Assembly (NCBI GenBank): GCA_947497265.1
Contig: CANMFP010000010.1
Coordinates: 1-64,000 of the forward strand
DNA: 64,000 nt
Reading direction: 5' to 3'
DNA from: an uncultured Isoptericola sp.
Lineage (GTDB): Bacteria; Actinomycetota; Actinomycetes; Actinomycetales; Cellulomonadaceae
Within the stretch, counting starts at the first letter, position 1. The number at the start of each line of letters is the position of its first letter. Below the pieces are notes generated by a model. That model saw only the letters and a program-made list of their open reading frames with translations. It searched no databases and was not told where the DNA came from. The position numbers and the translations under genes were made by a program. Below are positions 1 to 64,000 of this stretch, piece after piece.

Positions 1-25
1 TGGGAGAGTAGGACGCCGCCGGACA
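1..25 (+). rRNA. rrf: 5S ribosomal RNA, 3' end only
   Basis: The first 24-25 bases match the conserved 3' end of actinobacterial 5S rRNA (GGGAGAGTAGG followed by CGCCGCCGGAC). The rest lies before the window. A strong hairpin follows directly, as expected at the end of an rRNA operon. The exact mature 3' end is uncertain by a few bases. Confidence 0.85.
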
Positions 26-38
26 CCCTTCACAGCCA

Positions 39-68
39 GGCCCCCCACACCACACGGTGCGGGGGGCC
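39..68 (+). terminator. rRNA operon intrinsic terminator
   Basis: GGCCCCCC at 39-46 pairs with GGGGGGCC at 61-68, and the stem continues with ACACC against GGTGC with one mismatch, leaving a 4-nt loop. It lies 14 bases after the 5S end. There is no long U tract, which is common in actinobacteria. Confidence 0.8.
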
Positions 69-189
69 TCGCTGCATGTCAGGAGCGGGTCGCTGTTCCC
101 ACCGGCTCGTCGATCTCGAACATTGCGGCCGACATCCCCGGTCGATGAGCGTGGGACAATCATTCACTGACCGGAACGAGAGGATGACA

Positions 190-1290
190 GTGAACGACAC
201 TCCGCGCGAGGACCGTCCTGCCCGAGGCGAGGACGGCCCGCGACGCCCCCAGGGGCAAGGGCGCGGCGACGGGCCGCGTCGCCCCCGGGACGACCAGCGA
301 CGTTCTGACGGTCCTCGTCGTGACGGAGGCGACGGTCGCGACGGATCGGACCGCCGCGGTGGCGCGCGTCGTGGCGAGACCGACGGCCGTCGCGGTGGCG
401 ACCGCCGCACCGGTACGGCAGGGCGTGGCGGCGCCAGCGCGCGGGGCGGTCGCCAGGACGGCAAGGCGTACGGCGGCGACAGGGGCCGGCGCGACGAACG
501 GCACGGCAGATCGCGTGGCCACAGCCCTCGCAGTGGCGCGGACCGCCCGGTGCGTCCCGAGCGTCCGCGGGACGCGGACCGCACTCCTGACCCCGAGATC
601 CCCGAGGGCGTCGACGCACGCCAGCTCAGCAAGGACGCCCGAGCTCGCCTGCGTGGCCTCAGCAAGGACAACGCCGACGGCGTCGGTGCGCACCTCGTGA
701 TGGCCGGCCGGCTGCTCGACACCGACCCGGAGCAGGCCTACCTGCACGCGCAGGCAGCGGTCCGGCGCGCCGGGAGGATCGACGTCGTCCGGGAGGCCGC
801 GGGTATCGCGGCGTACCGCACGGGACGCTACGCCGAGGCTCTGCGCGAACTGCGCACGGTGCGGCGGCTGAACGGCTCGTCGGAGCACCTGCCGCTCATG
901 GCCGACGCGGAGCGCGGACTGGGACGCCCCGAGCGGGCGATCGCTCTGGCGCAGTCGGAAGAAGCGGCCACGCTCGACTCCGAGGCGCGGACCGAGCTGG
1001 CCATCGTCGTGAGCGGTGCGCGGAGCGACCTGGGCGACCATGACGCTGCGCTGACGGTCCTGGACCGGATTCCGGCCCCGGAGCGCCAGGGTGATCTCGG
1101 CCTGCGCGTGCTGCAGGCGCAGGCCGTCGCTCTCGAGGCGGCGGGTCGGGACGACGAGGCCGCGCGGGTGCTGTCCGGGCTCGACCCGGCGGCCCTGGAC
1201 CGCGCTGCCGGTGTGCCCGAGGGCGACGAGGACTACGTGGTCTACGACGCCTTCGACGAGGAGGCGGACGACGAGGAGGCCGACACGTGA
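190..1290 (+). CDS. RG-rich disordered TPR-repeat protein
   Basis: About 366 aa. The first third (roughly residues 10-150) is low-complexity Arg/Gly/Asp with many RGG and RRGG groups and is almost certainly disordered. From about residue 165 on it is helical, with paired Ala-rich repeats typical of TPR/SEL1-like scaffolds, and it ends in an acidic tail. No catalytic motif is seen. GTG 190 is preferred because GAGAGG (178-183) lies 6 bases upstream; ATG 184 is the alternative. The stop overlaps the GTG of the next gene, so the two are translationally coupled. Position corresponds to the TPR protein Rv1691 in the conserved tlyA-recN-pyrG block. Function unknown; the basic tail suggests nucleic-acid or ribosome contact (inference). 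Confidence 0.8.
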   Translation: MNDTPREDRPARGEDGPRRPQGQGRGDGPRRPRDDQRRSDGPRRDGGDGRDGSDRRGGARRGETDGRRGGDRRTGTAGRGGASARGGRQDGKAYGGDRGRRDERHGRSRGHSPRSGADRPVRPERPRDADRTPDPEIPEGVDARQLSKDARARLRGLSKDNADGVGAHLVMAGRLLDTDPEQAYLHAQAAVRRAGRIDVVREAAGIAAYRTGRYAEALRELRTVRRLNGSSEHLPLMADAERGLGRPERAIALAQSEEAATLDSEARTELAIVVSGARSDLGDHDAALTVLDRIPAPERQGDLGLRVLQAQAVALEAAGRDDEAARVLSGLDPAALDRAAGVPEGDEDYVVYDAFDEEADDEEADT

Positions 1291-2300
1291 GCGCGTCGCT
1301 GCTCGGCAGCGACCGGCCGTTGGCCGACGTGCACGACCTGGCCCTCGTCGACCTCGACGGCGTCGCGTACCAGGGGCGGCTCCCGATCGCGCACGCTGCG
1401 GCGTCGCTGGGTGAGGCGCGCACGAGAGGTCTTCGCCTGGTCTTCGTGACGAACAACGCCTCGCGCGAGCCGGAGGAGGTGGCGAGCCGGCTGACCGGTC
1501 TCGACATCCCGACGGATCCTGACGAGGTCATGACAGCCGCGCAGGCGTGCGCGAACCTGCTCCGGACCCGCCTGGAGCCGGGCGCCAAGGTGCTTGTGGT
1601 GGGCGGCAAGGGACTGACCACGGCCGTGACCGAGGCTGGTTACGAGGTGGTGACGTCGGCCGAGGACGGACCAAACGCCGTCGCCCAGGGCTACTCGCCG
1701 GAGCTCGCCTGGCCGGACCTGGCCGAGGCGGCGTACGCCGTCGCCGGCGGAGCCTGGCACGTGGCGAGCAACCGAGACCTGTCGCTCCCGACGGAGCGAG
1801 GCCTCGCGCCGGGCAACGGGGCGCTGGTGGCCGCGGTCGTCGCCGCCACCGGGGTGGACCCGGACAGCGCCGGCAAGCCCGAGCCGACCATGTATCGCAT
1901 GGCCGTGGAACGGGTCGGCGCCCGGCGCCCGCTGGTGATCGGGGACCGGCTGGACACGGACCTGGCTGGCGCGCGCGCCGGTGGCTATCCCGGCCTGCAC
2001 GTGCTGACGGGCGTCTCGAGCGCTCGAGACGCCGTCCTGGCCGGACCGGGCATGCGCCCCGACTACCTCGGTGCTGACCTGCGGTCGTTGCTCGAGCCGC
2101 ACCCGGCGCCGAGCGAGGCCGAGGACGGCTGGTGGCGGTGCGCAGGACGTTCCGCCCGCGTGGTGGACGGCTCCCTCGAGCTCGACGGCGAGGGCCCTGC
2201 CGGGATCGACGTGGTCCGCGCCGCCTGTGCCGCGGCGTGGTCCGCCGTCGACGACGGGGCGCTGCTGGACCCCGCCGGCGTTCCCGAGCTGACCGCTTGA
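1287..2300 (+). CDS. HAD-IIA family hydrolase (NagD/PGP-like phosphatase)
   Basis: 337 aa. HAD motif I is DLDGVAYQG with the nucleophile Asp near residue 23, motif II is the FVTNNAS segment, and motif IV is GDRLDTDLAGA near residue 215, after the KPEP lysine of motif III. This is the class IIA cap arrangement of p-nitrophenylphosphatase/phosphoglycolate-type phosphatases. The last 80 residues after the HAD core form an extra domain also seen in actinobacterial orthologues such as Rv1692, a proposed glycerol-3-phosphate phosphatase; I assign only the family. GTG start overlaps the preceding stop (GTGA). Confidence 0.9.
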   Translation: MSASLLGSDRPLADVHDLALVDLDGVAYQGRLPIAHAAASLGEARTRGLRLVFVTNNASREPEEVASRLTGLDIPTDPDEVMTAAQACANLLRTRLEPGAKVLVVGGKGLTTAVTEAGYEVVTSAEDGPNAVAQGYSPELAWPDLAEAAYAVAGGAWHVASNRDLSLPTERGLAPGNGALVAAVVAATGVDPDSAGKPEPTMYRMAVERVGARRPLVIGDRLDTDLAGARAGGYPGLHVLTGVSSARDAVLAGPGMRPDYLGADLRSLLEPHPAPSEAEDGWWRCAGRSARVVDGSLELDGEGPAGIDVVRAACAAAWSAVDDGALLDPAGVPELTA

Positions 2301-2345
2301 CGGCACCCGCCCGTGCGTCGTGCCGGGGCCGCCGCCCCCAGCAGG

Positions 2346-2351
2346 TAGCGT
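2346..2351 (+). promoter_or_regulatory. candidate -10 box for the tlyA operon
   Basis: TAGCGT sits about 35 bases before the ATG of the 60-aa gene in the 84-bp gap after the HAD gene. No clear -35 is visible. Confidence 0.3.
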
Positions 2352-2384
2352 TGCCCCGGGACGGACGAGCAGCGAGGAGGGGAC

Positions 2385-2567
2385 ATGTCGCAGGACGCGG
2401 AGGCGCCGCGCGCGCCGGCACCGGAACGTCCTGAGTCACCTCTTGCGCCGCTCGACGGCCTGGACGAGCTCTCGACCGACCAGCACGTCGCACGCTTCGA
2501 GGCGGTCCACGACCGCCTGCGAGCGCGACTCGACGACGGCCCGGCGGACGACGAGGCGGGTGACTGA
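2385..2567 (+). CDS. conserved small actinobacterial protein next to tlyA
   Basis: 60 aa, acidic, with a Pro-rich start and an amphipathic helix (about residues 28-50, LSTDQHVARFEAVHDRLRA). A strong Shine-Dalgarno (GAGGAGGGG) precedes the ATG. The stop overlaps the start of tlyA (TGATG), so it is coupled to it. It occupies the place of the short hypothetical protein Rv1693 in mycobacteria. No domain is recognised; the helix suggests a protein partner, perhaps TlyA (inference from position only). Confidence 0.8.
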   Translation: MSQDAEAPRAPAPERPESPLAPLDGLDELSTDQHVARFEAVHDRLRARLDDGPADDEAGD

Positions 2568-3457
2568 TGCCCGAGCGTGCCGACGCCGAGCTCGTGCGGC
2601 GTGGCCTGGCCCGGTCGCGCAAGCAGGCCTCGGTCCTGATCGCCGCCGGCCGCGTCCGGATGGACGAGACGGTCGTGGCCAAGTCCTCGACCCCGGTACC
2701 GTCCGGTCGTGCACTGGTCGTCGAACCTGATCCTGACGACCCCGGCTACGCGTCCAGAGCCGGGGGTAAGCTCGCGAGCGCCCTCGAGGCTCTCGCGGGC
2801 GACCCCGCGGGACGCGAGCTGACCGACCGCCTGCCGGGCGGGGACTGCCTGGACCTGGGCGCCTCGACCGGAGGTTTCACCGATGTGCTGCTGCGGCGCG
2901 GCGCCGCGCACGTGACGGCGCTCGACGTCGGCCACGACCAGCTCGTGCCGGCGCTGCGGACAGACCCGCGCGTGACGGTGCGCGAGGGGCTCAACGTGCG
3001 ACACCTGGGGGTCGACGACCTGGGCTCGCCACCGGACGTCGTCGTGGGTGACCTGTCGTTCATCTCGCTCCGGCTCGTCGTCTCCGCCGTCGCCGGGGTG
3101 ATGGCACGTGGCTCGTTCGCCCTGCTGCTGGTCAAGCCGCAGTTCGAGGTCGGTCGTAACCGGCTCGGCAGCGGTGGGGTCGTCCGCGACCCCGACCTGC
3201 ACGTCGGGTCGGTGGTGGACGTCGCCGCGTCGGCGGCAGCCGCGGGCCTCACCGTCCTCGGCGTCGTCCCGAGCGCGCTGCCGGGCCCCAGCGGCAACCG
3301 AGAGTACTTCTGCTGGATGCGCCGGGCGGACGCGGCGCCGGTCGACCGCAGCGCGTTGACGGAAGCCGCGCGAGCCGCTGTCGACTGGCAGCCCGGCGGT
3401 GGGGGCCTTCCGCCGGTGGTCCCGGTGCCGGCGGGCGTCTCCGGAGGTGCGTCATGA
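2567..3457 (+). CDS. tlyA: TlyA family rRNA 2'-O-methyltransferase
   Basis: 296 aa. An S4 RNA-binding domain covers about residues 3-65 (RADAELVRRGLARSRKQ), followed by a Rossmann methyltransferase of FtsJ type with the SAM loop CLDLGASTGGFTD near residue 95, the DVGHDQL acidic strand and VVGDLSFIS near residue 160. TlyA methylates ribose 2'-OH of 16S C1409 and 23S C1920 in mycobacteria, which gives capreomycin sensitivity; dual or single specificity cannot be told here. It starts on the preceding stop and overlaps nadK by 4 bases. Also called hemolysin A in older annotation. Confidence 0.93.
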   Translation: MPERADAELVRRGLARSRKQASVLIAAGRVRMDETVVAKSSTPVPSGRALVVEPDPDDPGYASRAGGKLASALEALAGDPAGRELTDRLPGGDCLDLGASTGGFTDVLLRRGAAHVTALDVGHDQLVPALRTDPRVTVREGLNVRHLGVDDLGSPPDVVVGDLSFISLRLVVSAVAGVMARGSFALLLVKPQFEVGRNRLGSGGVVRDPDLHVGSVVDVAASAAAAGLTVLGVVPSALPGPSGNREYFCWMRRADAAPVDRSALTEAARAAVDWQPGGGGLPPVVPVPAGVSGGAS

Positions 3458-4410
3458 CCCGTCGCGTGCTCATCGTGACCCACGGCGGCCGCCCTGAGGC
3501 CGTCGCCGCCATGGCCGAGGCGGTGGCGGAGCTGGAGAGCGCAGGCTTCGAGGTGGCCCTGCACGACGACGATCTCGCCGAGACCTTCGGCGACCAGATG
3601 TCGGCCACGCGGGTGCGCGAGGGCGTGGCCGAGTCGGAGATCGTGATGGTGCTCGGTGGTGACGGCACGATCCTGCGTGCCGCCGAGCTCACCCACGGCA
3701 CCGACGTCCCCCTGCTCGGGGTCAACCTGGGCCACGTGGGCTTCCTCGCCGAGTCGGAGCGCGACAACCTCCACGACGCCGTGCGCCGGGTCGCCGCGCG
3801 CGAGTACGTGGTTGAGGAGCGCAGCGTCGTCGACGTCGTGGTGCACCGGCCGGGGGAGAGCGAGCCGGTCACCGGGTGGGCCCTCAACGAGGCCACCGTG
3901 GAGAAGGCGCAGCGGGACCGGATGATCGAGGTCGCGATCGCTGTCGACGAGCGCCCCGTCAGCTCGTTCGGCTGCGACGGCGTGGTCGTGTCCACCGCGA
4001 CCGGGTCGACAGCCCACGCCTTCTCGGCGGGCGGGCCGATCATGTGGCCGGACGTGGACGCGGTGCTGCTGGTGCCGCTCTCCGCCCACGCGCTGTTCTC
4101 GCGTCCCTTGGTGATCGGTCCGCGCTCGGAGTTCACGGTCGACGTGCTGGCGCGCAGCCCGCTGCCCGCGGTGCTGACCTGTGACGGGCGGCGCAGCATC
4201 GACCTCCCGGTAGGGACAAGGGTGCAGGTACGGCGAGGGGCGGTGCCGCTGCGGTTCGCGCGGCTGGCGCACGCGCCCTTCAGCGACCGGCTCGTCTCGA
4301 AGTTCAACCTGCCGGTCATCGGCTGGCGCGAGGCCGCGGGTGAAGCGGCGGCGCGCCGGGCGGCGCGGTACGCCGTCGACCAGGACGACCAGGACGACAA
4401 GGAGGCATGA
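3454..4410 (+). CDS. nadK: NAD kinase
   Basis: 318 aa, ATP/polyphosphate-dependent NAD+ kinase making NADP+. Diagnostic motifs are the GGDGTILRAAE loop near residue 66, the NE-x-TVEK segment near residue 145 and the SCDG-type/TGSTAHAFSAGGP loop near residues 170-190. Start ATGA overlaps tlyA and the stop overlaps recN, so tlyA-nadK-recN form one translational unit. The C-terminal 20 residues are an acidic tail (QDDQDDKEA) outside the fold. Confidence 0.95.
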   Translation: MTRRVLIVTHGGRPEAVAAMAEAVAELESAGFEVALHDDDLAETFGDQMSATRVREGVAESEIVMVLGGDGTILRAAELTHGTDVPLLGVNLGHVGFLAESERDNLHDAVRRVAAREYVVEERSVVDVVVHRPGESEPVTGWALNEATVEKAQRDRMIEVAIAVDERPVSSFGCDGVVVSTATGSTAHAFSAGGPIMWPDVDAVLLVPLSAHALFSRPLVIGPRSEFTVDVLARSPLPAVLTCDGRRSIDLPVGTRVQVRRGAVPLRFARLAHAPFSDRLVSKFNLPVIGWREAAGEAAARRAARYAVDQDDQDDKEA

Positions 4411-6125
4411 GGGTGCTCGAGGAGATCGCGATCGAGGACCTCGGGGTGATCCGCGCCGCCCGCGTCCCGCTGGCCCCGGGCCTGACGGTCATCACCGGTG
4501 AGACCGGTGCCGGCAAGACGATGGTCCTCACCGGGCTCGGTCTGCTCATGGGAGGCAAGGCCGACCCCGGGACGATCCGGTCGGGTGCGGACCGTGCCGT
4601 GGTCGAGGGCAGGTGGGACCTCGCCCGCCATCCCGCCGCGGCGCGCCGGGTCGACGACGCCGGGGGCACCGTCGACGACGACGGCTCCGTCGTCGTCCTG
4701 CGGACCGTCGCCGGAGGTCGGTCCCGGGCGCACCTGGGAGGGCGCGGGGTGCCGCAGGGCGTCCTCGCCGAGATCGCGGACGACCTGGTCACGGTCCACG
4801 GGCAGTCCGACCAGCTCCGTCTGCGCACCCCCGCCAAGCAGCGGGCCGCCCTCGACCGCTTCGCGGGGGCCGATCACGCGGCGGTGCTGGTCGAGCACCG
4901 CGCGGCCTGGGCCGAGCGTGCGGCCCTGCAGGCGGAGATCGACGACCTGACCTCCCGTGCGGCGGAACGGGCGCGCGAGGCCGAGCTCCTGCGGCTCGGG
5001 CTCGCCGAGGTGGAGCGCATCGATCCTCAGCCGGGCGAGGACGTCGAGCTCGCGACGCTGGTCGCGCGTCTGGGCAACGCCGAGCAGCTGCGTCAGGCGG
5101 CCCAGCTCGCCCACGACGCGGTCGCCGGTGAGGACATGGACACCGAGGGGTCGGCCGTGCACGCGGTGGAACGCGCCCGCCGCTCGCTCGAGAGCGTCGT
5201 GGCCGACGACCCCGGGCTCGAGGACCCGGCGCGTCGGTTGGCGGAGGCGGGCTACCTGCTCGCGGACATCGCCACCGAGCTGTCCGGGTACGTCGCCGAC
5301 CTCCAGGCCGACCCCGCGGCGCTGGAGACGGCCCACGCCCGGCTCGCCGAGCTGGGGACGCTGACACGCAGCTACGGCAGCAGCATCGACGAGGTGCTGC
5401 AGTGGGCGTCGGACGCCGGGTTGCGTCTGCTCGACCTCGACGACGGCGGCGGTCGGCTCGAGGGCATGCGGGAGCGGGTCGCCGAGCTCGACGAGCAGGT
5501 GGCCGACCTGGCCGCGCGGGTCACCGCAGGCCGGACCGATGCCGCGGGGCAGCTCGCTGCCGCCGTCACCGCCGAGCTGGCCGGGCTCGCGATGAGCGGT
5601 GCGCGGCTCGAGATCGAGGTGTCCGCGGCGGACCCGGGGCCGGCGGGCGCGGACCAGGTGACGTTCCTGCTCGTCCCGCACCCCGGGGCGCCGGCCCGGC
5701 CGCTCGGCAAGGGTGCGTCGGGCGGTGAGCTCTCCCGGGTGATGCTCGCGGTCGAGGTGGCGCTCGCCACGGCCGCGGACGAGGCCGCCGACACGGTGCT
5801 GCCGACGTTCGTCTTCGACGAGGTGGACGCCGGCGTCGGCGGCCGGGCAGCCGTCGAGGTCGGCCGCCGGCTCGCGTCGCTGGCGCGCAGCACCCAGGTC
5901 GTCGTGGTGACGCACCTCGCCCAGGTGGCGGCGTTCGCCGACACCCATCTGGTGGTGACGAAGTCGGCCGGCGACGACGGCGACGCGACCGTGACCGGTG
6001 TCCGGGCGGTGTCCGACGACGAGCGGGTCCGTGAGCTGGCGCGCATGCTTTCCGGCCAGGACGACTCGGAGACAGCACGTCGCCACGCCGTCGAGCTCAT
6101 CGAGTCCTCCGTCGTGGGACGATAG
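4407..6125 (+). CDS. recN: DNA repair protein RecN
   Basis: 572 aa SMC-like ATPase for double-strand break repair. Walker A is GETGAGKTMVL near residue 31; a long Ala/Glu-rich coiled-coil region spans roughly 150-360; the ABC signature is KGASGGELSRVML near residue 435 and Walker B FVFDEVDAGVGG near residue 470. The length is normal for the family. ATGA overlap with nadK. The linked tlyA-nadK-recN order is conserved through Actinobacteria. Confidence 0.95.
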   Translation: MRVLEEIAIEDLGVIRAARVPLAPGLTVITGETGAGKTMVLTGLGLLMGGKADPGTIRSGADRAVVEGRWDLARHPAAARRVDDAGGTVDDDGSVVVLRTVAGGRSRAHLGGRGVPQGVLAEIADDLVTVHGQSDQLRLRTPAKQRAALDRFAGADHAAVLVEHRAAWAERAALQAEIDDLTSRAAERAREAELLRLGLAEVERIDPQPGEDVELATLVARLGNAEQLRQAAQLAHDAVAGEDMDTEGSAVHAVERARRSLESVVADDPGLEDPARRLAEAGYLLADIATELSGYVADLQADPAALETAHARLAELGTLTRSYGSSIDEVLQWASDAGLRLLDLDDGGGRLEGMRERVAELDEQVADLAARVTAGRTDAAGQLAAAVTAELAGLAMSGARLEIEVSAADPGPAGADQVTFLLVPHPGAPARPLGKGASGGELSRVMLAVEVALATAADEAADTVLPTFVFDEVDAGVGGRAAVEVGRRLASLARSTQVVVVTHLAQVAAFADTHLVVTKSAGDDGDATVTGVRAVSDDERVRELARMLSGQDDSETARRHAVELIESSVVGR

Positions 6126-6130
6126 CCCCG

Positions 6131-7324
6131 ATGAGACTGACCCTGCGCCGGGCCGACCGCGGCCCTGAGACCAGCGACGACGCGACCGAGCACTGCGGTC
6201 CGGCTCGCGTCGGAGCACGTACGAAGGACCTCACGAAGCGTCTCTCCGCCGGTGACGTGGCCGTGATCGACCACGCCGACATCGACCGTGTCGCGGCCGA
6301 GGCCCTCGTCGCCGCACGTCCGTCGGCGGTGCTGAACGCCGCGCCGTCGACCACCGGCCGTTACCCGAACGCGGGCCCCGGCATCCTCCTCGAGGCGGGG
6401 ATCGTGCTCGTCGACGGGCTCGGCCCTGAGGTGATGGACATCCACGAGGGCGCTCGCGTCGCCGTCGAGGAGGGCGCCGTCCTCGTCGACGGCAAGCCGT
6501 GGGCCACCGGTACGCGACAGACGCCCGAGACCGTCGAGACCGCCCTCGCCGCAGCCCGGGACGGGCTGTCGGACGAGATCGAGCGGTTCGCCGAGAACAC
6601 GATGACCTACCTGCGCCGTGAACGGGACCTGCTGCTCGACGGCGTCGGCGTCCCGGACGTGCGGACCAGGTTCGCCGGCCGGCACGTCCTCATCGTGGTG
6701 CGCGGCTACCACTACCGCGAGGACCTGGCGATGCTGCGGTCCTACATCCAGGAGAACCGGCCGGTGCTGGTCGGGGTGGACGGCGGTGCGGACGCGATCC
6801 TCGACGCCGGCTGGCGTCCGGACATGATCGTCGGGGACATGGACTCGGTGTCCGACAAGGCGCTGGCCTGCGGTGCGGAGATCGTCGTGCACGCCTACCG
6901 GACCGGCGACGCCCCGGGCCTGGAACGCGTCCGCGAGCTCGGCGTGGACCCGGTGGTCTTCCCGGCGACGGGCACCAGCGAGGACATCGCCATGCTGCTC
7001 GCGGACGACAAGGACGCCGAGCTCATCGTCGCGGTCGGCACCCACGCCACCCTCGTGGAGTTCCTCGACAAGGGCCGTGCGGGCATGGCGAGCACCTTCC
7101 TCACCCGGCTCCGCGTCGGGGGCAAGCTGGTGGACGCCAAGGGCGTGTCCCGCCTGTACCGCACCCGCATCTCGAACCTTCAGCTCACGCTCCTGTCGCT
7201 GGCGGGCGTGGGGGCCGTGCTGGCGGCCCTGTGGTCGACGGCGGCCGGACAGACCGCCTTCGGACTCGTGGGCGCCCAGATCGACGACATCGTCTCGTGG
7301 GTCGGCAGCCTCTTCGGCGGCTGA
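6131..7324 (+). CDS. steA: SteA-like cytokinetic ring protein
   Basis: 397 aa. The N-terminal 330 residues are cytosolic with a thiamine-pyrophosphokinase-like fold (VGVDGGADAILDAGW and IVGDMDSVSDKAL around residues 215-245, plus TGTSEDIAMLLA near 280). One membrane helix follows near residues 350-370 (LTLLSLAGVGAVLAALW). This is the architecture of SteA of Corynebacterium (Rv1697 in M. tuberculosis), which with SteB activates peptidoglycan hydrolysis during daughter-cell separation. It starts 5 bases after recN and is followed by steB, which supports the call. Confidence 0.88.
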   Translation: MRLTLRRADRGPETSDDATEHCGPARVGARTKDLTKRLSAGDVAVIDHADIDRVAAEALVAARPSAVLNAAPSTTGRYPNAGPGILLEAGIVLVDGLGPEVMDIHEGARVAVEEGAVLVDGKPWATGTRQTPETVETALAAARDGLSDEIERFAENTMTYLRRERDLLLDGVGVPDVRTRFAGRHVLIVVRGYHYREDLAMLRSYIQENRPVLVGVDGGADAILDAGWRPDMIVGDMDSVSDKALACGAEIVVHAYRTGDAPGLERVRELGVDPVVFPATGTSEDIAMLLADDKDAELIVAVGTHATLVEFLDKGRAGMASTFLTRLRVGGKLVDAKGVSRLYRTRISNLQLTLLSLAGVGAVLAALWSTAAGQTAFGLVGAQIDDIVSWVGSLFGG

Positions 7325-7362
7325 CCCATCGCGACCCCTGAACCAAGGAGTACCCGCACGCC

Positions 7363-8370
7363 GTGATCGATTTTCGCTACCACCTCGTCTCGCTGATCTC
7401 CGTGTTCGTCGCGCTCGCGGTCGGCATCATCCTGGGCGCGGGGCCACTGCAGAACGCGATCGGTGACCAGCTCACCGACCAGGTGGAGGCCCTGCGGTCC
7501 GAGCGCACCGACCTGCGCGAGATCCTGGTCGAGACGGAGTCCGAGCTGGCCGACCAGAACGCCTATGCGCTGGCCGCCGGGGCGGAGCTGGTCGACGGCT
7601 CGCTGACGGGCGTCACCGTCGCGGTGGTCGACGCCGGCGGCACGGCCGACACGCTCGAGGTCGACGTCGTCAGCCGGCTGGAGGACGCCGGAGCACGCAT
7701 CGTCGCCCAGGCGTCGCTCACCGACGCCTGGAGCTCCGCCGAGGACTCCGTGCTGCGGGGGACGGTCGCGGACGGCCAGCGCGAGCACGTCGCCGACGCG
7801 ATCGACGAGGAGGCCGGCACGGCCGAGGTCCTCGGCGCGGTCCTCGGTCTGGCGATGACCGAGGCGGACCAGCAGATGCCGTCGGCGCGCAGCGAGCGCT
7901 CCATGGAGCTGTATGAGCTGATGCTGCGCGTCGGACTCGTCGAGTCCCGGTTCGAACCGTCCGGACCGGCCGACGCCGTGCTGCTGCTCGGCGGCGCCGC
8001 TGCCGACGAGGACGCGACGGCTGACGGAGCCGGTTCCGAGGAGCCCGAGGACGTCGACGTCGTGGCGCTCGTCTCGGCGCTCCAGGCGACGGCGCAGGAC
8101 GTCGTGGTCGCGGGGCCGACGGCCGCGGACGGCGACCTGGTCTCGGACGTCCGTGCCGACGACGACGTCGTGGCGCGAGTGAGCACCGTCAGCGGCACCG
8201 AGCGCGAGGTCATGCGCCTGAACGTGCCGCTCGCCCTGGCCGCCCAGATCGCGGGCGAGGTGGGTCAGTACGGGTTCGAGGAGGACGCCGCCGTGGTGCC
8301 GCCGGCCGTCGACCTGCCGGGCCCGGACGACGAGGCCGACGGCTCGGGCGACTCCGGCGGTGACTCCTGA
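7363..8370 (+). CDS. steB: SteB/MctB-like membrane protein (copper transporter family)
   Basis: 335 aa. One N-terminal membrane helix (residues 8-28, LISVFVALAVGIILGAGPL) is followed by a coiled coil (about 35-65) and a large Asp/Glu-rich extracytoplasmic domain. This matches the family named copper transporter in databases (MctB, Rv1698) and SteB of Corynebacterium, partner of SteA. No Cys/Met/His copper site is obvious, so the cell-separation role is better supported than transport. GTG start; RBS AAGGAG lies about 10 bases upstream. Its stop overlaps the next start by 1 base. Confidence 0.85.
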   Translation: MIDFRYHLVSLISVFVALAVGIILGAGPLQNAIGDQLTDQVEALRSERTDLREILVETESELADQNAYALAAGAELVDGSLTGVTVAVVDAGGTADTLEVDVVSRLEDAGARIVAQASLTDAWSSAEDSVLRGTVADGQREHVADAIDEEAGTAEVLGAVLGLAMTEADQQMPSARSERSMELYELMLRVGLVESRFEPSGPADAVLLLGGAAADEDATADGAGSEEPEDVDVVALVSALQATAQDVVVAGPTAADGDLVSDVRADDDVVARVSTVSGTEREVMRLNVPLALAAQIAGEVGQYGFEEDAAVVPPAVDLPGPDDEADGSGDSGGDS

Positions 8371-9254
8371 TGGGTATCGCACGGACGCTCGTCGCCGGCG
8401 TGGTCGCTGCCGCGGTGACGCGGGCGGCGCGCAGGGCGCTGGACGCCGCACCGCCTGGTGGCGCGGAGCGTTGGACGCGCACCAACCACGGTGGTGAGCC
8501 GGTGTCGATGCTGGAGGGCCCCGCAGTGGCCGCCGGTCTCGTGGCCGGTGCCGCCGTCGCGGGCGGCGGGCCGCGCGACCGGGCGGCAACCGTGCTGGCG
8601 TGCGCGGGGGCCGGGGTGTTCGGGATCCTCGACGACCTCGCCGAGGACACCACCCACAGTGCCAAGGGTCTGCGGGGGCACCTCGGGGCGTTGGCCCAGG
8701 GCCGGCTGACCACCGGCGGCCTGAAGGTGGTCGGCATCGGGGCGACGTCGCTCGTGGCGGCAGCGGTCGGGACGCGCCGGCGGGGCGGCGTCCTCGGGCA
8801 CGCGGCCGACGTCGCGGTCAACGGGGCGCTGATCGCCGGGACGGCCAACCTCGTCAACCTGCTCGATCTGAGACCCGGCAGGGCGCTGAAGGCCTCCGCC
8901 CTGCTCGCCGCGCCGGTGCTGACCGGCTCGGGCGGGCAGACGGGGGCGCTGCTCGGCGCCTCGGCGGCGGCGGCACCGGCCGACCTCGGTGCGCGTGACA
9001 TGCTCGGCGACGCCGGAGCGAACGCTCTGGGTGCGTTCGTGGGGACCCGGTGGGCGCTGTCCGCGCCGCGGCCGGTGCGTGCCGTCGCGCTGGCCGCCGT
9101 CGTGGGCCTGACCCTGGCGTCGGAGCGGGTCAGCTTCTCCGCCGTCATCGAGCGCACGCCGTGGCTGCGTCGGATCGACCAGGCGGGGCGCACGCCGGCC
9201 GTCGCGCCGCCGCATGACCTGGAGGCGGCCTCGGACGAGGGTCCGACGGCGTGA
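8370..9254 (+). CDS. MraY/WecA-like polyprenyl-phosphate transferase homologue
   Basis: 294 aa, several membrane helices. It keeps degenerate glycosyltransferase-4 (MraY/WecA) signatures: ILDDLAED near residue 90, a KGLRGHL basic loop, NLVNLLDLRPGRA near residue 165 (in place of NxxNxxDGxDGLA) and GDAGANALG near residue 215. Catalytic Asp pairs therefore remain, but the DGxDGL loop is changed to DLRPGR. It lies between steB and murJ with 1- and 4-base overlaps, so it is probably made with the septal peptidoglycan proteins. True MraY should be elsewhere. The sugar-phosphate substrate is unknown. Confidence 0.75.
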   Translation: MGIARTLVAGVVAAAVTRAARRALDAAPPGGAERWTRTNHGGEPVSMLEGPAVAAGLVAGAAVAGGGPRDRAATVLACAGAGVFGILDDLAEDTTHSAKGLRGHLGALAQGRLTTGGLKVVGIGATSLVAAAVGTRRRGGVLGHAADVAVNGALIAGTANLVNLLDLRPGRALKASALLAAPVLTGSGGQTGALLGASAAAAPADLGARDMLGDAGANALGAFVGTRWALSAPRPVRAVALAAVVGLTLASERVSFSAVIERTPWLRRIDQAGRTPAVAPPHDLEAASDEGPTA

Positions 9255-10933
9255 GCATGCCGGGCGGTCGCCGCGCCGCCACGGCGGTCGCCGGTGCGGC
9301 GGTCCTCATCACCGTGGTGACCCTGGCCAGCAGGGTCGTGGGATTCGGCCGCTGGCTCGCTCAGGCGCACTTCGTCGGGACCGACGGCGTGGACGGGCCG
9401 TTGAACGCGGCGAACTTCCTGCCGAACGTCCTGTTCGAGGTCGCGGCGGGTGGTGCGTTGGCCGGTGCCGTCGTCCCGTTGCTCTCCGGGTTCCTGGTGC
9501 GAGGTGACCGGGAGAAGGCTTCTCGGACGGCCTCGGCGCTGCTCGGTTGGACGCTCGTCGTGCTGGTCCCGCTCGGTGCGCTCGTCGCGCTCCTCGCCGA
9601 CCCGTTGGTCCGCCTCACGGGTCTGAACGACCCGGTCAACGTCGCCGTCGCCGTCGACTTCCTGAGGGTGTTCGCGGTGCAGGTGCCCCTGTACGGGGTC
9701 GCCGTGGTGCTCGGCGGGATGCTGCAGGCCCACAACCGGTTCTTCTGGCCGGCGTTCTCCCCGCTGGTGTCGAGCCTCGTCGTGATCGGGGTGTACTGGC
9801 GGTTCGGGGCGTTGGCCGACGGCAACCAGCAGGACGTGGCCGAGCTGTCGTCGCAGGCGCTGGGCTGGCTGGCCTGGGGGATGACGGCGGGAGTCGCCTT
9901 CCTGGCGCTGCCGTTGGTCTGGCCGGTCGCCCGGTCCGGGCTCCGGCTGCGGCCGACGTTGCGGTTCCCGGCCGGCGAGGGACGCCGTGCCGCACGCCTC
10001 GCCTCCGCCGGGATCGGAGCACTGGTGGCCCAGCAGCTCGCGCTGCTCGCCACGATGAAGGCGGGCAACGAGGCCGGCGGGGACAGCACCTGGACGATCT
10101 TCCTCTACGCGCAGAACGTGTACTTCCTGCCGTACGCCGTGCTGGCCTTCCCCATCGCGACCAGCGCGTTCCCGCGGTTCGCCGAGCTCGCGTCGCAGGG
10201 ACGGCGCGACGACCTGGCGCGTCTGGTCTCGTCGACGACCCGCGTGCTGGTGGTCGTCTCGGTGGCGGGTGCCGCCGCGCTGGTGGCGGCTGCGCCGCTC
10301 GTGGAGAACGTGTTCGACGGCATCGCCCGCCCGAACGCGGACGGGCTCGCCGCGGCGCTCGCCTGGATGGCGCCCGGGCTGCTGGGCTATGCGCTGATCC
10401 TGCAGCTCTCTCGTCTGCTGTACGCGGTCGACGCCGCCCGGGCCGCCGTCGTGGCGACAGCCGCCGGCTGGTTGGTCGTCGCCGTCGGGGTGTCGCTGGC
10501 GGTCCCGATGTTCTCCGGGGAGGCCGGTGGCACCAGGAGCGACGTGCTCGCCTGGCTCGGGGGCGCCACCACCGTCGGCATGACGGCGGCCGGTGTCGCT
10601 CTGTTCGTGGCCGTGCGCCGCGCGGTCGGCGCGGCGGCGGTGTCGGGCGTCGTCCGGACCGCGGCGGTGGCGCTCGGTGCGGGTGCCGTGGGTGCTCTGC
10701 TCGGGCGCTGGTGCGTCCCGGTGGCGGACCGCACGGCCCCGGTGGACCCGACCGGTGCGGACGGGGCGCCGGCCGAGACCCCGCTCGAGCTCGGCTGGTT
10801 CGCCGCGGACGTGGGTCTCGGGCTCCTCGCCGGCCTGATCGCGGCCGCCGTGGTGCTGCTGGCTGCGGCGTTGGCGGACGGCGCCGTGCGTGCTCGCCTC
10901 GCCGCCGTCGGACGGCGTGCCGCCCGCCTCTGA
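9251..10933 (+). CDS. murJ: lipid II flippase MurJ (MviN)
   Basis: 560 aa with about 14 membrane helices and the MOP-superfamily features of MurJ: an N-terminal [13 protein letters not shown] segment, [18 protein letters not shown] near residues 55-70 and an Arg-rich cytoplasmic segment. It translocates lipid II across the membrane. It overlaps the preceding MraY-like gene by 4 bases (GTGA). In mycobacteria the orthologue is fused to a kinase-like domain; here the protein ends after the membrane core, as in most bacteria. Confidence 0.92.
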
Positions 10934-11004
10934 CGGGCTACCCCCTGTGCCGCATCCCACCCCGGGACGGGCGAGTCCCGGACGCCGTGGCGCGAACTCT
11001 CGGA

Positions 11005-11010
11005 TAGCAT
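11005..11010 (+). promoter_or_regulatory. -10 box of pyrG
   Basis: TAGCAT lies 8 bases before the GTG start of pyrG, which predicts an almost leaderless transcript. A GGAG at 11011-11014 may also serve as a close RBS. Confidence 0.45.
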
Positions 11011-11018
11011 GGAGTTCC

Positions 11019-12707
11019 GTGGCTGACTCCGTGAACCGAACGTCCTCCCGCTCCTCCAGCCGCGCCGGTGCGACGCACCAGACGCGCCACATCTTCGTGA
11101 CGGGCGGTGTGGCGTCCTCCCTCGGCAAGGGCCTCACGGCCTCCTCCCTGGGTCGCCTGCTGCGTTCCCGCGGGCTGCGGGTCACGATGCAGAAGCTCGA
11201 CCCCTACCTCAACGTGGACCCGGGCACCATGAACCCGTTCCAGCACGGCGAGGTGTTCGTCACCGAGGACGGCGCCGAGACCGACCTGGACATCGGGCAC
11301 TACGAGCGCTTCCTCGACATCGAGCTGCCGGCCTCGTCGAACGTCACGACCGGTCAGGTCTACTCCCGGGTGATCGCCAAGGAGCGCCGCGGCGAGTACC
11401 TGGGTGACACGGTGCAGGTGATCCCGCACATCACCGACGAGATCAAGCTGCGCATGCGGGACCAGGCGGGCCCCGACGTCGACGTGATCATCACCGAGAT
11501 CGGCGGGACGGTCGGTGACATCGAGTCCCAGCCCTTCCTCGAGGCCGCACGGCAGGTGCGCCACGAGCTCGGCCGCGACGACTGCTTCTTCCTGCACGTC
11601 TCGCTGGTGCCGTACATCGGGCCGTCCGGCGAGCTGAAGACCAAGCCGACGCAGCACTCCGTCGCCGCGCTGCGCTCGATCGGCATCCAGCCGGACGCGA
11701 TCGTGCTGCGCTCGGACCGCATCGTGCCCGAGAGCATCAAGCGCAAGATCGCGATGTCCTGCGACGTCGACAACGAGGCGGTCGTCAACGCGGCGGACGC
11801 CCCGAGCATCTACGACATCCCCCGTGTGCTCCACTCCGAGGGCCTCGACGCCTACGTCGTGCGGCGTCTCGACCTGCCGTTCCACGACGTCGAGTGGGGC
11901 GGTTGGAACCGACTGCTCGAGCGCGTCCACGAGCCTGAGCACAAGGTCGAGATCGCGCTGGTCGGCAAGTACATCGACCTGCCGGACGCCTACCTGTCGG
12001 TGACCGAGGCACTGCGCGCCGGTGGTTTCGACAACGACACGCGGGTCGCGATCCGCTGGGTCGCTGCGGACGACTGCAGCACCCCGGCAGGGGCGCAGGA
12101 GGCGCTCGACGGCGTCGACGCGATCCTCGTGCCCGGCGGCTTCGGCGTGCGCGGCATCGACGGCAAGATCGGTGCGCTGCGCTGGGCGCGGGAGAACCTG
12201 GTACCCACGCTCGGCATCTGCCTCGGCCTGCAGTCCATGGTCATCGAGTACGCGCGCAACGTGCTCGGCCTGGCGGACGCCTCGTCGACCGAGTTCGAGC
12301 CGGACACCGAGTCGCCGGTCATCGCGACGATGGCCGAGCAGCTCGCCATCGTGGGTGGCGACGGCGACCTGGGCGGCACGATGCGCCTGGGCGACTACCC
12401 GGCGGCGCTGGCCGAGGGGTCCGTGGTGTCGAAGGCCTACGGCTCCACCCAGGTCACCGAGCGTCACCGCCACCGGTACGAGGTCAACAACGCCGTGCGC
12501 GACCAGCTGGAGGAGGCCGGCCTGCGGTTCTCCGGCACGTCGCCCGACGGCACTCTCGTGGAGTTCGTCGAGCTCCCCGCCGACGTGCACCCGTACTACG
12601 TGAGCACGCAGGCGCACCCCGAGTTCAAGTCGCGGCCGACGCGGTCGCACCCGCTGTTCCACGGTCTGGTGGCCGCGGCGCTGGTGCGCCAGGGCGCGAC
12701 GGCGTGA
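11019..12707 (+). CDS. pyrG: CTP synthase
   Basis: 562 aa from GTG 11019. UTP + ATP + glutamine give CTP. The synthase domain shows [17 protein letters not shown] near residue 28 and the [13 protein letters not shown] and GGTVGDIES motifs. The glutamine amidotransferase domain carries GICLGLQ with the nucleophile Cys near residue 400 and an HPEFKSRP motif near the C terminus. The start is chosen because the reading frame upstream lacks conservation and a -10 box plus GGAG precede this GTG. It overlaps the NUDIX gene by 4 bases. Confidence 0.95.
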
Positions 12708-13360
12708 CGGCACGACGGCCGGACGAGGAGCGCGTCGAGGACCGTGTCGCGCCGCGACAGGTCGTGCGTCGCACCGCCGTCCACGAGGGCAGGATCTTCG
12801 ACCTCGTGCAGGACGACGTCGACCTCGGTGACGCCGGGGTCGTCGCCCGCGAGTACCTCGACCATCCCGGCGCGGTCGCTGTCGTCGTGCTCGACGAGCA
12901 CGACCGGGTGCTGCTCCTGCGGCAGTACCGGCACCCGGTGCGTGCCGAGATGTGGGAGATCCCCGCGGGCCTGCTCGACGTCGTCGGCGAGCCCGCCGTC
13001 GAGGCCGCGGCCCGCGAGCTCGCCGAGGAGGCAGACCTGACCGCCGGGCGCTGGGACGTGCTCGTCGACTTCGCCACGACGCCCGGGGCGAGCAACGAGG
13101 CCCTGCGCGTCTTCCTGGCCCGTGACGTGCGGGAGGTCCCGCACGCGGACCGCCACACGCGCACCGGCGAGGAGTCAGAGATCGTCACCCGCTGGGTTCC
13201 CCTGGACGAGGCGGTCGAGCGGACCCTGGCCGGCGGACTGCACAACCCGTCCGCCGTCGTCGGCATCCTTGCCGCGGCAGCGAGCCGGGCCGGCGGGTGG
13301 GCGTCGTTGCGGGACGTCGACGTGCCGTGGCCCTACCGCCGGGGCGAGCTGCCCGACTGA
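12704..13360 (+). CDS. NUDIX hydrolase (ADP-ribose pyrophosphatase type)
   Basis: 218 aa. The Nudix box runs from [14 protein letters not shown] to RELAEEAD near residues 90-110, preceded by the [11 protein letters not shown] segment typical of the NudF/ADP-ribose pyrophosphatase group. GTGA overlap with pyrG, as with Rv1700 (an ADPRase) behind Rv1699 pyrG in M. tuberculosis. The usual Gly before the last hydrophobic residue of the box is Ala here. It ends convergently 3 bases from ctaA. Confidence 0.9.
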
Positions 13361-13363
13361 CGG

Positions 13364-14329
13364 TCAGCGGGTGCGTAGCCGCAGCACGGCGTTCGCCGTG
13401 GCCCACACCAGCAGCCCGGCACCGAGCATGTGCACGCCCACGAGCAGCTCGGGGAGCCCGGTGAAGTACTGCGTGTAGCCGACGGCACCCTGGGCCAGCG
13501 TGACGACCAGCAGCAGCCAGGCGCCGCGGCGTGCGCGCCGGACGAGGTCGCCGGCGGGCTGGCGCAGCAGGAGGAGCAGGAGCAGGGCGAGCACGGCGAC
13601 GAACAGCCAGACGGACGTCGAGTGCGCACGGGTCATCGCCAGGGGGTCCACGGCGAGCCGGTACCCGACCTCGGTGTCGCCCGAGTGCGGACCGGCACCG
13701 GTGACGATGACGCCGAGCACGACGACGGGCACCACGAGCACCCCGAGAACCCGGCCGGCGAGCGTCACGGCACCCGAGCCGACCGGCTGCGCGGTACCGT
13801 CGCCCTCGCCGTGCCGGTGCAGCAGGTAGGCGGACCACCACACGAGCGCCGCCGACACCACGAAGTGCAGGGAGACCCAGCCGGGGTGCAGGTCGAGCAG
13901 GACGACGACACCGCCGATGACGGCCTGCGCGGCCACGCCCACCAGCGGGACGACGCCGAGCCGGCGGTAGGCGTCCGACCGGCGCCGGTCCGTCCACACG
14001 AGCAGCAGCACTGCGAGCGCGATCACCGCGAGGACGCCGGTCATGGTGCGGTTCCCGAACTCGACGAACGGGTGGTAGCTGGCCGCCTCGTGGAACACCG
14101 GGGTGAACTGACCCGGCTCGCACAGCGGCCACGTCGAGCAGCCGAGCCCGGACCCGGTCAGCCGCACGGCGCCACCGGTGACGATGATGCCGATCTGTGC
14201 GACGACGTTCGCGATCAGGATCCCGCGCGTCCACCCGCGGAACCGGGCGAGCGGGTCGGCGCGCCCGGCACGTGGCGGGGCGGACTCCGAGGTCGTGTCG
14301 GAAGGGGTGGCGGGCGCGGGCGTGCTCAC
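13364..14329 (-). CDS. ctaA: heme A synthase (COX15/CtaA)
   Basis: 321 aa, eight membrane helices. It oxidises heme O to heme A for cytochrome aa3 oxidase. The first helix pair encloses GGAVRLTGSGLGCSTWPLCEPGQ-like sequence with the paired Cys of the extracellular loop found in Bacillus/actinobacterial CtaA; conserved His residues occur near residues 93, 159 and in two later helices. The start is GTG 14329, which has a TATCGT hexamer exactly 6 bases upstream; longer reading into the ABC gene is not conserved. SURF1, another oxidase assembly factor, is at 35226-36131. Confidence 0.92.
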   Translation of the reverse strand: MSTPAPATPSDTTSESAPPRAGRADPLARFRGWTRGILIANVVAQIGIIVTGGAVRLTGSGLGCSTWPLCEPGQFTPVFHEAASYHPFVEFGNRTMTGVLAVIALAVLLLVWTDRRRSDAYRRLGVVPLVGVAAQAVIGGVVVLLDLHPGWVSLHFVVSAALVWWSAYLLHRHGEGDGTAQPVGSGAVTLAGRVLGVLVVPVVVLGVIVTGAGPHSGDTEVGYRLAVDPLAMTRAHSTSVWLFVAVLALLLLLLLRQPAGDLVRRARRGAWLLLVVTLAQGAVGYTQYFTGLPELLVGVHMLGAGLLVWATANAVLRLRTR

Positions 14330-14335
14330 GGCACC

Positions 14336-14341
14336 ACGATA
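14336..14341 (-). promoter_or_regulatory. -10 box of ctaA, leaderless arrangement
   Basis: Read on the minus strand, TATCGT is followed by 6 bases and then the GTG start of ctaA. A transcript starting at or next to the start codon is predicted. Confidence 0.5.
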
Positions 14342-14406
14342 GTGGCCGACGGCGCCGCACCGGCCCGTGCGGGCGGTGTCGGGCTGTGAGATCGGTCGTC
14401 CACCGG

Positions 14407-15162
14407 TCAGTGCCAGCGGAAGAGCCTGCGCGCCCCGACCCCGAGGGCGGCGGCCCAGGCGAGCAGGACCACGGCGCTCAGCGGCGGCACTCCGGTGCCG
14501 AGCAGCGCACCACGCAGGCCTTCGCCGAGCGCGCCGGACGGCAGGAAGGTGGCGAGGGGAGCCAGCGGGCCCGGCAGCTCGGCGGGCGGCACGATCAGCC
14601 CACCGCCGACGACAAGCAGCACCAGCACGAGGTTCGCGACGGCGAGCACGCCCTCGGCGCGCAGGGTGCCGGCGAGCAGCAGGGCCAGCGCGGTGAACGC
14701 GGCGGTGCCCGCCAGGCCGAGCCCGATCGCGGGCACGACGCCGGAGAGCTCGGGCTGCCAGCCGAGGGCGAGCGCCACGACTCCGATCACCGCGACCTGC
14801 ACTCCCTGGACCGCCAGGACCCCGAGGACCTTGCCGGCGAGGAGGCCGCCGCGACCGAGCGGTGTCGTGGACAGCAGCCGCAGCACACCGTTGCGGCGGT
14901 CGAACGCGGTGGCGATCGCCTGCGACGTGAAGGACGTGGTGACGCACGCCAGAGCGAGGATCCCGGGCGTCACGAAGTCCACGCGGTCGACGCCGCCGGT
15001 GTCGAGCCCGACCACCGACGTGCGCACCAGCCCCACGAGGAGCAGGACGGGCATCACGATCGTCACGAGCAGCTGTTCGCCGTTGCGCAGGATCGCCCGC
15101 GTCTCGAACGCGGCCTGCGCAGCGACACGCCGGTGGGCCGGGGCGGGGGAGGAGATCGTCAT
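14407..15162 (-). CDS. ABC-2 type transporter permease
   Basis: 251 aa with six membrane helices in the ABC-2 pattern (about residues 30-50, 60-80, 110-135, 145-165, 175-195, 220-240). The LLSTTPLGRGGLLAGK loop between helices 2 and 3 is typical of DrrB-like exporters. ATG 15162 overlaps the stop of the ATPase gene by 4 bases. The position beside ctaA and sufR matches Rv1457c in M. tuberculosis, whose substrate is unknown. Confidence 0.88.
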   Translation of the reverse strand: MTISSPAPAHRRVAAQAAFETRAILRNGEQLLVTIVMPVLLLVGLVRTSVVGLDTGGVDRVDFVTPGILALACVTTSFTSQAIATAFDRRNGVLRLLSTTPLGRGGLLAGKVLGVLAVQGVQVAVIGVVALALGWQPELSGVVPAIGLGLAGTAAFTALALLLAGTLRAEGVLAVANLVLVLLVVGGGLIVPPAELPGPLAPLATFLPSGALGEGLRGALLGTGVPPLSAVVLLAWAAALGVGARRLFRWH

Positions 15163-16121
15163 CGCAGGTGCCGTCCGGTGAGGTCGAGGAACACGTCTTC
15201 GAGGGTGCGGCGGCCCACGGTGAGGCGTGTGGTCAGGGTGTCCTGCTCGGCGAGCCACCCGGTCAGCTCCGCGAGCGTCGATGGTCCCACGGCGCCGGTG
15301 ACCACGTACTCGCCGGGCTCCGGCTCGGTGGCCGACCAGCCGCCGTCGGGCGCACCGCGGGTCAGCCGTTCGGCCAGGGCGCCGACCGCCAGGCCGGGGC
15401 GCGCGGCGAACCGGACCTGGGGCGCGCTGCCGGAGGCGCCGTCGGAGAGGAGCGCCGGGACGTCGCCCGAGGCGATGACCCGGCCGTGGTCGACGACGTG
15501 GACCACGTCGGCCAGGTCCTCCGCCTCGTCCATCAGGTGGGTCGTCAGGACGACGGCGACGCCGTCGGCACGCAGCTCGCGCACGAGGTCCCAGACGGCG
15601 CGTCGTGACTGCGGGTCCATCCCGGCGCTCGGTTCGTCGAGGAAGACGACCTCGGGACCTCCGACGACGGCGGCGGCGAGCGCGAGGCGCTGCCGCTGGC
15701 CGCCGGAGAGCCGCCGCACGGTGGTGCGGGCGAAGGCGTGCAGCCCGAGCCGCTCGGCGAGCTCGTCGACGTCGCGGGGGGCGGCGTACATCCGGCTGAC
15801 GTGGCGCAGCATCTCCATCGCGCGCACGCCGGTCGGCAGGCCGCCGTCCTGCAGCATGGCGCCGACCCGAGGGCGCAGCGCCGCCGCGTCCGCGACCGGG
15901 TCGAGCCCCAGGACGCGCACGGTTCCAGCGTCGGGGGAGCGCAGGCCCTCGCAGCACTCGACCGTGGTGGTCTTGCCGGCACCGTTCGGGCCGAGCACCG
16001 CGGTGACGGCACCGGCGGTAGCCTGCAGATCGAGGCCGTCGACGACGTCACGGCCGCCGTAGGTCTTGCGCAGTCGACGCACGTCGACGGCGACGCCGGG
16101 TGGCGTATCGGTGGTGGGCAC
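15159..16121 (-). CDS. ABC-2 exporter ATP-binding protein
   Basis: 320 aa. Walker A is GPNGAGKTTTVE near residue 45, the signature LSGGQRQRLALA near residue 138 and Walker B VVFLDEPSAGMDP near residue 160. It ends with a DUF4162-like C-terminal region (LTTRLTVGRRTLEDVFLDLTG), normal for DrrA-type ATPases. Orthologous by position to Rv1458c. GTG start with TAGAAT exactly 6 bases upstream. Confidence 0.9.
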   Translation of the reverse strand: MPTTDTPPGVAVDVRRLRKTYGGRDVVDGLDLQATAGAVTAVLGPNGAGKTTTVECCEGLRSPDAGTVRVLGLDPVADAAALRPRVGAMLQDGGLPTGVRAMEMLRHVSRMYAAPRDVDELAERLGLHAFARTTVRRLSGGQRQRLALAAAVVGGPEVVFLDEPSAGMDPQSRRAVWDLVRELRADGVAVVLTTHLMDEAEDLADVVHVVDHGRVIASGDVPALLSDGASGSAPQVRFAARPGLAVGALAERLTRGAPDGGWSATEPEPGEYVVTGAVGPSTLAELTGWLAEQDTLTTRLTVGRRTLEDVFLDLTGRHLR

Positions 16122-16127
16122 CAGAAG

Positions 16128-16133
16128 ATTCTA
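16128..16133 (-). promoter_or_regulatory. -10 box of the ABC-2 exporter operon
   Basis: TAGAAT on the minus strand, 6 bases before the GTG start of the ATPase gene. It is a near-consensus hexamer with leaderless spacing. Confidence 0.55.
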
Positions 16134-16161
16134 CGGACGCTTCGAGACACCTGGAGTGACG

Positions 16162-16779
16162 ATGACCTTCTCCCCGTTCACCCAGCCGGCCGACCTCGCG
16201 TCGCTGGCGCGTCGCATCTGGTACTGGCCGGTGGTCCGTGGCGTGCTGGCGGTGGGGTTCGGGCTGCTGGCGATCCTCCTGCCGGACAAGACCCCGGGAC
16301 TGCTCGTGCAGGTCTTCGGAGCGTTCGTCGTCGTGGACGGCGTCGTCTCGCTCGTCGACGGGCTGCGTCGGCGCGGGAGCCAGGCCGGGTCGGTGAACGT
16401 CGGCATCGGCGTGGCGGCGGTCGTCTTCGGCGGTGTGCTGCTGTTCCTGCCGGGCCTGGCGCTCGGGCTCGTTCTCGTCCTGATCGCGGTCTGGGCGCTG
16501 GTCTTCGGGCTGCTGCAGATCGTCGGCGCCTTCGCCATGCGGTCCCGGGGCGGCACGTCGTGGCTGTGGACCCTGCTGTCGGGTCTCTTGTTCGTCGCGC
16601 TGGCGGTCGTCTGCTTCACGAACCCGGGTCGCACCGTCGAGGTGATGTCGGTGATCGTCGGCATCTTCGCCGTCGTGATCGGGGCCGCCCTGGTCACGCT
16701 CGGGATGAAGCTGCGGAGGCTGGGGACGCAGGGACCCACCGGGGGCGCCGTCATCGACGGCGAGGTCGTCGAGGGTTGA
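16162..16779 (+). CDS. HdeD/DUF308 family membrane protein
   Basis: 205 aa with six membrane helices in three similar pairs and glycine-rich helix ends (GFGLLAILLPDKTPG, GVLLFLPGLALG). This is the DUF308 (HdeD) pattern; HdeD is linked to acid resistance in E. coli, but the actinobacterial members have no defined role. ATG 16162 is chosen because CTGGAG lies 5 bases upstream. Divergent from the ABC exporter with only 40 bases between starts. Confidence 0.8.
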   Translation: MTFSPFTQPADLASLARRIWYWPVVRGVLAVGFGLLAILLPDKTPGLLVQVFGAFVVVDGVVSLVDGLRRRGSQAGSVNVGIGVAAVVFGGVLLFLPGLALGLVLVLIAVWALVFGLLQIVGAFAMRSRGGTSWLWTLLSGLLFVALAVVCFTNPGRTVEVMSVIVGIFAVVIGAALVTLGMKLRRLGTQGPTGGAVIDGEVVEG

Positions 16780-16874
16780 ACCGCGCCGGTGAAGAGCCGG
16801 TGAAACGTGTGTGACCTGCGTCGCACGATGTGCGCCAGCCTGCGGTTTCCCGGGTTCGGTGAGGCATGCCTTGC

Positions 16875-16906
16875 TTGACATCCCTGATTACGCAACAAGG
16901 ATGTTA
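16875..16906 (+). promoter_or_regulatory. suf operon promoter with SufR-type operator
   Basis: TTGACA (16875-16880) is followed by a 16-bp spacer and AAGGAT (16897-16902). The imperfect palindrome CAAC-N6-GTTA (16893-16906) brackets the -10 exactly. I recall CAAC-N6-GTTG reported as the SufR operator of Streptomyces avermitilis; only the last base differs. Binding here would cover the -10 box, so sufR should repress itself and the whole operon. Confidence 0.7.
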
Positions 16907-16932
16907 TCTATATCGACGACGGAGGTGAGCAC

Positions 16933-17679
16933 GTGACGACCACCCAGGCACCCTGGGGTGCGCACGCTGCTGCGCACACCCCGCACGCGGAGAGCGACGG
17001 CACCCGCCGTCGTGTGCTCGCGCTCGTCGCGACCGAGGGCCCGGTCACCGCGGGTCGCCTCGCCGACGTGCTCGGGCTCACCCAGGCGGCCGTGCGCCGT
17101 CACCTGGCCGGCCTCGAGCGCGACGGCACCATCACGGTGCACGACGGCGGCACGGGAGCCGTGCCGGCCCGCCGCGGCCGGCCGGCACGGCACTACGTCG
17201 TCAGCCCTGCCGGGCAGGCCGAGCTCGGCGAGCAGGACTCGGAGCTCGCCACCCAGGTGATGCGGTACCTGCGTCGCACGGGCGGTGACGAGGCCGTCGA
17301 GGCGTTCGCCACCGAGCGCAACGACGCCGTCGTCCGCCGCTACGCGCCACGCCTCACCGCCAGCGACCCCCAGGAGCGGGCAACCCAGCTCGCCGACCTG
17401 CTCTCCGCCGACGGCTACGCCTCCTCGGTGCGGCCCGTCGTCGGGCCGGTCGTCCCCACCGTCCAGCTGTGCCAGGGCCACTGCCCCGTGCAGCACGCCG
17501 CCGAGGACTTCCCCGAGCTGTGCGAGGCCGAGGCCCGCGCGTTCTCGGAGCTTCTCGGCACGCACGTCCAGCGGCTGGCCACCCTCGCAGGCGGCGCGCA
17601 CGCCTGCGTCACGAACATCCCGCTGACTCCCCCCCACCCCGCCGGCCGCCCCGGCGGCACGCAGGAAGGATCACGATGA
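16933..17679 (+). CDS. sufR: SufR, iron-sulfur-sensing repressor of the suf operon
   Basis: 248 aa. A winged helix-turn-helix (residues 25-75, [20 protein letters not shown]) is followed by a wing with an RRGRPARHY segment and a C-terminal Fe-S ligand region with Cys 180, 184, 197 and 225. Four cysteines in this order are the family hallmark. In Mycobacterium and Streptomyces SufR with its cluster represses suf and releases it when the cluster is lost. GTG 16933 is preceded by GGAGGTGAGC. The stop overlaps the ATG of sufB, so regulator and operon are coupled. Corresponds to Rv1460. Confidence 0.93.
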
Positions 17680-19139
17680 GCGCTCCTACCCAGGACGCCG
17701 CCACCAAGGCGGCAGAGGCACAGACCGAGAGGCCCTCCGACGACGAGATCATCGCGTCGATCGGCTCCTACGAGTACGGCTGGCACGACACCGACGAGGC
17801 CGGCTCCGTCGCCGAGCGTGGCCTGAACGAGGCCGTCGTGCGCAATATCTCCGCGCTGAAGGACGAGCCGGAGTGGATGCTCAAGGCCCGGCTCAAGGCG
17901 CTGCGCCTCTTCGGCAAGAAGCCCATGCCGAGCTGGGGCGCGGACCTCACCGGCATCGACTTCGACCGCATCAAGTACTTCGTGCGGTCCACGGAGAAGC
18001 AGGCCACCAGCTGGGAGGAGCTGCCGGAGGACATCAAGGCCACCTACGACAAGCTCGGCATCCCCGAGGCGGAGAAGCAGCGCCTCGTCGCCGGCGTCGC
18101 CGCGCAGTACGAGTCCGAGGTCGTCTACCACCAGATCCGCGAGGACCTGGAGGAGCAGGGCGTCATCTTCGTCGACACCGACACGGGCCTGCGCGACTAC
18201 CCGGAGCTGTTCCAGGAGTACTTCGGCACGGTCATCCCCGCCGGTGACAACAAGTTCTCGGCGCTCAACTCGGCCGTCTGGTCGGGCGGGTCGTTCGTCT
18301 ACGTCCCGCCGGGCGTCCACGTCGAGATCCCGCTGCAGGCCTACTTCCGGATCAACACCGAGAACATGGGCCAGTTCGAGCGGACGCTGATCATCGCCGA
18401 CGAGGGCTCCTACGTGCACTACGTCGAGGGCTGCACCGCGCCGATCTACTCCTCCGACTCGCTGCACAGCGCCGTGGTGGAGATCGTCGTCAAGAAGAAC
18501 GCCCGCGTGCGGTACACGACCATCCAGAACTGGTCGAACAACGTGTACAACCTGGTGACCAAGCGTGCCACGGCCGAGGCCGGTGCCCAGATGGAGTGGG
18601 TCGACGGCAACATCGGCTCCAAGGTCACCATGAAGTACCCGGCGATCTACCTCCTGGGCGAGCACGCCCGCGGCGAGACGCTGTCCATCGCCTTCGCCGG
18701 CGAGGGCCAGCACCAGGACGCCGGCGCCAAGATGGTGCACGCGGCGCCCCGGACGTCGTCGTCGATCGTGTCGAAGTCCGTCGCGCGCGGCGGTGGGCGC
18801 ACGTCCTACCGCGGGCTGGTGCAGGTGCTGGAGGGTGCCGAGGCGTCGGCCTCCAACGTGCTCTGCGACGCGCTGCTCGTCGACCAGATCTCCCGGTCCG
18901 ACACCTATCCGTACGTCGACGTCCGCGAGGACGACGTGTCCATGGGGCACGAGGCGACGGTCTCCAAGGTGAGCGCCGACCAGCTGTTCTACCTCATGTC
19001 CCGAGGCATGGACGAGACCGAGGCCATGGCCATGATCGTGCGCGGGTTCGTCGAGCCCATCGCGCGCGAGCTGCCCATGGAGTACGCGCTCGAGCTCAAC
19101 CGCCTCATCGAGCTGCAGATGGAAGGGTCCGTCGGCTGA
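17676..19139 (+). CDS. sufB: Fe-S cluster scaffold SufB
   Basis: 487 aa. SufB-type beta-helix core with YEYGWHD near the N terminus, VEGCTAPIY near residue 250, the [15 protein letters not shown] segment near 365 and SNVLCDALL near 390 with a conserved Cys used in cluster assembly. It forms the SufB-SufC-SufD scaffold. ATG 17676 is chosen because it follows AAGGA and overlaps the sufR stop (ATGA). No intein is present, unlike M. tuberculosis SufB. Confidence 0.95.
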
Positions 19140-19140
19140 T

Positions 19141-20358
19141 ATGACTGCCACCACCGATCGCACCACCGATCACTCGCGCGCCGCGGCCGACGGCGCCCAC
19201 TCCCACGGAGTGGTTCCCGCCGGCAGCCGCGCCGAGCGGGTGACCTCCTTCGACCTCGCGGACATCCCCGTGCCCTCGGGGCGCGAGGAGGAGTGGCGCT
19301 TCTCGCCGGTCTCCCGGCTCCAGCCGCTCTTCGCGGACACCCTCGGAGCCGACGGCGTCACGGTCGCCGTCGAGGCCGCCCCCGAGGTCAAGGTCGAGAC
19401 GGTCGCCCGTGACGACGCGCGCCTCGGCAAGGCCGGCAAGCCCGGTGACCGCACCGCGGTCAGCGCCTGGAACGCCGTCGCCGAGGCCACCGTCGTGACG
19501 GTGCCCGCCGAGGCGGTCGCCTCCGACGTCACGTCGGTCCGGATCGACGGCGTCTCGAAGGACGCGACGGCGCAGCACCTGCTGGTGCACGCCGAGCGGC
19601 ACTCCGAGGCGGTCGTGGTCATCGACCACCGTGGTGACGCGCTGCTGAACCAGACCGTCGAGGTCGTCGTCGACGAGGGTGCGCACCTCACCCTCGTCTC
19701 CGTGCAGGACTGGGCCGACGGTGCCGTGCACGCGGCGGCGCACCGGTCCACGATCGGCCGCGACGCACGGCTCAAGCACGTCGTGGTGACCTTCGGCGGC
19801 GACGTCGTGCGGATCACCCCCGACGCGACGTTCACCGCCGAGGGCGGCGAGGTCGAGATGGTCGGGCTGTACTTCGCGGACGCGGACCAGCACCAGGAGC
19901 ACCGCCTGTTCGTCGACCACGCCGTGCCCAGCTGCAAGTCGCGCGTGACCTACAAGGGGGCGCTGCAGGGCTCGGGCGCGCACACGGTGTGGGTGGGCGA
20001 CGTGCTCATCCAGGCCGAGGCCGAGAACACGGACACCTACGAGCTCAACCGCAACCTCGTCCTGACCGACGGGGCCCGGGCGGACTCGGTGCCGAACCTC
20101 GAGATCGAGACCGGCGAGATCGCGGGAGCCGGCCACGCGTCGGCGACCGGCCGGTTCGACGACGAGCAGCTCTTCTACCTGATGGCTCGCGGCATCCCGG
20201 AGGTCGACGCACGCCGGCTCGTGGTGCGCGGCTTCTTCGCGGAGCTCATCGACGAGATCGGTGTGGAGTCCGTCGAGGAGCGTCTGCTCGCCTCGATCGA
20301 GGCCGAGCTCGAGAAGTCCATGAGCGTGATCACCGGCGTGCCCGCCGCGGCGGAGTGA
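19141..20358 (+). CDS. sufD: Fe-S cluster assembly protein SufD
   Basis: 405 aa. SufB paralogue with the same beta-helix core and the C-terminal GRFDDEQLFYLMARGIPE-like helix region that interacts with SufC. The N-terminal VPSGREEEWRFSP motif is characteristic. It starts one base after sufB. Confidence 0.93.
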   Translation: MTATTDRTTDHSRAAADGAHSHGVVPAGSRAERVTSFDLADIPVPSGREEEWRFSPVSRLQPLFADTLGADGVTVAVEAAPEVKVETVARDDARLGKAGKPGDRTAVSAWNAVAEATVVTVPAEAVASDVTSVRIDGVSKDATAQHLLVHAERHSEAVVVIDHRGDALLNQTVEVVVDEGAHLTLVSVQDWADGAVHAAAHRSTIGRDARLKHVVVTFGGDVVRITPDATFTAEGGEVEMVGLYFADADQHQEHRLFVDHAVPSCKSRVTYKGALQGSGAHTVWVGDVLIQAEAENTDTYELNRNLVLTDGARADSVPNLEIETGEIAGAGHASATGRFDDEQLFYLMARGIPEVDARRLVVRGFFAELIDEIGVESVEERLLASIEAELEKSMSVITGVPAAAE

Positions 20359-20362
20359 CGTC

Positions 20363-20710
20363 GTGACCAAGCAGATCGTCGCCACGACGGCTGACCTCGA
20401 GCCCGAGGAGGCCAAGCTCGTCGAGCTGGACGACGCAAACGGGGCCACCGTCCCCGTCGCGCTCGTCCGGGACGCCGACGGCGACTTCCACGCGATCAGC
20501 GACATCTGCTCGCACGGAGCGGTGTCGCTGTCGGACGGCGAGGTCGAGGGCTGCCGGGTCGAGTGCTGGTTGCACGGCTCGCAGTTCGACCTGCGCACCG
20601 GCAAGCCGCTGCAGCTGCCCGCGACCCGGCCGGTGCCCGTCTATCCGGTCACCGTGGAAGGCGACCAGGTCCTCGTCGACATCGACGCCCCGATCGCCGT
20701 CGCGTCCTGA
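20363..20710 (+). CDS. Rieske [2Fe-2S] ferredoxin of the suf operon
   Basis: 115 aa. Rieske ligands are C-S-H-G near residue 50 and C-W-L-H-G near residue 69. The fold is that of NirD/dioxygenase-ferredoxin proteins (non-heme iron oxygenase ferredoxin subunit). No oxygenase gene is near; instead it sits 4 bases after sufD and before sufC. This placement is common in actinobacterial suf operons, so it probably supplies electrons for cluster assembly or serves as a client (inference). GTG start. Confidence 0.88.
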   Translation: MTKQIVATTADLEPEEAKLVELDDANGATVPVALVRDADGDFHAISDICSHGAVSLSDGEVEGCRVECWLHGSQFDLRTGKPLQLPATRPVPVYPVTVEGDQVLVDIDAPIAVAS

Positions 20711-20759
20711 CCCCCACTTCTCTCGTCCCGAGACTTTCGAATCATTTGGAGAACCACTG

Positions 20760-22852
<2,093 letters not shown>

Positions 22853-22865
22853 GCAGGGAGGACGC

Positions 22866-23372
22866 ATGAGCGGTTCGTTGGAGCAGATGTACCAGCAGGT
22901 CATCCTGGACCACGCGAAGCACCCGCACGGCCGTGGGCTGGCCGAGCCTGCCGACGGCCACCTGCGGGGCGAGTCGCACCAGGTGAACCCGACGTGCGGC
23001 GACGAGGTCACCCTCCGCGTGGACGTCGTGGCGGACGGTGCCGGTGGCGCGGTGGTCTCGGGCGTGTCGTGGGAGGGCCAGGGGTGCTCGATCTCCCAGG
23101 CGTCGGTCTCCGTCATGACCGAGCTCGTGACGGGCCGCGGGCTGGCTGACGTCCGCGAGCTCGACGCGACCTTCCACGCGCTCATGGCCTCGCGCGGCAA
23201 AGGGCTGGACGACGAGGCGGCGCTCGAGTCGCTCGGCGACGGCGAGGCGTTCACCGGCGTCTCGCAGTACCCCGCCCGCATCAAGTGCGCGCTGCTCGGC
23301 TGGGCAGCGCTGAAGGACTCGCTGGCGCGCAGCGGCGCGCTGGCCGACCCGACCGGAGGAACCGATGACTGA
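22866..23372 (+). CDS. sufU: sulfur-transfer protein SufU
   Basis: 168 aa. Zn/sulfur ligands are the three cysteines in NPTCGDE (about residue 43), GQGCSIS (about 76) and RIKCALLGW (about 140) with the adjacent Asp. The insertion between Cys 2 and Cys 3 is typical of SufU rather than IscU. ATG 22866 follows AGGGAGG. It overlaps sufT by 8 bases. Confidence 0.94.
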   Translation: MSGSLEQMYQQVILDHAKHPHGRGLAEPADGHLRGESHQVNPTCGDEVTLRVDVVADGAGGAVVSGVSWEGQGCSISQASVSVMTELVTGRGLADVRELDATFHALMASRGKGLDDEAALESLGDGEAFTGVSQYPARIKCALLGWAALKDSLARSGALADPTGGTDD

Positions 23373-23724
23373 GAACACGACCGAGACGGCCGCGCCCGCT
23401 GGTCCGACGCCGGGCGCGACGACCGCAGCCGACGTCGAGGAGGCCATGCGCGACGTCATCGACCCCGAGCTCGGGATCAACGTCGTCGACCTCGGCCTCG
23501 TCTACGGCGTCGAGGTGGACCAGAACAACCACGCCACGATCGACATGACCCTGACCTCGGCGGCGTGCCCGCTGACCGACGTCCTCGAGGACCAGTCGGC
23601 GCAGGCTCTCGAAGGGCTCGTGACCGGGCACCGGATCAACTGGGTCTGGATGCCGCCGTGGGGTCCGGAGAAGATCACGGAGGACGGCCGCGAGCAGCTC
23701 CGCATGCTCGGCTTCAACGTCTGA
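23365..23724 (+). CDS. sufT: SufT-like DUF59 Fe-S maturation factor
   Basis: 119 aa MIP18/DUF59 protein. It shows VIDPELGINVVDLGLVYG-like sequence near residue 35, SAACPLTD with the conserved Cys near residue 72 and WMPPWGPEKI near residue 92. It helps mature Fe-S proteins. Last gene of the operon (Rv1466 counterpart), followed by a strong hairpin. Confidence 0.92.
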   Translation: MTENTTETAAPAGPTPGATTAADVEEAMRDVIDPELGINVVDLGLVYGVEVDQNNHATIDMTLTSAACPLTDVLEDQSAQALEGLVTGHRINWVWMPPWGPEKITEDGREQLRMLGFNV

Positions 23725-23784
23725 GTCCAGGGCCCGTCCCGGCCGGGTCTTCGACCTGGCGGCGGCCGCACCGCAGGACCCGAC

Positions 23785-23824
23785 GTCCACCGCCACCTGG
23801 AGGCGTCTCCAGGCTGCGGTGGAC
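23785..23824 (+). terminator. suf operon terminator hairpin
   Basis: A perfect 9-bp outer stem (GTCCACCGC with GCGGTGGAC) and a perfect 7-bp inner stem (CCTGGAG with CTCCAGG) flank a 4-nt loop, with a 2 x 2 internal loop. It lies 60 bases after sufT. No U tract. Confidence 0.8.
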
Positions 23825-23914
23825 GCCGGCGCGTGATAACGATGGCAAGTGGAGCCGGGGGACTGGAGCCCCCACGTCGCGTGCGCGACGTCCGTCCGGG
23901 ACGAGAAGGCCTCG

Positions 23915-25378
23915 ATGACCTCCACTGCCGAAGGCGCCGCTACAGCCAACAAGCTCACTCTTCCCGCCCTGACCGCGATGGTGGTCGGCTCGATGGTCGG
24001 AGCCGGGGTGTTCCAGCTGCCCGCTCGGTTCGCGAGCGAGACGGGCGTCTACGGTGCCCTCATCGCCTGGGCCGTCGCAGGGCTGGGCATGCTCACGCTC
24101 GCCTTCGTGTTCCAGTCCCTCGCCGTCCGCAAACCCGCACTCGACAACGGCGTCTACGTGTACGCCCGCGAGGGTTTCGGTGTCTACCCGGGCTTCCTGT
24201 CGGCCGTCGGGTTCTGGGCCTCGGCGTGCGCGGGCAACGCCTTCTACTGGGTGCTCATCATGACCACCCTGTCGCAGCTCTTCCCGGATCTGGGATCCGT
24301 CCTGGGCGACGGCGACACGTGGACGGCGTTCTTCATCTCTGCCGCGGCCGTCTGGGGCTTCTACTTCCTCATCCGCCGGGGCGTCAGGGAAGCAGCCGCG
24401 ATCAACGCGGTCGTCACGGTCGCCAAGCTCGTGCCGCTGGCGCTCTTCCTGGTCCTGGTCGTCTTCTTCTTCGACTGGGACGTCTTCGTCGGCAACCTCA
24501 CCGGTGGCTACGACGTGCCCGGCGGCGAGTCGTTGTTCGTGCAGGTGCAGGGCACCATGCTCATCACCGTCTTCGTGTTCCTGGGCATCGAGGGTGCGAG
24601 CGTCTATTCCCGGTACGCCAAGGAGCGACGCGACGTCGGGCGGGCCACGGTGCTCGGGTTCCTGTCGGTGCTCGCCCTGTTCGCGAGCATCTCCATCCTG
24701 TCCTACGGCGTCCTGCCCAAGAATGACATCGCGGCTCTCCCGCAGCCGTCGGTCGGCGGCGTGCTGGAGGACGCCGTCGGCCCGTGGGGCGGGGTGCTCA
24801 TCCGGGTCGGCCTCATCGTCTCGGTGCTCGGTGCGTACCTCGCCTGGCAGCTGCTGGCCGCCGACGTCGTCTACGCGGCGGCCAAGGACAAGGACCTGCC
24901 GCGCTACTTCTCCCGGTTGAACGCACGCGAGGTGCCGCAGAACGCGGTGCTGTGGACCTCGATCTTCGTCACGCTCATCCTGTTCGCCGTGCAGTTCGTC
25001 AGCGACGCGCTCGACTTCACGCTCGACCTGACGGCGGCGCTCGCCCTCGCCCCGTTCGCCCTGGCCAGCGCCTACGCGGTCAAGATCGCGCTGCGCCGCG
25101 ACGGGTACGGCAACGTCTCGGAGGGTCTCCGCACCCGCGAGCTGGTGGTGGCGATCATCTCCACGGTCTACACACTGTTCCTCATCTGGGCCGCCGGGTA
25201 CGTGTTCGTGTTCCTCGCGTGCCTCCTGCTCGCACCCGCCACGGCGCTGTACTACGTCGCGCGTCGCGAGCAACGTGCGAGCATCTTCACCACCTCGGGC
25301 CTGGTGACGTTCGTCGTCGTCGCGGCCTTCGCCGTCGTCGGCGCCGTGCTCCTCGCCACGGGTTCCGTGCAGATCTGA
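23915..25378 (+). CDS. basic amino acid/polyamine antiporter (APC family)
   Basis: 487 aa with about 12-13 membrane helices. The first helix carries MVVGSMVGAGVFQLPARFA, the unwound substrate-binding GxGxF-type motif of APC transporters of the ArcD/YcaM subgroup (arginine-ornithine-type exchange). The exact substrate is not readable. No arc pathway genes lie beside it, so it is a stand-alone transporter. GAGAAGG lies about 6 bases before the ATG. Confidence 0.85.
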   Translation: MTSTAEGAATANKLTLPALTAMVVGSMVGAGVFQLPARFASETGVYGALIAWAVAGLGMLTLAFVFQSLAVRKPALDNGVYVYAREGFGVYPGFLSAVGFWASACAGNAFYWVLIMTTLSQLFPDLGSVLGDGDTWTAFFISAAAVWGFYFLIRRGVREAAAINAVVTVAKLVPLALFLVLVVFFFDWDVFVGNLTGGYDVPGGESLFVQVQGTMLITVFVFLGIEGASVYSRYAKERRDVGRATVLGFLSVLALFASISILSYGVLPKNDIAALPQPSVGGVLEDAVGPWGGVLIRVGLIVSVLGAYLAWQLLAADVVYAAAKDKDLPRYFSRLNAREVPQNAVLWTSIFVTLILFAVQFVSDALDFTLDLTAALALAPFALASAYAVKIALRRDGYGNVSEGLRTRELVVAIISTVYTLFLIWAAGYVFVFLACLLLAPATALYYVARREQRASIFTTSGLVTFVVVAAFAVVGAVLLATGSVQI

Positions 25379-25431
25379 TCCAGTGCCCGGCCGGGACGCG
25401 ACCACGGCGGACCCCGCCCGCCGGGACGGTG

Positions 25432-26943
25432 TCAGGCGCGCGCGAGCCGGATCATCGTCCAGGACACGGGCGGTAGCTCGGTGCGGACCCGGTCGTCGGC
25501 GGTCGTGGCGGTGGTGTTGGGGCGCGGGACCACGGTGGTGTCGTCGTCGGCGGTCGCGGCCCAGGTGTGGTCGGGGTTGGACAGGGTCAGCGCCTCCAGC
25601 ACGGCGAGGCCGGGAAAGCCCCGCAGGTCGACGTCCAGGACGACGTCGTCCCTCACCGAGCGGTTGGTCGCGAAGAGGACGACCTCGCCGGTGGCGGGGT
25701 CGTGGGTGGCGACGGCGTCGAGCACGGCCACCTCGCCGAAGCGGGCGGTCTCGGTGACGGGTGAGTCGATCGCCAGGCGCAGCACGTCACCGGTGGCGTA
25801 CCGGGAGGTGAGTGCGAAGGGGTGGAAGATCGTCTGCTTCCAGGCTCGTCCGCCCGGTTCGGTCATGATCGGGGCGATGACGTTGACGAGCTGGGCCTGG
25901 GAGGCGGCGTGGACCCGGTCGGTGTGGCGCAGCAGGCTGATGAGCAGGTTGCCGACCACGACGGCGTCGGCCACGTTGTACCGGTCCTCGAGCAGCACCG
26001 GAGCCACGGGCCAGTCGTCGCCGGACGGCGGGCGGGACTCGGCCCGCTGCTGGTACCACACGTTCCACTCGTCGAAGGAGATGTTGATGCGCTTCGAGTG
26101 CTTGCCCGCCGCGCGCACGGCGTCCGCGGTGGCGGCCACGGCGTCGATGAAGTGGTCCATGTCGACCGCGGAGGCCAGGAACGAGGCGAGGTCGCCGTCG
26201 GACTCGTAGTAGTAGGCGTGCGCCGAGACGTGGTCGACGTGCTCGTAGGCCTCGGTCAGGACCGTGTGCTCCCACGCGCCGAACGTGGGCATGGCCGAGT
26301 TCGACGACCCGCACACCACCAGCTCCAGGCCCGGGTCGATCATCCGCATCGCCCGGGCGGTCTCCGCGGCCAGGCGACCGTACTCGTGCGCGGTCTTGTG
26401 CCCGATCTGCCACGGCCCGTCCATCTCGTTGCCCAGGCACCACATCGTGACCCGGTACGGGTCCTCGGCACCGTTCGCGCGGCGCCGCTCGGACCACTCC
26501 GTGCCACCGGGCACGTTGCAGTACTCCAGCAGCTCCAGCGCCTCCGCGATACCCCGCGTGCCGAGGTTGACCGCCATCATCGGCTCCACCCCGGCCCTGG
26601 CCGCCCACCGCATGAACTCGTCCACCCCGACCAGGTTCGGCTCCGTGGAGTGCCACGCCAGGTCCAGGCGACGCGGCCGTTCCTTCACCGGACCGATCCC
26701 GTCCTGCCACCGGTACCCGGACAGGAAGTTGCCACCCGGGTAGCGCACGGTGGAGATCCCGAGCTCCCGGATCAGCTCCAACACGTCACCACGAAACCCG
26801 TCCGCGTCGGCGCTCGGGTGCTCCGGATCGTGGATCCCGGTGTACACCGACCGACCCAGATGCTCGACGAACGAACCGAACGTGCGACGACGCACAGGCC
26901 CGACGACGAAGGCCGGATCGACGGTGACAGAAGTGGGCAGCAT
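25432..26943 (-). CDS. abfA: alpha-L-arabinofuranosidase, GH51
   Basis: 503 aa. GH51 (beta/alpha)8 domain and a C-terminal beta-sandwich. The acid/base is Glu 173 in CLGNEMDGPW and the nucleophile Glu 292 in SFDEWNVWY; the N-terminal YPGGNFLSGYRW segment lines the substrate site. No signal peptide, so it acts in the cytoplasm on imported arabino-oligosaccharides. It is the last gene of the divergent sugar operon, 52 bases after the binding protein, with GGAGGAAG before the ATG. Confidence 0.94.
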   Translation of the reverse strand: MLPTSVTVDPAFVVGPVRRRTFGSFVEHLGRSVYTGIHDPEHPSADADGFRGDVLELIRELGISTVRYPGGNFLSGYRWQDGIGPVKERPRRLDLAWHSTEPNLVGVDEFMRWAARAGVEPMMAVNLGTRGIAEALELLEYCNVPGGTEWSERRRANGAEDPYRVTMWCLGNEMDGPWQIGHKTAHEYGRLAAETARAMRMIDPGLELVVCGSSNSAMPTFGAWEHTVLTEAYEHVDHVSAHAYYYESDGDLASFLASAVDMDHFIDAVAATADAVRAAGKHSKRINISFDEWNVWYQQRAESRPPSGDDWPVAPVLLEDRYNVADAVVVGNLLISLLRHTDRVHAASQAQLVNVIAPIMTEPGGRAWKQTIFHPFALTSRYATGDVLRLAIDSPVTETARFGEVAVLDAVATHDPATGEVVLFATNRSVRDDVVLDVDLRGFPGLAVLEALTLSNPDHTWAATADDDTTVVPRPNTTATTADDRVRTELPPVSWTMIRLARA

Positions 26944-26995
26944 GAGGCTTCCTCCGGGAACGGGGCGGGGAACGCTGGTGACGCAGGTCGGGGAA

Positions 26996-28330
26996 CTACT
27001 GACCGAGCTCGTTCTGCAGGTCGGACTGCGTCTGGTCGAGAGCGTCCTGCGCGGGCACGCCGTTCTCGAAGATCTCGTTGAGGGTGACGGTGCGGAACGT
27101 GTTGTCGACGCTCGGCCAGTTCGGATCGGTGAAGGAGTCGAGGTGCCCGATCCCGCCCTTGACCTCGTTCAGGACGTCGAACAGGTTGGTCTGGAAGTAC
27201 TGGTTGAACTTGTTGTCAGGGTTCATGGTCACGGCCTCGTCCTCCCAGACGGCCATGTTCACCGGGTCGAAGCCGAGCACTTCCCAGACCGCGACGTTGG
27301 CCTCCGGCGACAGCTTGGCGAACGCGAGCCAGTCGGATGCGAGGTCTCGGTTCGGGGAGGCGACGGGTACCGAGGCGCCCGTGCCACCGCCACCGATGGT
27401 CTGCGCGGCACCGCCCTCGATGACGGGCGCCGGCGCGATGGCGACGTTGCCCTCGAGGTCGGGCATGTAGTCCACGAACCGGGAGGTGTACCACGCCGGG
27501 TACACGATCGCCGCGTAGTCGCCGTTGTTGATGGCGCCGAAGGCTTCCTCGGAGTCGGGGCTGCCACCGGGGATCGTCGAGATCGCGCCGGCGTCCTGCA
27601 TCTCCTGCTCCATGGAGAGCGCCTCGACGACCTCAGGACTGTTCACCTGCAGGTTCCCCTCGGCGTCGAAGAACTCCCCGCCCAGCTGGGCCGTGATGAG
27701 CGGCTCGACGAAGTTGACGCCGGTGCTGGCGACGCCGAACGCCTTGTCGGTGGCGGCGTTGTACTCGGCACCGGCCTCACGGAAGTCGTCCCACGTCTCG
27801 ATCGTGGTGTAGTCGATGCCGGCGCCCTCGAGCAGCTCCGTGTTGTAGAAAGCGACGAAAGCGCCCACGTGCGTCGGGAAGCCGTACACCTTCCCGTCCT
27901 TGCTGTACAGGTCGAGACGTGCCTGGACGACGTCGTCCGCGTACGGCGCCGCGGCTTCGGTCAGGTCTACCAGCGGGGGAGTCGACCCCTTGACGAAGCT
28001 GGCGAACTTGTTGACCTCGATGTCGACGACGTCGGGAAGACCCTCGCCCGAGTTGACGGCGAGCTGGAGCTTGTTGTGCATGTCCTCGTAGGGGTACACG
28101 GTGACGTCCAGCCTGATCTCCTGCTCAGGGTTCGCGTCGTTCCACTGGTCGGCCATCTCCTCGTAGTACGCGGCGTGCACGTCCGCGAACGTCCACATGC
28201 TCAGGTTCGTGGAACCGTCAGAGTTCTGGGTCGGTGCGGCCTCACCGCTGCCGCCGCCGCTGCAGGCGGCGAGCGAGGCGACGGCGAGCCCTGCGACGAG
28301 CGCGGACATCTTCGTTCGCTGTGTGGTCAT
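26996..28330 (-). CDS. sugar ABC transporter substrate-binding lipoprotein
   Basis: 444 aa. A signal peptide ends in a lipobox (LAAC, Cys about residue 23) followed by a Ser/Gly linker. The rest is an extracellular solute-binding protein of family 1 (LSMWTFADVHAAY start of the mature fold). Linked to two sugar permeases and a GH51 enzyme, so arabinose-containing oligosaccharides are the likely ligand (AraN-like; inference). ATG 28330 is chosen because the signal peptide begins there and GGAGAAAG precedes it. Confidence 0.92.
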   Translation of the reverse strand: MTTQRTKMSALVAGLAVASLAACSGGGSGEAAPTQNSDGSTNLSMWTFADVHAAYYEEMADQWNDANPEQEIRLDVTVYPYEDMHNKLQLAVNSGEGLPDVVDIEVNKFASFVKGSTPPLVDLTEAAAPYADDVVQARLDLYSKDGKVYGFPTHVGAFVAFYNTELLEGAGIDYTTIETWDDFREAGAEYNAATDKAFGVASTGVNFVEPLITAQLGGEFFDAEGNLQVNSPEVVEALSMEQEMQDAGAISTIPGGSPDSEEAFGAINNGDYAAIVYPAWYTSRFVDYMPDLEGNVAIAPAPVIEGGAAQTIGGGGTGASVPVASPNRDLASDWLAFAKLSPEANVAVWEVLGFDPVNMAVWEDEAVTMNPDNKFNQYFQTNLFDVLNEVKGGIGHLDSFTDPNWPSVDNTFRTVTLNEIFENGVPAQDALDQTQSDLQNELGQ

Positions 28331-28359
28331 GAACTTTCTCCGTTCGGTCGGGCGGGAGG

Positions 28360-29292
28360 TCAACCCTTGACGGCCCCCGCGGTGATTCCTTCGATGAAGA
28401 ATCGCTGGAATGCCAGGAAGAGGATGAGGATCGGGATGAGCGAGAAGAAGGCTCCGATGATGAGGAGCTCGTAGTTGTTGCCGTAGGGAGTCAGCAGGGT
28501 GTTGAGACCGATCGGCAACGTGAACTTCTCCGGGGTCCGCAGCACGAGGAGCGGCCACAGGAAGTTGTTCCAGCAGAGCATCCCGTTGAGGATCGCCATC
28601 GCTGCCATGGCCGGCTTGCTGATGGGGAGCACGAGGCGGAAGAAGATGCCGAACTCGGTCACGCCGTCCACGCGACCCGCCTCGAGGATCTCCTTCGGTA
28701 TGCCGAGGAAGTACTGCCGGAAGAAGAAGATCGTCACGGCGGCCGCGAGGAAGGGCAGCACGATGATGAGGTAGGTGTCAGCCAGGCCCATGTCGTTCAC
28801 CTGGACGTACAGGGGCAGCATGAGCATCTCGAACGGCACGGTGATGAGCAGGAGCACCATGATGAACGACAGCGTCTTGCCCTTGAAGTGGTACATCGCG
28901 AACCCGTAGGCGACGAAGGAGCTCACCAGGAGCGTGCCCGCGACCTGGGCCACCGTCAGCAGGAGCGTGTTGGCGAACCAGCGGAAGTACGGTCCCGAGT
29001 CGGTGAACAGCAGGACGTAGTTGTCCAGGCTGAGCGTGCTGACGTCGACGTCGAACGTCATGCCTCGGCGGATGACGTCGTTGCCGTCCTGGAAGGTGCC
29101 GATGAAGATCGCGACGAGCGGCACGAGGGCGATCGCGGCGATCAGGAGGAGGAACCCGGACTGGATCCACGTCGCGGCCCGCGGCGAGAGGCGTCGTGGG
29201 CCGGCGGTCGTCCGGTCCGGCGGGGTCGAGCCGGTGCCGGACTCCTGGGGTGCGGATCCCCCGCGGACCGTGGTGGGTGGTTGGGCAGCCAT
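28360..29292 (-). CDS. carbohydrate ABC transporter permease (MalG/AraQ type)
   Basis: 310 aa, six membrane helices. The cytoplasmic EAA loop reads EAGRVDGVTEFGIFFRLVLPISKPA near residue 210. A 30-residue Pro/Thr-rich cytoplasmic N terminus is unusual but not rare. The ATG overlaps the stop of the upstream permease. No ATPase gene is in the operon, so a shared MsmX/UgpC-type ATPase from elsewhere is needed. Confidence 0.92.
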   Translation of the reverse strand: MAAQPPTTVRGGSAPQESGTGSTPPDRTTAGPRRLSPRAATWIQSGFLLLIAAIALVPLVAIFIGTFQDGNDVIRRGMTFDVDVSTLSLDNYVLLFTDSGPYFRWFANTLLLTVAQVAGTLLVSSFVAYGFAMYHFKGKTLSFIMVLLLITVPFEMLMLPLYVQVNDMGLADTYLIIVLPFLAAAVTIFFFRQYFLGIPKEILEAGRVDGVTEFGIFFRLVLPISKPAMAAMAILNGMLCWNNFLWPLLVLRTPEKFTLPIGLNTLLTPYGNNYELLIIGAFFSLIPILILFLAFQRFFIEGITAGAVKG

Positions 29293-30188
29293 CACGCGGC
29301 CTCCTTCTTGAACGTCCCGCTGGCGATGAGGTACGTGAGGTTGATCGTCATGACGATGACGAGCAGCACGACCCCGACGGCCGAGGCGAACCCGAGGTCG
29401 TTCTCCTCGATGCCCTTGCGGTAGAGGTAGCCGATCACCGTCAGGCCCTGGTTGTTCGGCGACGAGTTCCCGGCATAGAGCATGAAGCTCTCGAGAAACA
29501 TCGCGAGCCCTCCGTACACGCTGATCGTCACGACGTAGACGATCGTCGGCTTGAGGTTCGGGATGGTGATGTGGAGGAACTGCTGGAACTTGCTCGCGCC
29601 GTCGATCGACGCGGCCTCGTAGTACTCGGTCGGGATCGACTGCATCCCGGCCAGGAAGTACATGGTGTTCACCCCGCTCCATCGCCAGAGCGCGAGTGCG
29701 AGGAGAGCGACGAGGCCGGTGATGTCCTCGCGCAGCCAGCGGACCGGACCGAAGCCGAAGAACTCGGCGACCTGGTTCATCATCGCGGAGTCGGACTCGG
29801 CGAAGATCAGCCGGAACACGATGCCGGCGACGACGACCGAGGTCAGCGCGGGGACGAACAACGACGCCTTGAAGAAGGCCTTCACGCGTGGGTTCCCGAG
29901 CTTCGAGTTCACGACCGCCGCGAGCACCATCGGGATCGGGACCAGCAGCACGATCGTCAGGATCATGTAGCGCATGCTGTTGTAGAGCGCCTGCCAGAAG
30001 ACTCGGTCCCGCCAGAGCCGTTCGTAGTTGTCGGTGCCGATGAACGTGGCTTGGCCGTAGAGCACCTCCTGGAAGCTCATCACGAAGGATCTCCCGATCG
30101 GGACGATCCAGAACACGGCCAGCGTGACCAGGAACGGAAGGATGAAGAGGTACGGGGCGAGCCTCTTCGAGTACAGGATCTGTCTCAC
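29292..30188 (-). CDS. sugar ABC transporter permease (MalF/AraP type)
   Basis: 298 aa, six membrane helices. The EAA loop reads YEAASIDGASKFQQFLHITIPNLKP near residue 195. First gene of the operon with a GTG start and GGAGGGAC upstream. Pairs with the 28360-29292 permease to form the channel. Confidence 0.92.
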   Translation of the reverse strand: MRQILYSKRLAPYLFILPFLVTLAVFWIVPIGRSFVMSFQEVLYGQATFIGTDNYERLWRDRVFWQALYNSMRYMILTIVLLVPIPMVLAAVVNSKLGNPRVKAFFKASLFVPALTSVVVAGIVFRLIFAESDSAMMNQVAEFFGFGPVRWLREDITGLVALLALALWRWSGVNTMYFLAGMQSIPTEYYEAASIDGASKFQQFLHITIPNLKPTIVYVVTISVYGGLAMFLESFMLYAGNSSPNNQGLTVIGYLYRKGIEENDLGFASAVGVVLLVIVMTINLTYLIASGTFKKEAA

Positions 30189-30238
30189 GACGGTGTGGTC
30201 CCTCCACGACGGGGGCAGCGATCGGTCAGCCGGACGGG

Positions 30239-30244
30239 CATCAT
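30239..30244 (+). promoter_or_regulatory. -10-like hexamer of lacI
   Basis: CATCAT is followed by exactly 6 bases and the first GTG of the lacI gene, the same geometry as other leaderless candidates in the window. The 62-bp divergent gap shows no clear LacI palindrome. Confidence 0.35.
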
Positions 30245-30250
30245 GGGCGC

Positions 30251-31270
30251 GTGGTGAAGATGAGCGACGTGGCCCGTGAGGCCGGGGTGTCGAAGATGAC
30301 GGTGTCCAACGTGATCAACGGACGCCCGGGAGCGAGCGAGGCGACCCGGGCACGGGTGCTCGCCGCCGTCGCCCGCCTCGACTACACGGTCGACGTGACG
30401 GCGCGGCGCCTGCGGGCGGGTCGCAGCGGCGCGATCGGCCTGCTGGTCCCGCATCTCGACGGGCCCTACTACGCGCACCTCGCGGCACGTCTCGACACGC
30501 TGGCGAGGGCGCGGGGGTACCACGTGATCATCGAGCGCACGGGGGCGAGCCGGGAGGGGGAGCTGGACGCCATCTCTCCCGACCGCCTCCGCCCGTTCGA
30601 CGGGGTGGTGTTCAGTCCCGTCCAGATCGAGACCGCGGACCTGATCGGTGCCGGCGTGGAGGTGCCGGTCGTCCTGCTCGGCGAGCGGCACCTGGCCGGC
30701 CCGTTCGACCACGTGATGATGGACAACGTGGGTGGCGCCGACCTCGCGACGGCCCACCTGATCGAAGGAGGTGCCCGCCGGATCGCCCTGGTCGGCGGGC
30801 GGCCCGACCGCGGCGTCGACAGCATGCCCACGCTGCGCACCCGCGGCTACCGGCAGGCGCATGCCGACGCGGGGATCGAGGTCGACGAGCAGCTCGTCGT
30901 CGATGCGGACTCGTTCACCACGAAGGACGGTTACGACGTCATCATGCGGCTCCACCGCGAGGGCGTGCGGTTCGACGGCGTCTTCGTCCTGACGGACGCT
31001 GCGGCGATGGGCGTGCTGCGCGCCCTGGCCGACCTGGGCCGCCGCGTCCCCGAGGACGTCCAGGTGGTGGGGTTCGACAACGACGACGAGGGCGACTACC
31101 TCGTGCCGCGGCTGACCACCGTCGACCCGGACAACGACTCGATGGCCCGCAGCGTCATGGAGCTGGTGCTGCGTCGCATCGATGCCGGTGCGCCACGGGT
31201 GTCGGACGCCGCTGAGGTGGTGACGTCGGCGCGCGTCGTCGTGCGTGAGTCGACGCGCCCTCGCGCCTAG
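30251..31270 (+). CDS. LacI family transcriptional regulator
   Basis: 339 aa. The N-terminal LacI helix-turn-helix (SDVAREAGVSKMTVSNVINGRPGASEATRARV) is at residues 4-37, with the hinge helix near 50-58 (TARRLRAGRS). A periplasmic-binding-protein-like effector domain follows. Divergent from the arabinosaccharide operon, which it most likely represses in the absence of the sugar. Starts at GTG 30251; GTG 30254 and ATG 30260 are alternatives. Confidence 0.92.
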   Translation: MVKMSDVAREAGVSKMTVSNVINGRPGASEATRARVLAAVARLDYTVDVTARRLRAGRSGAIGLLVPHLDGPYYAHLAARLDTLARARGYHVIIERTGASREGELDAISPDRLRPFDGVVFSPVQIETADLIGAGVEVPVVLLGERHLAGPFDHVMMDNVGGADLATAHLIEGGARRIALVGGRPDRGVDSMPTLRTRGYRQAHADAGIEVDEQLVVDADSFTTKDGYDVIMRLHREGVRFDGVFVLTDAAAMGVLRALADLGRRVPEDVQVVGFDNDDEGDYLVPRLTTVDPDNDSMARSVMELVLRRIDAGAPRVSDAAEVVTSARVVVRESTRPRA

Positions 31271-31318
31271 CAGTGGAGCTGTCACCGTGCCTCTTCCTCG
31301 AGTCACCCGACCGGGTGG

Positions 31319-31332
31319 TGTACCGATAAAGT
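31319..31332 (+). promoter_or_regulatory. orphan LacI-operator-like element with -10-like box
   Basis: TGTACC-GATAAA is partly symmetric around a central CG (4 of 6 pairs) and TAAAGT at 31327-31332 resembles a -10. It lies 48 bases after the lacI stop, and no gene follows on this strand. Weak evidence. Confidence 0.2.
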
Positions 31333-31373
31333 AGGCCGGTGCACAGGCCGTGTCAACGACCTTCGGGAACCTG

Positions 31374-31391
31374 CTCCGCCGTCGTGCGGAG
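31374..31391. terminator. bidirectional hairpin between lacI and DUF1697 gene
   Basis: CTCCGC pairs with GCGGAG across a 6-nt loop in the convergent gap. It could end both transcripts. The stem is short. Confidence 0.45.
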
Positions 31392-31395
31392 GGCG

Positions 31396-31932
31396 CTACG
31401 AACGCCCCGCCGCGAGCCCGGCCAGCTTCGCCACGGTGTTCATGTTGCGGGTCGTGACGCGGCCGGTGCCGGTGGCTACCCTCAGGCGGCTGCTGCCCAT
31501 CCCGTGCGGGTAGTGCACGTAGACCTCCCGGTCTCCGAGGACGATCTCCTCGTCGGCCCTGCCCGTCGCACCCTCGGCGGTGCCGTCGGTGGGCGAGGTG
31601 TCGAGGAACATGACGCCCACGCGGCTCGGCGAGGCGTCCGGGAAGGGGTTGCCGTCCCGCACCCGGACGAGCTCGTCCGGCGTCCGGACCAGGACACCCA
31701 CCGGTCTGCCCGCGTGCTCACGCAGCGCGCTCTCGAGGGCCTCTCGTGCGCCGTCGGACCCGAGGCCCGTGGTGAACAGGACGTTCCCGCTGGCGATGTA
31801 CGTACGCACGTCGGTGAACCCGATCCCCTCGCACAGGGCGCGCAGGTCGCTCATCGGCAGCTTGCCCGTGCCGCCGACGTTGACGGCGCACAGCAACGCG
31901 ACGAGCAGGGTCCTGTCCCGGGCGGCGGTCAC
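31396..31932 (-). CDS. DUF1697 domain-containing protein
   Basis: 178 aa. The N terminus LLVALLCAVNVGGTGKLPMSDLRALCEGIGFTDVRTYIASGNVLF-type sequence (residues 10-54) is the DUF1697 signature (usual pattern LLRGINVGG..). No known activity. GTG start with TACGGT exactly 6 bases upstream. Confidence 0.88.
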   Translation of the reverse strand: MTAARDRTLLVALLCAVNVGGTGKLPMSDLRALCEGIGFTDVRTYIASGNVLFTTGLGSDGAREALESALREHAGRPVGVLVRTPDELVRVRDGNPFPDASPSRVGVMFLDTSPTDGTAEGATGRADEEIVLGDREVYVHYPHGMGSSRLRVATGTGRVTTRNMNTVAKLAGLAAGRS

Positions 31933-31938
31933 CGGACC

Positions 31939-31944
31939 ACCGTA
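31939..31944 (-). promoter_or_regulatory. -10 box of the DUF1697 gene, leaderless arrangement
   Basis: TACGGT on the minus strand, 6 bases before the GTG start. Its spacing predicts transcription beginning at the start codon. Confidence 0.45.
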
Positions 31945-31973
31945 CGACGTGCGGGCGCCGGACCTGCCCGCCG

Positions 31974-33473
31974 TCAGTAGCCGAGCGGGGTCTCGACAGA
32001 CTCCCAGTGCCAGGCCTCCGGGAGCCGCCCGTCCGGCTCCGCCCAGGCCGGATGGGTCCAGCCGTGGTCCTCGGCGTGCTCCTTCATCCAGGCGTACCGG
32101 GCGCCGTCGAAGCTCTCCGGGCCCATGCTGAGGTCGACGGCGGTACCGAGCCCGTGATTGGAGCAGCCCGGGGGAGCGGCGAGAGGGTTCGGGTCGTCGG
32201 GGTCGTAGACCGCGACCTGCTCCTCGTACGAGCGGTACGCGGAGTTCACGGTGAGATGCTCGCCGAACTCCGCCCGGAACGCCTCGTCGAGAGCCACCAG
32301 CCCGTCGACCAGGTCCGCGCGCACCGAGTGCTCCGGCGCCCAGGGGATGGGCGCGAGCCGCTTCGCGGGGAGCTTGCCGGCCTCCGGGAACCAGACCTGG
32401 TCCGGTTCGGGACAGACGGCGGCGTCCTGCGCCGACATCAGGTCGGTGGTGGCCACGTCGAGGTCGTCGCGGTGCGTGGCCAGCGTGCCGGCGATGCTCT
32501 CCAGGTCGGCCAGCGGCAGCTCGGCGAGACGGTCCGCCTGCGTGGTGCCGAGCGTGTCGGCGGCGACGTCGAGGGCGTGGCGCAGGTCGGACCGTGCCGT
32601 CTCGTCGGCCCCTCGGCCGGCGTCGGCGAGCTCGTCCGTCGCGGAGAGGATGCGTTCCGCCCGGCGTTGCACCGGCCCGAGCGTCTCGCGCACCTCCGCC
32701 GCCTCGGACGTCGCGAACGCACGGCGGGACCCGTGCACCGTCGTGACGGCTCGCTCGAGCCGGTCACCGGCGCGAGCGGCGTCACCCGGCCGCCGGTCGA
32801 GGACCGGGCGGCCCTCCAGGACCGTCCCGGCCTCGTCGATCACGCCGGACAGCTGCGACCGGACGCCGTCGTCGGCCACCCTGTCCGCGGAGTCGGCGAG
32901 CTCGCTCCGCGCGACGTCGACCTGCGCGGCCAGCTCCTGCGCCTCGATCGACAGGCTCCGCCCGACGCCGACACCTGCGGCGACGAGCACGCCGACCAGC
33001 GCCAGCGGAACGAGGATGGCCGCGGCGCGCCGTCCGGAGCCCCCGACCCGGTCCGCACGCACGTGCCGCAGCGCCTCGTCCACCGCCGGCGCCCGAGGGC
33101 TGAGCAGGGCCAGCAGCGCCCCGCCCAGGAACGCTCCGAGGGCGTACCAGGCGAGGTCCGCCGCCCCGAAGCCGGTCCCCAGGACGAACCGCGCGGCGGG
33201 GACGCGCTCGAGCAGCTCCCCGGGCATCCCGGTCAGGTGCGACAGCTCGATCGCCGTGCACACCGTGAGGGCGGTCACGGACGCCACGACCCGCGGTGCG
33301 CGCGGAAGCACCAGGACGACGAGCCAGACGACGAGCATCGCGTACAGGACGTCGCCCAGCGGGCCGCCGACGTCGCCGGGCAGCCAGGCCCGTCCCGCGA
33401 GCCCGGCCGCCACCGTGGCGCCCGCCAGGAGGAGCGCCGTCACCCGCGGCAGGCGGGGCGCCGGCCCGCTCAC
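31974..33473 (-). CDS. membrane fusion: DUF2809 - coiled coil - VanY D,D-carboxypeptidase
   Basis: 499 aa. Residues 1-115 hold four membrane helices of DUF2809 type (LGDVLYAMLVVWLVVLVLPR, then CTAIELSHLTG). A fifth helix at about 145-165 leads into a long Ala/Glu/Arg heptad region (about 168-325). The C-terminal 160 residues are an M15B VanY-type zinc peptidase with SAYRSYEEQ, NHGLGTAVDLS and EAWHWE supplying the His, Asp and His ligands. It would cut the terminal D-Ala of peptidoglycan stems outside the cell. GTG 33473 overlaps the stop of a 23-codon ORF. Later starts are possible. Confidence 0.75.
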   Translation of the reverse strand: MSGPAPRLPRVTALLLAGATVAAGLAGRAWLPGDVGGPLGDVLYAMLVVWLVVLVLPRAPRVVASVTALTVCTAIELSHLTGMPGELLERVPAARFVLGTGFGAADLAWYALGAFLGGALLALLSPRAPAVDEALRHVRADRVGGSGRRAAAILVPLALVGVLVAAGVGVGRSLSIEAQELAAQVDVARSELADSADRVADDGVRSQLSGVIDEAGTVLEGRPVLDRRPGDAARAGDRLERAVTTVHGSRRAFATSEAAEVRETLGPVQRRAERILSATDELADAGRGADETARSDLRHALDVAADTLGTTQADRLAELPLADLESIAGTLATHRDDLDVATTDLMSAQDAAVCPEPDQVWFPEAGKLPAKRLAPIPWAPEHSVRADLVDGLVALDEAFRAEFGEHLTVNSAYRSYEEQVAVYDPDDPNPLAAPPGCSNHGLGTAVDLSMGPESFDGARYAWMKEHAEDHGWTHPAWAEPDGRLPEAWHWESVETPLGY

Positions 33474-33541
33474 CGGACGGCGGCGCGGTGCTGGAACGGC
33501 TGCACGACGGCTCGCGCCCGGGGCGTGTCGGAGGAGTTCAC
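33470..33541 (-). CDS. possible 23-aa leader peptide coupled to the VanY fusion
   Basis: A GTG at 33541 with TAAGGT exactly 6 bases upstream opens a 23-codon basic ORF (NSSDTPRARAVV...) whose TGA overlaps the GTG of the VanY fusion (GTGA). The -10 geometry matches other leaderless genes here, so ribosomes should start at this codon. It may be a coupled leader, or the frame may shift and this is the true N terminus. Confidence 0.35.
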   Translation of the reverse strand: MNSSDTPRARAVVQPFQHRAAVR

Positions 33542-33547
33542 GGGGGA

Positions 33548-33553
33548 ACCTTA
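33548..33553 (-). promoter_or_regulatory. -10 box for the leader/VanY transcript
   Basis: TAAGGT on the minus strand lies 6 bases before GTG 33541. Confidence 0.45.
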
Positions 33554-33606
33554 CCGACGAGCGGCGTCGTGTGACCCAGACCGCGGACCCGGGAGCGTGC
33601 GACCCG

Positions 33607-33612
33607 TAGACT
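33607..33612 (+). promoter_or_regulatory. candidate -10 box of the ABC-F gene
   Basis: TAGACT lies 42 bases before the TTG start and about 20-27 bases before the RBS region GAAGGA (33639-33644). No clear -35. Confidence 0.35.
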
Positions 33613-33654
33613 GGCGGCTGATCCCGCACCCACTTTCTGAAGGACACCCCTGCC

Positions 33655-35253
33655 TTGATCACCGCCCACGGCGTCGAGCTGCGCTTCGGCGCCCGCGTCC
33701 TGCTGCACGAGGCCACGTTCCGCGTGGCTCCGGGCGACCGCATCGGCCTGGTCGGCCGCAACGGCGCCGGCAAGACCACGCTCACCAAGACCCTCGCGGG
33801 CGAGACCCTGCCGGCAGGGGGCACGATCACCCGCGGCAACGAGATCGGCTACCTGCCGCAGGACCCGCGCACGGGCGACCTCGACGTCCTGGCGATGGAC
33901 CGGGTGCTCAGCGCTCGCGGACTCGACAAGATCGTGGCGAAGATGCGTCAGGCGGAGAAGGAGATGGCGAGCGAGGACGCTGACGTCCAGGTGTCGGCGA
34001 TGGAGCGCTACCCGAAGCTGGAGACGCGGTTCCTCGCCGCCGGCGGCTACTCGGCCGAGTCGGAGGCGCACCGCATCACGAGCAACCTCGCGCTCGACGA
34101 CCGCATCCTCGGCCAGCCCCTGCACACGCTCTCCGGCGGTCAACGCCGACGCGTCGAGCTCGCCCGGATCCTGTTCTCGGGGGTCGACACGCTGCTGCTC
34201 GACGAACCGACCAACCACCTGGACGCCGACTCGATCGTCTGGCTGCGTGACTACCTCAAGTCGTACTCCGGCGGGTTCATCGTGATCTCCCACGACGTGG
34301 AGCTGCTGCGCGCCACGGTGAACAAGGTCTTCCACCTGGACGCCAACCGCGGCGAGCTGGACCAGTACAACCTGCGGTGGGACCCGTACATCGCGCAGCG
34401 CGAGCAGGACGAGCGCCGTCGCCGGCGCGAGCGCGCGAACGCCGAGAAGAAGGCTGGCACGCTCCTGGCGCAGGCCAACAAGATGCGGGCCAAGGCGACC
34501 AAGGCGACCGCCGCGCAGAACATGATCAAGCGCGCCGAACGGATGCTCGCCGGCACCGAGGGCGAGCGCCAGACCGACAAGGTGGCGGCGCTGCGGTTCC
34601 CGAAGCCGGCACCCTGCGGCAAGACGCCGCTCACCGCCCGGGAGCTGTCCAAGAGCTACGGCTCCCTCGAGGTGTTCGCGGGGGTCGACCTGGCGATCGA
34701 CCGCGGGTCACGGGTGGTGATCCTCGGGCTCAACGGTGCCGGCAAGACGACGATGCTGCGGTTGCTGGCCGGCGTCGAGACTCCCGACACCGGCGAGGTG
34801 CTGCCGGGTCACGGGCTCAAGATGGGCTACTACGCCCAGGAGCACGACATGCTCGACATGGACGCCACCGTCGTGGAGAACCTGCGGCACAGCGCCCCGG
34901 ACCTCACCGACACCCAGGTGCGCACCACCCTCGGGTCCTTCCTCTTCAGCGGGGACGACGCCGAGAAACCGGCGCACGTCCTCTCCGGCGGGGAGAAGAC
35001 GCGGCTCGCGCTGGCCACGCTGGTGGTCTCCAGCGCCAACGTCCTGCTGCTGGACGAGCCCACGAACAACCTCGACCCGGCGTCACGCGCGGAGATCCTC
35101 GGCGCGCTGAACACCTACGAGGGCGCCGTCATCATGGTCACCCACGACGACGGGGCCGTCGACGCGCTCAACCCGGAGCGGGTGCTGCTGCTGCCGGACG
35201 GCGACGAGGACCTCTGGTCGGACGACTACGCGGAGCTCGTGTCCCTCGCCTGA
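33655..35253 (+). CDS. ABC-F family translation-type ATPase
   Basis: 532 aa with two ABC domains and no membrane helix. First: GRNGAGKTTLTK near residue 37, LSGGQRRRVELA near 161, LLLDEPTNHLD near 180. Second: GLNGAGKTTML near residue 360, LSGGEKTRLALA near 443, LLLDEPTNNLD near 463. The charged linker (about 235-300) is the P-site-facing region of ABC-F factors that act on ribosomes. The start is TTG 33655 with GAAGGA upstream. Which subfamily (Uup-, EttA- or resistance-type) is not certain. Its 3' end overlaps SURF1 by 28 bases on the other strand. Confidence 0.9.
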   Translation: MITAHGVELRFGARVLLHEATFRVAPGDRIGLVGRNGAGKTTLTKTLAGETLPAGGTITRGNEIGYLPQDPRTGDLDVLAMDRVLSARGLDKIVAKMRQAEKEMASEDADVQVSAMERYPKLETRFLAAGGYSAESEAHRITSNLALDDRILGQPLHTLSGGQRRRVELARILFSGVDTLLLDEPTNHLDADSIVWLRDYLKSYSGGFIVISHDVELLRATVNKVFHLDANRGELDQYNLRWDPYIAQREQDERRRRRERANAEKKAGTLLAQANKMRAKATKATAAQNMIKRAERMLAGTEGERQTDKVAALRFPKPAPCGKTPLTARELSKSYGSLEVFAGVDLAIDRGSRVVILGLNGAGKTTMLRLLAGVETPDTGEVLPGHGLKMGYYAQEHDMLDMDATVVENLRHSAPDLTDTQVRTTLGSFLFSGDDAEKPAHVLSGGEKTRLALATLVVSSANVLLLDEPTNNLDPASRAEILGALNTYEGAVIMVTHDDGAVDALNPERVLLLPDGDEDLWSDDYAELVSLA

Positions 35254-36131
35254 GGGCCGGGTCGCGCCGCGTCGACGAGCGCGTCCTCGTGGTCCTCGTC
35301 CACCCGGCGGGACGGGCGGCGCTCGCGGCGCGGACGTGAGGACCCCTCCGGGTCCGCGGCGGCGATGAGCTCGCCGGCCGTGACGGTGGCCGCTCGGGTC
35401 TCGCGCCGCCACAGCAGCACGAATCCGCCGACCGCCCCGAGCGCGAAGATCGCCCACTGGAACGTGTAGCTGAGGTGGGAGCCGGGGTCGGTGTCCGGGC
35501 GTGGCGCCGGCACCAGCGCCTCGTCGGCGGCCGGGGCCTCGCTGCGCATCTGCCCGTACGCGCCGACGGTCCGGTCTGCGGACGCGGGTCCGTCGGCCGG
35601 CCCGGCCGCCAGGACCTGCGCGGTGTTGACGCGCGACACCGTCCCGGCCTCGGCGCCGCGGTCGGCCGCGGGCTCGTCGGCCCGGAGCGTGACCGTCACG
35701 GCGACCTCGCCGTCCGGGGGAGCGGGGACGGACGCCGGCTCGGTGGCGTCGGCGCCGAGCGGGACGAACCCGCGGTCGACGACGATCACCACGGGCTCGC
35801 CGGCGAGCTCGGTGCGCAGCGGCACCAGGAGGTGGAAGCCGGGGGTGCCGTTGACGGGCCGGTTGCGCAGCAGCACCGTCCCGGACGGGTCGTACTCACC
35901 GACGACCACGGCGGGCCGCCACACGTCGTCGGCCGTCAGGGTCGCTCCGGGCGTCGCGACGAGCTCCTCCAGCGGCACGGGCGCCGCCGCGTAGTTGACC
36001 TGGACGAGGTCGATCTGCTCCTGCCGGTCGGTGTACCGGTGCCACTGCCAGAACGCCGCGAGCACGCACAGGCCCGCGAGCAGGACCGCTGCGAGACCGA
36101 GCGTGGCCCACTGCCGACGAGTCCGCTTCAC
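35226..36131 (-). CDS. SURF1 family cytochrome oxidase assembly protein
   Basis: 301 aa. Two membrane helices, near residues 12-28 (LGLAAVLLAGLCVLAAFWQWHRY) and 228-245 (YTFQWAIFALGAVGGFVLLWR), enclose the extracytoplasmic SURF1 domain with RPVNGTPGFHLLVPL and VVDRGFVP motifs. A charged cytoplasmic tail of about 50 residues follows. It supports heme a insertion into the aa3 oxidase, fitting ctaA at 13364. GTG start overlaps the stop of the 79-aa gene (GTGA). Confidence 0.9.
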   Translation of the reverse strand: MKRTRRQWATLGLAAVLLAGLCVLAAFWQWHRYTDRQEQIDLVQVNYAAAPVPLEELVATPGATLTADDVWRPAVVVGEYDPSGTVLLRNRPVNGTPGFHLLVPLRTELAGEPVVIVVDRGFVPLGADATEPASVPAPPDGEVAVTVTLRADEPAADRGAEAGTVSRVNTAQVLAAGPADGPASADRTVGAYGQMRSEAPAADEALVPAPRPDTDPGSHLSYTFQWAIFALGAVGGFVLLWRRETRAATVTAGELIAAADPEGSSRPRRERRPSRRVDEDHEDALVDAARPGPQARDTSSA

Positions 36132-36367
36132 ACGTGCTCCAGCTCGCCGACGGGGACGGTCTGCTTCCAGAACGACCGCGCGCCGAGGAACTGCTCGAGG
36201 TGCTCACGGTGGTCGTCGCACGCGAGCCACACCTTGCGGCGTTCGGGAGTGTGGAGGCGCGGGTTGTTCCACAGCAGGCCCCAGCGCGCGTCGGCGCGGC
36301 ATCCCTTGGCCGAGCACACGAGCTCGTCGGCGGTTACGGGGTCGGCGCCCAGGCCGAGCACGTCCAT
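36128..36367 (-). CDS. small Cys-motif protein between DUF3099 and SURF1 genes
   Basis: 79 aa. It has a VCSAKGC pair near residues 17-22, an ARWGLLWNNPRLHTPERRKVW-type conserved centre and an ACDDH motif near residue 50, so three Cys and one or more His could bind a metal. Orthologues in actinobacteria are often misnamed acetone carboxylase. Coupled by ATGA to the DUF3099 gene and by GTGA to SURF1. The context suggests membrane or oxidase biogenesis (inference). Confidence 0.8.
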   Translation of the reverse strand: MDVLGLGADPVTADELVCSAKGCRADARWGLLWNNPRLHTPERRKVWLACDDHREHLEQFLGARSFWKQTVPVGELEHV

Positions 36368-36744
36368 CAGTCGTCCTTCCGGCCGTCGGGTGCCGCCGAC
36401 GGCGTGTCGTCGGTGTGGTCCACCACGCGTGGGCCCGGATCGTCGAGGGGTGTCGGCGTGGCCTCGATCTCGGACGGCTGCACGGGCTGCACCGCCGACG
36501 AGTCGCGCGTCGACCGGTCGCGCCCGGCGTTGACGAGCAGCACCGCGGAGTAGGGCAGCACGACGGCGCCGGCGAAGCAGACCCACATCAGCCAGCCGTC
36601 CACGAGGAGCGCGGCGGCCAGGATCAGGACGATCCTCAGACCCATCTGGAACAGGTACTGGCGCAGCCGTCTCCGCTGGTCCTCGGCAAGGCTTGCCGGG
36701 ACGCCCGTGATCGAGGTGACCTCGTGGGGCCGGGGCGTGCTCAC
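36367..36744 (-). CDS. DUF3099 membrane protein
   Basis: 125 aa. The start TSITGVPASLAEDQRRRLRQYL, two membrane helices (about residues 35-51 and 54-72) and a Pro/Asp-rich tail match DUF3099 (PF11298) of actinobacteria. No function known. First gene of the DUF3099-79aa-SURF1 operon, with TAGACT 6 bases before the GTG. Confidence 0.85.
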   Translation of the reverse strand: MSTPRPHEVTSITGVPASLAEDQRRRLRQYLFQMGLRIVLILAAALLVDGWLMWVCFAGAVVLPYSAVLLVNAGRDRSTRDSSAVQPVQPSEIEATPTPLDDPGPRVVDHTDDTPSAAPDGRKDD

Positions 36745-36750
36745 CCGTCC

Positions 36751-36756
36751 AGTCTA
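36751..36756 (-). promoter_or_regulatory. -10 box of the DUF3099-SURF1 operon
   Basis: TAGACT on the minus strand, 6 bases before the GTG start of the DUF3099 gene. Confidence 0.5.
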
Positions 36757-36853
36757 CGGCTGCACCCGCGCTGCTCGGTCTTTGGAGGAAACCGACAATC
36801 CCGTTCGGCGACGTGTGCCTCGCCGTCAGCGCGGGACCGGCACGGCACCGGGG

Positions 36854-36859
36854 TACGGT
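36854..36859 (+). promoter_or_regulatory. candidate -10 box of fabG
   Basis: TACGGT lies 58 bases before the fabG GTG. The leader would be about 50 nt and contains the RBS AGAGGAG. No clear -35. Confidence 0.3.
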
Positions 36860-36917
36860 CGCACAGGCGCACCGCCGTGCACCCGGACCGCAGGGTCCGT
36901 CGTCGAGAGGAGCATCC

Positions 36918-37640
36918 GTGGCAGAGCAGGCAGCATCCGGCCGTGTGGTCGTCGTGACCGGGGCCGCACGCGGCATCGGCCGTTCGATCGCCGAGCGATT
37001 CGTCGCCGCAGGGGACGTCGTCGCGACGATCTACCGGGGCGGCGACCTGCCTGAGGGCGTCCACGGCTTCGTGGCGGACGTCACGGACAGTGCGGCGGTC
37101 GACGCCGCCTTCGGCGAGATCGAGGCGCAGCTCGGCGCTCCCACGGTGCTGGTCGCCAACGCGGGCGTGACCCGCGACCAGCTCCTGATGCGGATGAGCG
37201 ACGAGGAGTTCGAGCAGGTCGTCGACGTGAACCTCACCGGGACGTTCCGGTGCGTGCGCCGCGCCTCCAAGCCCATGATCCGCGCCCGGTCGGGGCGCAT
37301 CGTGCTGATCGGGTCGGTCGTCGGGCTGTACGGCGGTCCGGGCCAGGTCAACTACTCCGCCACGAAGGCCGCCCTGGTGGGTATGGCCCGGTCGATCACC
37401 CGTGAGCTCGGGGGGCGGGGGATCACGGCCAACGTGGTCGCCCCCGGTTTCGTGGAGACCGACATGACGGCCGCGCTGCCCGAGGGCACCCAGAAGAAGT
37501 ACCGGGAGTCGATCCCCGCGGGCCGGTTCGCGACCCCCGACGAGGTCGCCGGCGTCGTGGAGTTCCTCGCTTCGGACGCCGCGGCCTACGTCTCCGGCGC
37601 GGTCGTGCCGGTCGACGGCGGCCTGGGCATGGGCCACTGA
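36918..37640 (+). CDS. fabG: 3-oxoacyl-ACP reductase FabG (MabA-like)
   Basis: 240 aa SDR. NADP-binding TGAARGIG near residue 15, NAG near 83, catalytic Ser in LIGSVVG near 134 and YSATK (Tyr/Lys) near 148-152. Reduces 3-ketoacyl-ACP in fatty acid elongation. It directly precedes fabI, the same pair as fabG1-inhA of mycobacteria. GTG 36918 follows AGAGGAG. Confidence 0.92.
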   Translation: MAEQAASGRVVVVTGAARGIGRSIAERFVAAGDVVATIYRGGDLPEGVHGFVADVTDSAAVDAAFGEIEAQLGAPTVLVANAGVTRDQLLMRMSDEEFEQVVDVNLTGTFRCVRRASKPMIRARSGRIVLIGSVVGLYGGPGQVNYSATKAALVGMARSITRELGGRGITANVVAPGFVETDMTAALPEGTQKKYRESIPAGRFATPDEVAGVVEFLASDAAAYVSGAVVPVDGGLGMGH

Positions 37641-37699
37641 ACTGTCCCTCGGGCGCACGGCCCGATACGCTCCCACCAGAACTTCACTGAAAGGTCACC

Positions 37700-38467
37700 A
37701 TGGCTCTGCTCGACGGCAAGAAGCTGCTCATCACGGGCGTCCTGACGGACAGCTCGATCGCCTTCCACGCCGCGCGGCTCGCGCAGGAGGAGGGTGCCGA
37801 GGTCGTCCTGACGTCCTTCGGGCGGCAGATGAAGCTGACCCAGGCGTTCGCGAAGCGGCTGCCCGTCACCGCGCCCGTCGTCCAGCTCGACGTGACGAGC
37901 TCCGAGGACCTCGCCTCGCTCGCCGACCAGGTGCGCGAGTACACCGACCGGCTCGACGGCGTCGTGCACTCGATCGGGTTCGCGCCGCAGAGCGTGATGG
38001 GCGGCAACTTCCTGTCCGCCGAGTGGGACGACGTCGCCACCGCGGTGCAGGTCTCGACGTTCTCGTACAAGTCGCTCGTCACGGCGGCCCAGCCGCTGAT
38101 GGCGGACGGCGGGGCGTACGTCGGCCTGACGTTCGACGCCGGCTTCGCGTGGCCCGTCTACGACTGGATGGGTGTGGCGAAGGCCGGACTCGAGTCCGCC
38201 AACCGGTACCTCGCGCGGGACCTGGGGCCGTCCGGCATCCGGGCCAACCTGGTCTCGGCGGGCCCGATCCGCACGACCGCCGCCAAGTCCATCCCCGGCT
38301 TCGAGGCCATGGAGGACGCCTGGCCGCGCCGTGCGCCACTCGGTTGGGACCAGACGACGGCAGAGCCGGCGGCCCGCGCGGTCGTGGCGCTGCTGTCCGA
38401 CTGGTTCCCGGCGACGACGGGCGAGATCGTGCACGTCGACGGCGGCGTCCACGCGATGGGTCAGTGA
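37700..38467 (+). CDS. fabI: enoyl-ACP reductase, NADH-dependent (InhA type)
   Basis: 255 aa. It shows the FabI/InhA nucleotide-binding variant ITGVLTDSSIAFHAARLAQ near residue 13 and the YDWMGVAK catalytic Tyr-x6-Lys near residues 155-162. It catalyses the last step of each FAS II cycle and is the class of enzyme inhibited by isoniazid-NAD and triclosan. GAAAGG precedes the ATG; TACGCT at 37665-37670 could be a separate -10 box. Confidence 0.95.
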   Translation: MALLDGKKLLITGVLTDSSIAFHAARLAQEEGAEVVLTSFGRQMKLTQAFAKRLPVTAPVVQLDVTSSEDLASLADQVREYTDRLDGVVHSIGFAPQSVMGGNFLSAEWDDVATAVQVSTFSYKSLVTAAQPLMADGGAYVGLTFDAGFAWPVYDWMGVAKAGLESANRYLARDLGPSGIRANLVSAGPIRTTAAKSIPGFEAMEDAWPRRAPLGWDQTTAEPAARAVVALLSDWFPATTGEIVHVDGGVHAMGQ

Positions 38468-38477
38468 GCGAGGTCCC

Positions 38478-39041
38478 GTGAAGCAGCCGAAGTACGCCGT
38501 CGCCGTCCCGGACAAGGGACGTCGGCTCGTGCTGCTTCGGCACGCGAAGGCCGAGCCCGGCAAGGGCACCGTGCTCGACGCGGATCGCGCGCTCGCGTTG
38601 AACGGGCGCAAGCAGGCCGGTCGGGTCGGGATGGCGCTGACGGCGGCGGGGCTCGTCCCGGACCTCACCCTCGTCTCGTCCGCGCTGCGCACCCGCCAGA
38701 CCTGGGAGCTCGCCCGAGCCCACCTGGGCAACCACGGAGAGCGCAACCATCTGGCGGCCGAGGTACGCGACGAGCTCTACGCGGCGAGCATCGGTGACGT
38801 CCTGGAGCTCGTCCGGGGCGTCGACCCGCGGGTCAAGACGCTGCTGGTCATCGGGCACGAGCCCACGATGGCGGCCGCCGCCGCCTATCTCGCCGACACG
38901 TCGTCGGACGACGCCGCTCTCGCGCAGGTCCGTGTCGGGGTGCCGACCGCGACCTACTCGGTGCTGCACGCCCTCAAGCAGCCGTGGGCTGAGTGGGGCA
39001 AGCGGTCCGCCACGCTGCTGCGGGTCGGCCGCCCGAGCTAG
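38478..39041 (+). CDS. SixA-like phosphohistidine phosphatase
   Basis: 187 aa histidine-phosphatase fold. The catalytic RHAKAEPG is near residue 22 and the second His is in IGHEPTM near residue 121. Short members with RHxKxE are SixA-type phosphoprotein phosphatases. GTG 38478 is preceded by GCGAGG and lies 10 bases after fabI, so it is in the same operon. The actual phosphoprotein target is unknown. Confidence 0.88.
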   Translation: MKQPKYAVAVPDKGRRLVLLRHAKAEPGKGTVLDADRALALNGRKQAGRVGMALTAAGLVPDLTLVSSALRTRQTWELARAHLGNHGERNHLAAEVRDELYAASIGDVLELVRGVDPRVKTLLVIGHEPTMAAAAAYLADTSSDDAALAQVRVGVPTATYSVLHALKQPWAEWGKRSATLLRVGRPS

Positions 39042-39051
39042 GCGCTCGGGC
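39031..39051. terminator. bidirectional terminator between sixA-like gene and serB
   Basis: A perfect 8-bp stem GCCCGAGC/GCTCGGGC has a 5-nt loop that contains the TAG stop of the sixA-like gene. It sits in the 12-bp convergent gap and can serve both strands. Confidence 0.7.
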
Positions 39052-39053
39052 AG

Positions 39054-39773
39054 CTAGTCCTGCGGGGAGGCGACCGGAGCGGCGGCGTCGACCTCGTCGA
39101 CGATGCGCAGCACCTCGTCGAGCCGCGGCCCGTCGATGCTGTACGGCGCCTGCTCGCGCACCAGCGGCTTCGCGGCGAACGCGATACCGATCCCGGCGGC
39201 CCCGATCATGTCGAGGTCGTTGGCGCCGTCGCCCACCGCGACGGTGTCCGCCATGCCGAGCCCCAGCTCGGCCGCCCACTCGCGGAGCGTGCTTTCTTTG
39301 TGGGCCCGGTCGACGACGGGGCCGACGGTCCGGCCGGTGAGCACGCCGTCGGCCACCTCGAGCCGGTTCGCGCGCCAGCGGGTGATGCCGAGCGGCGCGG
39401 CGAGCGGAGCCAGGATCTCGGCGAACCCGCCGGAGACGAGAGCGAGCTCCCACCCGCGGCGCTGCACCTCGGCGGTGAGCTCGGCCGCACCCGGCGTCAG
39501 GATGAGCGCCTCGCGCACCGCGTCGAGCGCGGACACCGGCACGCCGGCGAGCGTGGCGACGCGTTCACGCAGCGAGGCGGCGAAGTCGAGCTCGCCCCGC
39601 ATCGCGCGCTCGGTCACGGCGGCGACCTCGTCGCGGGTGCCGGCGTGCTCGGCGATGAGCTCGATGACCTCCTGGGTGACGAACGTGGAGTCGACGTCGG
39701 TCACGACGAGTCGTCGACGACGCGGTCGGCCGGACAGTTCTGGTCGGGGCGCGGCGGTGGCGCTGTCAGGCAA
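39054..39773 (-). CDS. serB: phosphoserine phosphatase SerB
   Basis: 239 aa from TTG 39773. HAD motifs are VVTDVDSTF near residue 23 (catalytic Asp pair), LVSGGF near residue 113 and [10 protein letters not shown] near residue 187; this order is SerB-specific. It has no ACT domain, unlike mycobacterial SerB2. The last step of serine synthesis. The TTG start overlaps the glgC stop region and has AAGGG upstream; an ATG at 39854 inside glgC is less likely. Confidence 0.88.
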
Positions 39774-41010
39774 CGTGGGAACCCTTCGGGACGACGGTGA
39801 TCCCCGAGTCGGTGACGGTGAAGCCCCGGGCCCGGTCCTCCTCGTGGTCGACACCGATCCGGGCGCGCTCGTCCACCACCACGAACTTGTCGAGGATGGC
39901 GCGGTGCACCTGGGCGTGCCGGTGCACCTGGACGCCGTCCATCACCACGGAGTCGGTGACCGTCGCCCAGGAGTGCAGGTGCACGCCCGGGGACAGGATG
40001 GACCCTGCGACCGTCGCGCCGGAGACGAGGACACCAGGTGAGACGATCGAGTCTGCGGCGTGCCCGAGGCGGCCCGGGCCCGCGTGGACGAACTTCGCCG
40101 GCGGGAGACCGGTGTAGCCGGTGTACAAGGGCCAGTCCTCGTTGTACAGGTTGAAGACCGGCTGGACGGCGATGAGATCCTTGTTCGCGTCGAAGTACGC
40201 GTCGATCGTCCCGACGTCACGCCAGTACGCCTGGTCCCGGTCGGTGGAACCGGGGACGTCGTTGCGGATGAAGTCGTAGACGCCGGCCGTGCCCTCCCGC
40301 ACGAAGGCCGGGACGATGTCGCCGCCCATGTCGTGCCGGGAGTCGGGGTCCGCCGCGTCCTTCGTGACCGCCTCGACGAGGGCGTCGGCGTCGAAGACGT
40401 AGTTGCCCATGGAGGCCAGCACCTCCTGCGGGGAGTCGGGCAGGCCGACGGGCGCCACCGGCTTCTCCAGGAAGTCGCGGATCCGCGTGGGGTCCTCGGG
40501 CTCGACGTCGATGACGCCGAACTGGTCTGCGAGCGCGATCGGCTGGCGGATCGCCGCGACCGTGGCGCGGGCACCCGACTCCACGTGCGCGTCGACCATT
40601 TGCGAGAAGTCCATGCGGTACACGTGGTCCGCGCCGACCACCACGACGATGTCGGGACGCTCGTCGTCGATGATGTTCAGGCATTGGTAGATGGCGTCCG
40701 CCGAGCCCAGGTACCAGTGCTTGCCGACACGCTGCTGCGCCGGGACCGAGGACACGTAGTTGCCCAGCAGGGAGGACATGCGCCAGGTCTTGGAGATGTG
40801 CCGGTCCAGGGAGTGCGACTTGTACTGCGTCAGCACGATGACCTGCAGGTAGCGCGAGTTGATGATGTTCGACAAGGCGAAGTCGACGAGCCGGTAGATC
40901 CCGCCGAACGGGACCGCTGGTTTGGCGCGCTGGGAGGTCAGCGGCATGAGTCGCTTGCCCTCTCCGCCGGCGAGGACGATGGCCAGGACCCGCGGGTGTG
41001 ACGACGCCAT
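39766..41010 (-). CDS. glgC: glucose-1-phosphate adenylyltransferase (ADP-glucose pyrophosphorylase)
   Basis: 414 aa. Nucleotidyltransferase domain with [14 protein letters not shown] near residue 13 and KPAVPFGG near residue 30; C-terminal left-handed beta-helix from about residue 300. Makes ADP-glucose for glycogen and, in actinobacteria, for maltose-1-phosphate/alpha-glucan synthesis. ATG 41010 has TAGGGT exactly 6 bases upstream. Divergent from glgA with 68 bases between the starts. Confidence 0.95.
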
Positions 41011-41016
41011 GCCCCG

Positions 41017-41022
41017 ACCCTA
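41017..41022 (-). promoter_or_regulatory. -10 box of glgC, leaderless arrangement
   Basis: TAGGGT on the minus strand, 6 bases before the ATG of glgC. Confidence 0.5.
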
Positions 41023-41065
41023 GGACCTCGCGGCGGCGGATGCCGCGCGACGCGGCCGGGAGCGC

Positions 41066-41071
41066 TACGTT
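41066..41071 (+). promoter_or_regulatory. -10 box of glgA, nearly leaderless
   Basis: TACGTT, 7 bases before the GTG of glgA. The glgC and glgA -10 boxes are only 43 bp apart, so one regulator could control both. Confidence 0.45.
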
Positions 41072-41078
41072 GAGGTGC

Positions 41079-42308
41079 GTGAGCCACCCGTTGAGGATCG
41101 ACCTGCTGACCCGCGAGTTCCCGCCCCACGTCTACGGTGGCGCCGGGGTGCACGTCGCGGAGCTGTCCGCCGTCCTGCGCAGGCATGCCGACGTCCGCGT
41201 GCGCTGCTTCGACGGGCCGCGGCCCGGCGTCGAGCAGGTCACCGGCTACGACGAGCCGGCCACCCTCTCCGGGGCGAACGCGACGCTGCGCACGCTGGGG
41301 GTGGACCTGGCGATCGCGGACGACGTCGCGGGCGCCGACGTGGTGCACTCGCACACCTGGTACGCGAACATGGCCGGCCATCTGGGCGGCATGCTGCACG
41401 GCGTCCCGCACGTGGTCACGGCGCACTCACTGGAGCCGCTGCGCCCCTGGAAGGCCGAGCAGCTCGGGGGCGGCTACACCGTCTCGAGCTGGGCCGAGCG
41501 CACCGCCTATCTCGGCGCGGCGGGGATCGTCGCGGTCTCCGCGGGCATGCGGGCCGACATCCTGCGCTGCTACCCCGAGCTGGACCCCGACCGGGTGCAC
41601 GTGGTCCACAACGGGATCGACCTGGACGGCTGGGTGCGTCCGCCGGACGACGTCGTGGCGCGGGTCGCGGGGAAGCACGGCATCGACCCGACCCGGCCCG
41701 CGGTGGTCTTCGTCGGGCGCATCACCCGGCAGAAGGGCCTGCCGGACTTCCTGCGGGCGGCCGCCCGGCTGCCGGACGAGGTGCAGGTCGTCCTCGGCGC
41801 CGGCGCCCCGGACACCCCGGAGATCATGGCGGAGGTCCGCGACCTCGTGGACGAGCTGCGTGCCGCGCGCGGCGGGGGATCGGCTGCCGGCGTGGTGTGG
41901 ATCGAGGAGATGCTGCCCCGGGAGGAGCTGTGCGCGGTCCTCGCCGCCTCGACCGTCTTCGCCTGCCCGTCGGTCTACGAGCCGCTCGGTATCGTCAACC
42001 TCGAGGCCATGGCGGTGGGCCTGCCCGTGGTCGCCACGGCCACCGGCGGCATCCCCGAGGTGGTCGACGACGGCGTCACCGGCGTCCTCGTGCCGATCGA
42101 GCAGGCGGACGACGGTACGGGGACACCGCTGGACCCCGCGCGGTTCGTGGACGACCTGGCCGCCGCCCTGACCGCGGTCGTCGGCGACCCGGCCCGTGCC
42201 GCCGCGATGGGTGCCGCGGGGCGCCGCCGGGCCGAGGAGCACTTCGCCTGGGCGTCGATCGCCGAGCGCACGATGGACGTCTACCGGACGGTGCTCGATG
42301 GGTCGTGA
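41079..42308 (+). CDS. glgA: GT4 glycogen/maltose-1-phosphate synthase GlgA (GlgM type)
   Basis: 409 aa glycosyltransferase family 4. It has an N-terminal GGAGVHVAEL loop near residue 22, FVGRITRQKGLPDFL near residue 215 and the retaining-GT motif CPSVYEPLGIVNLEAMAVG near residue 300. Family members use ADP-glucose; the mycobacterial orthologue (Rv1212c) makes maltose-1-phosphate. Divergent from glgC as in mycobacteria. Confidence 0.92.
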   Translation: MSHPLRIDLLTREFPPHVYGGAGVHVAELSAVLRRHADVRVRCFDGPRPGVEQVTGYDEPATLSGANATLRTLGVDLAIADDVAGADVVHSHTWYANMAGHLGGMLHGVPHVVTAHSLEPLRPWKAEQLGGGYTVSSWAERTAYLGAAGIVAVSAGMRADILRCYPELDPDRVHVVHNGIDLDGWVRPPDDVVARVAGKHGIDPTRPAVVFVGRITRQKGLPDFLRAAARLPDEVQVVLGAGAPDTPEIMAEVRDLVDELRAARGGGSAAGVVWIEEMLPREELCAVLAASTVFACPSVYEPLGIVNLEAMAVGLPVVATATGGIPEVVDDGVTGVLVPIEQADDGTGTPLDPARFVDDLAAALTAVVGDPARAAAMGAAGRRRAEEHFAWASIAERTMDVYRTVLDGS

Positions 42309-42327
42309 CGGTCCGGGGCGCCGCGCC

Positions 42328-43095
42328 TCAGGGCACGGACCCGTAGGTCGCGGCGCTCAGCGCGCGGCGGGCCGTGCGCTCGACCTCGCGCAGCGCCGTC
42401 GACCGCTGGTCCATCTGCCACAGGTTGACTGCCGCGCCGTCGTCGTCGGTCGCGAGGTCCACGATGGCCAGCAGGCGGGTCGCGAGCTGCATGACGCGGG
42501 CGCGGCGCCCGTCGAGGTCGGGGACGGGCCAGCCGGACGTGCTCGAGCTGCGGACCCGCTCGATCGCGTCGGCGGCGTCGTCGCGCCACCGGGCGACGTC
42601 GAGCGCGTCGAGGGCGTCGGTCGCGACGACGAGGCTGCCGCGCAGCTCGCGCTCGGCGTCCGCGAGCGAGCCGAGCGTTCCGGCCACGAGGGTCGACCAC
42701 GGGGGGACCTCAACGACCTGCCACGACACCAGGTGCCCCGGCTCGAGAGCGGTGCCGAACGCGGTGACGCGGGGCACGGCCGCCCAGGAACCGGCGGAGG
42801 TGGTCACGAGCAGGCACTCGCCGGACTCCGTGGCGGCGGCCGTGGCGGCCGCGGGCACGCCGGAGGGGTCGCCGGGTGCGGGCAGGACGGCGCAGACCTC
42901 CCGGGGCCCGTCGGAGAAGGTCGCGACGAGCTCTTTCAGCGTGACCTGCTCGGCCTCGGCGCCGGGCAGGCCGAGGACGGCGTGCGGCTCGTCGTCGTCG
43001 GTCACCGAACGCACCGCGAGGCCGTGCGACGCGCCGAGCGCCTGGAGCCACAGCGCCAGCACGACGCTGCGGGGCAGGGTGGTGGTCTCGCTCAC
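42328..43095 (-). CDS. uncharacterised actinobacterial protein
   Basis: 255 aa. I recognise no family. It starts with a hydrophobic helix-like stretch (SVVLALWLQALGA) that is not a signal peptide, has Ala-rich middle segments and a helical Arg-rich end. GTG 43095 is chosen because TATCGT lies 7 bases before it, the same box as in front of ctaA; GTG 43104 is the other option. Ends convergently 19 bases from glgA and is divergent from the next ABC ATPase. Confidence 0.7.
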   Translation of the reverse strand: MSETTTLPRSVVLALWLQALGASHGLAVRSVTDDDEPHAVLGLPGAEAEQVTLKELVATFSDGPREVCAVLPAPGDPSGVPAAATAAATESGECLLVTTSAGSWAAVPRVTAFGTALEPGHLVSWQVVEVPPWSTLVAGTLGSLADAERELRGSLVVATDALDALDVARWRDDAADAIERVRSSSTSGWPVPDLDGRRARVMQLATRLLAIVDLATDDDGAAVNLWQMDQRSTALREVERTARRALSAATYGSVP

Positions 43096-43102
43096 GCCTC
43101 GC

Positions 43103-43108
43103 ACGATA
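43103..43108 (-). promoter_or_regulatory. -10 box of the 255-aa protein gene
   Basis: TATCGT on the minus strand, 7 bases before GTG 43095. Confidence 0.4.
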
Positions 43109-43200
43109 GACGCCTGACGTGCTTCGGCGCCTGTCGCGACGCGTCGTGGACCGCTTCGGCGAGGTGGCCCACGGTGGGCCGGGTGGGCTCCCCGCTCCGG

Positions 43201-43206
43201 TAGGGT
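43201..43206 (+). promoter_or_regulatory. -10 box of the ModF-like ATPase gene
   Basis: TAGGGT, 8 bases before ATG 43215. No RBS is visible, in keeping with a short or absent leader. Confidence 0.4.
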
Positions 43207-43214
43207 CGGGCACC

Positions 43215-44012
43215 ATGAGCGCGGTACTCGACCTGCAGGGCGTCACCGTCCGACGCGGCACCTCCACGATCGTCGACTCCGTCGACTGGACCGTCTCCGA
43301 GGGGGAGCGCTGGATCGTCCTCGGTCCCAACGGGGCCGGCAAGACGACGCTGCTGCAGATCCTCGCGGCACGTTCGCACCCGACGTCCGGCACCGCGGAC
43401 CTGTTGGGTGAGCGCCTCGGGAAGGTCGACGTCTTCGAGCTGCGTCCCCGGATCGGCTTCTCGTCGTCGGCGCTCGCCGACAAGATCCCGCACCACGAGT
43501 CCGTGCGCGACGTCGTCGTGACCGCCGCGTACGGCGTCACGGGCCGCTGGCGCGAGGAGTACGAGGAGCTGGACACCGAGCAGGCGCTGGCGCTGCTCGG
43601 GGCGTTCGACGTCGCGGACCTCGCGGACCGCCGCTACGGCACGCTCAGCGAGGGCGAGCGCAAGCGCGTGCAGATCGCTCGGGCGCTCATGACGGACCCG
43701 GAGGTGCTGCTCCTCGACGAGCCGGCCGCCGGGCTGGACGTCGCCGGGCGCGAGGAGCTCGTCGGCGCGCTGGCCGAGCTCGCGGGGGACGAGTCCTCCC
43801 CGGTGCTGGTCGTGGTCACCCACCACGTGGAGGAGATCCCGCCGGGCTTCACGCACCTGCTGCTCCTCGGGGACGGCAAGGTCGAGGCGGCCGGCCCTCT
43901 CGAGGAGGTCCTCACGTCGGAGAACCTCTCGCGGGCCTTCGGCATGGACCTGCTCGTGGCGCACGGCGGCGGCCGCTGGCTCGCCCGGGCGGCACGACCT
44001 GCTCGACGCTGA
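43215..44012 (+). CDS. stand-alone ABC ATPase (ModF/COG1119-like)
   Basis: 265 aa. Walker A is GPNGAGKTTLLQ near residue 40, the signature is LSEGERKRVQIA (Glu replaces the first Gly) near residue 147 and Walker B LLLDEPAAGLDV near residue 170. No permease gene is adjacent. The LSEGE signature and ELRPRIGFSS segment fit the COG1119 group, annotated by analogy to molybdate ATPase ModF; the real substrate is unknown. ATG start. Confidence 0.85.
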   Translation: MSAVLDLQGVTVRRGTSTIVDSVDWTVSEGERWIVLGPNGAGKTTLLQILAARSHPTSGTADLLGERLGKVDVFELRPRIGFSSSALADKIPHHESVRDVVVTAAYGVTGRWREEYEELDTEQALALLGAFDVADLADRRYGTLSEGERKRVQIARALMTDPEVLLLDEPAAGLDVAGREELVGALAELAGDESSPVLVVVTHHVEEIPPGFTHLLLLGDGKVEAAGPLEEVLTSENLSRAFGMDLLVAHGGGRWLARAARPARR

Positions 44013-44033
44013 GCCGCTGCCCGATCCGGCGAA

Positions 44034-44046
44034 AATTTGGTAAATT
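44034..44046 (+). promoter_or_regulatory. AT-rich promoter/operator before nfeD
   Basis: AATTT-GGT-AAATT is a perfect 5-bp inverted repeat in an AT-rich patch, and TAAATT (44041-44046) fits a -10 box 36 bases before the nfeD ATG. In 72 % G+C DNA this patch stands out. Confidence 0.45.
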
Positions 44047-44082
44047 CAGAGCAAAGCAGACGGCGACCGCGGAGGTAGGGCC

Positions 44083-44562
44083 ATGGACGGCTGGTTGTGG
44101 TGGATCGGCGGGGCGCTCGTCCTCGCGGTCGTCGAGATGCTCTCGCTCGACCTCGTCTTCATCATGCTCGCGGGCGGCGCCGTCGCGGGCGGCGTCACGG
44201 CGGCCGCCGGTGGACCGTTCTGGCTGCAGATCGTCGTGGCGTGCGTCGTCGCGGTGCTGCTGATGATCACGCTGCGGCCGTGGCTGCTGCAGAACCTGCG
44301 ACGCCGGACCGACCTCGTCGAGACGAACGCTGCCGCACAGGTCGGCAGGATGGCCGTCGTCGTCTCCGACGTCACCGAGACCGGAGGGCGCGTGAAGCTC
44401 TCTGGCGAGGTCTGGTCCGCGCGGCTGGTCGACGACGGGCTGCCGAACAGCTCGGGTCTCGTGCCCGAGGGCGTCGAGGTCCGCGTCGTGAAGATCGACG
44501 GAGCCACGGCGGTCGTCGCGCCGGCCGGGGCGACGAGCCAGAACGTCGACGGATCCGTCTGA
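44083..44562 (+). CDS. nfeD: NfeD-like membrane protein
   Basis: 159 aa of the short NfeD1b type. Two to three membrane helices (about residues 5-25, 30-50, 55-75) precede a C-terminal OB-fold domain (VETNAAAQVGRMAVVVSD...). It pairs with the SPFH protein 30 bases downstream, the standard NfeD-SPFH/flotillin operon. GGAGGTAG lies upstream of the ATG. Confidence 0.9.
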   Translation: MDGWLWWIGGALVLAVVEMLSLDLVFIMLAGGAVAGGVTAAAGGPFWLQIVVACVVAVLLMITLRPWLLQNLRRRTDLVETNAAAQVGRMAVVVSDVTETGGRVKLSGEVWSARLVDDGLPNSSGLVPEGVEVRVVKIDGATAVVAPAGATSQNVDGSV

Positions 44563-44592
44563 CGACGGCGTCCTCCAACGGAAAGAGAACTC

Positions 44593-45789
44593 GTGGAAGA
44601 TCCAGGAACAATCATCGGCTACATCGTCCTGATCGCGCTCGTCATCTTCGTGGTGGTGACGCTGTTCAAGATGGTGCAGATCGTCCCGCAGGCGACGGCC
44701 TTGATCATCGAACGGCTCGGCCGGTACCAGAAGACCTTCGAGCCGGGTCTGCACTGGCTGATCCCCTTCATCGACAAGGTGCGCGCCGGCGTCGACCTGC
44801 GTGAGCAGGTCGTCTCGTTCCCGCCGCAGCCGGTGATCACCTCGGACAACCTCGTGGTGAGCATCGACACCGTCATCTACTTCCAGGTGACCGAGCCGAA
44901 GTCCGCGGTCTACGAGATCGCCAACTACATCAGCGGTATCGAGCAGCTGACGGTCACGACCCTGCGTAACGTCGTGGGTTCGATGGACCTCGAGCAGACG
45001 CTGACCAGCCGTGACCAGATCAACGGCCAGCTGCGCGGTGTGCTGGACGAGGCGACCGGCCGGTGGGGCGTGCGCGTCAACCGTGTGGAGCTGAAGTCCA
45101 TCGACCCGCCGGCCTCCGTGCAGGGCGCGATGGAGCAGCAGATGCGCGCCGAGCGTGACCGTCGTGCCACGATCCTCACGGCCGAGGGTGTCAAGCAGTC
45201 GGCGATCCTCACCGCCGAGGGTGAGAAGCAGTCGCAGATCCTCAAGGCCGAGGGTGACGCCCAGGCGGCGATCCTCACCGCCGAGGGTGAGGCGCGGGCC
45301 ATCCTGCAGGTGTTCGGGGCCATCCACGAGGGCAACCCCGACCCCAAGCTGCTCGCCTACCAGTACCTGCAGATGCTTCCGGAGATCGCGAACGGCTCGT
45401 CCTCCAAGCTGTGGGTCGTCCCGACGGAGTTCACCGCAGCTCTCGGCTCGATCGCCAAGGGCTTCGGCGGGACGCCCGGCACCCCCGGCATCCCCACCGA
45501 ACCGTCGGACGACGACAGCGGCAGCGGCGTGAGCGCCGCCGTACGGTCGGCGCTCGGCCAGTCGGGCCTGCAGGACCCGGGCGAGGCGCTCGCCGAGGCC
45601 CGCCGGCAGGCGCAGGCCGCGACGGCGGACGCCACGAGCTCCGGCACGCGGTCCGGTGCCCCGTTCGAGCCGGACGTCGAGCGCGGGCAGCGGCCGGTCG
45701 GCGAGCAGCCGCCGGCCCCGCCCGCCCCGCCGGCGCCGCGCACGCTCGGCGCCGAGGACGAGGGCACGCCGCCGGCACCGCAGCAGTGA
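44593..45789 (+). CDS. SPFH/band-7 (stomatin/paraslipin) family protein
   Basis: 398 aa. An N-terminal membrane helix (IIGYIVLIALVIFVVVTLF) is followed by the band-7 domain (residues 30-200), then near-repeated units TAEGVKQSAIL, TAEGEKQSQIL, KAEGDAQAAIL, TAEGEARAIL (about 195-240) forming the helical oligomerisation arm. The last 120 residues are Gly/Ser/Pro-rich and disordered. It makes membrane microdomain rings with NfeD. GTG start with GAAAGAG upstream. Confidence 0.9.
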   Translation: MEDPGTIIGYIVLIALVIFVVVTLFKMVQIVPQATALIIERLGRYQKTFEPGLHWLIPFIDKVRAGVDLREQVVSFPPQPVITSDNLVVSIDTVIYFQVTEPKSAVYEIANYISGIEQLTVTTLRNVVGSMDLEQTLTSRDQINGQLRGVLDEATGRWGVRVNRVELKSIDPPASVQGAMEQQMRAERDRRATILTAEGVKQSAILTAEGEKQSQILKAEGDAQAAILTAEGEARAILQVFGAIHEGNPDPKLLAYQYLQMLPEIANGSSSKLWVVPTEFTAALGSIAKGFGGTPGTPGIPTEPSDDDSGSGVSAAVRSALGQSGLQDPGEALAEARRQAQAATADATSSGTRSGAPFEPDVERGQRPVGEQPPAPPAPPAPRTLGAEDEGTPPAPQQ

Positions 45790-45812
45790 GCCGACGGCCG
45801 TCCAGCGGCCCG

Positions 45813-45849
45813 CGGAGCCCCGTCGTCCCTCGTGGGCGGCGGGGCTCCG
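45813..45849 (+). terminator. terminator after nfeD-SPFH operon
   Basis: A perfect 10-bp stem CGGAGCCCCG/CGGGGCTCCG encloses a 17-nt loop, 24 bases after the SPFH stop. Confidence 0.6.
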
Positions 45850-45885
45850 TCGTGCCCGGGCAAGGTCGCCCTGCGACGGCGTCGC

Positions 45886-45915
45886 TTGCGGAGTGAGGAC
45901 TCACTCACTTACGCT
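45886..45915 (+). promoter_or_regulatory. TetR-autoregulated promoter of the exporter operon
   Basis: TTGCGG (45886-45891) and TACGCT (45910-45915) are 18 bp apart. Between them lies the perfect palindrome GAGTGAG-GA-CTCACTC (45891-45906). The GTG start follows the -10 by 6 bases. Occupied, the palindrome would block polymerase. Confidence 0.7.
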
Positions 45916-45921
45916 GTCGCG

Positions 45922-46584
45922 GTGAACGACCCTGCTCCGACGCGCGCCCCCCGGATGGACCCTGACGAGCGCCGTACGGCGATCATCGCCGCCGTGCTGC
46001 CGGTCGTGGCCGAGCATGGCGTCGACGTCAACTCCCGCGAGCTGGCCCGCGCGGCGGGCGTCGCCGAGGGCACCCTCTTCCGGGCGTTCGGCGACAAGTA
46101 CTCGCTCCTCGGCGCCGTCGCCGTCGAAGGGCTGCACCGCGCCTCGGGAGCCGACCAGACCCGCGTCGAGCTCGCGGACATCGACCGGACGCTGCCGCTC
46201 GCGTCACGCCTGGCCGAGGTGATCGAGCTCGGGCGGCGCCGGATGGGGGAGGCGGTGCGCTGGATGGGCATCCTGCGGGTGCTGCACCACCGTCCGGGCG
46301 CTCGCGACGGCGCCACCGATCCCCAGGTGCGCGATTTTCGTGCACGACTGGCCGAGCAGCGCGAGAAGCAGCGTGAAGCGACCATCGAAGGGCTCACCGA
46401 CGTCCTGGCACCCGACGCCCACCGGCTGCGGGTCCCGGTCGACGTCGCCGTCGCCCTCGTCGAGGCGAGCATCGCCGGGACCCACGCCCGAGTCGACCAC
46501 CTGATGCCCGCGCCGTCGGTCGAGGTCATCGCCGACGCGCTCGTCCACGGCATCGTCACCTCGTCCGACAGCCCGGAGGCCTGA
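45922..46584 (+). CDS. TetR family regulator of the ABC exporter
   Basis: 220 aa. TetR helix-turn-helix at residues 15-60 (RRTAIIAAVLPVVAEHGVDVNSRELARAAGVAEGTLFRAFGDK region). The C-terminal ligand domain has no recognisable class. First gene of an operon; its stop overlaps the start of the first ABC subunit. The palindrome in its own promoter implies autorepression, lifted by an exported compound (inference). Confidence 0.9.
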   Translation: MNDPAPTRAPRMDPDERRTAIIAAVLPVVAEHGVDVNSRELARAAGVAEGTLFRAFGDKYSLLGAVAVEGLHRASGADQTRVELADIDRTLPLASRLAEVIELGRRRMGEAVRWMGILRVLHHRPGARDGATDPQVRDFRARLAEQREKQREATIEGLTDVLAPDAHRLRVPVDVAVALVEASIAGTHARVDHLMPAPSVEVIADALVHGIVTSSDSPEA

Positions 46585-48335
46585 TGCTCGTCGCGCTCGT
46601 GCGCCGCTACCTCCGCCCCTATCAGGGCGCGGTCGTGCTCCTGCTGCTCCTGCAGCTCGTCGCCACGCTGGGATCGCTGTACCTGCCCTCGCTCAACGCG
46701 GACATCGTCGACCAGGGCGTGACGCTGGGCGACACCGGTTACATCATGCGGACCGGCGGCTGGATGCTCGCCGTCAGCCTCGCGCAGGTGCTCTGTGCGA
46801 TCGGTGCCGTCTACCTCGGCGCCCGGGCAGCCACCGCGCTCGGCCGGGACCTGCGCCGGGACCTCTTCGACTCCGTGCAGCAGTTCTCGGCCCGGGAGCT
46901 GGACGGGTTCGGGGCGCCGTCGCTCATCACCCGCACCACCAACGACGTCCAGCAGGTCATGATGGTCGTGCTCATGACCTTCACGGTCATGGTGATGGCG
47001 CCGATCATGATGGTCGGCGGCGTCGTCATGGCGCTGCGCGAGGACCCGACGCTGTCGCGGCTGCTGCTGGTCGTGGTGCCGATCCTGGGTGCCGCCGTCG
47101 GCCTGATCATGTGGCGGATGGTCCCGTACTTCCGGGGGATGCAGGCGCGGATCGACGTCATCAACGCGGTGCTGCGCGAGCAGATCACGGGGATGCGCGT
47201 GGTGCGCGCGTTCGTCCGCGAGGAGCGCGAGGCGCAACGCTTCGGCGCGGCGAACACCCGCCTCTACGACGTCTCGCTCGGCGCCGGCAAGCTCATGGCC
47301 CTGGCCTTCCCCACGGTCATGCTCATCATGAGCCTCTCGCAGGTCGCCGTGCTCTGGTTCGGTGCCGGCGAGGTCTCCGCCGGCGAGCTGCAGGTGGGCT
47401 CGCTGATGGCGTTCCTGTCCTACATCATGTTCATCCTCATGGCAGTCATGATGTCCACGATGATGGTCATGATGGTGCCGCGGGCCGCGGTCGCCGCGGG
47501 CCGTATCAGCGACGTACTCGGTACCCGGTCCACGGTGGTCGAGCCCGCGGAGCCGGTCGCGCTCGCGTCGCTCGCGGGCGACCAGGGCCCGCGGGGGCGC
47601 GTGAGCTTCGCCTCGGTGGAGTACGGCTACCCCGGAGCGGACGAGCCGGTGCTCCACGACCTCACCTTCACCGCGGAGCCGGGGCGGACGACGGCGATCA
47701 TCGGCTCCACCGGAGCGGGCAAGACGACGCTCCTGAACCTCGTGCCGCGGCTCTTCGACGTGACCGGCGGCAGCGTGAGCATCGACGGTGTGGACGTCCG
47801 GGACCTGTCGCTGCACGACCTCGGGTCGTTGACGGGGCTGGTGCCGCAGAAGGCGTTCCTCTTCTCCGGCACGGTCGCGGACAACCTGCGGTACGGCAAG
47901 GGCGACGCGACCGAGGCCGAGATGTGGGCCGCGCTCGAGGTGGCACAGGCCCGCGACTTCGTCGAGGCGCTGCCCGAGGGTCTGCACGCGCCCGTCTCCC
48001 AGGGCGGCACGACGTTCTCGGGCGGCCAGCGGCAGCGCCTCGCCATCGCTCGCGCCGTGATCCGCCGTCCGCGGATCTACCTCTTCGACGACTCGTTCTC
48101 CGCGCTCGACTACGCCACCGACGCGCGCCTGCGTGCGGCGCTGCGGCCGCGGACGGCGGACGCCTCGGTCATCGTCGTGGCGCAGCGGGTCGCGACGATC
48201 CGCGACGCCGACCAGATCCTCGTCCTCGACCACGGGAGGATCGTCGGGCGCGGCACGCACACCGAGCTGCTCGAGTCCAACGAGACGTACGCCGAGATCG
48301 TCACGTCGCAGATGTCCCTGGAGGAGGCAGCATGA
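46584..48335 (+). CDS. heterodimeric ABC exporter subunit with degenerate site
   Basis: 583 aa half-transporter: six membrane helices, then an ATPase domain. Walker A is GSTGAGKTT near residue 374, the signature canonical FSGGQRQ near residue 475, and Walker B IYLFDDSFSALD near residue 498 with Asp where the catalytic Glu should be. Such subunits form dimers like TM287/288 or BmrCD with one active site. Some membrane segments are strikingly Met-rich. Start overlaps the tetR stop by 1 base; ATGA overlap with the partner. Confidence 0.92.
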   Translation: MLVALVRRYLRPYQGAVVLLLLLQLVATLGSLYLPSLNADIVDQGVTLGDTGYIMRTGGWMLAVSLAQVLCAIGAVYLGARAATALGRDLRRDLFDSVQQFSARELDGFGAPSLITRTTNDVQQVMMVVLMTFTVMVMAPIMMVGGVVMALREDPTLSRLLLVVVPILGAAVGLIMWRMVPYFRGMQARIDVINAVLREQITGMRVVRAFVREEREAQRFGAANTRLYDVSLGAGKLMALAFPTVMLIMSLSQVAVLWFGAGEVSAGELQVGSLMAFLSYIMFILMAVMMSTMMVMMVPRAAVAAGRISDVLGTRSTVVEPAEPVALASLAGDQGPRGRVSFASVEYGYPGADEPVLHDLTFTAEPGRTTAIIGSTGAGKTTLLNLVPRLFDVTGGSVSIDGVDVRDLSLHDLGSLTGLVPQKAFLFSGTVADNLRYGKGDATEAEMWAALEVAQARDFVEALPEGLHAPVSQGGTTFSGGQRQRLAIARAVIRRPRIYLFDDSFSALDYATDARLRAALRPRTADASVIVVAQRVATIRDADQILVLDHGRIVGRGTHTELLESNETYAEIVTSQMSLEEAA

Positions 48336-50305
48336 GCCACCCGCACGCGGCCGCCGGCATGCCGACGGCCAAGCCCATGGACTTCTCCGGTTCCTTGCGG
48401 CGCTTCGCCACCACGATGCGTCCCGAGCGCGCCCGGGTCGTGCTGCTGACCCTGTGCGGGGTGGTCTCGGTCGCGCTGACCGTGACCGGCCCCAAGATCC
48501 TGGGCGACGCGACGAACGTCATCTTCGAGGGTTTCGTCGGCCAGCTCCTCGGCCGGACCATGCCTGCGGGGACCACCACGCAGGAGGCCGTCGCGGCTCT
48601 GCGTGCGTCCGGCGACGACTCCCAGGCGGACATGGTCGCCGCGATGGGCGACGTGGTGCCCGGCCAGGGCGTGGACGTCGACCGGCTCGCGCAGATCCTC
48701 GGCGTCGTCGTCCTGATCTATGTGGGGGCGTTCGCCTTCGGCTGGCTGCAGGCCCGGCTGATGACCGTCGCGGTGCAGAACACGGTGCGCCGGCTGCGTG
48801 ACGACGTCGAGGCCAAGCTGCACCGGATCCCTCTCAGCCATGTCGACAAGCAGGCTCGTGGCGACATCCTGTCCCGCGTCACGAACGACATCGACAACGT
48901 GGCGCAGTCGACCACGCAGACGCTCGCGCAGCTCGTGACGTCGCTGCTGACCGTCGTCGGCGTCCTGGCGATGATGTTCTGGATCTCCTGGGTGCTGGCC
49001 CTCGTGGCGCTGGTCACGGTGCCGCTGTCGGTCGTGCTGACGATGGCGATCGCGAAGCGGTCCCAGCCGCAGTTCGTGGAGCAGTGGGCGGCGACCGGCC
49101 GTCTGAACGCTCACGTCGAGGAGATGTTCACCGGCCACGCCCTGGTCAAGGTGTACGGCCGCCAGCAGGACGCCGCACGGACCTTCGCCCGCGAGAACGA
49201 GGCGGTCTACGACGCGACCCGGCGCTCACAGTTCATCTCGGGCACCATCCAGCCCTCGATGGGCTTCCTGGCGAACCTCAACTACGTCCTGGTCGCCGTC
49301 ATCGGCGGGCTGCGGGTGGCGTCCGGGCAGCTGTCGATCGGCGACGTGCAGGCGTTCATCCAGTACTCGCGGCAGTTCACCCAGCCACTGACCCAGGTGG
49401 CCTCGATGATGAACCTGCTGCAGTCCGGCGTCGCGTCCGCCGAGCGGGTCTACGAGCTGCTCGACGCGCCCGAGCAGGACCCGGACCCCGTCCCTGCCCG
49501 GGAGCTGACCGACGTGCGGGGCAGGGTCGAGTTCTCCGGAGTCTCCTTCTCCTACGATCCGCAGGAGCCGCTGATCAAGGACCTCGACCTCGTCGCGGAG
49601 CCGGGACAGACCGTCGCGATCGTGGGTCCGACGGGTGCCGGCAAGACCACGCTGGTGAATCTGCTCATGAGGTTCTACGAGATCGACGGCGGTCGCATCA
49701 CCCTCGACGGCGTCGACACCCGCGAGCTGACCCGCCGCGCGCTGCGCTCGCGGATCGGCATGGTGCTGCAGGACACCTGGCTGTTCCGGGGCACCATCGA
49801 GGAGAACCTGCGCTACGGCGTCCGCGACGGGACGGAGGTCTCGACGGAGACCTTCCTCGAGGCGACCCGAGCCACCTCGGTGGACCCGTTCGTGCGGACG
49901 CTGCCCGACGGCTACGACACCGTGCTGGACGACGAGGGCACCGCGTTGTCGGCGGGGGAGAAGCAGCTGCTCACGATCGCCCGGGCATTCCTCGCCGACC
50001 CGGAGATCCTCGTGCTCGACGAGGCGACCAGCTCTGTCGACACCCGGACCGAGGTGCTCGTGCAGCAGGCGATGAACGCGCTGCGCTCGGGGCGCACGGC
50101 GTTCGTCATCGCGCACCGGTTGTCGACCATCCGCGACGCGGACGTCATCGTCGTCATGGAGCACGGCCGGATCGTCGAGCAGGGCGACCACGACGACCTG
50201 CTCGCCGCCGACGGTGCCTACGCCCGCCTCTACGCGAGCCAGTTCGTGGCTCCGGTCGTGGAGGAGTCGGAGGCGGTCCAGGACGTCAGGACGGCAGCAC
50301 CATGA
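48332..50305 (+). CDS. heterodimeric ABC exporter subunit with catalytic site
   Basis: 657 aa. Six membrane helices, a long insertion between the first two (about residues 60-125, with an acidic/Gln-rich segment), then the ATPase domain. Walker A GPTGAGKTT near residue 433 and Walker B ILVLDEATSSVD near residue 560 are normal, but the signature is LSAGEKQ near residue 538 (Ala/Glu replacing Gly/Gln). With the partner's FSGGQ this gives one consensus and one degenerate ATP site. Similar pair in M. tuberculosis: Rv1272c-Rv1273c. The substrate is probably a drug-like or lipid compound. Confidence 0.92.
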   Translation: MSHPHAAAGMPTAKPMDFSGSLRRFATTMRPERARVVLLTLCGVVSVALTVTGPKILGDATNVIFEGFVGQLLGRTMPAGTTTQEAVAALRASGDDSQADMVAAMGDVVPGQGVDVDRLAQILGVVVLIYVGAFAFGWLQARLMTVAVQNTVRRLRDDVEAKLHRIPLSHVDKQARGDILSRVTNDIDNVAQSTTQTLAQLVTSLLTVVGVLAMMFWISWVLALVALVTVPLSVVLTMAIAKRSQPQFVEQWAATGRLNAHVEEMFTGHALVKVYGRQQDAARTFARENEAVYDATRRSQFISGTIQPSMGFLANLNYVLVAVIGGLRVASGQLSIGDVQAFIQYSRQFTQPLTQVASMMNLLQSGVASAERVYELLDAPEQDPDPVPARELTDVRGRVEFSGVSFSYDPQEPLIKDLDLVAEPGQTVAIVGPTGAGKTTLVNLLMRFYEIDGGRITLDGVDTRELTRRALRSRIGMVLQDTWLFRGTIEENLRYGVRDGTEVSTETFLEATRATSVDPFVRTLPDGYDTVLDDEGTALSAGEKQLLTIARAFLADPEILVLDEATSSVDTRTEVLVQQAMNALRSGRTAFVIAHRLSTIRDADVIVVMEHGRIVEQGDHDDLLAADGAYARLYASQFVAPVVEESEAVQDVRTAAP

Positions 50306-50550
50306 GCCGGGCCGGCGGAGCGCCGGCCTGCTGCCAGTCGAACCGTGCCTCACCGACGATCCGCCAGCCCTTGCGCAGGTAGACGGCGTGGGCCACGCCG
50401 TCGCGGTCGTCCTCGTCGAGCACGGAGGTGCGTCCGGTGCCGCGGATCCACTCGGTGGCCGCGTCCAGGAGTCGTCCGCCCACGCCCTGGCCCTGGCCCT
50501 GGGCGACCCGGTGCACGTTAGAGGACCGAGACGCAGGACAGCTCGCTCAC
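50286..50550 (-). pseudogene. decayed GNAT acetyltransferase, 3' remnant
   Basis: The C-terminal part of a GNAT is readable: HRVAQGQGQGVGGRLLDAA (acetyl-CoA motif A, QGxGxG), then AVYLRKGWRIVGEARFDW and the ending RLMVLPS. The preceding beta-4 strand SELSCVSVL lies in another frame and ends in a TAA at 50518-50520, so a frameshift separates them. Everything upstream is replaced by the esterase gene on the other strand. Not a functional protein, though a GTG-started 76-aa piece stays open. Confidence 0.75.
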
Positions 50551-50598
50551 CGGCCGGCGACGTGCTCCGGGTTGATGCGCCGGGCAGCGGTGGCGTGC

Positions 50599-50604
50599 CA
50601 GAGT
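50599..50604 (+). promoter_or_regulatory. -10-like hexamer of the esterase gene
   Basis: CAGAGT, 6 bases before GTG 50611. Weak hexamer, but with the spacing of the other leaderless candidates. Confidence 0.3.
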
Positions 50605-50610
50605 GGGCCC

Positions 50611-51843
50611 GTGATCGCCCACCGCCCCCACCATGCGTCGGGACCGTCCACCGGCGAACGAGGCGGCACGGGGCGGGACGCACCCCGCCGTCCGAGCGTC
50701 ACGGTGGGGATCCTGGTCGTCCCCGCCGTCCTGCTCGCCGTCGCGGCGGCCGGGGCGCTGCTGCCGGGCGTGCCGTGGCTCGGGCAGGTCGGCGGGTATG
50801 CCGCGGCCTGGGCCCCGTGGCTCGTCGTGGCCGGGCTGGTGGTGACGGTGAGCGCGACCGTGGCGCTCCTGCGTCGCGGTTCGGTCACCAGGGTGGTGGC
50901 CGTGGCGGGCGGGCTGGTCGCGGCGGCGCTGTCGTTCGTCGTGGTCACCCAGCAGCTGCGCGTCGCGCAGGAGCACGCGGTCGGGGTGCAGATCGCCGAG
51001 CTCTTCCGGTTCACGCCGGGCGACACGGAGGCCGACCTGGACGCCCGGTACGGCGAGGCCGACGGCGAGCCGCAGGACCTGTCGTTGTGGCTCCCGGAGG
51101 GCGGGGCGGCCGGTGAGGCGCCGGTCGTGGTCCTCGTCCACGGTGGTGGCTGGGTCGCGGGCGAGCGGTCGCAGACGACGACGGCGTCGCACGCGGCCTG
51201 GTTCGCCGCCCAGGGCTACCTGGCCGTCAGCATCGACTACCCGCTCTCCGGCGACGACCGGCACCTGTGGGACGCCGTGGAGCCGCAGGTGGCCTGCGCG
51301 CTGGTGTGGGTGGGCGAGCACGCTGCCGAGCACGGGGGCGACGCCGACAGGGTGTTCCTCGCCGGGGACTCGGCGGGCGGCAACCTGGCGCTGGAGGTCG
51401 CCTTCCGTGCCGCCGCCGGGGACCTGGACCCGGCGTGCGACGGGACGGTGCCGCCCGTGGCCGCCGTCAGCACGCTGTACCCCGTGGCCTCGCCCGGCGG
51501 CCTCCACGGGAACACCGGCCCCGTGATGGGCGACCGGGGGCGCGAGCTGACGGAGCAGTACACGGGCGGGTCGCCGTCGGAGTACCCGGAGCGGTACGCG
51601 GCGATCACGCCGGCGGAGCACGTGACGCCCGACTCCCCGCCGACGCTGATGGTCGCCGGGGAGGCCGACCATCTCGTGCCGGCGGCCGGGGCGGAGGAGC
51701 TCGCCGCGGTGCTCGCGGGCGCGGGCGTCGCACGGGAGCTGGTCCTGCTGCCCGCGGCGGACCACGTGTTCGACAGGGCGCCGGGCGGGATCGGCACCCA
51801 GGTCTGGCGCGATCTCACGCTGAGGCTGTTCGAGCGGTCCTGA
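50611..51843 (+). CDS. membrane-anchored alpha/beta-hydrolase (HSL/BD-FAE esterase)
   Basis: 410 aa. Three membrane helices at about residues 30-110 precede an alpha/beta-hydrolase domain with oxyanion motif VHGGGWVAG near residue 175 and nucleophile elbow GDSAGGNLA near residue 252; the acid is probably Asp in EADHLVP and the base His in ADHVFD near residue 390. Motifs are those of hormone-sensitive-lipase/acetyl-esterase-like enzymes. It faces the outside if the helices form an odd number. It precedes the xylanase by 23 bases, so an acetyl-xylan role is possible but not shown. Confidence 0.85.
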   Translation: MIAHRPHHASGPSTGERGGTGRDAPRRPSVTVGILVVPAVLLAVAAAGALLPGVPWLGQVGGYAAAWAPWLVVAGLVVTVSATVALLRRGSVTRVVAVAGGLVAAALSFVVVTQQLRVAQEHAVGVQIAELFRFTPGDTEADLDARYGEADGEPQDLSLWLPEGGAAGEAPVVVLVHGGGWVAGERSQTTTASHAAWFAAQGYLAVSIDYPLSGDDRHLWDAVEPQVACALVWVGEHAAEHGGDADRVFLAGDSAGGNLALEVAFRAAAGDLDPACDGTVPPVAAVSTLYPVASPGGLHGNTGPVMGDRGRELTEQYTGGSPSEYPERYAAITPAEHVTPDSPPTLMVAGEADHLVPAAGAEELAAVLAGAGVARELVLLPAADHVFDRAPGGIGTQVWRDLTLRLFERS

Positions 51844-51853
51844 CGTGGTGCGG

Positions 51854-51859
51854 CACCAT
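51854..51859 (+). promoter_or_regulatory. -10-like hexamer of the xylanase gene
   Basis: CACCAT, exactly 6 bases before GTG 51866. It supports this start over GTG 51845. Confidence 0.35.
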
Positions 51860-51865
51860 GGTCGT

Positions 51866-53137
51866 GTGACTCTCTTCACCGCACCCACCGACCACACGCC
51901 CGACCCCTCCCTGGCGCACCGGCGCGCGCAGGCGGAGGTGACCGTCACCGGGCCGGACGGCGTGCCGCTGGCCGGCACCGACGTCGTCGTGGCCCAGAGG
52001 CGGCACGCGTTCGGGTTCGGCTGCATCGGCTTCGAGCTCGTGGACCACGCGAACGGCCGTTCTGCCGACCCTGCCTACGACAACGATTTCGCGGACCGCT
52101 GGCTCGACGTCTTCAACATCGCCACGCTGCCGTTCTACTGGGGCACGTTCGAGCCCGCCGAGGGCGCGCCCCGCACGGCCGAGACGCTGGCCGCGGCCCG
52201 CTGGTTCGCCGACCGCGGCGTGACCGTCAAGGGGCACCCGCTGGTGTGGCACACGGTGCAGCCGCGGTGGCTCCTCGGCAGGCCGCTCGACGAGGTCGAA
52301 CGGTTGCAGCGCGAGCGCATCCGGCGCGACGTCGGCGACTTCGCCGGGGTCATCGACACCTGGGACGCGATCAACGAGACCGTCATCATGCCGGTGTTCA
52401 CCGCCGAGGAGAACGCGATCACGCCGCTCGCGCGGCTCAAGGGCCGCGTGGAGACGATCCGGATGGCGTTCGACGAGGCGCGGGCCACCAACCCGGGCGC
52501 CACCCTGCTGCTCAACGACTTCGACATGTCGACGGCCTACGAGTGCCTCATCGAGGCGGTGCTCGAGGCGGGCATCCGGATCGATCGGCTGGGCCTGCAG
52601 TCGCACATGCACCAGGGCTACTGGGGCGAGGAGAAGACGCTGCGCATCCTGGAGCGGTTCGCGCGGTACAACATCCCGATCCACCTCACCGAGAGCACGC
52701 TGCTGTCCGGCGAGGTGATGCCGGAGCACGTCGTCGACCTCAACGACTGGCAGGTGGAGTCCTGGCCGTCGACCCCGGAGGGGGAGGAGCGTCAGGCCGA
52801 CGAGGTGGAGCGGCACTACCGCACCCTGCTCAGCCACCCGGCGGTGGAGGTCGTCAACTACTGGGGGCTCGGGGACCGCGGCATGTGGCTGGGTGCCCCG
52901 GGCGGGCTGCTGCGCGCGGACGGGTCGCCCAAGCCGTCCTACGACCGGCTGCGCTCCCTCGTCAAGGGCGAGTGGTGGTATGCACCGATGACGCTGCGCA
53001 CCGACGACGCCGGACGGGTCCGCGTCGAGGGGTTCCTCGGCGACTACGAGGTCTCGCTGCCCGACGGCGGCGACGCGGCGGCGCTGAGCCTCGACCGGGC
53101 GGGGGAGCAGACGGCGCAGGTGCGCCTGGCGGGCTGA
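51866..53137 (+). CDS. intracellular GH10 endo-1,4-beta-xylanase
   Basis: 423 aa. GH10 motifs: GHPLVWH near residue 130, the acid/base Glu in WDAINE near residue 169 and the nucleophile Glu in PIHLTES near residue 278. An extra N-terminal beta domain (about residues 15-50) occurs. There is no signal peptide, which is unusual among GH10 enzymes and implies cytoplasmic action on imported xylo-oligosaccharides. The C-terminal 60 residues form a small beta domain. Start chosen from the -10-like spacing; 51845 gives 7 more residues. Confidence 0.9.
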   Translation: MTLFTAPTDHTPDPSLAHRRAQAEVTVTGPDGVPLAGTDVVVAQRRHAFGFGCIGFELVDHANGRSADPAYDNDFADRWLDVFNIATLPFYWGTFEPAEGAPRTAETLAAARWFADRGVTVKGHPLVWHTVQPRWLLGRPLDEVERLQRERIRRDVGDFAGVIDTWDAINETVIMPVFTAEENAITPLARLKGRVETIRMAFDEARATNPGATLLLNDFDMSTAYECLIEAVLEAGIRIDRLGLQSHMHQGYWGEEKTLRILERFARYNIPIHLTESTLLSGEVMPEHVVDLNDWQVESWPSTPEGEERQADEVERHYRTLLSHPAVEVVNYWGLGDRGMWLGAPGGLLRADGSPKPSYDRLRSLVKGEWWYAPMTLRTDDAGRVRVEGFLGDYEVSLPDGGDAAALSLDRAGEQTAQVRLAG

Positions 53138-53143
53138 GAGAAT
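53138..53143 (+). promoter_or_regulatory. -10-like hexamer of the SpoU methyltransferase gene
   Basis: GAGAAT, 6 bases before GTG 53150. Confidence 0.35.
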
Positions 53144-53149
53144 CCCCGG

Positions 53150-53995
53150 GTGACCTCGCCCGCCGACCCTCGTCCCGCCGTCGTCCGTGTCACCGATCCC
53201 GGTGACCCGCGGCTGCGCGACTACACCGACCTGACCGACGTGAAGCTGCGCACCGTGCGGGAGCCCGCCGAGGGACTGTTCATGGCCGAGTCCTCGAACG
53301 TCATCCGGAGGGCTCTCGCCGCGGGGCACCGGCCGCGCTCGTTCCTCATGGCCGACAAGTGGCTCGACTCGATGGCCGACGTGCTCGATGCCCACCCCGA
53401 GGCCCCGGTCTACGTCGCCGACGAGCGGGTGCTGCGCGAGATCACCGGGTTCCACCTGCACCGTGGTGCGTTGGCCGCGATGCACCGCCCCGAGCTGCCG
53501 GCCGTGCACGAGCTGGTCGCCGGGGCACGCGGGGGAGCCGGGGCGCGGCGCGTGGCAGTGCTGGAGGACATCGTGGACCACACCAACGTGGGCGCGATCT
53601 TCCGGGCGGCGGCGGGCCTGGGTGTCGACGCCGTCCTCGTCTCTCCACGGTGCGCCGACCCGCTGTACCGCCGGTCGGTACGGGTGTCGATGGGCACCGT
53701 GTTCCAGGTGCCGTGGACGCGGCTGGCCACGTGGCCCGGCGGCCTGCACGACCTCCAGGACGACGGCTTCACGGTGGCGGCGCTGGCGCTCGCCGACGAC
53801 GCCGTCTCGCTGGACGACCTGGCGGCCGACCCGCCGGAGCGTCTCGCGCTCGTCCTCGGCGCCGAGGGGGACGGGCTGTCGCGCGGTGCCGTCGCGGCCG
53901 CGGACCGGGTGGTGAAGATCCCGATGGCCGGCGCCGTCGACTCGCTCAACGTGGCGGCGGCGTCGGCCGTGGCGTTCTGGGCGACCCGCTCATGA
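53150..53995 (+). CDS. TrmH/SpoU family RNA 2'-O-methyltransferase
   Basis: 281 aa. N-terminal substrate-binding domain with the EGLFMAESSNVIRRAL segment near residue 42; SPOUT knot with LEDIVDHTNVGAIFRAAAGLG near residue 142, LVLGAEGDGLS near residue 233 and IPMAGAVDSLNVAAASAV near residue 258. These are the three SpoU motifs. Target (tRNA or 23S rRNA) cannot be told. GTG start. Its last 50 bases overlap the DUF4188 gene on the other strand. Confidence 0.92.
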   Translation: MTSPADPRPAVVRVTDPGDPRLRDYTDLTDVKLRTVREPAEGLFMAESSNVIRRALAAGHRPRSFLMADKWLDSMADVLDAHPEAPVYVADERVLREITGFHLHRGALAAMHRPELPAVHELVAGARGGAGARRVAVLEDIVDHTNVGAIFRAAAGLGVDAVLVSPRCADPLYRRSVRVSMGTVFQVPWTRLATWPGGLHDLQDDGFTVAALALADDAVSLDDLAADPPERLALVLGAEGDGLSRGAVAAADRVVKIPMAGAVDSLNVAAASAVAFWATRS

Positions 53996-54521
53996 GGCGG
54001 ACCGCCTCGTGGCTCCGGCCTCGCCCCGCGCTCGGTCGGGCCGGACGGTCGGACCGGTGGCGCAGGCGCTCGCGGGCGGTGCGTCCACGCCTGGCCGCAG
54101 CGACGACGCCGGTGGCGGACGCGAGGCCCATCGCTCCGGGGACGTCGGCGTAGAGGGTCTCGTGGCCGCCGGCCGGGACGGAGTAGGTCTCGTGCCAGAC
54201 GCCGACCGCGCCGGGCACCTTCGTGGCGCGGCGGTAGAACTCGAGCCACGCGGGGCGGTGCCGGCGCTCGTCGGCGTTGGCGTACCGGTAGACGTCCTCG
54301 ACGGTGCGCCAGTACTGCACCATCGTGGGGCCGCGCGCCCCGACCAGCGTGGTGGCACCGAGGAACCCGGCGTCCGGGTCCTGGTACAGCTCGCGGAGCA
54401 TCGGCCTCATGGCGGCCAGGGCCGGCCACCAGGCGTCCGGCCGCCAGAGCTTGTTGATCCGGGCGCCGATGAGGAAGACGGCGAGGTCGCCGTCGTGGTC
54501 GTGCGTGGTGAGGTCCACCAT
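53946..54521 (-). CDS. DUF4188 (monooxygenase-like heme/ABM fold) protein
   Basis: 191 aa. The core (residues 1-130) has the DUF4188 pattern FLIGARINKLWRPDAWWPALAAM, MVQYWRTVEDVYRYA and GVWHETYSVPAGGHETLYADVP. Related proteins are named phenylacetaldoxime dehydratase-like or monooxygenases, with no proved role. The last 55 residues are Arg/Pro-rich, lie partly over the SpoU gene and are probably a late extension. ATG 54521 follows AAGGAGAC. It is divergent from a MerR gene and has a MerR-type promoter. Confidence 0.85.
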   Translation of the reverse strand: MVDLTTHDHDGDLAVFLIGARINKLWRPDAWWPALAAMRPMLRELYQDPDAGFLGATTLVGARGPTMVQYWRTVEDVYRYANADERRHRPAWLEFYRRATKVPGAVGVWHETYSVPAGGHETLYADVPGAMGLASATGVVAAARRGRTARERLRHRSDRPARPSAGRGRSHEAVRLMSGSPRTPRPTPPPR

Positions 54522-54549
54522 GACGTCTCCTTGGATAGTGTGGCTCTCC

Positions 54550-54580
54550 ATTATTGGAGAGTGTTACTCTCCAATGTCAA
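54550..54580 (-). promoter_or_regulatory. MerR-type promoter of the DUF4188 gene
   Basis: On the minus strand, TTGACA (54580-54575) and AATAAT (54555-54550) are separated by 19 bp. The spacer contains a dyad TTGGAGAGT-AAC-ACTCTCCAA running into both boxes (10-bp arms, 54553-54575). A third half-site, CTCTCCA, is at 54544-54550. A dyad in an over-long spacer is the defining plan of MerR-activated promoters. Confidence 0.85.
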
Positions 54581-54597
54581 GAGGCGGGGGAGGACCG

Positions 54598-55227
54598 ATG
54601 CGCATCTCAGGGCTCGCGGCAGCGACCGGAGTGCCGGTGGCCACGCTGAAGTACTACCTGCGCGAAGGTCTGGTGCCGCCCGGGGCGGCGACGTCGCGCA
54701 CGCAGGCGGACTACGACGACACGCACGTGGCCCGCGTGCGGCTGGTGCGGGCGCTCACCGAGTCGGCCGGGCTGAGCCTGGCCGCCGTCCGCGACGTCCT
54801 CGCGGCGCTGGATGATCCGCCGATGTCGAGGCACGGCCAGCTGGGAGCCGCGCACCACGCGCTGGTGGCGGCCGAGGGTGAGGGGATGTCGCACGAGGAG
54901 CCGGGTGCGGTGGACGACGAGGTGAGGGGCCGCGTCCTCGAGCTCGTGGCGGAGCGCGGGTGGTGCGACGACCCGCTGCTCGTCGACCGGCTGGGCGAAC
55001 AGCTCCGGGCCGCCGACGCCGCCGGGGTCGCGGTCTCGGACGGGTACCTCCGGGCGCTCGCGGCGGCAGCGGACCGCGTCGCGGCGGCCGACCTGTCCAC
55101 CGTGCGCGGCGAGCCGGCGGACGCCCTGCGCCAGGTGGTGCTCGGCACGCTGCTGACCGACCCCCTGCTGGTCACGCTGCGGCGTATGGCCCAGGAGCGA
55201 GCGAGCCGGGAGGCGGCCGAGGGCTGA
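54598..55227 (+). CDS. MerR family transcriptional regulator
   Basis: 209 aa. N-terminal MerR winged helix ([28 protein letters not shown]) at residues 2-30, then a wing and a coiled-coil dimer helix. The C-terminal 110 residues are Ala-rich helices resembling a ligand domain with one Cys near residue 122; there is no metal-binding Cys pair, so an organic ligand or other signal is likely. GGGGGAGGA precedes the ATG. It should control the divergent DUF4188 gene and itself. Confidence 0.92.
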
Positions 55228-55284
55228 CGACCCGTCGTCGACCCCTGTGATCCCGGTCACGGAGCTTGCCGCGGGCGCATCAAG

Positions 55285-55303
55285 TGAGGTTAGGCTGGCC
55301 TGC
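55285..55303 (+). promoter_or_regulatory. DtxR/IdeR-like iron box over the -10 of the SIP gene
   Basis: 19 bases beginning TGAGGTTAGGCT match the iron-box consensus TTAGGTTAGGCTAACCTAA at 14 of 19 positions. TAGGCT (55291-55296) inside it fits a -10 box, 7 bases before the GTG. Confidence 0.7.
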
Positions 55304-56284
55304 GTGACTGAGAGCGCCGCTGTGGCTACCGTGACCGAACCGACCGGCGTCGTCGCGCCGCAGCCGTGGCGCATGTTCGACGTCGAGGTCGAGCGGATCA
55401 CGCGCCTGTGCCCGTCGTTCGTCCGCATCACCTTCACCGGCGCCGACCTGGACCTCTTCGCGGACAACGGCGCCGACCAGCGGGTCAAGTTCCTGCTCCC
55501 GGCCCCGTGCGGTGGGTGGGAGTACCTCGACCGGCAGAGCCCCGACTGGTTCACCTCCTGGCGCGAGCTGCCCGAGGAGCGGCGCAACCCGCTGCGCACC
55601 TACACGGTGCGCGCGGTGCGGCCGGACCTGCGCGAGGTCGACGTCGACATCGTCCTGCACGGAGACACCGGTCCGGCATCCCGCTGGGCCAACGGTGCTC
55701 GCCCCGGCACGCCCCTGGTCATCCTCGGGCCCAACGCCGCCCACAGCGGCGCTCACGGTGGCCGCGAGTTCGCCCCGCCGACGACGAACCACGCGCTGCT
55801 GCTGGCCGGTGACGAGACGGCCGTGCCCGCGATCGCCTCGATCTGCGAGGCGCTGCCCGCCGACGCCGTCGGTGAGGTGTTCCTCGAGGTTCCGCACCGC
55901 GAGGACCGCTGGACCCTCGCTGCGCCGGCCGGGGTGCGGGTCACCTGGCTGGCTCGCGAGGAGGCCGAGCACGGCACGCACCTTGTGCCCGCCGTTCAGG
56001 AGGCGGCCGACCGCATGCTGGCGATGGGCGTGCGGGCGACGGCCGGCGAGGCGCCCGCGACTCCGGACCTGGAGGACGTCGACGTCGACCACGGCATCCT
56101 CTGGGAGGTGCCGGTGGACGCCTCGGGCAGGCCGCTGGCGCAGGACACGGTGCTGTACGCCTGGCTGGCAGGCGAGGCGGGCGTCATCAAGACGCTGCGT
56201 CGCTACCTGGTCGGCACCAAGGGCGTGGACCGCAGGTCCGTGGCCTTCATGGGCTACTGGCGGCGCGGTCGCGCCGAGTGCTGA
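55304..56284 (+). CDS. siderophore-interacting protein (FAD ferric reductase)
   Basis: 326 aa. FAD-binding fold of the ViuB/SIP family with [10 protein letters not shown] near residue 98, [11 protein letters not shown] near residue 120 and the NAD(P)H-reductase domain [13 protein letters not shown] near residue 165. It reduces ferric-siderophores in the cytoplasm. GTG 55304 is chosen from the adjacent -10 and iron box. Probably repressed by DtxR/IdeR with iron. No siderophore genes are in the window. Confidence 0.92.
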
Positions 56285-56285
56285 G

Positions 56286-56300
56286 CCGGTCGCGGACCGG
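56286..56300. terminator. short hairpin between SIP and YbhB genes
   Basis: CCGGTC pairs with GACCGG across GCG in the 25-bp convergent gap. Confidence 0.4.
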
Positions 56301-56309
56301 TCGTGCCGC

Positions 56310-56840
56310 TCACCGCTGGTAGGTCCCGGTGAGCGTCGCCCGCGCGAGCGTGTGGAAGTAGACGTTGAACGCGGCGTGGACGTTCGTGTTCTCGGGCGTC
56401 AGCTCCAGGGAGTCCACGTCGAGGGCGTGCACGGCGAAGATGTAGCGGTGCGCGTGGTCCCCGGGAGGGGGACCGGCGCCCTCGAAGCCCTGCGCGCCGC
56501 CGTCGGACGTGAGTTGGAAGGCGCCGTCGGGCAGGCCCGAGCCGTCGGCCGCTCCCGCGCCGCGAGGCAGCGACGTCACCGAGGTCGGCAGATCGAGGAC
56601 GTGCCAGTGCCAGTAGCCCGACGGCGTGGGGGCGTCCGCGTCGAAGCAGCTCACCACGAACGACCTCGTGGCCGCGGGGAAGCCGGACCAGGACAGCTCC
56701 GGCGAGATGTTGCCGCCGTCGACCGCGTGGTCCGACGACATCGGCTCGCCGGGCGAGACCTCCGGGCTGGTCAGCTCGAACGTCGCGGGGACGGGCAGGA
56801 GCGAGTAGGGGTCGGGGGGCACGGGGCGGGTGAAGTCCAT
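56310..56840 (-). CDS. YbhB/YbcL family PEBP (Raf kinase inhibitor-like) protein
   Basis: 176 aa. PEBP motifs: FELTSPEVSPG near residue 22, GGNISPELSWSGFPA near residue 43, CFDADAPTPSGYWHWHVLDLP near residue 66 with the His of the ligand pocket, and GPPPGDHAHRYIFAVHALD near residue 125. Cytoplasmic, no signal peptide. Function in bacteria unknown. Confidence 0.9.
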   Translation of the reverse strand: MDFTRPVPPDPYSLLPVPATFELTSPEVSPGEPMSSDHAVDGGNISPELSWSGFPAATRSFVVSCFDADAPTPSGYWHWHVLDLPTSVTSLPRGAGAADGSGLPDGAFQLTSDGGAQGFEGAGPPPGDHAHRYIFAVHALDVDSLELTPENTNVHAAFNVYFHTLARATLTGTYQR

Positions 56841-56945
56841 GCCACCACTGTGGTGGTGACCGCGGCTCTCGGCAACGCGGCCGAGACGGCGTCCCGGGTG
56901 CTGAAACGGGTGCCGCGACGGGTGCTCGGCGTCCGCGGTCCGTGG

Positions 56946-56951
56946 TAGCGT
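56946..56951 (+). promoter_or_regulatory. -10 box of the catabolic operon
   Basis: TAGCGT lies 9 bases before the TetR element at 56961, so the operator covers the start of transcription. Confidence 0.4.
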
Positions 56952-56960
56952 CAATCCAAC

Positions 56961-56978
56961 AAACCGACCGGCCGGTAC
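56961..56978 (+). promoter_or_regulatory. TetR-type operator, copy 1 (SDR-TetR operon)
   Basis: AAACCGACCGGCCGGTAC is 15/18 identical to the reverse complement of 60234-60251. It is partly palindromic around a CCGG core. It lies 62 bases before the SDR start. Confidence 0.7.
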
Positions 56979-57040
56979 GGCTGGCCCCGTGTCGCGACGC
57001 CGCGACGCGAGATCGACGACGACGTTCGAGAGGTGGCGCG

Positions 57041-57781
57041 GTGCGCAGGTTCGCAGGGAAGGTCGCGCTCGTCACGGGCGCGAGCCGGGGCATCGGCCTC
57101 GCGGTGGCGCACCGGCTCGTGGCCGAGGGCGGGCAGGTCGTGCTCACGGGGCGCAAGCCGGAGGCGCTCGAGGAGGCGGTGGCGGCGCTCGGCGCTGACA
57201 ACGCCTCCGCCGTCGCCGGCAAGGTCGACGACGCCGCGCACCGCGAGCAGGTCTTCGCCCACGTGGCCGAGCGGTACGGGCGCCTTGACCACCTGGTCAA
57301 CAACGCGGGGATCAACCCCGCCTGGGGCCCGGTGCTCGAGGTGGAGCCGTCGGTCGTGCGCAAGATCCTCGACGTCAACGTGGTCGCCGCCCTCGAGTGG
57401 ACGCGCGACGCCGTCGCCGCCGGTCTCCGGTCGTCGATCGTCAACACCGCCTCGATCTCCGGCACCTCCACGAGCCCCAACATCGCCTTCTACGGCGTCT
57501 CGAAGGCCGCGCTGATCAACCTCACGGGACAGCTCGCCCAGGAGCTCGCGCCCCGGTTGCGTGTCAACGCCGTCGCCCCGGCCGTCGTCAAGACTCACCT
57601 GTCGCGTGCGCTGTACGAGGGGCGCGAGGACGACGTGGCGGCCGGCTACCCCCTGGGCCGCCTCGGTGTGCCCGACGACGTGGCCGGGCCGATCGCGTTC
57701 CTGCTCTCCGACGACGCGGCCTGGATCACCGGCCAGACACTCCGGATCGACGGTGGCGCGTCCATCGTGCCCGTCGGGTGA
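57041..57781 (+). CDS. SDR family oxidoreductase
   Basis: 246 aa. TGASRGIG near residue 13, NNAG near residue 87, catalytic Ser in TASISG near residue 137 and YGVSK near residue 151. The FabG-like subgroup that often oxidises hydroxyacyl or alcohol groups. First gene of the SDR-TetR-quinone reductase-SDR operon; GTG 57041 follows GAGAGG. The next gene (tetR) starts 11 bases later. Confidence 0.88.
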   Translation: MRRFAGKVALVTGASRGIGLAVAHRLVAEGGQVVLTGRKPEALEEAVAALGADNASAVAGKVDDAAHREQVFAHVAERYGRLDHLVNNAGINPAWGPVLEVEPSVVRKILDVNVVAALEWTRDAVAAGLRSSIVNTASISGTSTSPNIAFYGVSKAALINLTGQLAQELAPRLRVNAVAPAVVKTHLSRALYEGREDDVAAGYPLGRLGVPDDVAGPIAFLLSDDAAWITGQTLRIDGGASIVPVG

Positions 57782-57792
57782 AGGATGGACCC

Positions 57793-58374
57793 ATGAAGAC
57801 CACCCACGTCGCCGACTCGGTCCTGCAGGCCGCCCTCGACCTCTTCGCCACCCAGGGCTATGCGACCACGAGCGTCCAGCAGATCGTCGAGGCCGCCGGC
57901 GTCACCAAGGGCGCCATGTATCACTACTTCCAGTCCAAGGACGATCTCCTCTTCGCGATCTACGACCGCATGCTGTCGTTGCAGAAGCGGCACCTCGAGG
58001 AGATCGTCGCGCGCGGTGGCGCCACGACGGACGTCCTGCGCACGGTGTGCGTCGACGTCGTCGAGACCTCCATCGACCTGCTGGCCGAGGGCACCGTGTT
58101 CTTCCGGAGCATGCACATGCTCAAGGACCCTCGGCGCAAGGACGTCATCCAGCGGCGGCGCGAGTACCACGACGAGTTCGCCGCGCTCATCGCCCAGGGC
58201 CAGGCCGAGGGAGCCCTGCGGACCGACGTCCCGCGATCCGTGCTCATCGCCCACTTCTTCTCCGACGTGCACTACCTGTCCTACTGGTACTCGCCGTCGG
58301 GTCCCGAGACCAAGACAGAGGTCGCGAACCAGCTGACCGACCTCTTCCTGCGCAGCATCACCGTGGAGAACTGA
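57793..58374 (+). CDS. TetR regulator of the catabolic/liv cluster
   Basis: 193 aa. TetR helix-turn-helix at residues 10-55 (QGYATTSVQQIVEAAGVTKGAMYHYFQSKDDLLF). The C-terminal half (IDLLAEGTVFFRSMHMLKDPRRKDVI) is like KstR2/FadR-type regulators that sense acyl-CoA. Embedded between an SDR and a quinone reductase and probably binds the two 18-bp elements at 56961 and 60234. TGATG overlap with the next gene. Confidence 0.9.
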   Translation: MKTTHVADSVLQAALDLFATQGYATTSVQQIVEAAGVTKGAMYHYFQSKDDLLFAIYDRMLSLQKRHLEEIVARGGATTDVLRTVCVDVVETSIDLLAEGTVFFRSMHMLKDPRRKDVIQRRREYHDEFAALIAQGQAEGALRTDVPRSVLIAHFFSDVHYLSYWYSPSGPETKTEVANQLTDLFLRSITVEN

Positions 58375-59372
58375 TGACCGAGACCATGCGCGCCTGGCGC
58401 GTCACCCGCAACGGCGAACCGACCGAGGTCATGAGCCTCGACGAGGTCGACCGCCCCGAGCCCGGGCCGGGGGAGGTGCTCGTCCGCACCCGTGCCGTGG
58501 CCGTGAACTTCCCCGACGTCCTGCTCGCCCGTGGTACCTACCAGGTGCGCCCGGAGCTGCCGTTCGTGCCGGGCATCGAGCTGTGCGGCGATGTCGTCGC
58601 GCTCGGCGAGGGGGTCGACCGCACCGGCCGCGTGGCCGTGGGCCAGCGCGTCGTGGGGTCGGCCATCGGGGTGCTGTCCGAGTTCGCGGTGCTGCCGGCG
58701 GAGTCGTGCCGGCTCGCCCCGGACTCGCTCGACGACGCCCAGGCCGCAGCACTCACCATCGCCTACCAGACCGCCTGGTTCGGGCTGCACCGCCGTGCGG
58801 GGCTGGCGTCCGGCGAGACGCTCCTCGTCCACGCCGCCGCGGGCGGCGTGGGCACCGCCGCCTGCCAGCTCGGCGCGGCGGCCGGTGCGACGGTGATCGG
58901 TGTCGTGGGCAGCGAGGCCAAGGCCGACGTCGCCCGCACGGCCGGGGCCGAGCACGTCCTGGTCCGCTCCGGTGATCTGGCAGCTCAGGTCAAGGAGCTG
59001 ACCGGCGGCGCCGGCGCCGACGTGGTCTTCGACCCGGTCGGTGGCGCGTCGTTCGAGGCGTCGACCAAGTGCATCGCGTTCGAGGGCAGGATCGTCGTCG
59101 TCGGTTTCGCGAGCGGCGAGGTCGCCCCGGTCCGCGCGAACCACGCGCTGGTGAAGAACTACGGCGTGCTGGGGCTGCACTGGGCGCTCTACCAGCAGCG
59201 TGATCCCGCCCTCGTCGACGCGGCGCACGCGGAGCTGACCCGGCTGGCCGGCTCGGGCGCCGTGGTGCCCGTCGTGGCCGACGTCGTGCCGTTCGACCGT
59301 GCGCCTGACGCGGTCCGCCGCCTCGCCGAGGGCGCCACGACGGGGCGCCTGGTCGTCCGCGTGGCCGCCTGA
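58374..59372 (+). CDS. NADPH:quinone oxidoreductase family (zinc-free MDR) protein
   Basis: 332 aa. MDR fold with AVAVNFPDVLLARGTYQ near residue 45, cofactor motif HAAAGGVGTAACQLGAAAGA near residue 155 and DPVGGASFEA near residue 218. No Zn ligands, so a quinone reductase/enoyl-CoA reductase-like enzyme. The exact substrate is unknown. Starts on the tetR stop; 42 bases before the last SDR. Confidence 0.9.
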   Translation: MTETMRAWRVTRNGEPTEVMSLDEVDRPEPGPGEVLVRTRAVAVNFPDVLLARGTYQVRPELPFVPGIELCGDVVALGEGVDRTGRVAVGQRVVGSAIGVLSEFAVLPAESCRLAPDSLDDAQAAALTIAYQTAWFGLHRRAGLASGETLLVHAAAGGVGTAACQLGAAAGATVIGVVGSEAKADVARTAGAEHVLVRSGDLAAQVKELTGGAGADVVFDPVGGASFEASTKCIAFEGRIVVVGFASGEVAPVRANHALVKNYGVLGLHWALYQQRDPALVDAAHAELTRLAGSGAVVPVVADVVPFDRAPDAVRRLAEGATTGRLVVRVAA

Positions 59373-59414
59373 CCCGGCTCGGCCCACCCAGATCCACTCG
59401 TGCGAAGGAGCACC

Positions 59415-60152
59415 GTGACCACTGACCTCACCGACCGCGTCGCGATCGTCACGGGCGGTGCCCGGGGGATCGGCGCCGCCTACGTCCGGGCGCTGCACGA
59501 CGCCGGCGCTCGCGTCCTCGTCGCCGACCTGCTGGAGACGGAGGGGGCCGCGCTCGCGCACGAGCTGGGGGAGCGTGCCCGGTTCGCGGTCCTCGACGTG
59601 ACCGACGAGGACGGCTGGACGCGTGTGGTCGACGACACGGTCGCGAGCTGGGGCGCCGTGGACGTGCTGATCAACAACGCAGGGATCGCCAACGCCGGCC
59701 CGATCGAGCACTACCCACGCACGAAGTGGGACGCCGTCATCGCGGTGAACCTCACCGGGACCTATCTCGGCTGCCGAGCGGTCGTCCCGGCGATGAAGGC
59801 CGCGGGCCGCGGCTCGATCATCAACATCTCGTCCGTCGAGGGGATGCGCGGCAGCACCCACCTGCACGGCTACGTGGCCTCGAAGTTCGGGGTGCGGGGT
59901 CTGACGAAGTCGCTGGCCGTCGAGCTCGGCGCGGACGGGATCCGCGTCAACTCGGTGCACCCGGGCTTCATCGACACGGAGATGACGGCGAAGATCGACC
60001 CGTCCGGGCTGCCGATCCCGCTGCGACGGGGCGGGCGTGCCGAGGACCTGACGGGCACGGTGCTCTACCTGGCCGGGGAGGCGTCCGCCTACGTGACCGG
60101 GGCGGAGATCGTGGTCGACGGCGGCATGATCAACGGCGTGGGCCACCTCTGA
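59415..60152 (+). CDS. SDR family oxidoreductase (3-alpha/20-beta-hydroxysteroid dehydrogenase-like)
   Basis: 245 aa. TGGARGIG near residue 13, NNAG near residue 83, Ser in NISSVEG near residue 135 and YVASK near residue 149. The VHPGFIDTEMTAK segment and overall order resemble steroid/3-hydroxyacyl dehydrogenases, but this level of SDR annotation is only a guess. GAAGGAG lies before GTG 59415. Last gene of the catabolic operon. Confidence 0.85.
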   Translation: MTTDLTDRVAIVTGGARGIGAAYVRALHDAGARVLVADLLETEGAALAHELGERARFAVLDVTDEDGWTRVVDDTVASWGAVDVLINNAGIANAGPIEHYPRTKWDAVIAVNLTGTYLGCRAVVPAMKAAGRGSIINISSVEGMRGSTHLHGYVASKFGVRGLTKSLAVELGADGIRVNSVHPGFIDTEMTAKIDPSGLPIPLRRGGRAEDLTGTVLYLAGEASAYVTGAEIVVDGGMINGVGHL

Positions 60153-60233
60153 CCTTCTGGTCTGCGCTCTGACCTGCGCAGACGCTGTCCCTGAGCACCC
60201 ACGTCACAGCCGTGCAACAACTGTCAGAATGAC

Positions 60234-60263
60234 ATACCGTCCAGTCGGTTTATGCGCTAGTGT
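60234..60263 (+). promoter_or_regulatory. TetR-type operator copy 2 and -10 box of the liv operon
   Basis: 60234-60251 is the reverse complement of AAACCGACTGGACGGTAT, 15/18 identical to the copy at 56961. TAGTGT (60258-60263) follows 6 bases later as a -10 box, so the bound regulator would block it. Leader to the livG ATG is about 22 nt with GAAGAGG. Confidence 0.7.
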
Positions 60264-60291
60264 GTGACGCACCCGACACGAAGAGGTGCCG

Positions 60292-61023
60292 ATGTCCAGC
60301 AACACTCCGCGACTCCAGGTCGACGGACTCACGGTCGCGTTCGGTGGTCTCACCGCGCTCGACGACGTCAGCTTCACCGTGGGCGACACCGAGACAGTGG
60401 CGCTCATCGGTCCGAACGGCGCCGGCAAGACGACGGTGTTCAACGCCGTCTGCTCGCTGGTGAAGCCCCGCGCCGGAAACCTGCGCATCGACGGCCGGCC
60501 CGCGCCCACGGCCCCGACCGGGCTGGCCGCGCGCGGTGTCTCGCGCACCCTGCAGGGACTCGGCCTGTTCGCCGGGATGACGGTCCTCGAGAACGTGCTC
60601 GTGCCGCTGGTCGGTCCTGAAAGGCCGTCCGTCTCGCCCGCCGAGGCGGCATCGGCGGTGCTTGAACGGCTCGGTCTGTCGGCGCAGGCGGGCACACCCG
60701 TCGACGCCTTGCCGTACCCGGAGCGCAAGCGTGTCGCGCTGGCGAGGGCGCTCGTCACGCGGCCGCGCCTGCTGCTCCTCGACGAACCCGCCGGCGGCCT
60801 GGGTGCCGAGGACATCGACGACCTCGCGGAGATCGTCCGCGGGCTCTCCTCGGACGGTTGCTCGGTGCTCCTGGTGGAGCACCACGTGGACTTCGTCATG
60901 GACGTCGCGGACCGCGTCGTCGTCCTCGACTTCGGGCGGGTGGTGGCCTGCGGGACACCCGACGAGGTGCGGTCCGACCCGGCCGTCGAGGCCGCCTACC
61001 TGGGGCTGGAGGCTGCGGCATGA
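60292..61023 (+). CDS. livG: branched-chain-type ABC ATPase LivG
   Basis: 243 aa. Walker A GPNGAGKTTVF near residue 41, signature region LPYPERKRVALA near residue 140 (the LPYG-type variant of LivG), Walker B LLLLDEPAGGLG near residue 160. Component of a HAAT-family importer. ATG 60292 is chosen because GAAGAGG lies 5 bases upstream; GTG 60286 is alternative. Overlaps livF by 4 bases. Confidence 0.9.
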   Translation: MSSNTPRLQVDGLTVAFGGLTALDDVSFTVGDTETVALIGPNGAGKTTVFNAVCSLVKPRAGNLRIDGRPAPTAPTGLAARGVSRTLQGLGLFAGMTVLENVLVPLVGPERPSVSPAEAASAVLERLGLSAQAGTPVDALPYPERKRVALARALVTRPRLLLLDEPAGGLGAEDIDDLAEIVRGLSSDGCSVLLVEHHVDFVMDVADRVVVLDFGRVVACGTPDEVRSDPAVEAAYLGLEAAA

Positions 61024-61775
61024 CCACCCCGACCGAGACCCCCGCGTCCACGACGACGCGCACGATGCTCGCGGTCGACGGCCTCACGGTCGGCTACGCG
61101 GGCGCCCCGGTGATCGACGGCATGCGCCTCGAGGTCCCCCACGGCGCCGTCGTCGCGCTGCTGGGTGCGAACGGGGCCGGCAAGACGACGCTGCTGCGGA
61201 CGATCTCCGGCCTCGTCCCGCCGCGCGCGGGACGGATCGAGCTGGACGGGCAGGATCTCTCGGCACTCAGCGTCGAGGACCGTGTCCGGCAAGGGCTGGC
61301 CCAGGTGCCCGAGGGCCGCAGCGTCGTCTCCGAGCTGACGGTCGAGGAGAACCTGCACCTCGGCGCGCTCTGGAAGATCCCGGGCCGCGCGGCACGGCGC
61401 GACGCCGTGGCCGAGGTGTACGAGACCTTCGAGCCGCTCGCGCGCCGCCGGCGCAGCATGGGCCACCAGCTGTCCGGCGGCGAGCGGCAGATGCTCGCCC
61501 TCGCCCGGGCTCTCGTCGCCCGCCCGCGCGTGCTGCTCCTCGACGAACCGTCGCTCGGCCTCGCGCCGCGCGTCGTCGCCCAGCTGTTCTCGATCCTGCG
61601 GGACACCGCGGGACGCACCGGGCTGACCGTGCTGCTCGCCGAGCAGAACGTCACCAGCGCACTCTCGATCGCCGACCGCGGCGTCGTGCTCGGCCTGGGG
61701 GAGATCGTCGCCGACGCCCCGGCTGCCGAGATCGCCGCCGACCCTGCCCTCCGGCACGCCTACCTGGGGTTCTGA
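61020..61775 (+). CDS. livF: branched-chain-type ABC ATPase LivF
   Basis: 251 aa. Walker A GANGAGKTTLLR near residue 50, LSGGERQMLALA near residue 152 and LLLDEPSLGLAP near residue 173, the LivF hallmark. An N-terminal Thr/Pro-rich extension of 15 residues. ATGA overlap with livG, TGATG with livH. Confidence 0.92.
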   Translation: MTTPTETPASTTTRTMLAVDGLTVGYAGAPVIDGMRLEVPHGAVVALLGANGAGKTTLLRTISGLVPPRAGRIELDGQDLSALSVEDRVRQGLAQVPEGRSVVSELTVEENLHLGALWKIPGRAARRDAVAEVYETFEPLARRRRSMGHQLSGGERQMLALARALVARPRVLLLDEPSLGLAPRVVAQLFSILRDTAGRTGLTVLLAEQNVTSALSIADRGVVLGLGEIVADAPAAEIAADPALRHAYLGF

Positions 61776-62653
61776 TGGATCGTCTCGCCTTCCTCCTCGC
61801 CACGGGCCTCGCCCGCGGCCTCGTCATCGCGCTCTTCGCCCTGTCGCTGGTCATCATCTGGCGTGCGGCCCGCATCGTGAACTTCGCCCAGGCCGCCATG
61901 GCGATCGTCGCGGTCTACGTCGCCTTCGCCGTGACCCAGGCCACCGGGTCCTTCTGGCTCGGCTTGGCCGCAGCCCTCGTCACCGGCGCGCTCGTCGGCG
62001 CCGTCGTCGAACGCTGGCTCATCCGGCTCGTGCCCAGCGGCACGCCGCTGCCCGGCATGATCGTGGCGATCGGGCTGGTGATGATCCTCCAGTCCGCCAT
62101 CAGCATCATCTTCGGCCCGAAGCACCGGCCCATGGCCGCGCCCTTCAGCGAGCAGCCGTTCACCGTCGGCGGCGTCGCCGTGCTCTCGCCCTACGACCTG
62201 TTCATCCTCCTCGTCGCGCTCGGCGTGGTCGCCGCCCTCGGCCTGCTCTTCAACGGCACCACGCTCGGGCTGCAGATGCGAGCGTCGGCGATGGCGCCGG
62301 AGGTGTCCCGGCTGCTGGGGGTCCGGGTGCCGCGCATGATCACCCTGGGCTGGATGCTGTCGTCCGGCGTCGCGGCCCTCGCCGTGCTGCTCCTCGTCCC
62401 CACCGAGCTCGGGCTCAACGCCCACAGCGCGGACATCCTGTTCGTCCACGCCTTCACGGTGGCGGTGCTGGGCGGGCTCGACTCGCCGAGCGGCGCGCTC
62501 GTCGGCGGGATCGTCGTCGGGATCCTCATCAGCCTGGTCACCGGGTTCCTCGGCGCCGGGCTCGCGCCGATCGCGGTGCTCGTCCTGCTCACCGTCGTCC
62601 TCCTCGTCCGGCCGGGCGGCATCTTCGCAGCCAAGGAGGCGCGAACCGCATGA
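61775..62653 (+). CDS. livH: branched-chain-type ABC permease LivH
   Basis: 292 aa, about eight membrane helices. RIVNFAQAAMAIVAVYVAF near residue 33 and MRASAMAPEVSRLLGVRV near residue 170 are family signatures. Forms the channel with livM. ATG overlaps livF stop. Confidence 0.92.
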   Translation: MDRLAFLLATGLARGLVIALFALSLVIIWRAARIVNFAQAAMAIVAVYVAFAVTQATGSFWLGLAAALVTGALVGAVVERWLIRLVPSGTPLPGMIVAIGLVMILQSAISIIFGPKHRPMAAPFSEQPFTVGGVAVLSPYDLFILLVALGVVAALGLLFNGTTLGLQMRASAMAPEVSRLLGVRVPRMITLGWMLSSGVAALAVLLLVPTELGLNAHSADILFVHAFTVAVLGGLDSPSGALVGGIVVGILISLVTGFLGAGLAPIAVLVLLTVVLLVRPGGIFAAKEARTA

Positions 62654-63729
62654 CCGCCATCATCAGCTCTCGGACCCGCGGGATCGTGCTGCGTGCACTC
62701 GCGCTCACCGTTCTCGCGCTGGCCGCGACGTTCCTGCTCGACTCGTACCGGAACTACCAGCTCGCCGTGGTCGCCGCCGTCTTCTGCGCGACGGCCGGGC
62801 TCACGCTGCTGGTGGGCCTCACCGGACAGCTCTCCCTCGGCCATGCCGTCCTGATGGCCTGCGGCGGCTACGGCTACGCCCTGGCCGCGGGACTCGCCGC
62901 CGAGGCGGACCTCAGCGGGATCCTGCGCTTCGCTCTCGGGATCCTCGGAGCGGTGGTCGTCGCCGGAGGCGTCGGTGGGCTCCTCGGGCTCGCCGGAGCA
63001 CGGCTGCGCGGTCCATACCTGGCAGGCCTGACGCTGGCGCTCGTCATCGCGTTGCCGGCCTTCGCCTCGCAGGTCCCCGGCCTGGGCGGCGACCAGGGCC
63101 GCAGCGTCCCCTTCGAACCCGTCCCGGACTGGCTCGCCCCGGTGCTGTTCAGCACCGAGCAGTGGCACGCGTGGATCGCCGTCCTCGTCGCGGCCGTCGC
63201 GGTCACCCCGCTGGCCGTCCTGCGGTCCGGGAAGGCCGGCCTGCGCATGCGGGCGGTCCACGGCGACGAGGTCGCCGCACGCCTGGCCGGCATCTCACCC
63301 GGCCGCGTCAAGACGAACGCCTTCGTCGCGGGTGCGCTCTCGGCCGGTCTCGGTGGTGCGGTGCTCGCGATCGCCACTCAGACGGTCAGCCCGGGGGGCT
63401 ACGACCTCGCCTTCTCGCTCCTGCTGCTCGTGGCCGTCGTCATCGGCGGGCTCGGCAGCATCGGGGGAGCCGCCGTGGGCGCCGTGCTCGTGGTCCTGCT
63501 GCCGTGGCTCATCGACACCCTCACCACGTCGGTGGGCCTGCCCGCCGACCTCGAGCAGCGGCTCTCCGGGAACCTCGTGGTCCTCGTCTTCGGAGCGTTG
63601 CTCGTCCTCGTCACCGTCGTCTGGCCCGGCGGGCTGTCTCATGCCTTCGCCGGACGCTTCGCATCCCTGTCCGCGCGGCTCCGCCGGCGGTCCGACCAGC
63701 ACGTCCCGCAATCACTCACAGAGAGGTGA
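62650..63729 (+). CDS. livM: branched-chain-type ABC permease LivM
   Basis: 359 aa, about ten membrane helices. GLTGQLSLGHAVLMACGGYGYA near residue 55 and MRAVHGDEVAARLAGISPGRVKTNAF near residue 200 are LivM signatures. ATGA overlap with livH. Confidence 0.92.
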   Translation: MTAIISSRTRGIVLRALALTVLALAATFLLDSYRNYQLAVVAAVFCATAGLTLLVGLTGQLSLGHAVLMACGGYGYALAAGLAAEADLSGILRFALGILGAVVVAGGVGGLLGLAGARLRGPYLAGLTLALVIALPAFASQVPGLGGDQGRSVPFEPVPDWLAPVLFSTEQWHAWIAVLVAAVAVTPLAVLRSGKAGLRMRAVHGDEVAARLAGISPGRVKTNAFVAGALSAGLGGAVLAIATQTVSPGGYDLAFSLLLLVAVVIGGLGSIGGAAVGAVLVVLLPWLIDTLTTSVGLPADLEQRLSGNLVVLVFGALLVLVTVVWPGGLSHAFAGRFASLSARLRRRSDQHVPQSLTER

Positions 63730-63734
63730 CTCCC

Positions 63735-64000
63735 ATGCGGACCACTCACACCACACCGCGCAACCGCGCTCGTACCGTCGTCGCGGCCACCGGTGCCGTC
63801 GCCGTCGGCCTCACCCTGTCCGCCTGCGGCGGTGCCGACGAGGCGACACCCGGTGTCTCCGAGGACACCGTCACCGTCGGCACCCACCAGCCGCTGACCG
63901 GCCCGGCCGCCGCCGGGTACTCCTCGATCTCCGCCGCCACCAGCGCGTACTTCGACTACGTCAACGCCAACGGTGGTGTCCACGGCCGCTCCATCGAGTA
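63735..64000 (+). CDS. branched-chain-type substrate-binding lipoprotein (LivK/J-like), partial
   Basis: First 88 codons only; continues beyond the window. A basic N terminus and hydrophobic stretch end in the lipobox LSAC (Cys about residue 31). The mature protein begins the type 1 periplasmic-binding fold (VTVGTHQPLTGPAA, YFDYVNANGGVHGRSIEY). This binding protein sets the substrate specificity of the importer, so the missing part matters. GAGAGGTG precedes the ATG. Confidence 0.88.
   Translation, partial: MRTTHTTPRNRARTVVAATGAVAVGLTLSACGGADEATPGVSEDTVTVGTHQPLTGPAAAGYSSISAATSAYFDYVNANGGVHGRSIE

What the first reader, a model, noticed from the sequence alone, without database searches (positions are those of the whole stretch)
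56961..60263. Shared 18-bp operator links the SDR/quinone reductase operon to a liv-type importer
AAACCGACYGGMCGGTAY occurs at 56961-56978 and, inverted, at 60234-60251, each beside a -10-like hexamer. One TetR gene lies in the first operon. This makes a two-operon regulon in which uptake and oxidation of the same compound are co-controlled. The importer is then probably not for amino acids but for a hydrophobic or aromatic acid.
Basis: partly seen in the sequence, partly recalled or inferred. Interest (0 to 1): 0.7.

Follow-up and report, generated by a model that had tools for sequence, protein, structure and literature searches.

The report
TetR regulon for 4-hydroxy-acid breakdown
Two matching DNA switches in a soil bacterium belong to a larger, conserved set in which one repressor appears to control the uptake and breakdown of 4-hydroxy fatty-acid-like compounds through a bacterial version of an enzyme pair recently characterised in mammals.

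Summary
The two 18-mers are the only matches in the window and form the core of a 22-bp palindrome (about nCAWACCGACYRGWCGGTAYGn). The site precedes the SDR-TetR-QOR-SDR operon and livG in relatives; beyond the window also a kinase/acyl-CoA-dehydrogenase operon and an ADH-SDR operon; elsewhere in the genome a carboxylesterase and a CoA ligase. It tracks the TetR gene (31 of 32 TetR-positive, 10 of 118 TetR-negative sampled family genomes), and the TetR tracks the dehydrogenase (32 of 32 against 1 of 118). Kinase and dehydrogenase are a split ACAD10/11 (LvaA/LvaC-like) pair keeping the published residues for 4-phosphoacyl-CoA chemistry. Best reading: a TetR repressor of 4-hydroxy- or 4-oxo-acid import and breakdown, probably induced by an acyl-CoA; an aromatic substrate is not indicated. 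Where the cluster's own CoA ligase is missing, an unlinked ligase carries the operator (6 of 6 genus genomes, against 0 of 5 that keep it; probably one evolutionary event). Two further genomic sites do not fit the pathway. DNA binding, inducer and exact substrate are untested.

The parts
56959..56980 (.). operator 1 (22-bp palindrome, 28.1 bits), just downstream of a -10-like TAGCGT (56946-56951), upstream of SDR1-tetR1-QOR-SDR2
   Evidence: a site at the same place in 29 of 30 fetched TetR1-ortholog loci
57041..57781 (+). SDR1, short-chain dehydrogenase (NCBIfam PRK07231 above cutoff)
   Evidence: Pfam PF13561 2e-54; NF005559 276 bits, cutoff 215
57793..58374 (+). TetR1, TetR-family regulator with TetR_N and TetR_C_24
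   Evidence: PF00440 3.6e-19, PF17932 8.2e-24; predicted fold closest to KstR2, with PfmR and AibR within 1.4 Z
58374..59372 (+). QOR, zinc-binding-dehydrogenase/quinone-reductase family protein
   Evidence: PF00107 5.9e-27; TIGR02824 216 bits, below cutoff 297
59415..60152 (+). SDR2, short-chain dehydrogenase
   Evidence: PF13561 3.4e-63; best NCBIfam trans-4-hydroxycyclohexanecarboxylate dehydrogenase, 241.5 bits, below cutoff 400
60232..60253 (.). operator 2 (30.4 bits), 4 bp upstream of a -10-like TAGTGT (60258-60263), in front of livG
   Evidence: a site before livG in 37 of 37 scorable loci
60292..61023 (+). livG-type ABC ATPase
   Evidence: PF00005, PF12399
61020..61775 (+). livF-type ABC ATPase
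   Evidence: PF00005
61775..62653 (+). livH-type permease
   Evidence: PF02653 1.4e-26
62650..63729 (+). livM-type permease
   Evidence: PF02653 1.5e-29
63735..64000 (+). substrate-binding protein (cut by window end; continues to contig position 65015)
   Evidence: PF13458 3.3e-08; full gene in L025; best solved relative 4n03

Best explanation
The 22-bp palindrome is the operator of TetR1 (57793-58374). TetR1 sits on promoters, covering the start or the -35/spacer region, and represses (1) SDR1-tetR1-QOR-SDR2, which includes itself, (2) livGFHM-SBP, (3) APH1-ACAD1 and (4) ADH-SDR3-MaoC of one cluster, plus in this genome an unlinked carboxylesterase and an unlinked CoA ligase. The genes form a plausible route. 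The esterase frees, and the liv-type importer brings in, a 4-hydroxy or 4-oxo acid. SDR or QOR enzymes adjust the 4-oxo/4-hydroxy state and the ligase makes the CoA ester. APH1 phosphorylates the 4-hydroxyl and ACAD1 removes the phosphate to give 2-enoyl-CoA. MaoC, SDR3 and thiolase finish beta-oxidation. An acyl-CoA intermediate probably releases TetR1. Shown by computation: operator, its conservation, co-occurrence, gene homologies and active-site residues. Inferred: binding by TetR1, repression, inducer, substrate class and each enzyme step.
For: Operator at the SDR1 promoter in 29 of 30 ortholog loci and before livG in 37 of 37 (two genomes counted twice). Before APH1 in 19 of 23; in the 4 exceptions APH1 follows SDR2 or SBP in the same direction. 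Strict-site co-occurrence with TetR1: 31 of 32 against 10 of 118 genomes. ACAD1 with TetR1: 32 of 32 against 1 of 118. In more distant actinobacteria (TetR 44-49% identity), 49 of 55 loci hold a site of 20 bits or more against 0 of 55 for the reversed matrix. ACAD1 and APH1 hit ACAD11 structures (2wbi 1.1e-129; 8v3v 7.5e-50); the R626, R631, H634, R637 and D753 equivalents are kept in every ACAD1 ortholog whose alignment covers them, and the kinase Asp in every covered APH1 (35 + 39 ACAD1 and 31 + 37 APH1 loci; residues from passages of PMC12440821). TetR1 fold nearest to KstR2, with PfmR and AibR close; MbdR also listed. MbdR uses ATACN10GTAT, answers to 3-methylbenzoyl-CoA and controls a putative ABC importer and a CoA ligase (PMC4424350, passages).
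Confidence: 0.72

Rival explanations
1. Same TetR1 regulon, but the substrate is not a 4-hydroxy acid: for example a branched-chain, alicyclic or aromatic acid for which APH1-ACAD1 does other chemistry.
For: SDR2's best NCBIfam model is a hydroxycyclohexanecarboxylate dehydrogenase; the SBP fold list contains several aromatic-acid binders; MbdR, a related regulator, works on 3-methylbenzoate.
Against: SDR2 is below that model's cutoff; ACAD1 and APH1 keep the published ACAD10/11 residues; no ring-cleavage or ring-reduction gene was seen on reading the cluster (by inspection).
Confidence: 0.2
2. Another regulator binds the palindrome: TetR2 of the cluster, or the C2 TetR whose own promoter carries the site (both have a TetR_C_36 domain).
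For: A site of 20.7-28.1 bits lies before the C2 TetR gene in 4 of 4 genus genomes that have it; TetR2 lies between regulated operons; the two share PF18598.
Against: The C2 TetR is in only 4 of 18 genus genomes, while all 11 genus genomes with TetR1 have a strict site; loci without a TetR2 hit in the fetched stretch (L078, L079, L155, L177) keep the sites; the TetR2 promoter lacks the site in 15 of 19 loci, and in 3 of the other 4 it shares the SDR1 site.
Confidence: 0.08
3. The liv-type importer is an ordinary branched-chain amino acid importer placed under this operator for indirect reasons.
For: liv architecture and BCA_ABC_TP_C domain; 3lkb with bound valine is tied for best SBP fold match.
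Against: 37 of 37 scorable livG promoters share the catabolic operator; sequence search prefers 4n03 (6.9e-21 against 3.2e-11 for 3lkb), which the PDB title calls a fatty acid binder. Weak: the NCBIfam liv equivalogs all score below cutoff.
Confidence: 0.12
4. The two 18-mers are a chance match.
For: 1 of 100 shuffles of the window gave two matches at up to 3 mismatches.
Against: Conservation at both promoters across families and co-occurrence with TetR1.
Confidence: 0.01

Closest known systems
MbdR of Azoarcus sp. CIB (3-methylbenzoate; PMC4424350, passages seen)
   Same: TetR repressor, 18-bp ATACN10GTAT operator, several promoters of one cluster including a putative ABC importer and a CoA ligase, acyl-CoA inducer.
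PfmR/TTHB023 of Thermus thermophilus (PMC7022988, passages seen)
   Different: Targets in the passages seen are fatty-acid metabolism genes; no liv importer or ACAD10/11 pair is mentioned in them.
KstR2, AibR, BkaR and Bacillus FadR TetR regulators
   Different: Other pathways; their operators were not compared here.
lva operon of Pseudomonas putida (PMC9628823, PMC10164729, PMC12440821, passages seen)
   Same: Kinase plus ACAD plus CoA ligase plus dehydrogenase acting on 4-oxo/4-hydroxy acids.
   Different: Single operon with LvaB, activated by sigma-54 regulator LvaR; here a TetR-type site, split operons and a liv-type importer.
Mammalian ACAD10/ACAD11 (PMC12440821, passages seen)
   Same: Kinase and ACAD domains match APH1 and ACAD1 with the named residues.
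   Different: Fused in one protein.

Membership tests
Acyl-CoA-responsive TetR repressors (KstR2/PfmR/AibR/MbdR type) | TetR N-terminal HTH and all-helical ligand domain | tested here: met
Acyl-CoA-responsive TetR repressors (KstR2/PfmR/AibR/MbdR type) | Palindromic operator at own promoter | tested here: met
   29 of 30 ortholog loci; binding itself not tested
Acyl-CoA-responsive TetR repressors (KstR2/PfmR/AibR/MbdR type) | ATACN10GTAT core as in MbdR | tested here: met
   Exact at the APH1 and ADH sites of this genome; AAACN10GTAC and AAACN10GTAT variants at SDR1 and livG
Acyl-CoA-responsive TetR repressors (KstR2/PfmR/AibR/MbdR type) | Binds an acyl-CoA and releases DNA | not testable with these tools
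   needs purified protein; DarR relatives with nucleotide ligands are about as near by sequence
ACAD10/11 (LvaA-LvaC) 4-hydroxyacyl-CoA kinase/dehydrogenase pair | ACAD domain with R626, HCMR motif and catalytic D753 (mouse ACAD11 numbering) | tested here: met
   ACAD1 aligned to 8v3u/8v3v keeps RLGPGRIHHCMR and ADGPDEVH; kept in every covered ortholog of 35 near and 39 distant loci
ACAD10/11 (LvaA-LvaC) 4-hydroxyacyl-CoA kinase/dehydrogenase pair | APH-type kinase with catalytic Asp | tested here: met
   PF01636 8.3e-49; APH1 has HGDYRLDN where ACAD11 has HGDFKLDN, altered in 8v3u; Asp kept in every covered ortholog of 31 near and 37 distant loci
ACAD10/11 (LvaA-LvaC) 4-hydroxyacyl-CoA kinase/dehydrogenase pair | Activity on 4-hydroxyacyl-CoA | not testable with these tools
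   -
lva operon | sigma-54 activator LvaR divergent from one operon | tested here: not met
   cluster holds two TetR genes and split operons; no sigma-54 activator among the genes read there, by inspection only
lva operon | LvaB kinase partner | not tested
   APH1 and ACAD1 are 2 bp apart, so no LvaB lies between them; elsewhere not searched
LIV-type (HAAT) ABC importer | Two ATPases, two BPD_transp_2 permeases, one type-1 SBP | tested here: met
   SBP fold
LIV-type (HAAT) ABC importer | Branched-chain amino acid specificity | tested here: inconclusive
   NCBIfam liv models below cutoff; SBP fold list mixes fatty-acid, amino-acid and aromatic binders

The most novel reading that the evidence does not exclude
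This TetR-operator pair is a general actinobacterial switch for ACAD10/11-type (phosphorylate-then-eliminate) 4-hydroxy-acid catabolism, and in the Isoptericola clade the regulon was repaired by rewiring: after the cluster's own CoA ligase was lost, an only distantly similar, unlinked CoA ligase gained the operator.
Probability: 0.5. Interest if true: 0.72.

Novelty: new variant of a known kind. Interest (0 to 1): 0.6.

Why it matters
If true, it gives a regulator, operator, importer and gene set for 4-hydroxy-acid (levulinate, lactone or hydroxy-lipid type) catabolism in Gram-positive actinobacteria. The bacterial system met in the papers seen is the sigma-54-controlled lva operon of Pseudomonas, and the mammalian enzymes were reported in 2024-2025. 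The operator reads out which ligase, esterase and importer serve the pathway, and is a possible inducible promoter for a biomass-derived chemical. The ligase swap would be a readable case of compensatory operator gain.

Tried and rejected
Considered and rejected: chance match; a plain two-operon regulon; TetR2 or the C2 TetR as sole binder; an aromatic-acid pathway as first choice (no ring genes seen on reading).

Led nowhere or stayed weak. The SBP fold search gave a tie between fatty-acid and valine binders. Paper searches for an already described TetR regulon of ACAD10/11 or LvaA-type genes in actinobacteria showed none in the listings (12-20 rows listed of 41 to 3,552 matching papers, open-licence library only), so absence from print is not shown. 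The paper on the lva operon itself (PMC5705400) is not held. The 4N03 paper search listed no paper using that code. Genome hits inside coding genes (C1:589368, C3:115355, C2:312590, C5:60224) were read as background. Sites at C2:120339 and C2:129837 were not explained. The search for unlinked sites covered only up to 3 mismatches to the 18-mer and one exact 20-mer pattern, so others may be missed.

Dropped rows and choices. Of 32 candidate sites in 30 TetR loci, 3 (L039@1070, L052@1634, L053@740) were left out of the matrix because they lie off the SDR1 promoter; L065 had none. The matrix used 22 distinct sites and was made symmetric with their reverse complements. The CAW-only count (30 of 32 against 0 of 118) is a filter chosen. 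Regions were mostly chosen because a pattern match lay in them, so the ADH sites seen there are not an unbiased count. In one search two loose motif expressions matched 39 and 25 of 44 loci; that count included non-orthologous dehydrogenases and exact flanking letters, and was replaced by the aligned-residue count. The genome scan keeps the best 80 of 581 relatives, so distribution beyond those is not counted. The names ligase, QOR and QsdR-like were at first my reading; Pfam later gave the families.
Full report
Observation. The two 18-mers are at the stated coordinates and are the only matches in the window at up to 3 mismatches. In the whole genome (G000, 3.77 Mb, 41 contigs; the window is contig C10:1-64000) they are the only exact copies. 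Two identical looser copies, ATACCGACCGCGCGGTAT, lie at C10:67412 and C10:75107, just beyond the window.

The cluster beyond the window. Reading C10:56800-76500 (families) gives SDR1-tetR1-QOR-SDR2, livGFHM-SBP, then on the minus strand ACAD1 and APH1 (phosphotransferase family), a 4HBT_2 thioesterase and TetR2, then ACAD2 and thiolase on the plus strand, then on the minus strand a second APH-like gene (by eye), MaoC, SDR3 and ADH. The sites at 67412 and 75107 lie upstream of APH1-ACAD1 and of ADH-SDR3-MaoC. So four operons of one 18-kb cluster carry the site.

Conservation. TetR1 has orthologs of 66-100% identity in 32 of 150 genomes sampled from the family. Of 30 fetched ortholog loci, 29 carry the palindrome about 0.8-0.95 kb upstream of tetR1, where SDR1 starts. 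A symmetric 22-bp matrix from the 22 distinct sites was then used on other promoters. In 46 loci (this genome, 20 relatives by handle, 25 named records) it finds a site of at least 14 bits before SDR1 in 44 of 44 (lowest 14.7 in L157 and 16.2 in L173), before livG in 37 of 37 (36 at 23 bits or more; L174 16.7) and before APH1 in 19 of 23 scorable cases. Two genomes are counted twice (L154 with L068, L160 with L080, recognised from contig lengths). Many SDR1 sites were training sites; the livG and APH1 sites were not. In the four APH1 exceptions (L085, L086, L169, L171) APH1 follows SBP or SDR2 in the same direction and can share their operator. ADH had a site in 2 of 3 scorable cases; L085 had none, and in L175 the site counted is the SDR1 one. 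Named records include Isoptericola halotolerans, Microbacterium, Cellulomonas, Nesterenkonia, Leifsonia, Promicromonospora and Cellulosimicrobium (capped at the best 80).

Deeper conservation. The other 55 loci (Streptomyces, Nocardiopsis, Lentzea, Microbispora and others; TetR 44-49% identity) mostly keep the site: 49 of 55 hold one of 20 bits or more, 33 one of 23 or more, while the reversed matrix finds none of 20 in any of the 55. APH1 of at least 45% identity was scored in 36; 27 have a site directly upstream, 8 do not and 1 is at a contig edge. All 8 are Nocardiopsis records; in 7 of them (not L221) one search shows a site before SDR1 leading into APH1-ACAD1. A site stands within 350 bp of tetR1 itself in only 20 of 55. 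No close livG hit was seen there. So the constant core is TetR1, APH1 and ACAD1.

Who binds. A strict 20-mer pattern matches 41 of 150 family genomes: 31 of 32 with TetR1 and 10 of 118 without (Fisher P 2.6e-22, not corrected for phylogeny). The one miss, G123, has looser sites at SDR1 and livG. One of the 31, G148, matches only by a site type shared with TetR1-negative relatives; keeping only CAW starts, a filter chosen afterwards, gives 30 of 32 against 0 of 118. ACAD1 is found in 33 of 150: all 32 with TetR1 and one (G044) of 118 without. TetR2 is a poor candidate, since loci with no TetR2 hit in the fetched stretch keep the sites. In genus g15 (L078, L079, L155), where TetR2 was not found, a TetR1-type site of 23.1 bits stands before ACAD2, while 1 of 16 loci with TetR2 has a site there.

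What the core does. ACAD1's best solved relatives are ACAD11 structures (2wbi 1.1e-129, 8v3u 3.1e-128), closely followed by an uncharacterised bacterial protein (4hr3), and APH1 matches the kinase domain of the same protein (8v3v 7.5e-50) after two bacterial entries (9o56, 3dxp). The 2025 ACAD10/11 paper (PMC12440821; passages read) names R626, H634 and R637 (HCMR motif) and catalytic D753 as residues for 4-phosphoacyl-CoA chemistry, R631 as general, and a kinase catalytic Asp. The alignments show ACAD1 with RLGPGRIHHCMR and ADGPDEVH, and APH1 with HGDYRLDN; mapping of numbers to letters is mine, helped by the altered letters visible in 8v3u and 8v3v. All these residues are kept wherever the alignment covers them: 35 of 35 near ACAD1 loci; 37 to 39 of 39 distant ones, the rest uncovered; APH1 Asp 30 of 31 and 36 of 37, the rest uncovered. 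This makes the pair a split ACAD10/11, as LvaA-LvaC is in Pseudomonas putida (PMC9628823 and PMC10164729, passages). With ligase, MaoC, SDR3 (FabG-like) and thiolase (PRK07851, 729 bits, above cutoff 580), the cluster can take a 4-hydroxy acid into beta-oxidation. Chain length and natural substrate are not determined.

Unlinked members. C5:146905 (26.7 bits) lies about 33 bp before a carboxylesterase gene (PF00135 2.7e-56). Of 7 matches in 18 genomes searched, the 5 of 68% identity or more have the site and the 2 of 46-47% do not. C2:676549 (23.9 bits) lies between a CoA ligase and an acyl-CoA-dehydrogenase-like gene. Two more sites do not fit: C2:120339 (24.3) before a PucR-type gene and C2:129837 (20.7) before a TetR_C_36 regulator; the latter is conserved in the 4 of 18 genus genomes that have that gene.

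Ligase swap. In 10 of 19 relatives' stretches a CoA ligase lies between SBP and ACAD1 (in an eleventh, after ACAD1); in this genome and 5 close relatives it does not. Among 18 genus genomes, 11 have TetR1. The 6 with no cluster-type ligase at E<=1e-150 (G000, G084, G021, G042, G116, G110) all have a site of 21-24 bits starting about 82-84 bp before the unlinked ligase. The 5 with it (G132, G127, G103, G145, G149) do not, nor do 2 genomes without TetR1 that keep the unlinked ligase (G094, G072). The ligase tree puts the six and G094 in one clade (support 100/99), so this is probably a single gain, with absence or loss in G094, and the Fisher value 0.002 overstates the evidence. Outside the genus, G002 and G077 keep a cluster ligase and lack the site at the unlinked one, as expected; G117 is an exception, with no ligase found in its 20-kb stretch and no site at the unlinked ligase.

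Verdict. The regulon is inferred with good confidence, the 4-hydroxy-acid class with fair confidence; inducer and binding remain to be tested.

Noticed in passing
G000:C2:129837 (L027), L116/L245, L243, L244: A TetR1-type site (20.7-28.1 bits) precedes a TetR_C_36 regulator gene in all 4 genus genomes that have that gene; role unknown.
   Followed up: partly
G000:C2:120339 (L034:2338): A 24.3-bit site lies at the end of a LuxR-family gene and upstream of a PucR-type gene; conservation not tested.
   Followed up: no
G000:C2:606270 (L031:2271): A perfect palindrome TACCGTCCAGACGGTA lies upstream of what looks by eye like an MFS exporter gene; probably another regulator's operator.
   Followed up: no
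L078:15370, L079:15384, L155:17324: Where TetR2 was not found, a TetR1-type site stands before ACAD2-thiolase, a possible second regulatory handover; all three are one genus or near it.
   Followed up: partly
window 51845-53137 (+): Glycoside hydrolase family 10 gene (PF00331 2.4e-27), some 4 kb before the first operator; no link shown.
   Followed up: no
window 56310-56840 (-): PEBP-family gene (PF01161 6.2e-35) immediately upstream of the first operator, transcribed away from it.
   Followed up: no
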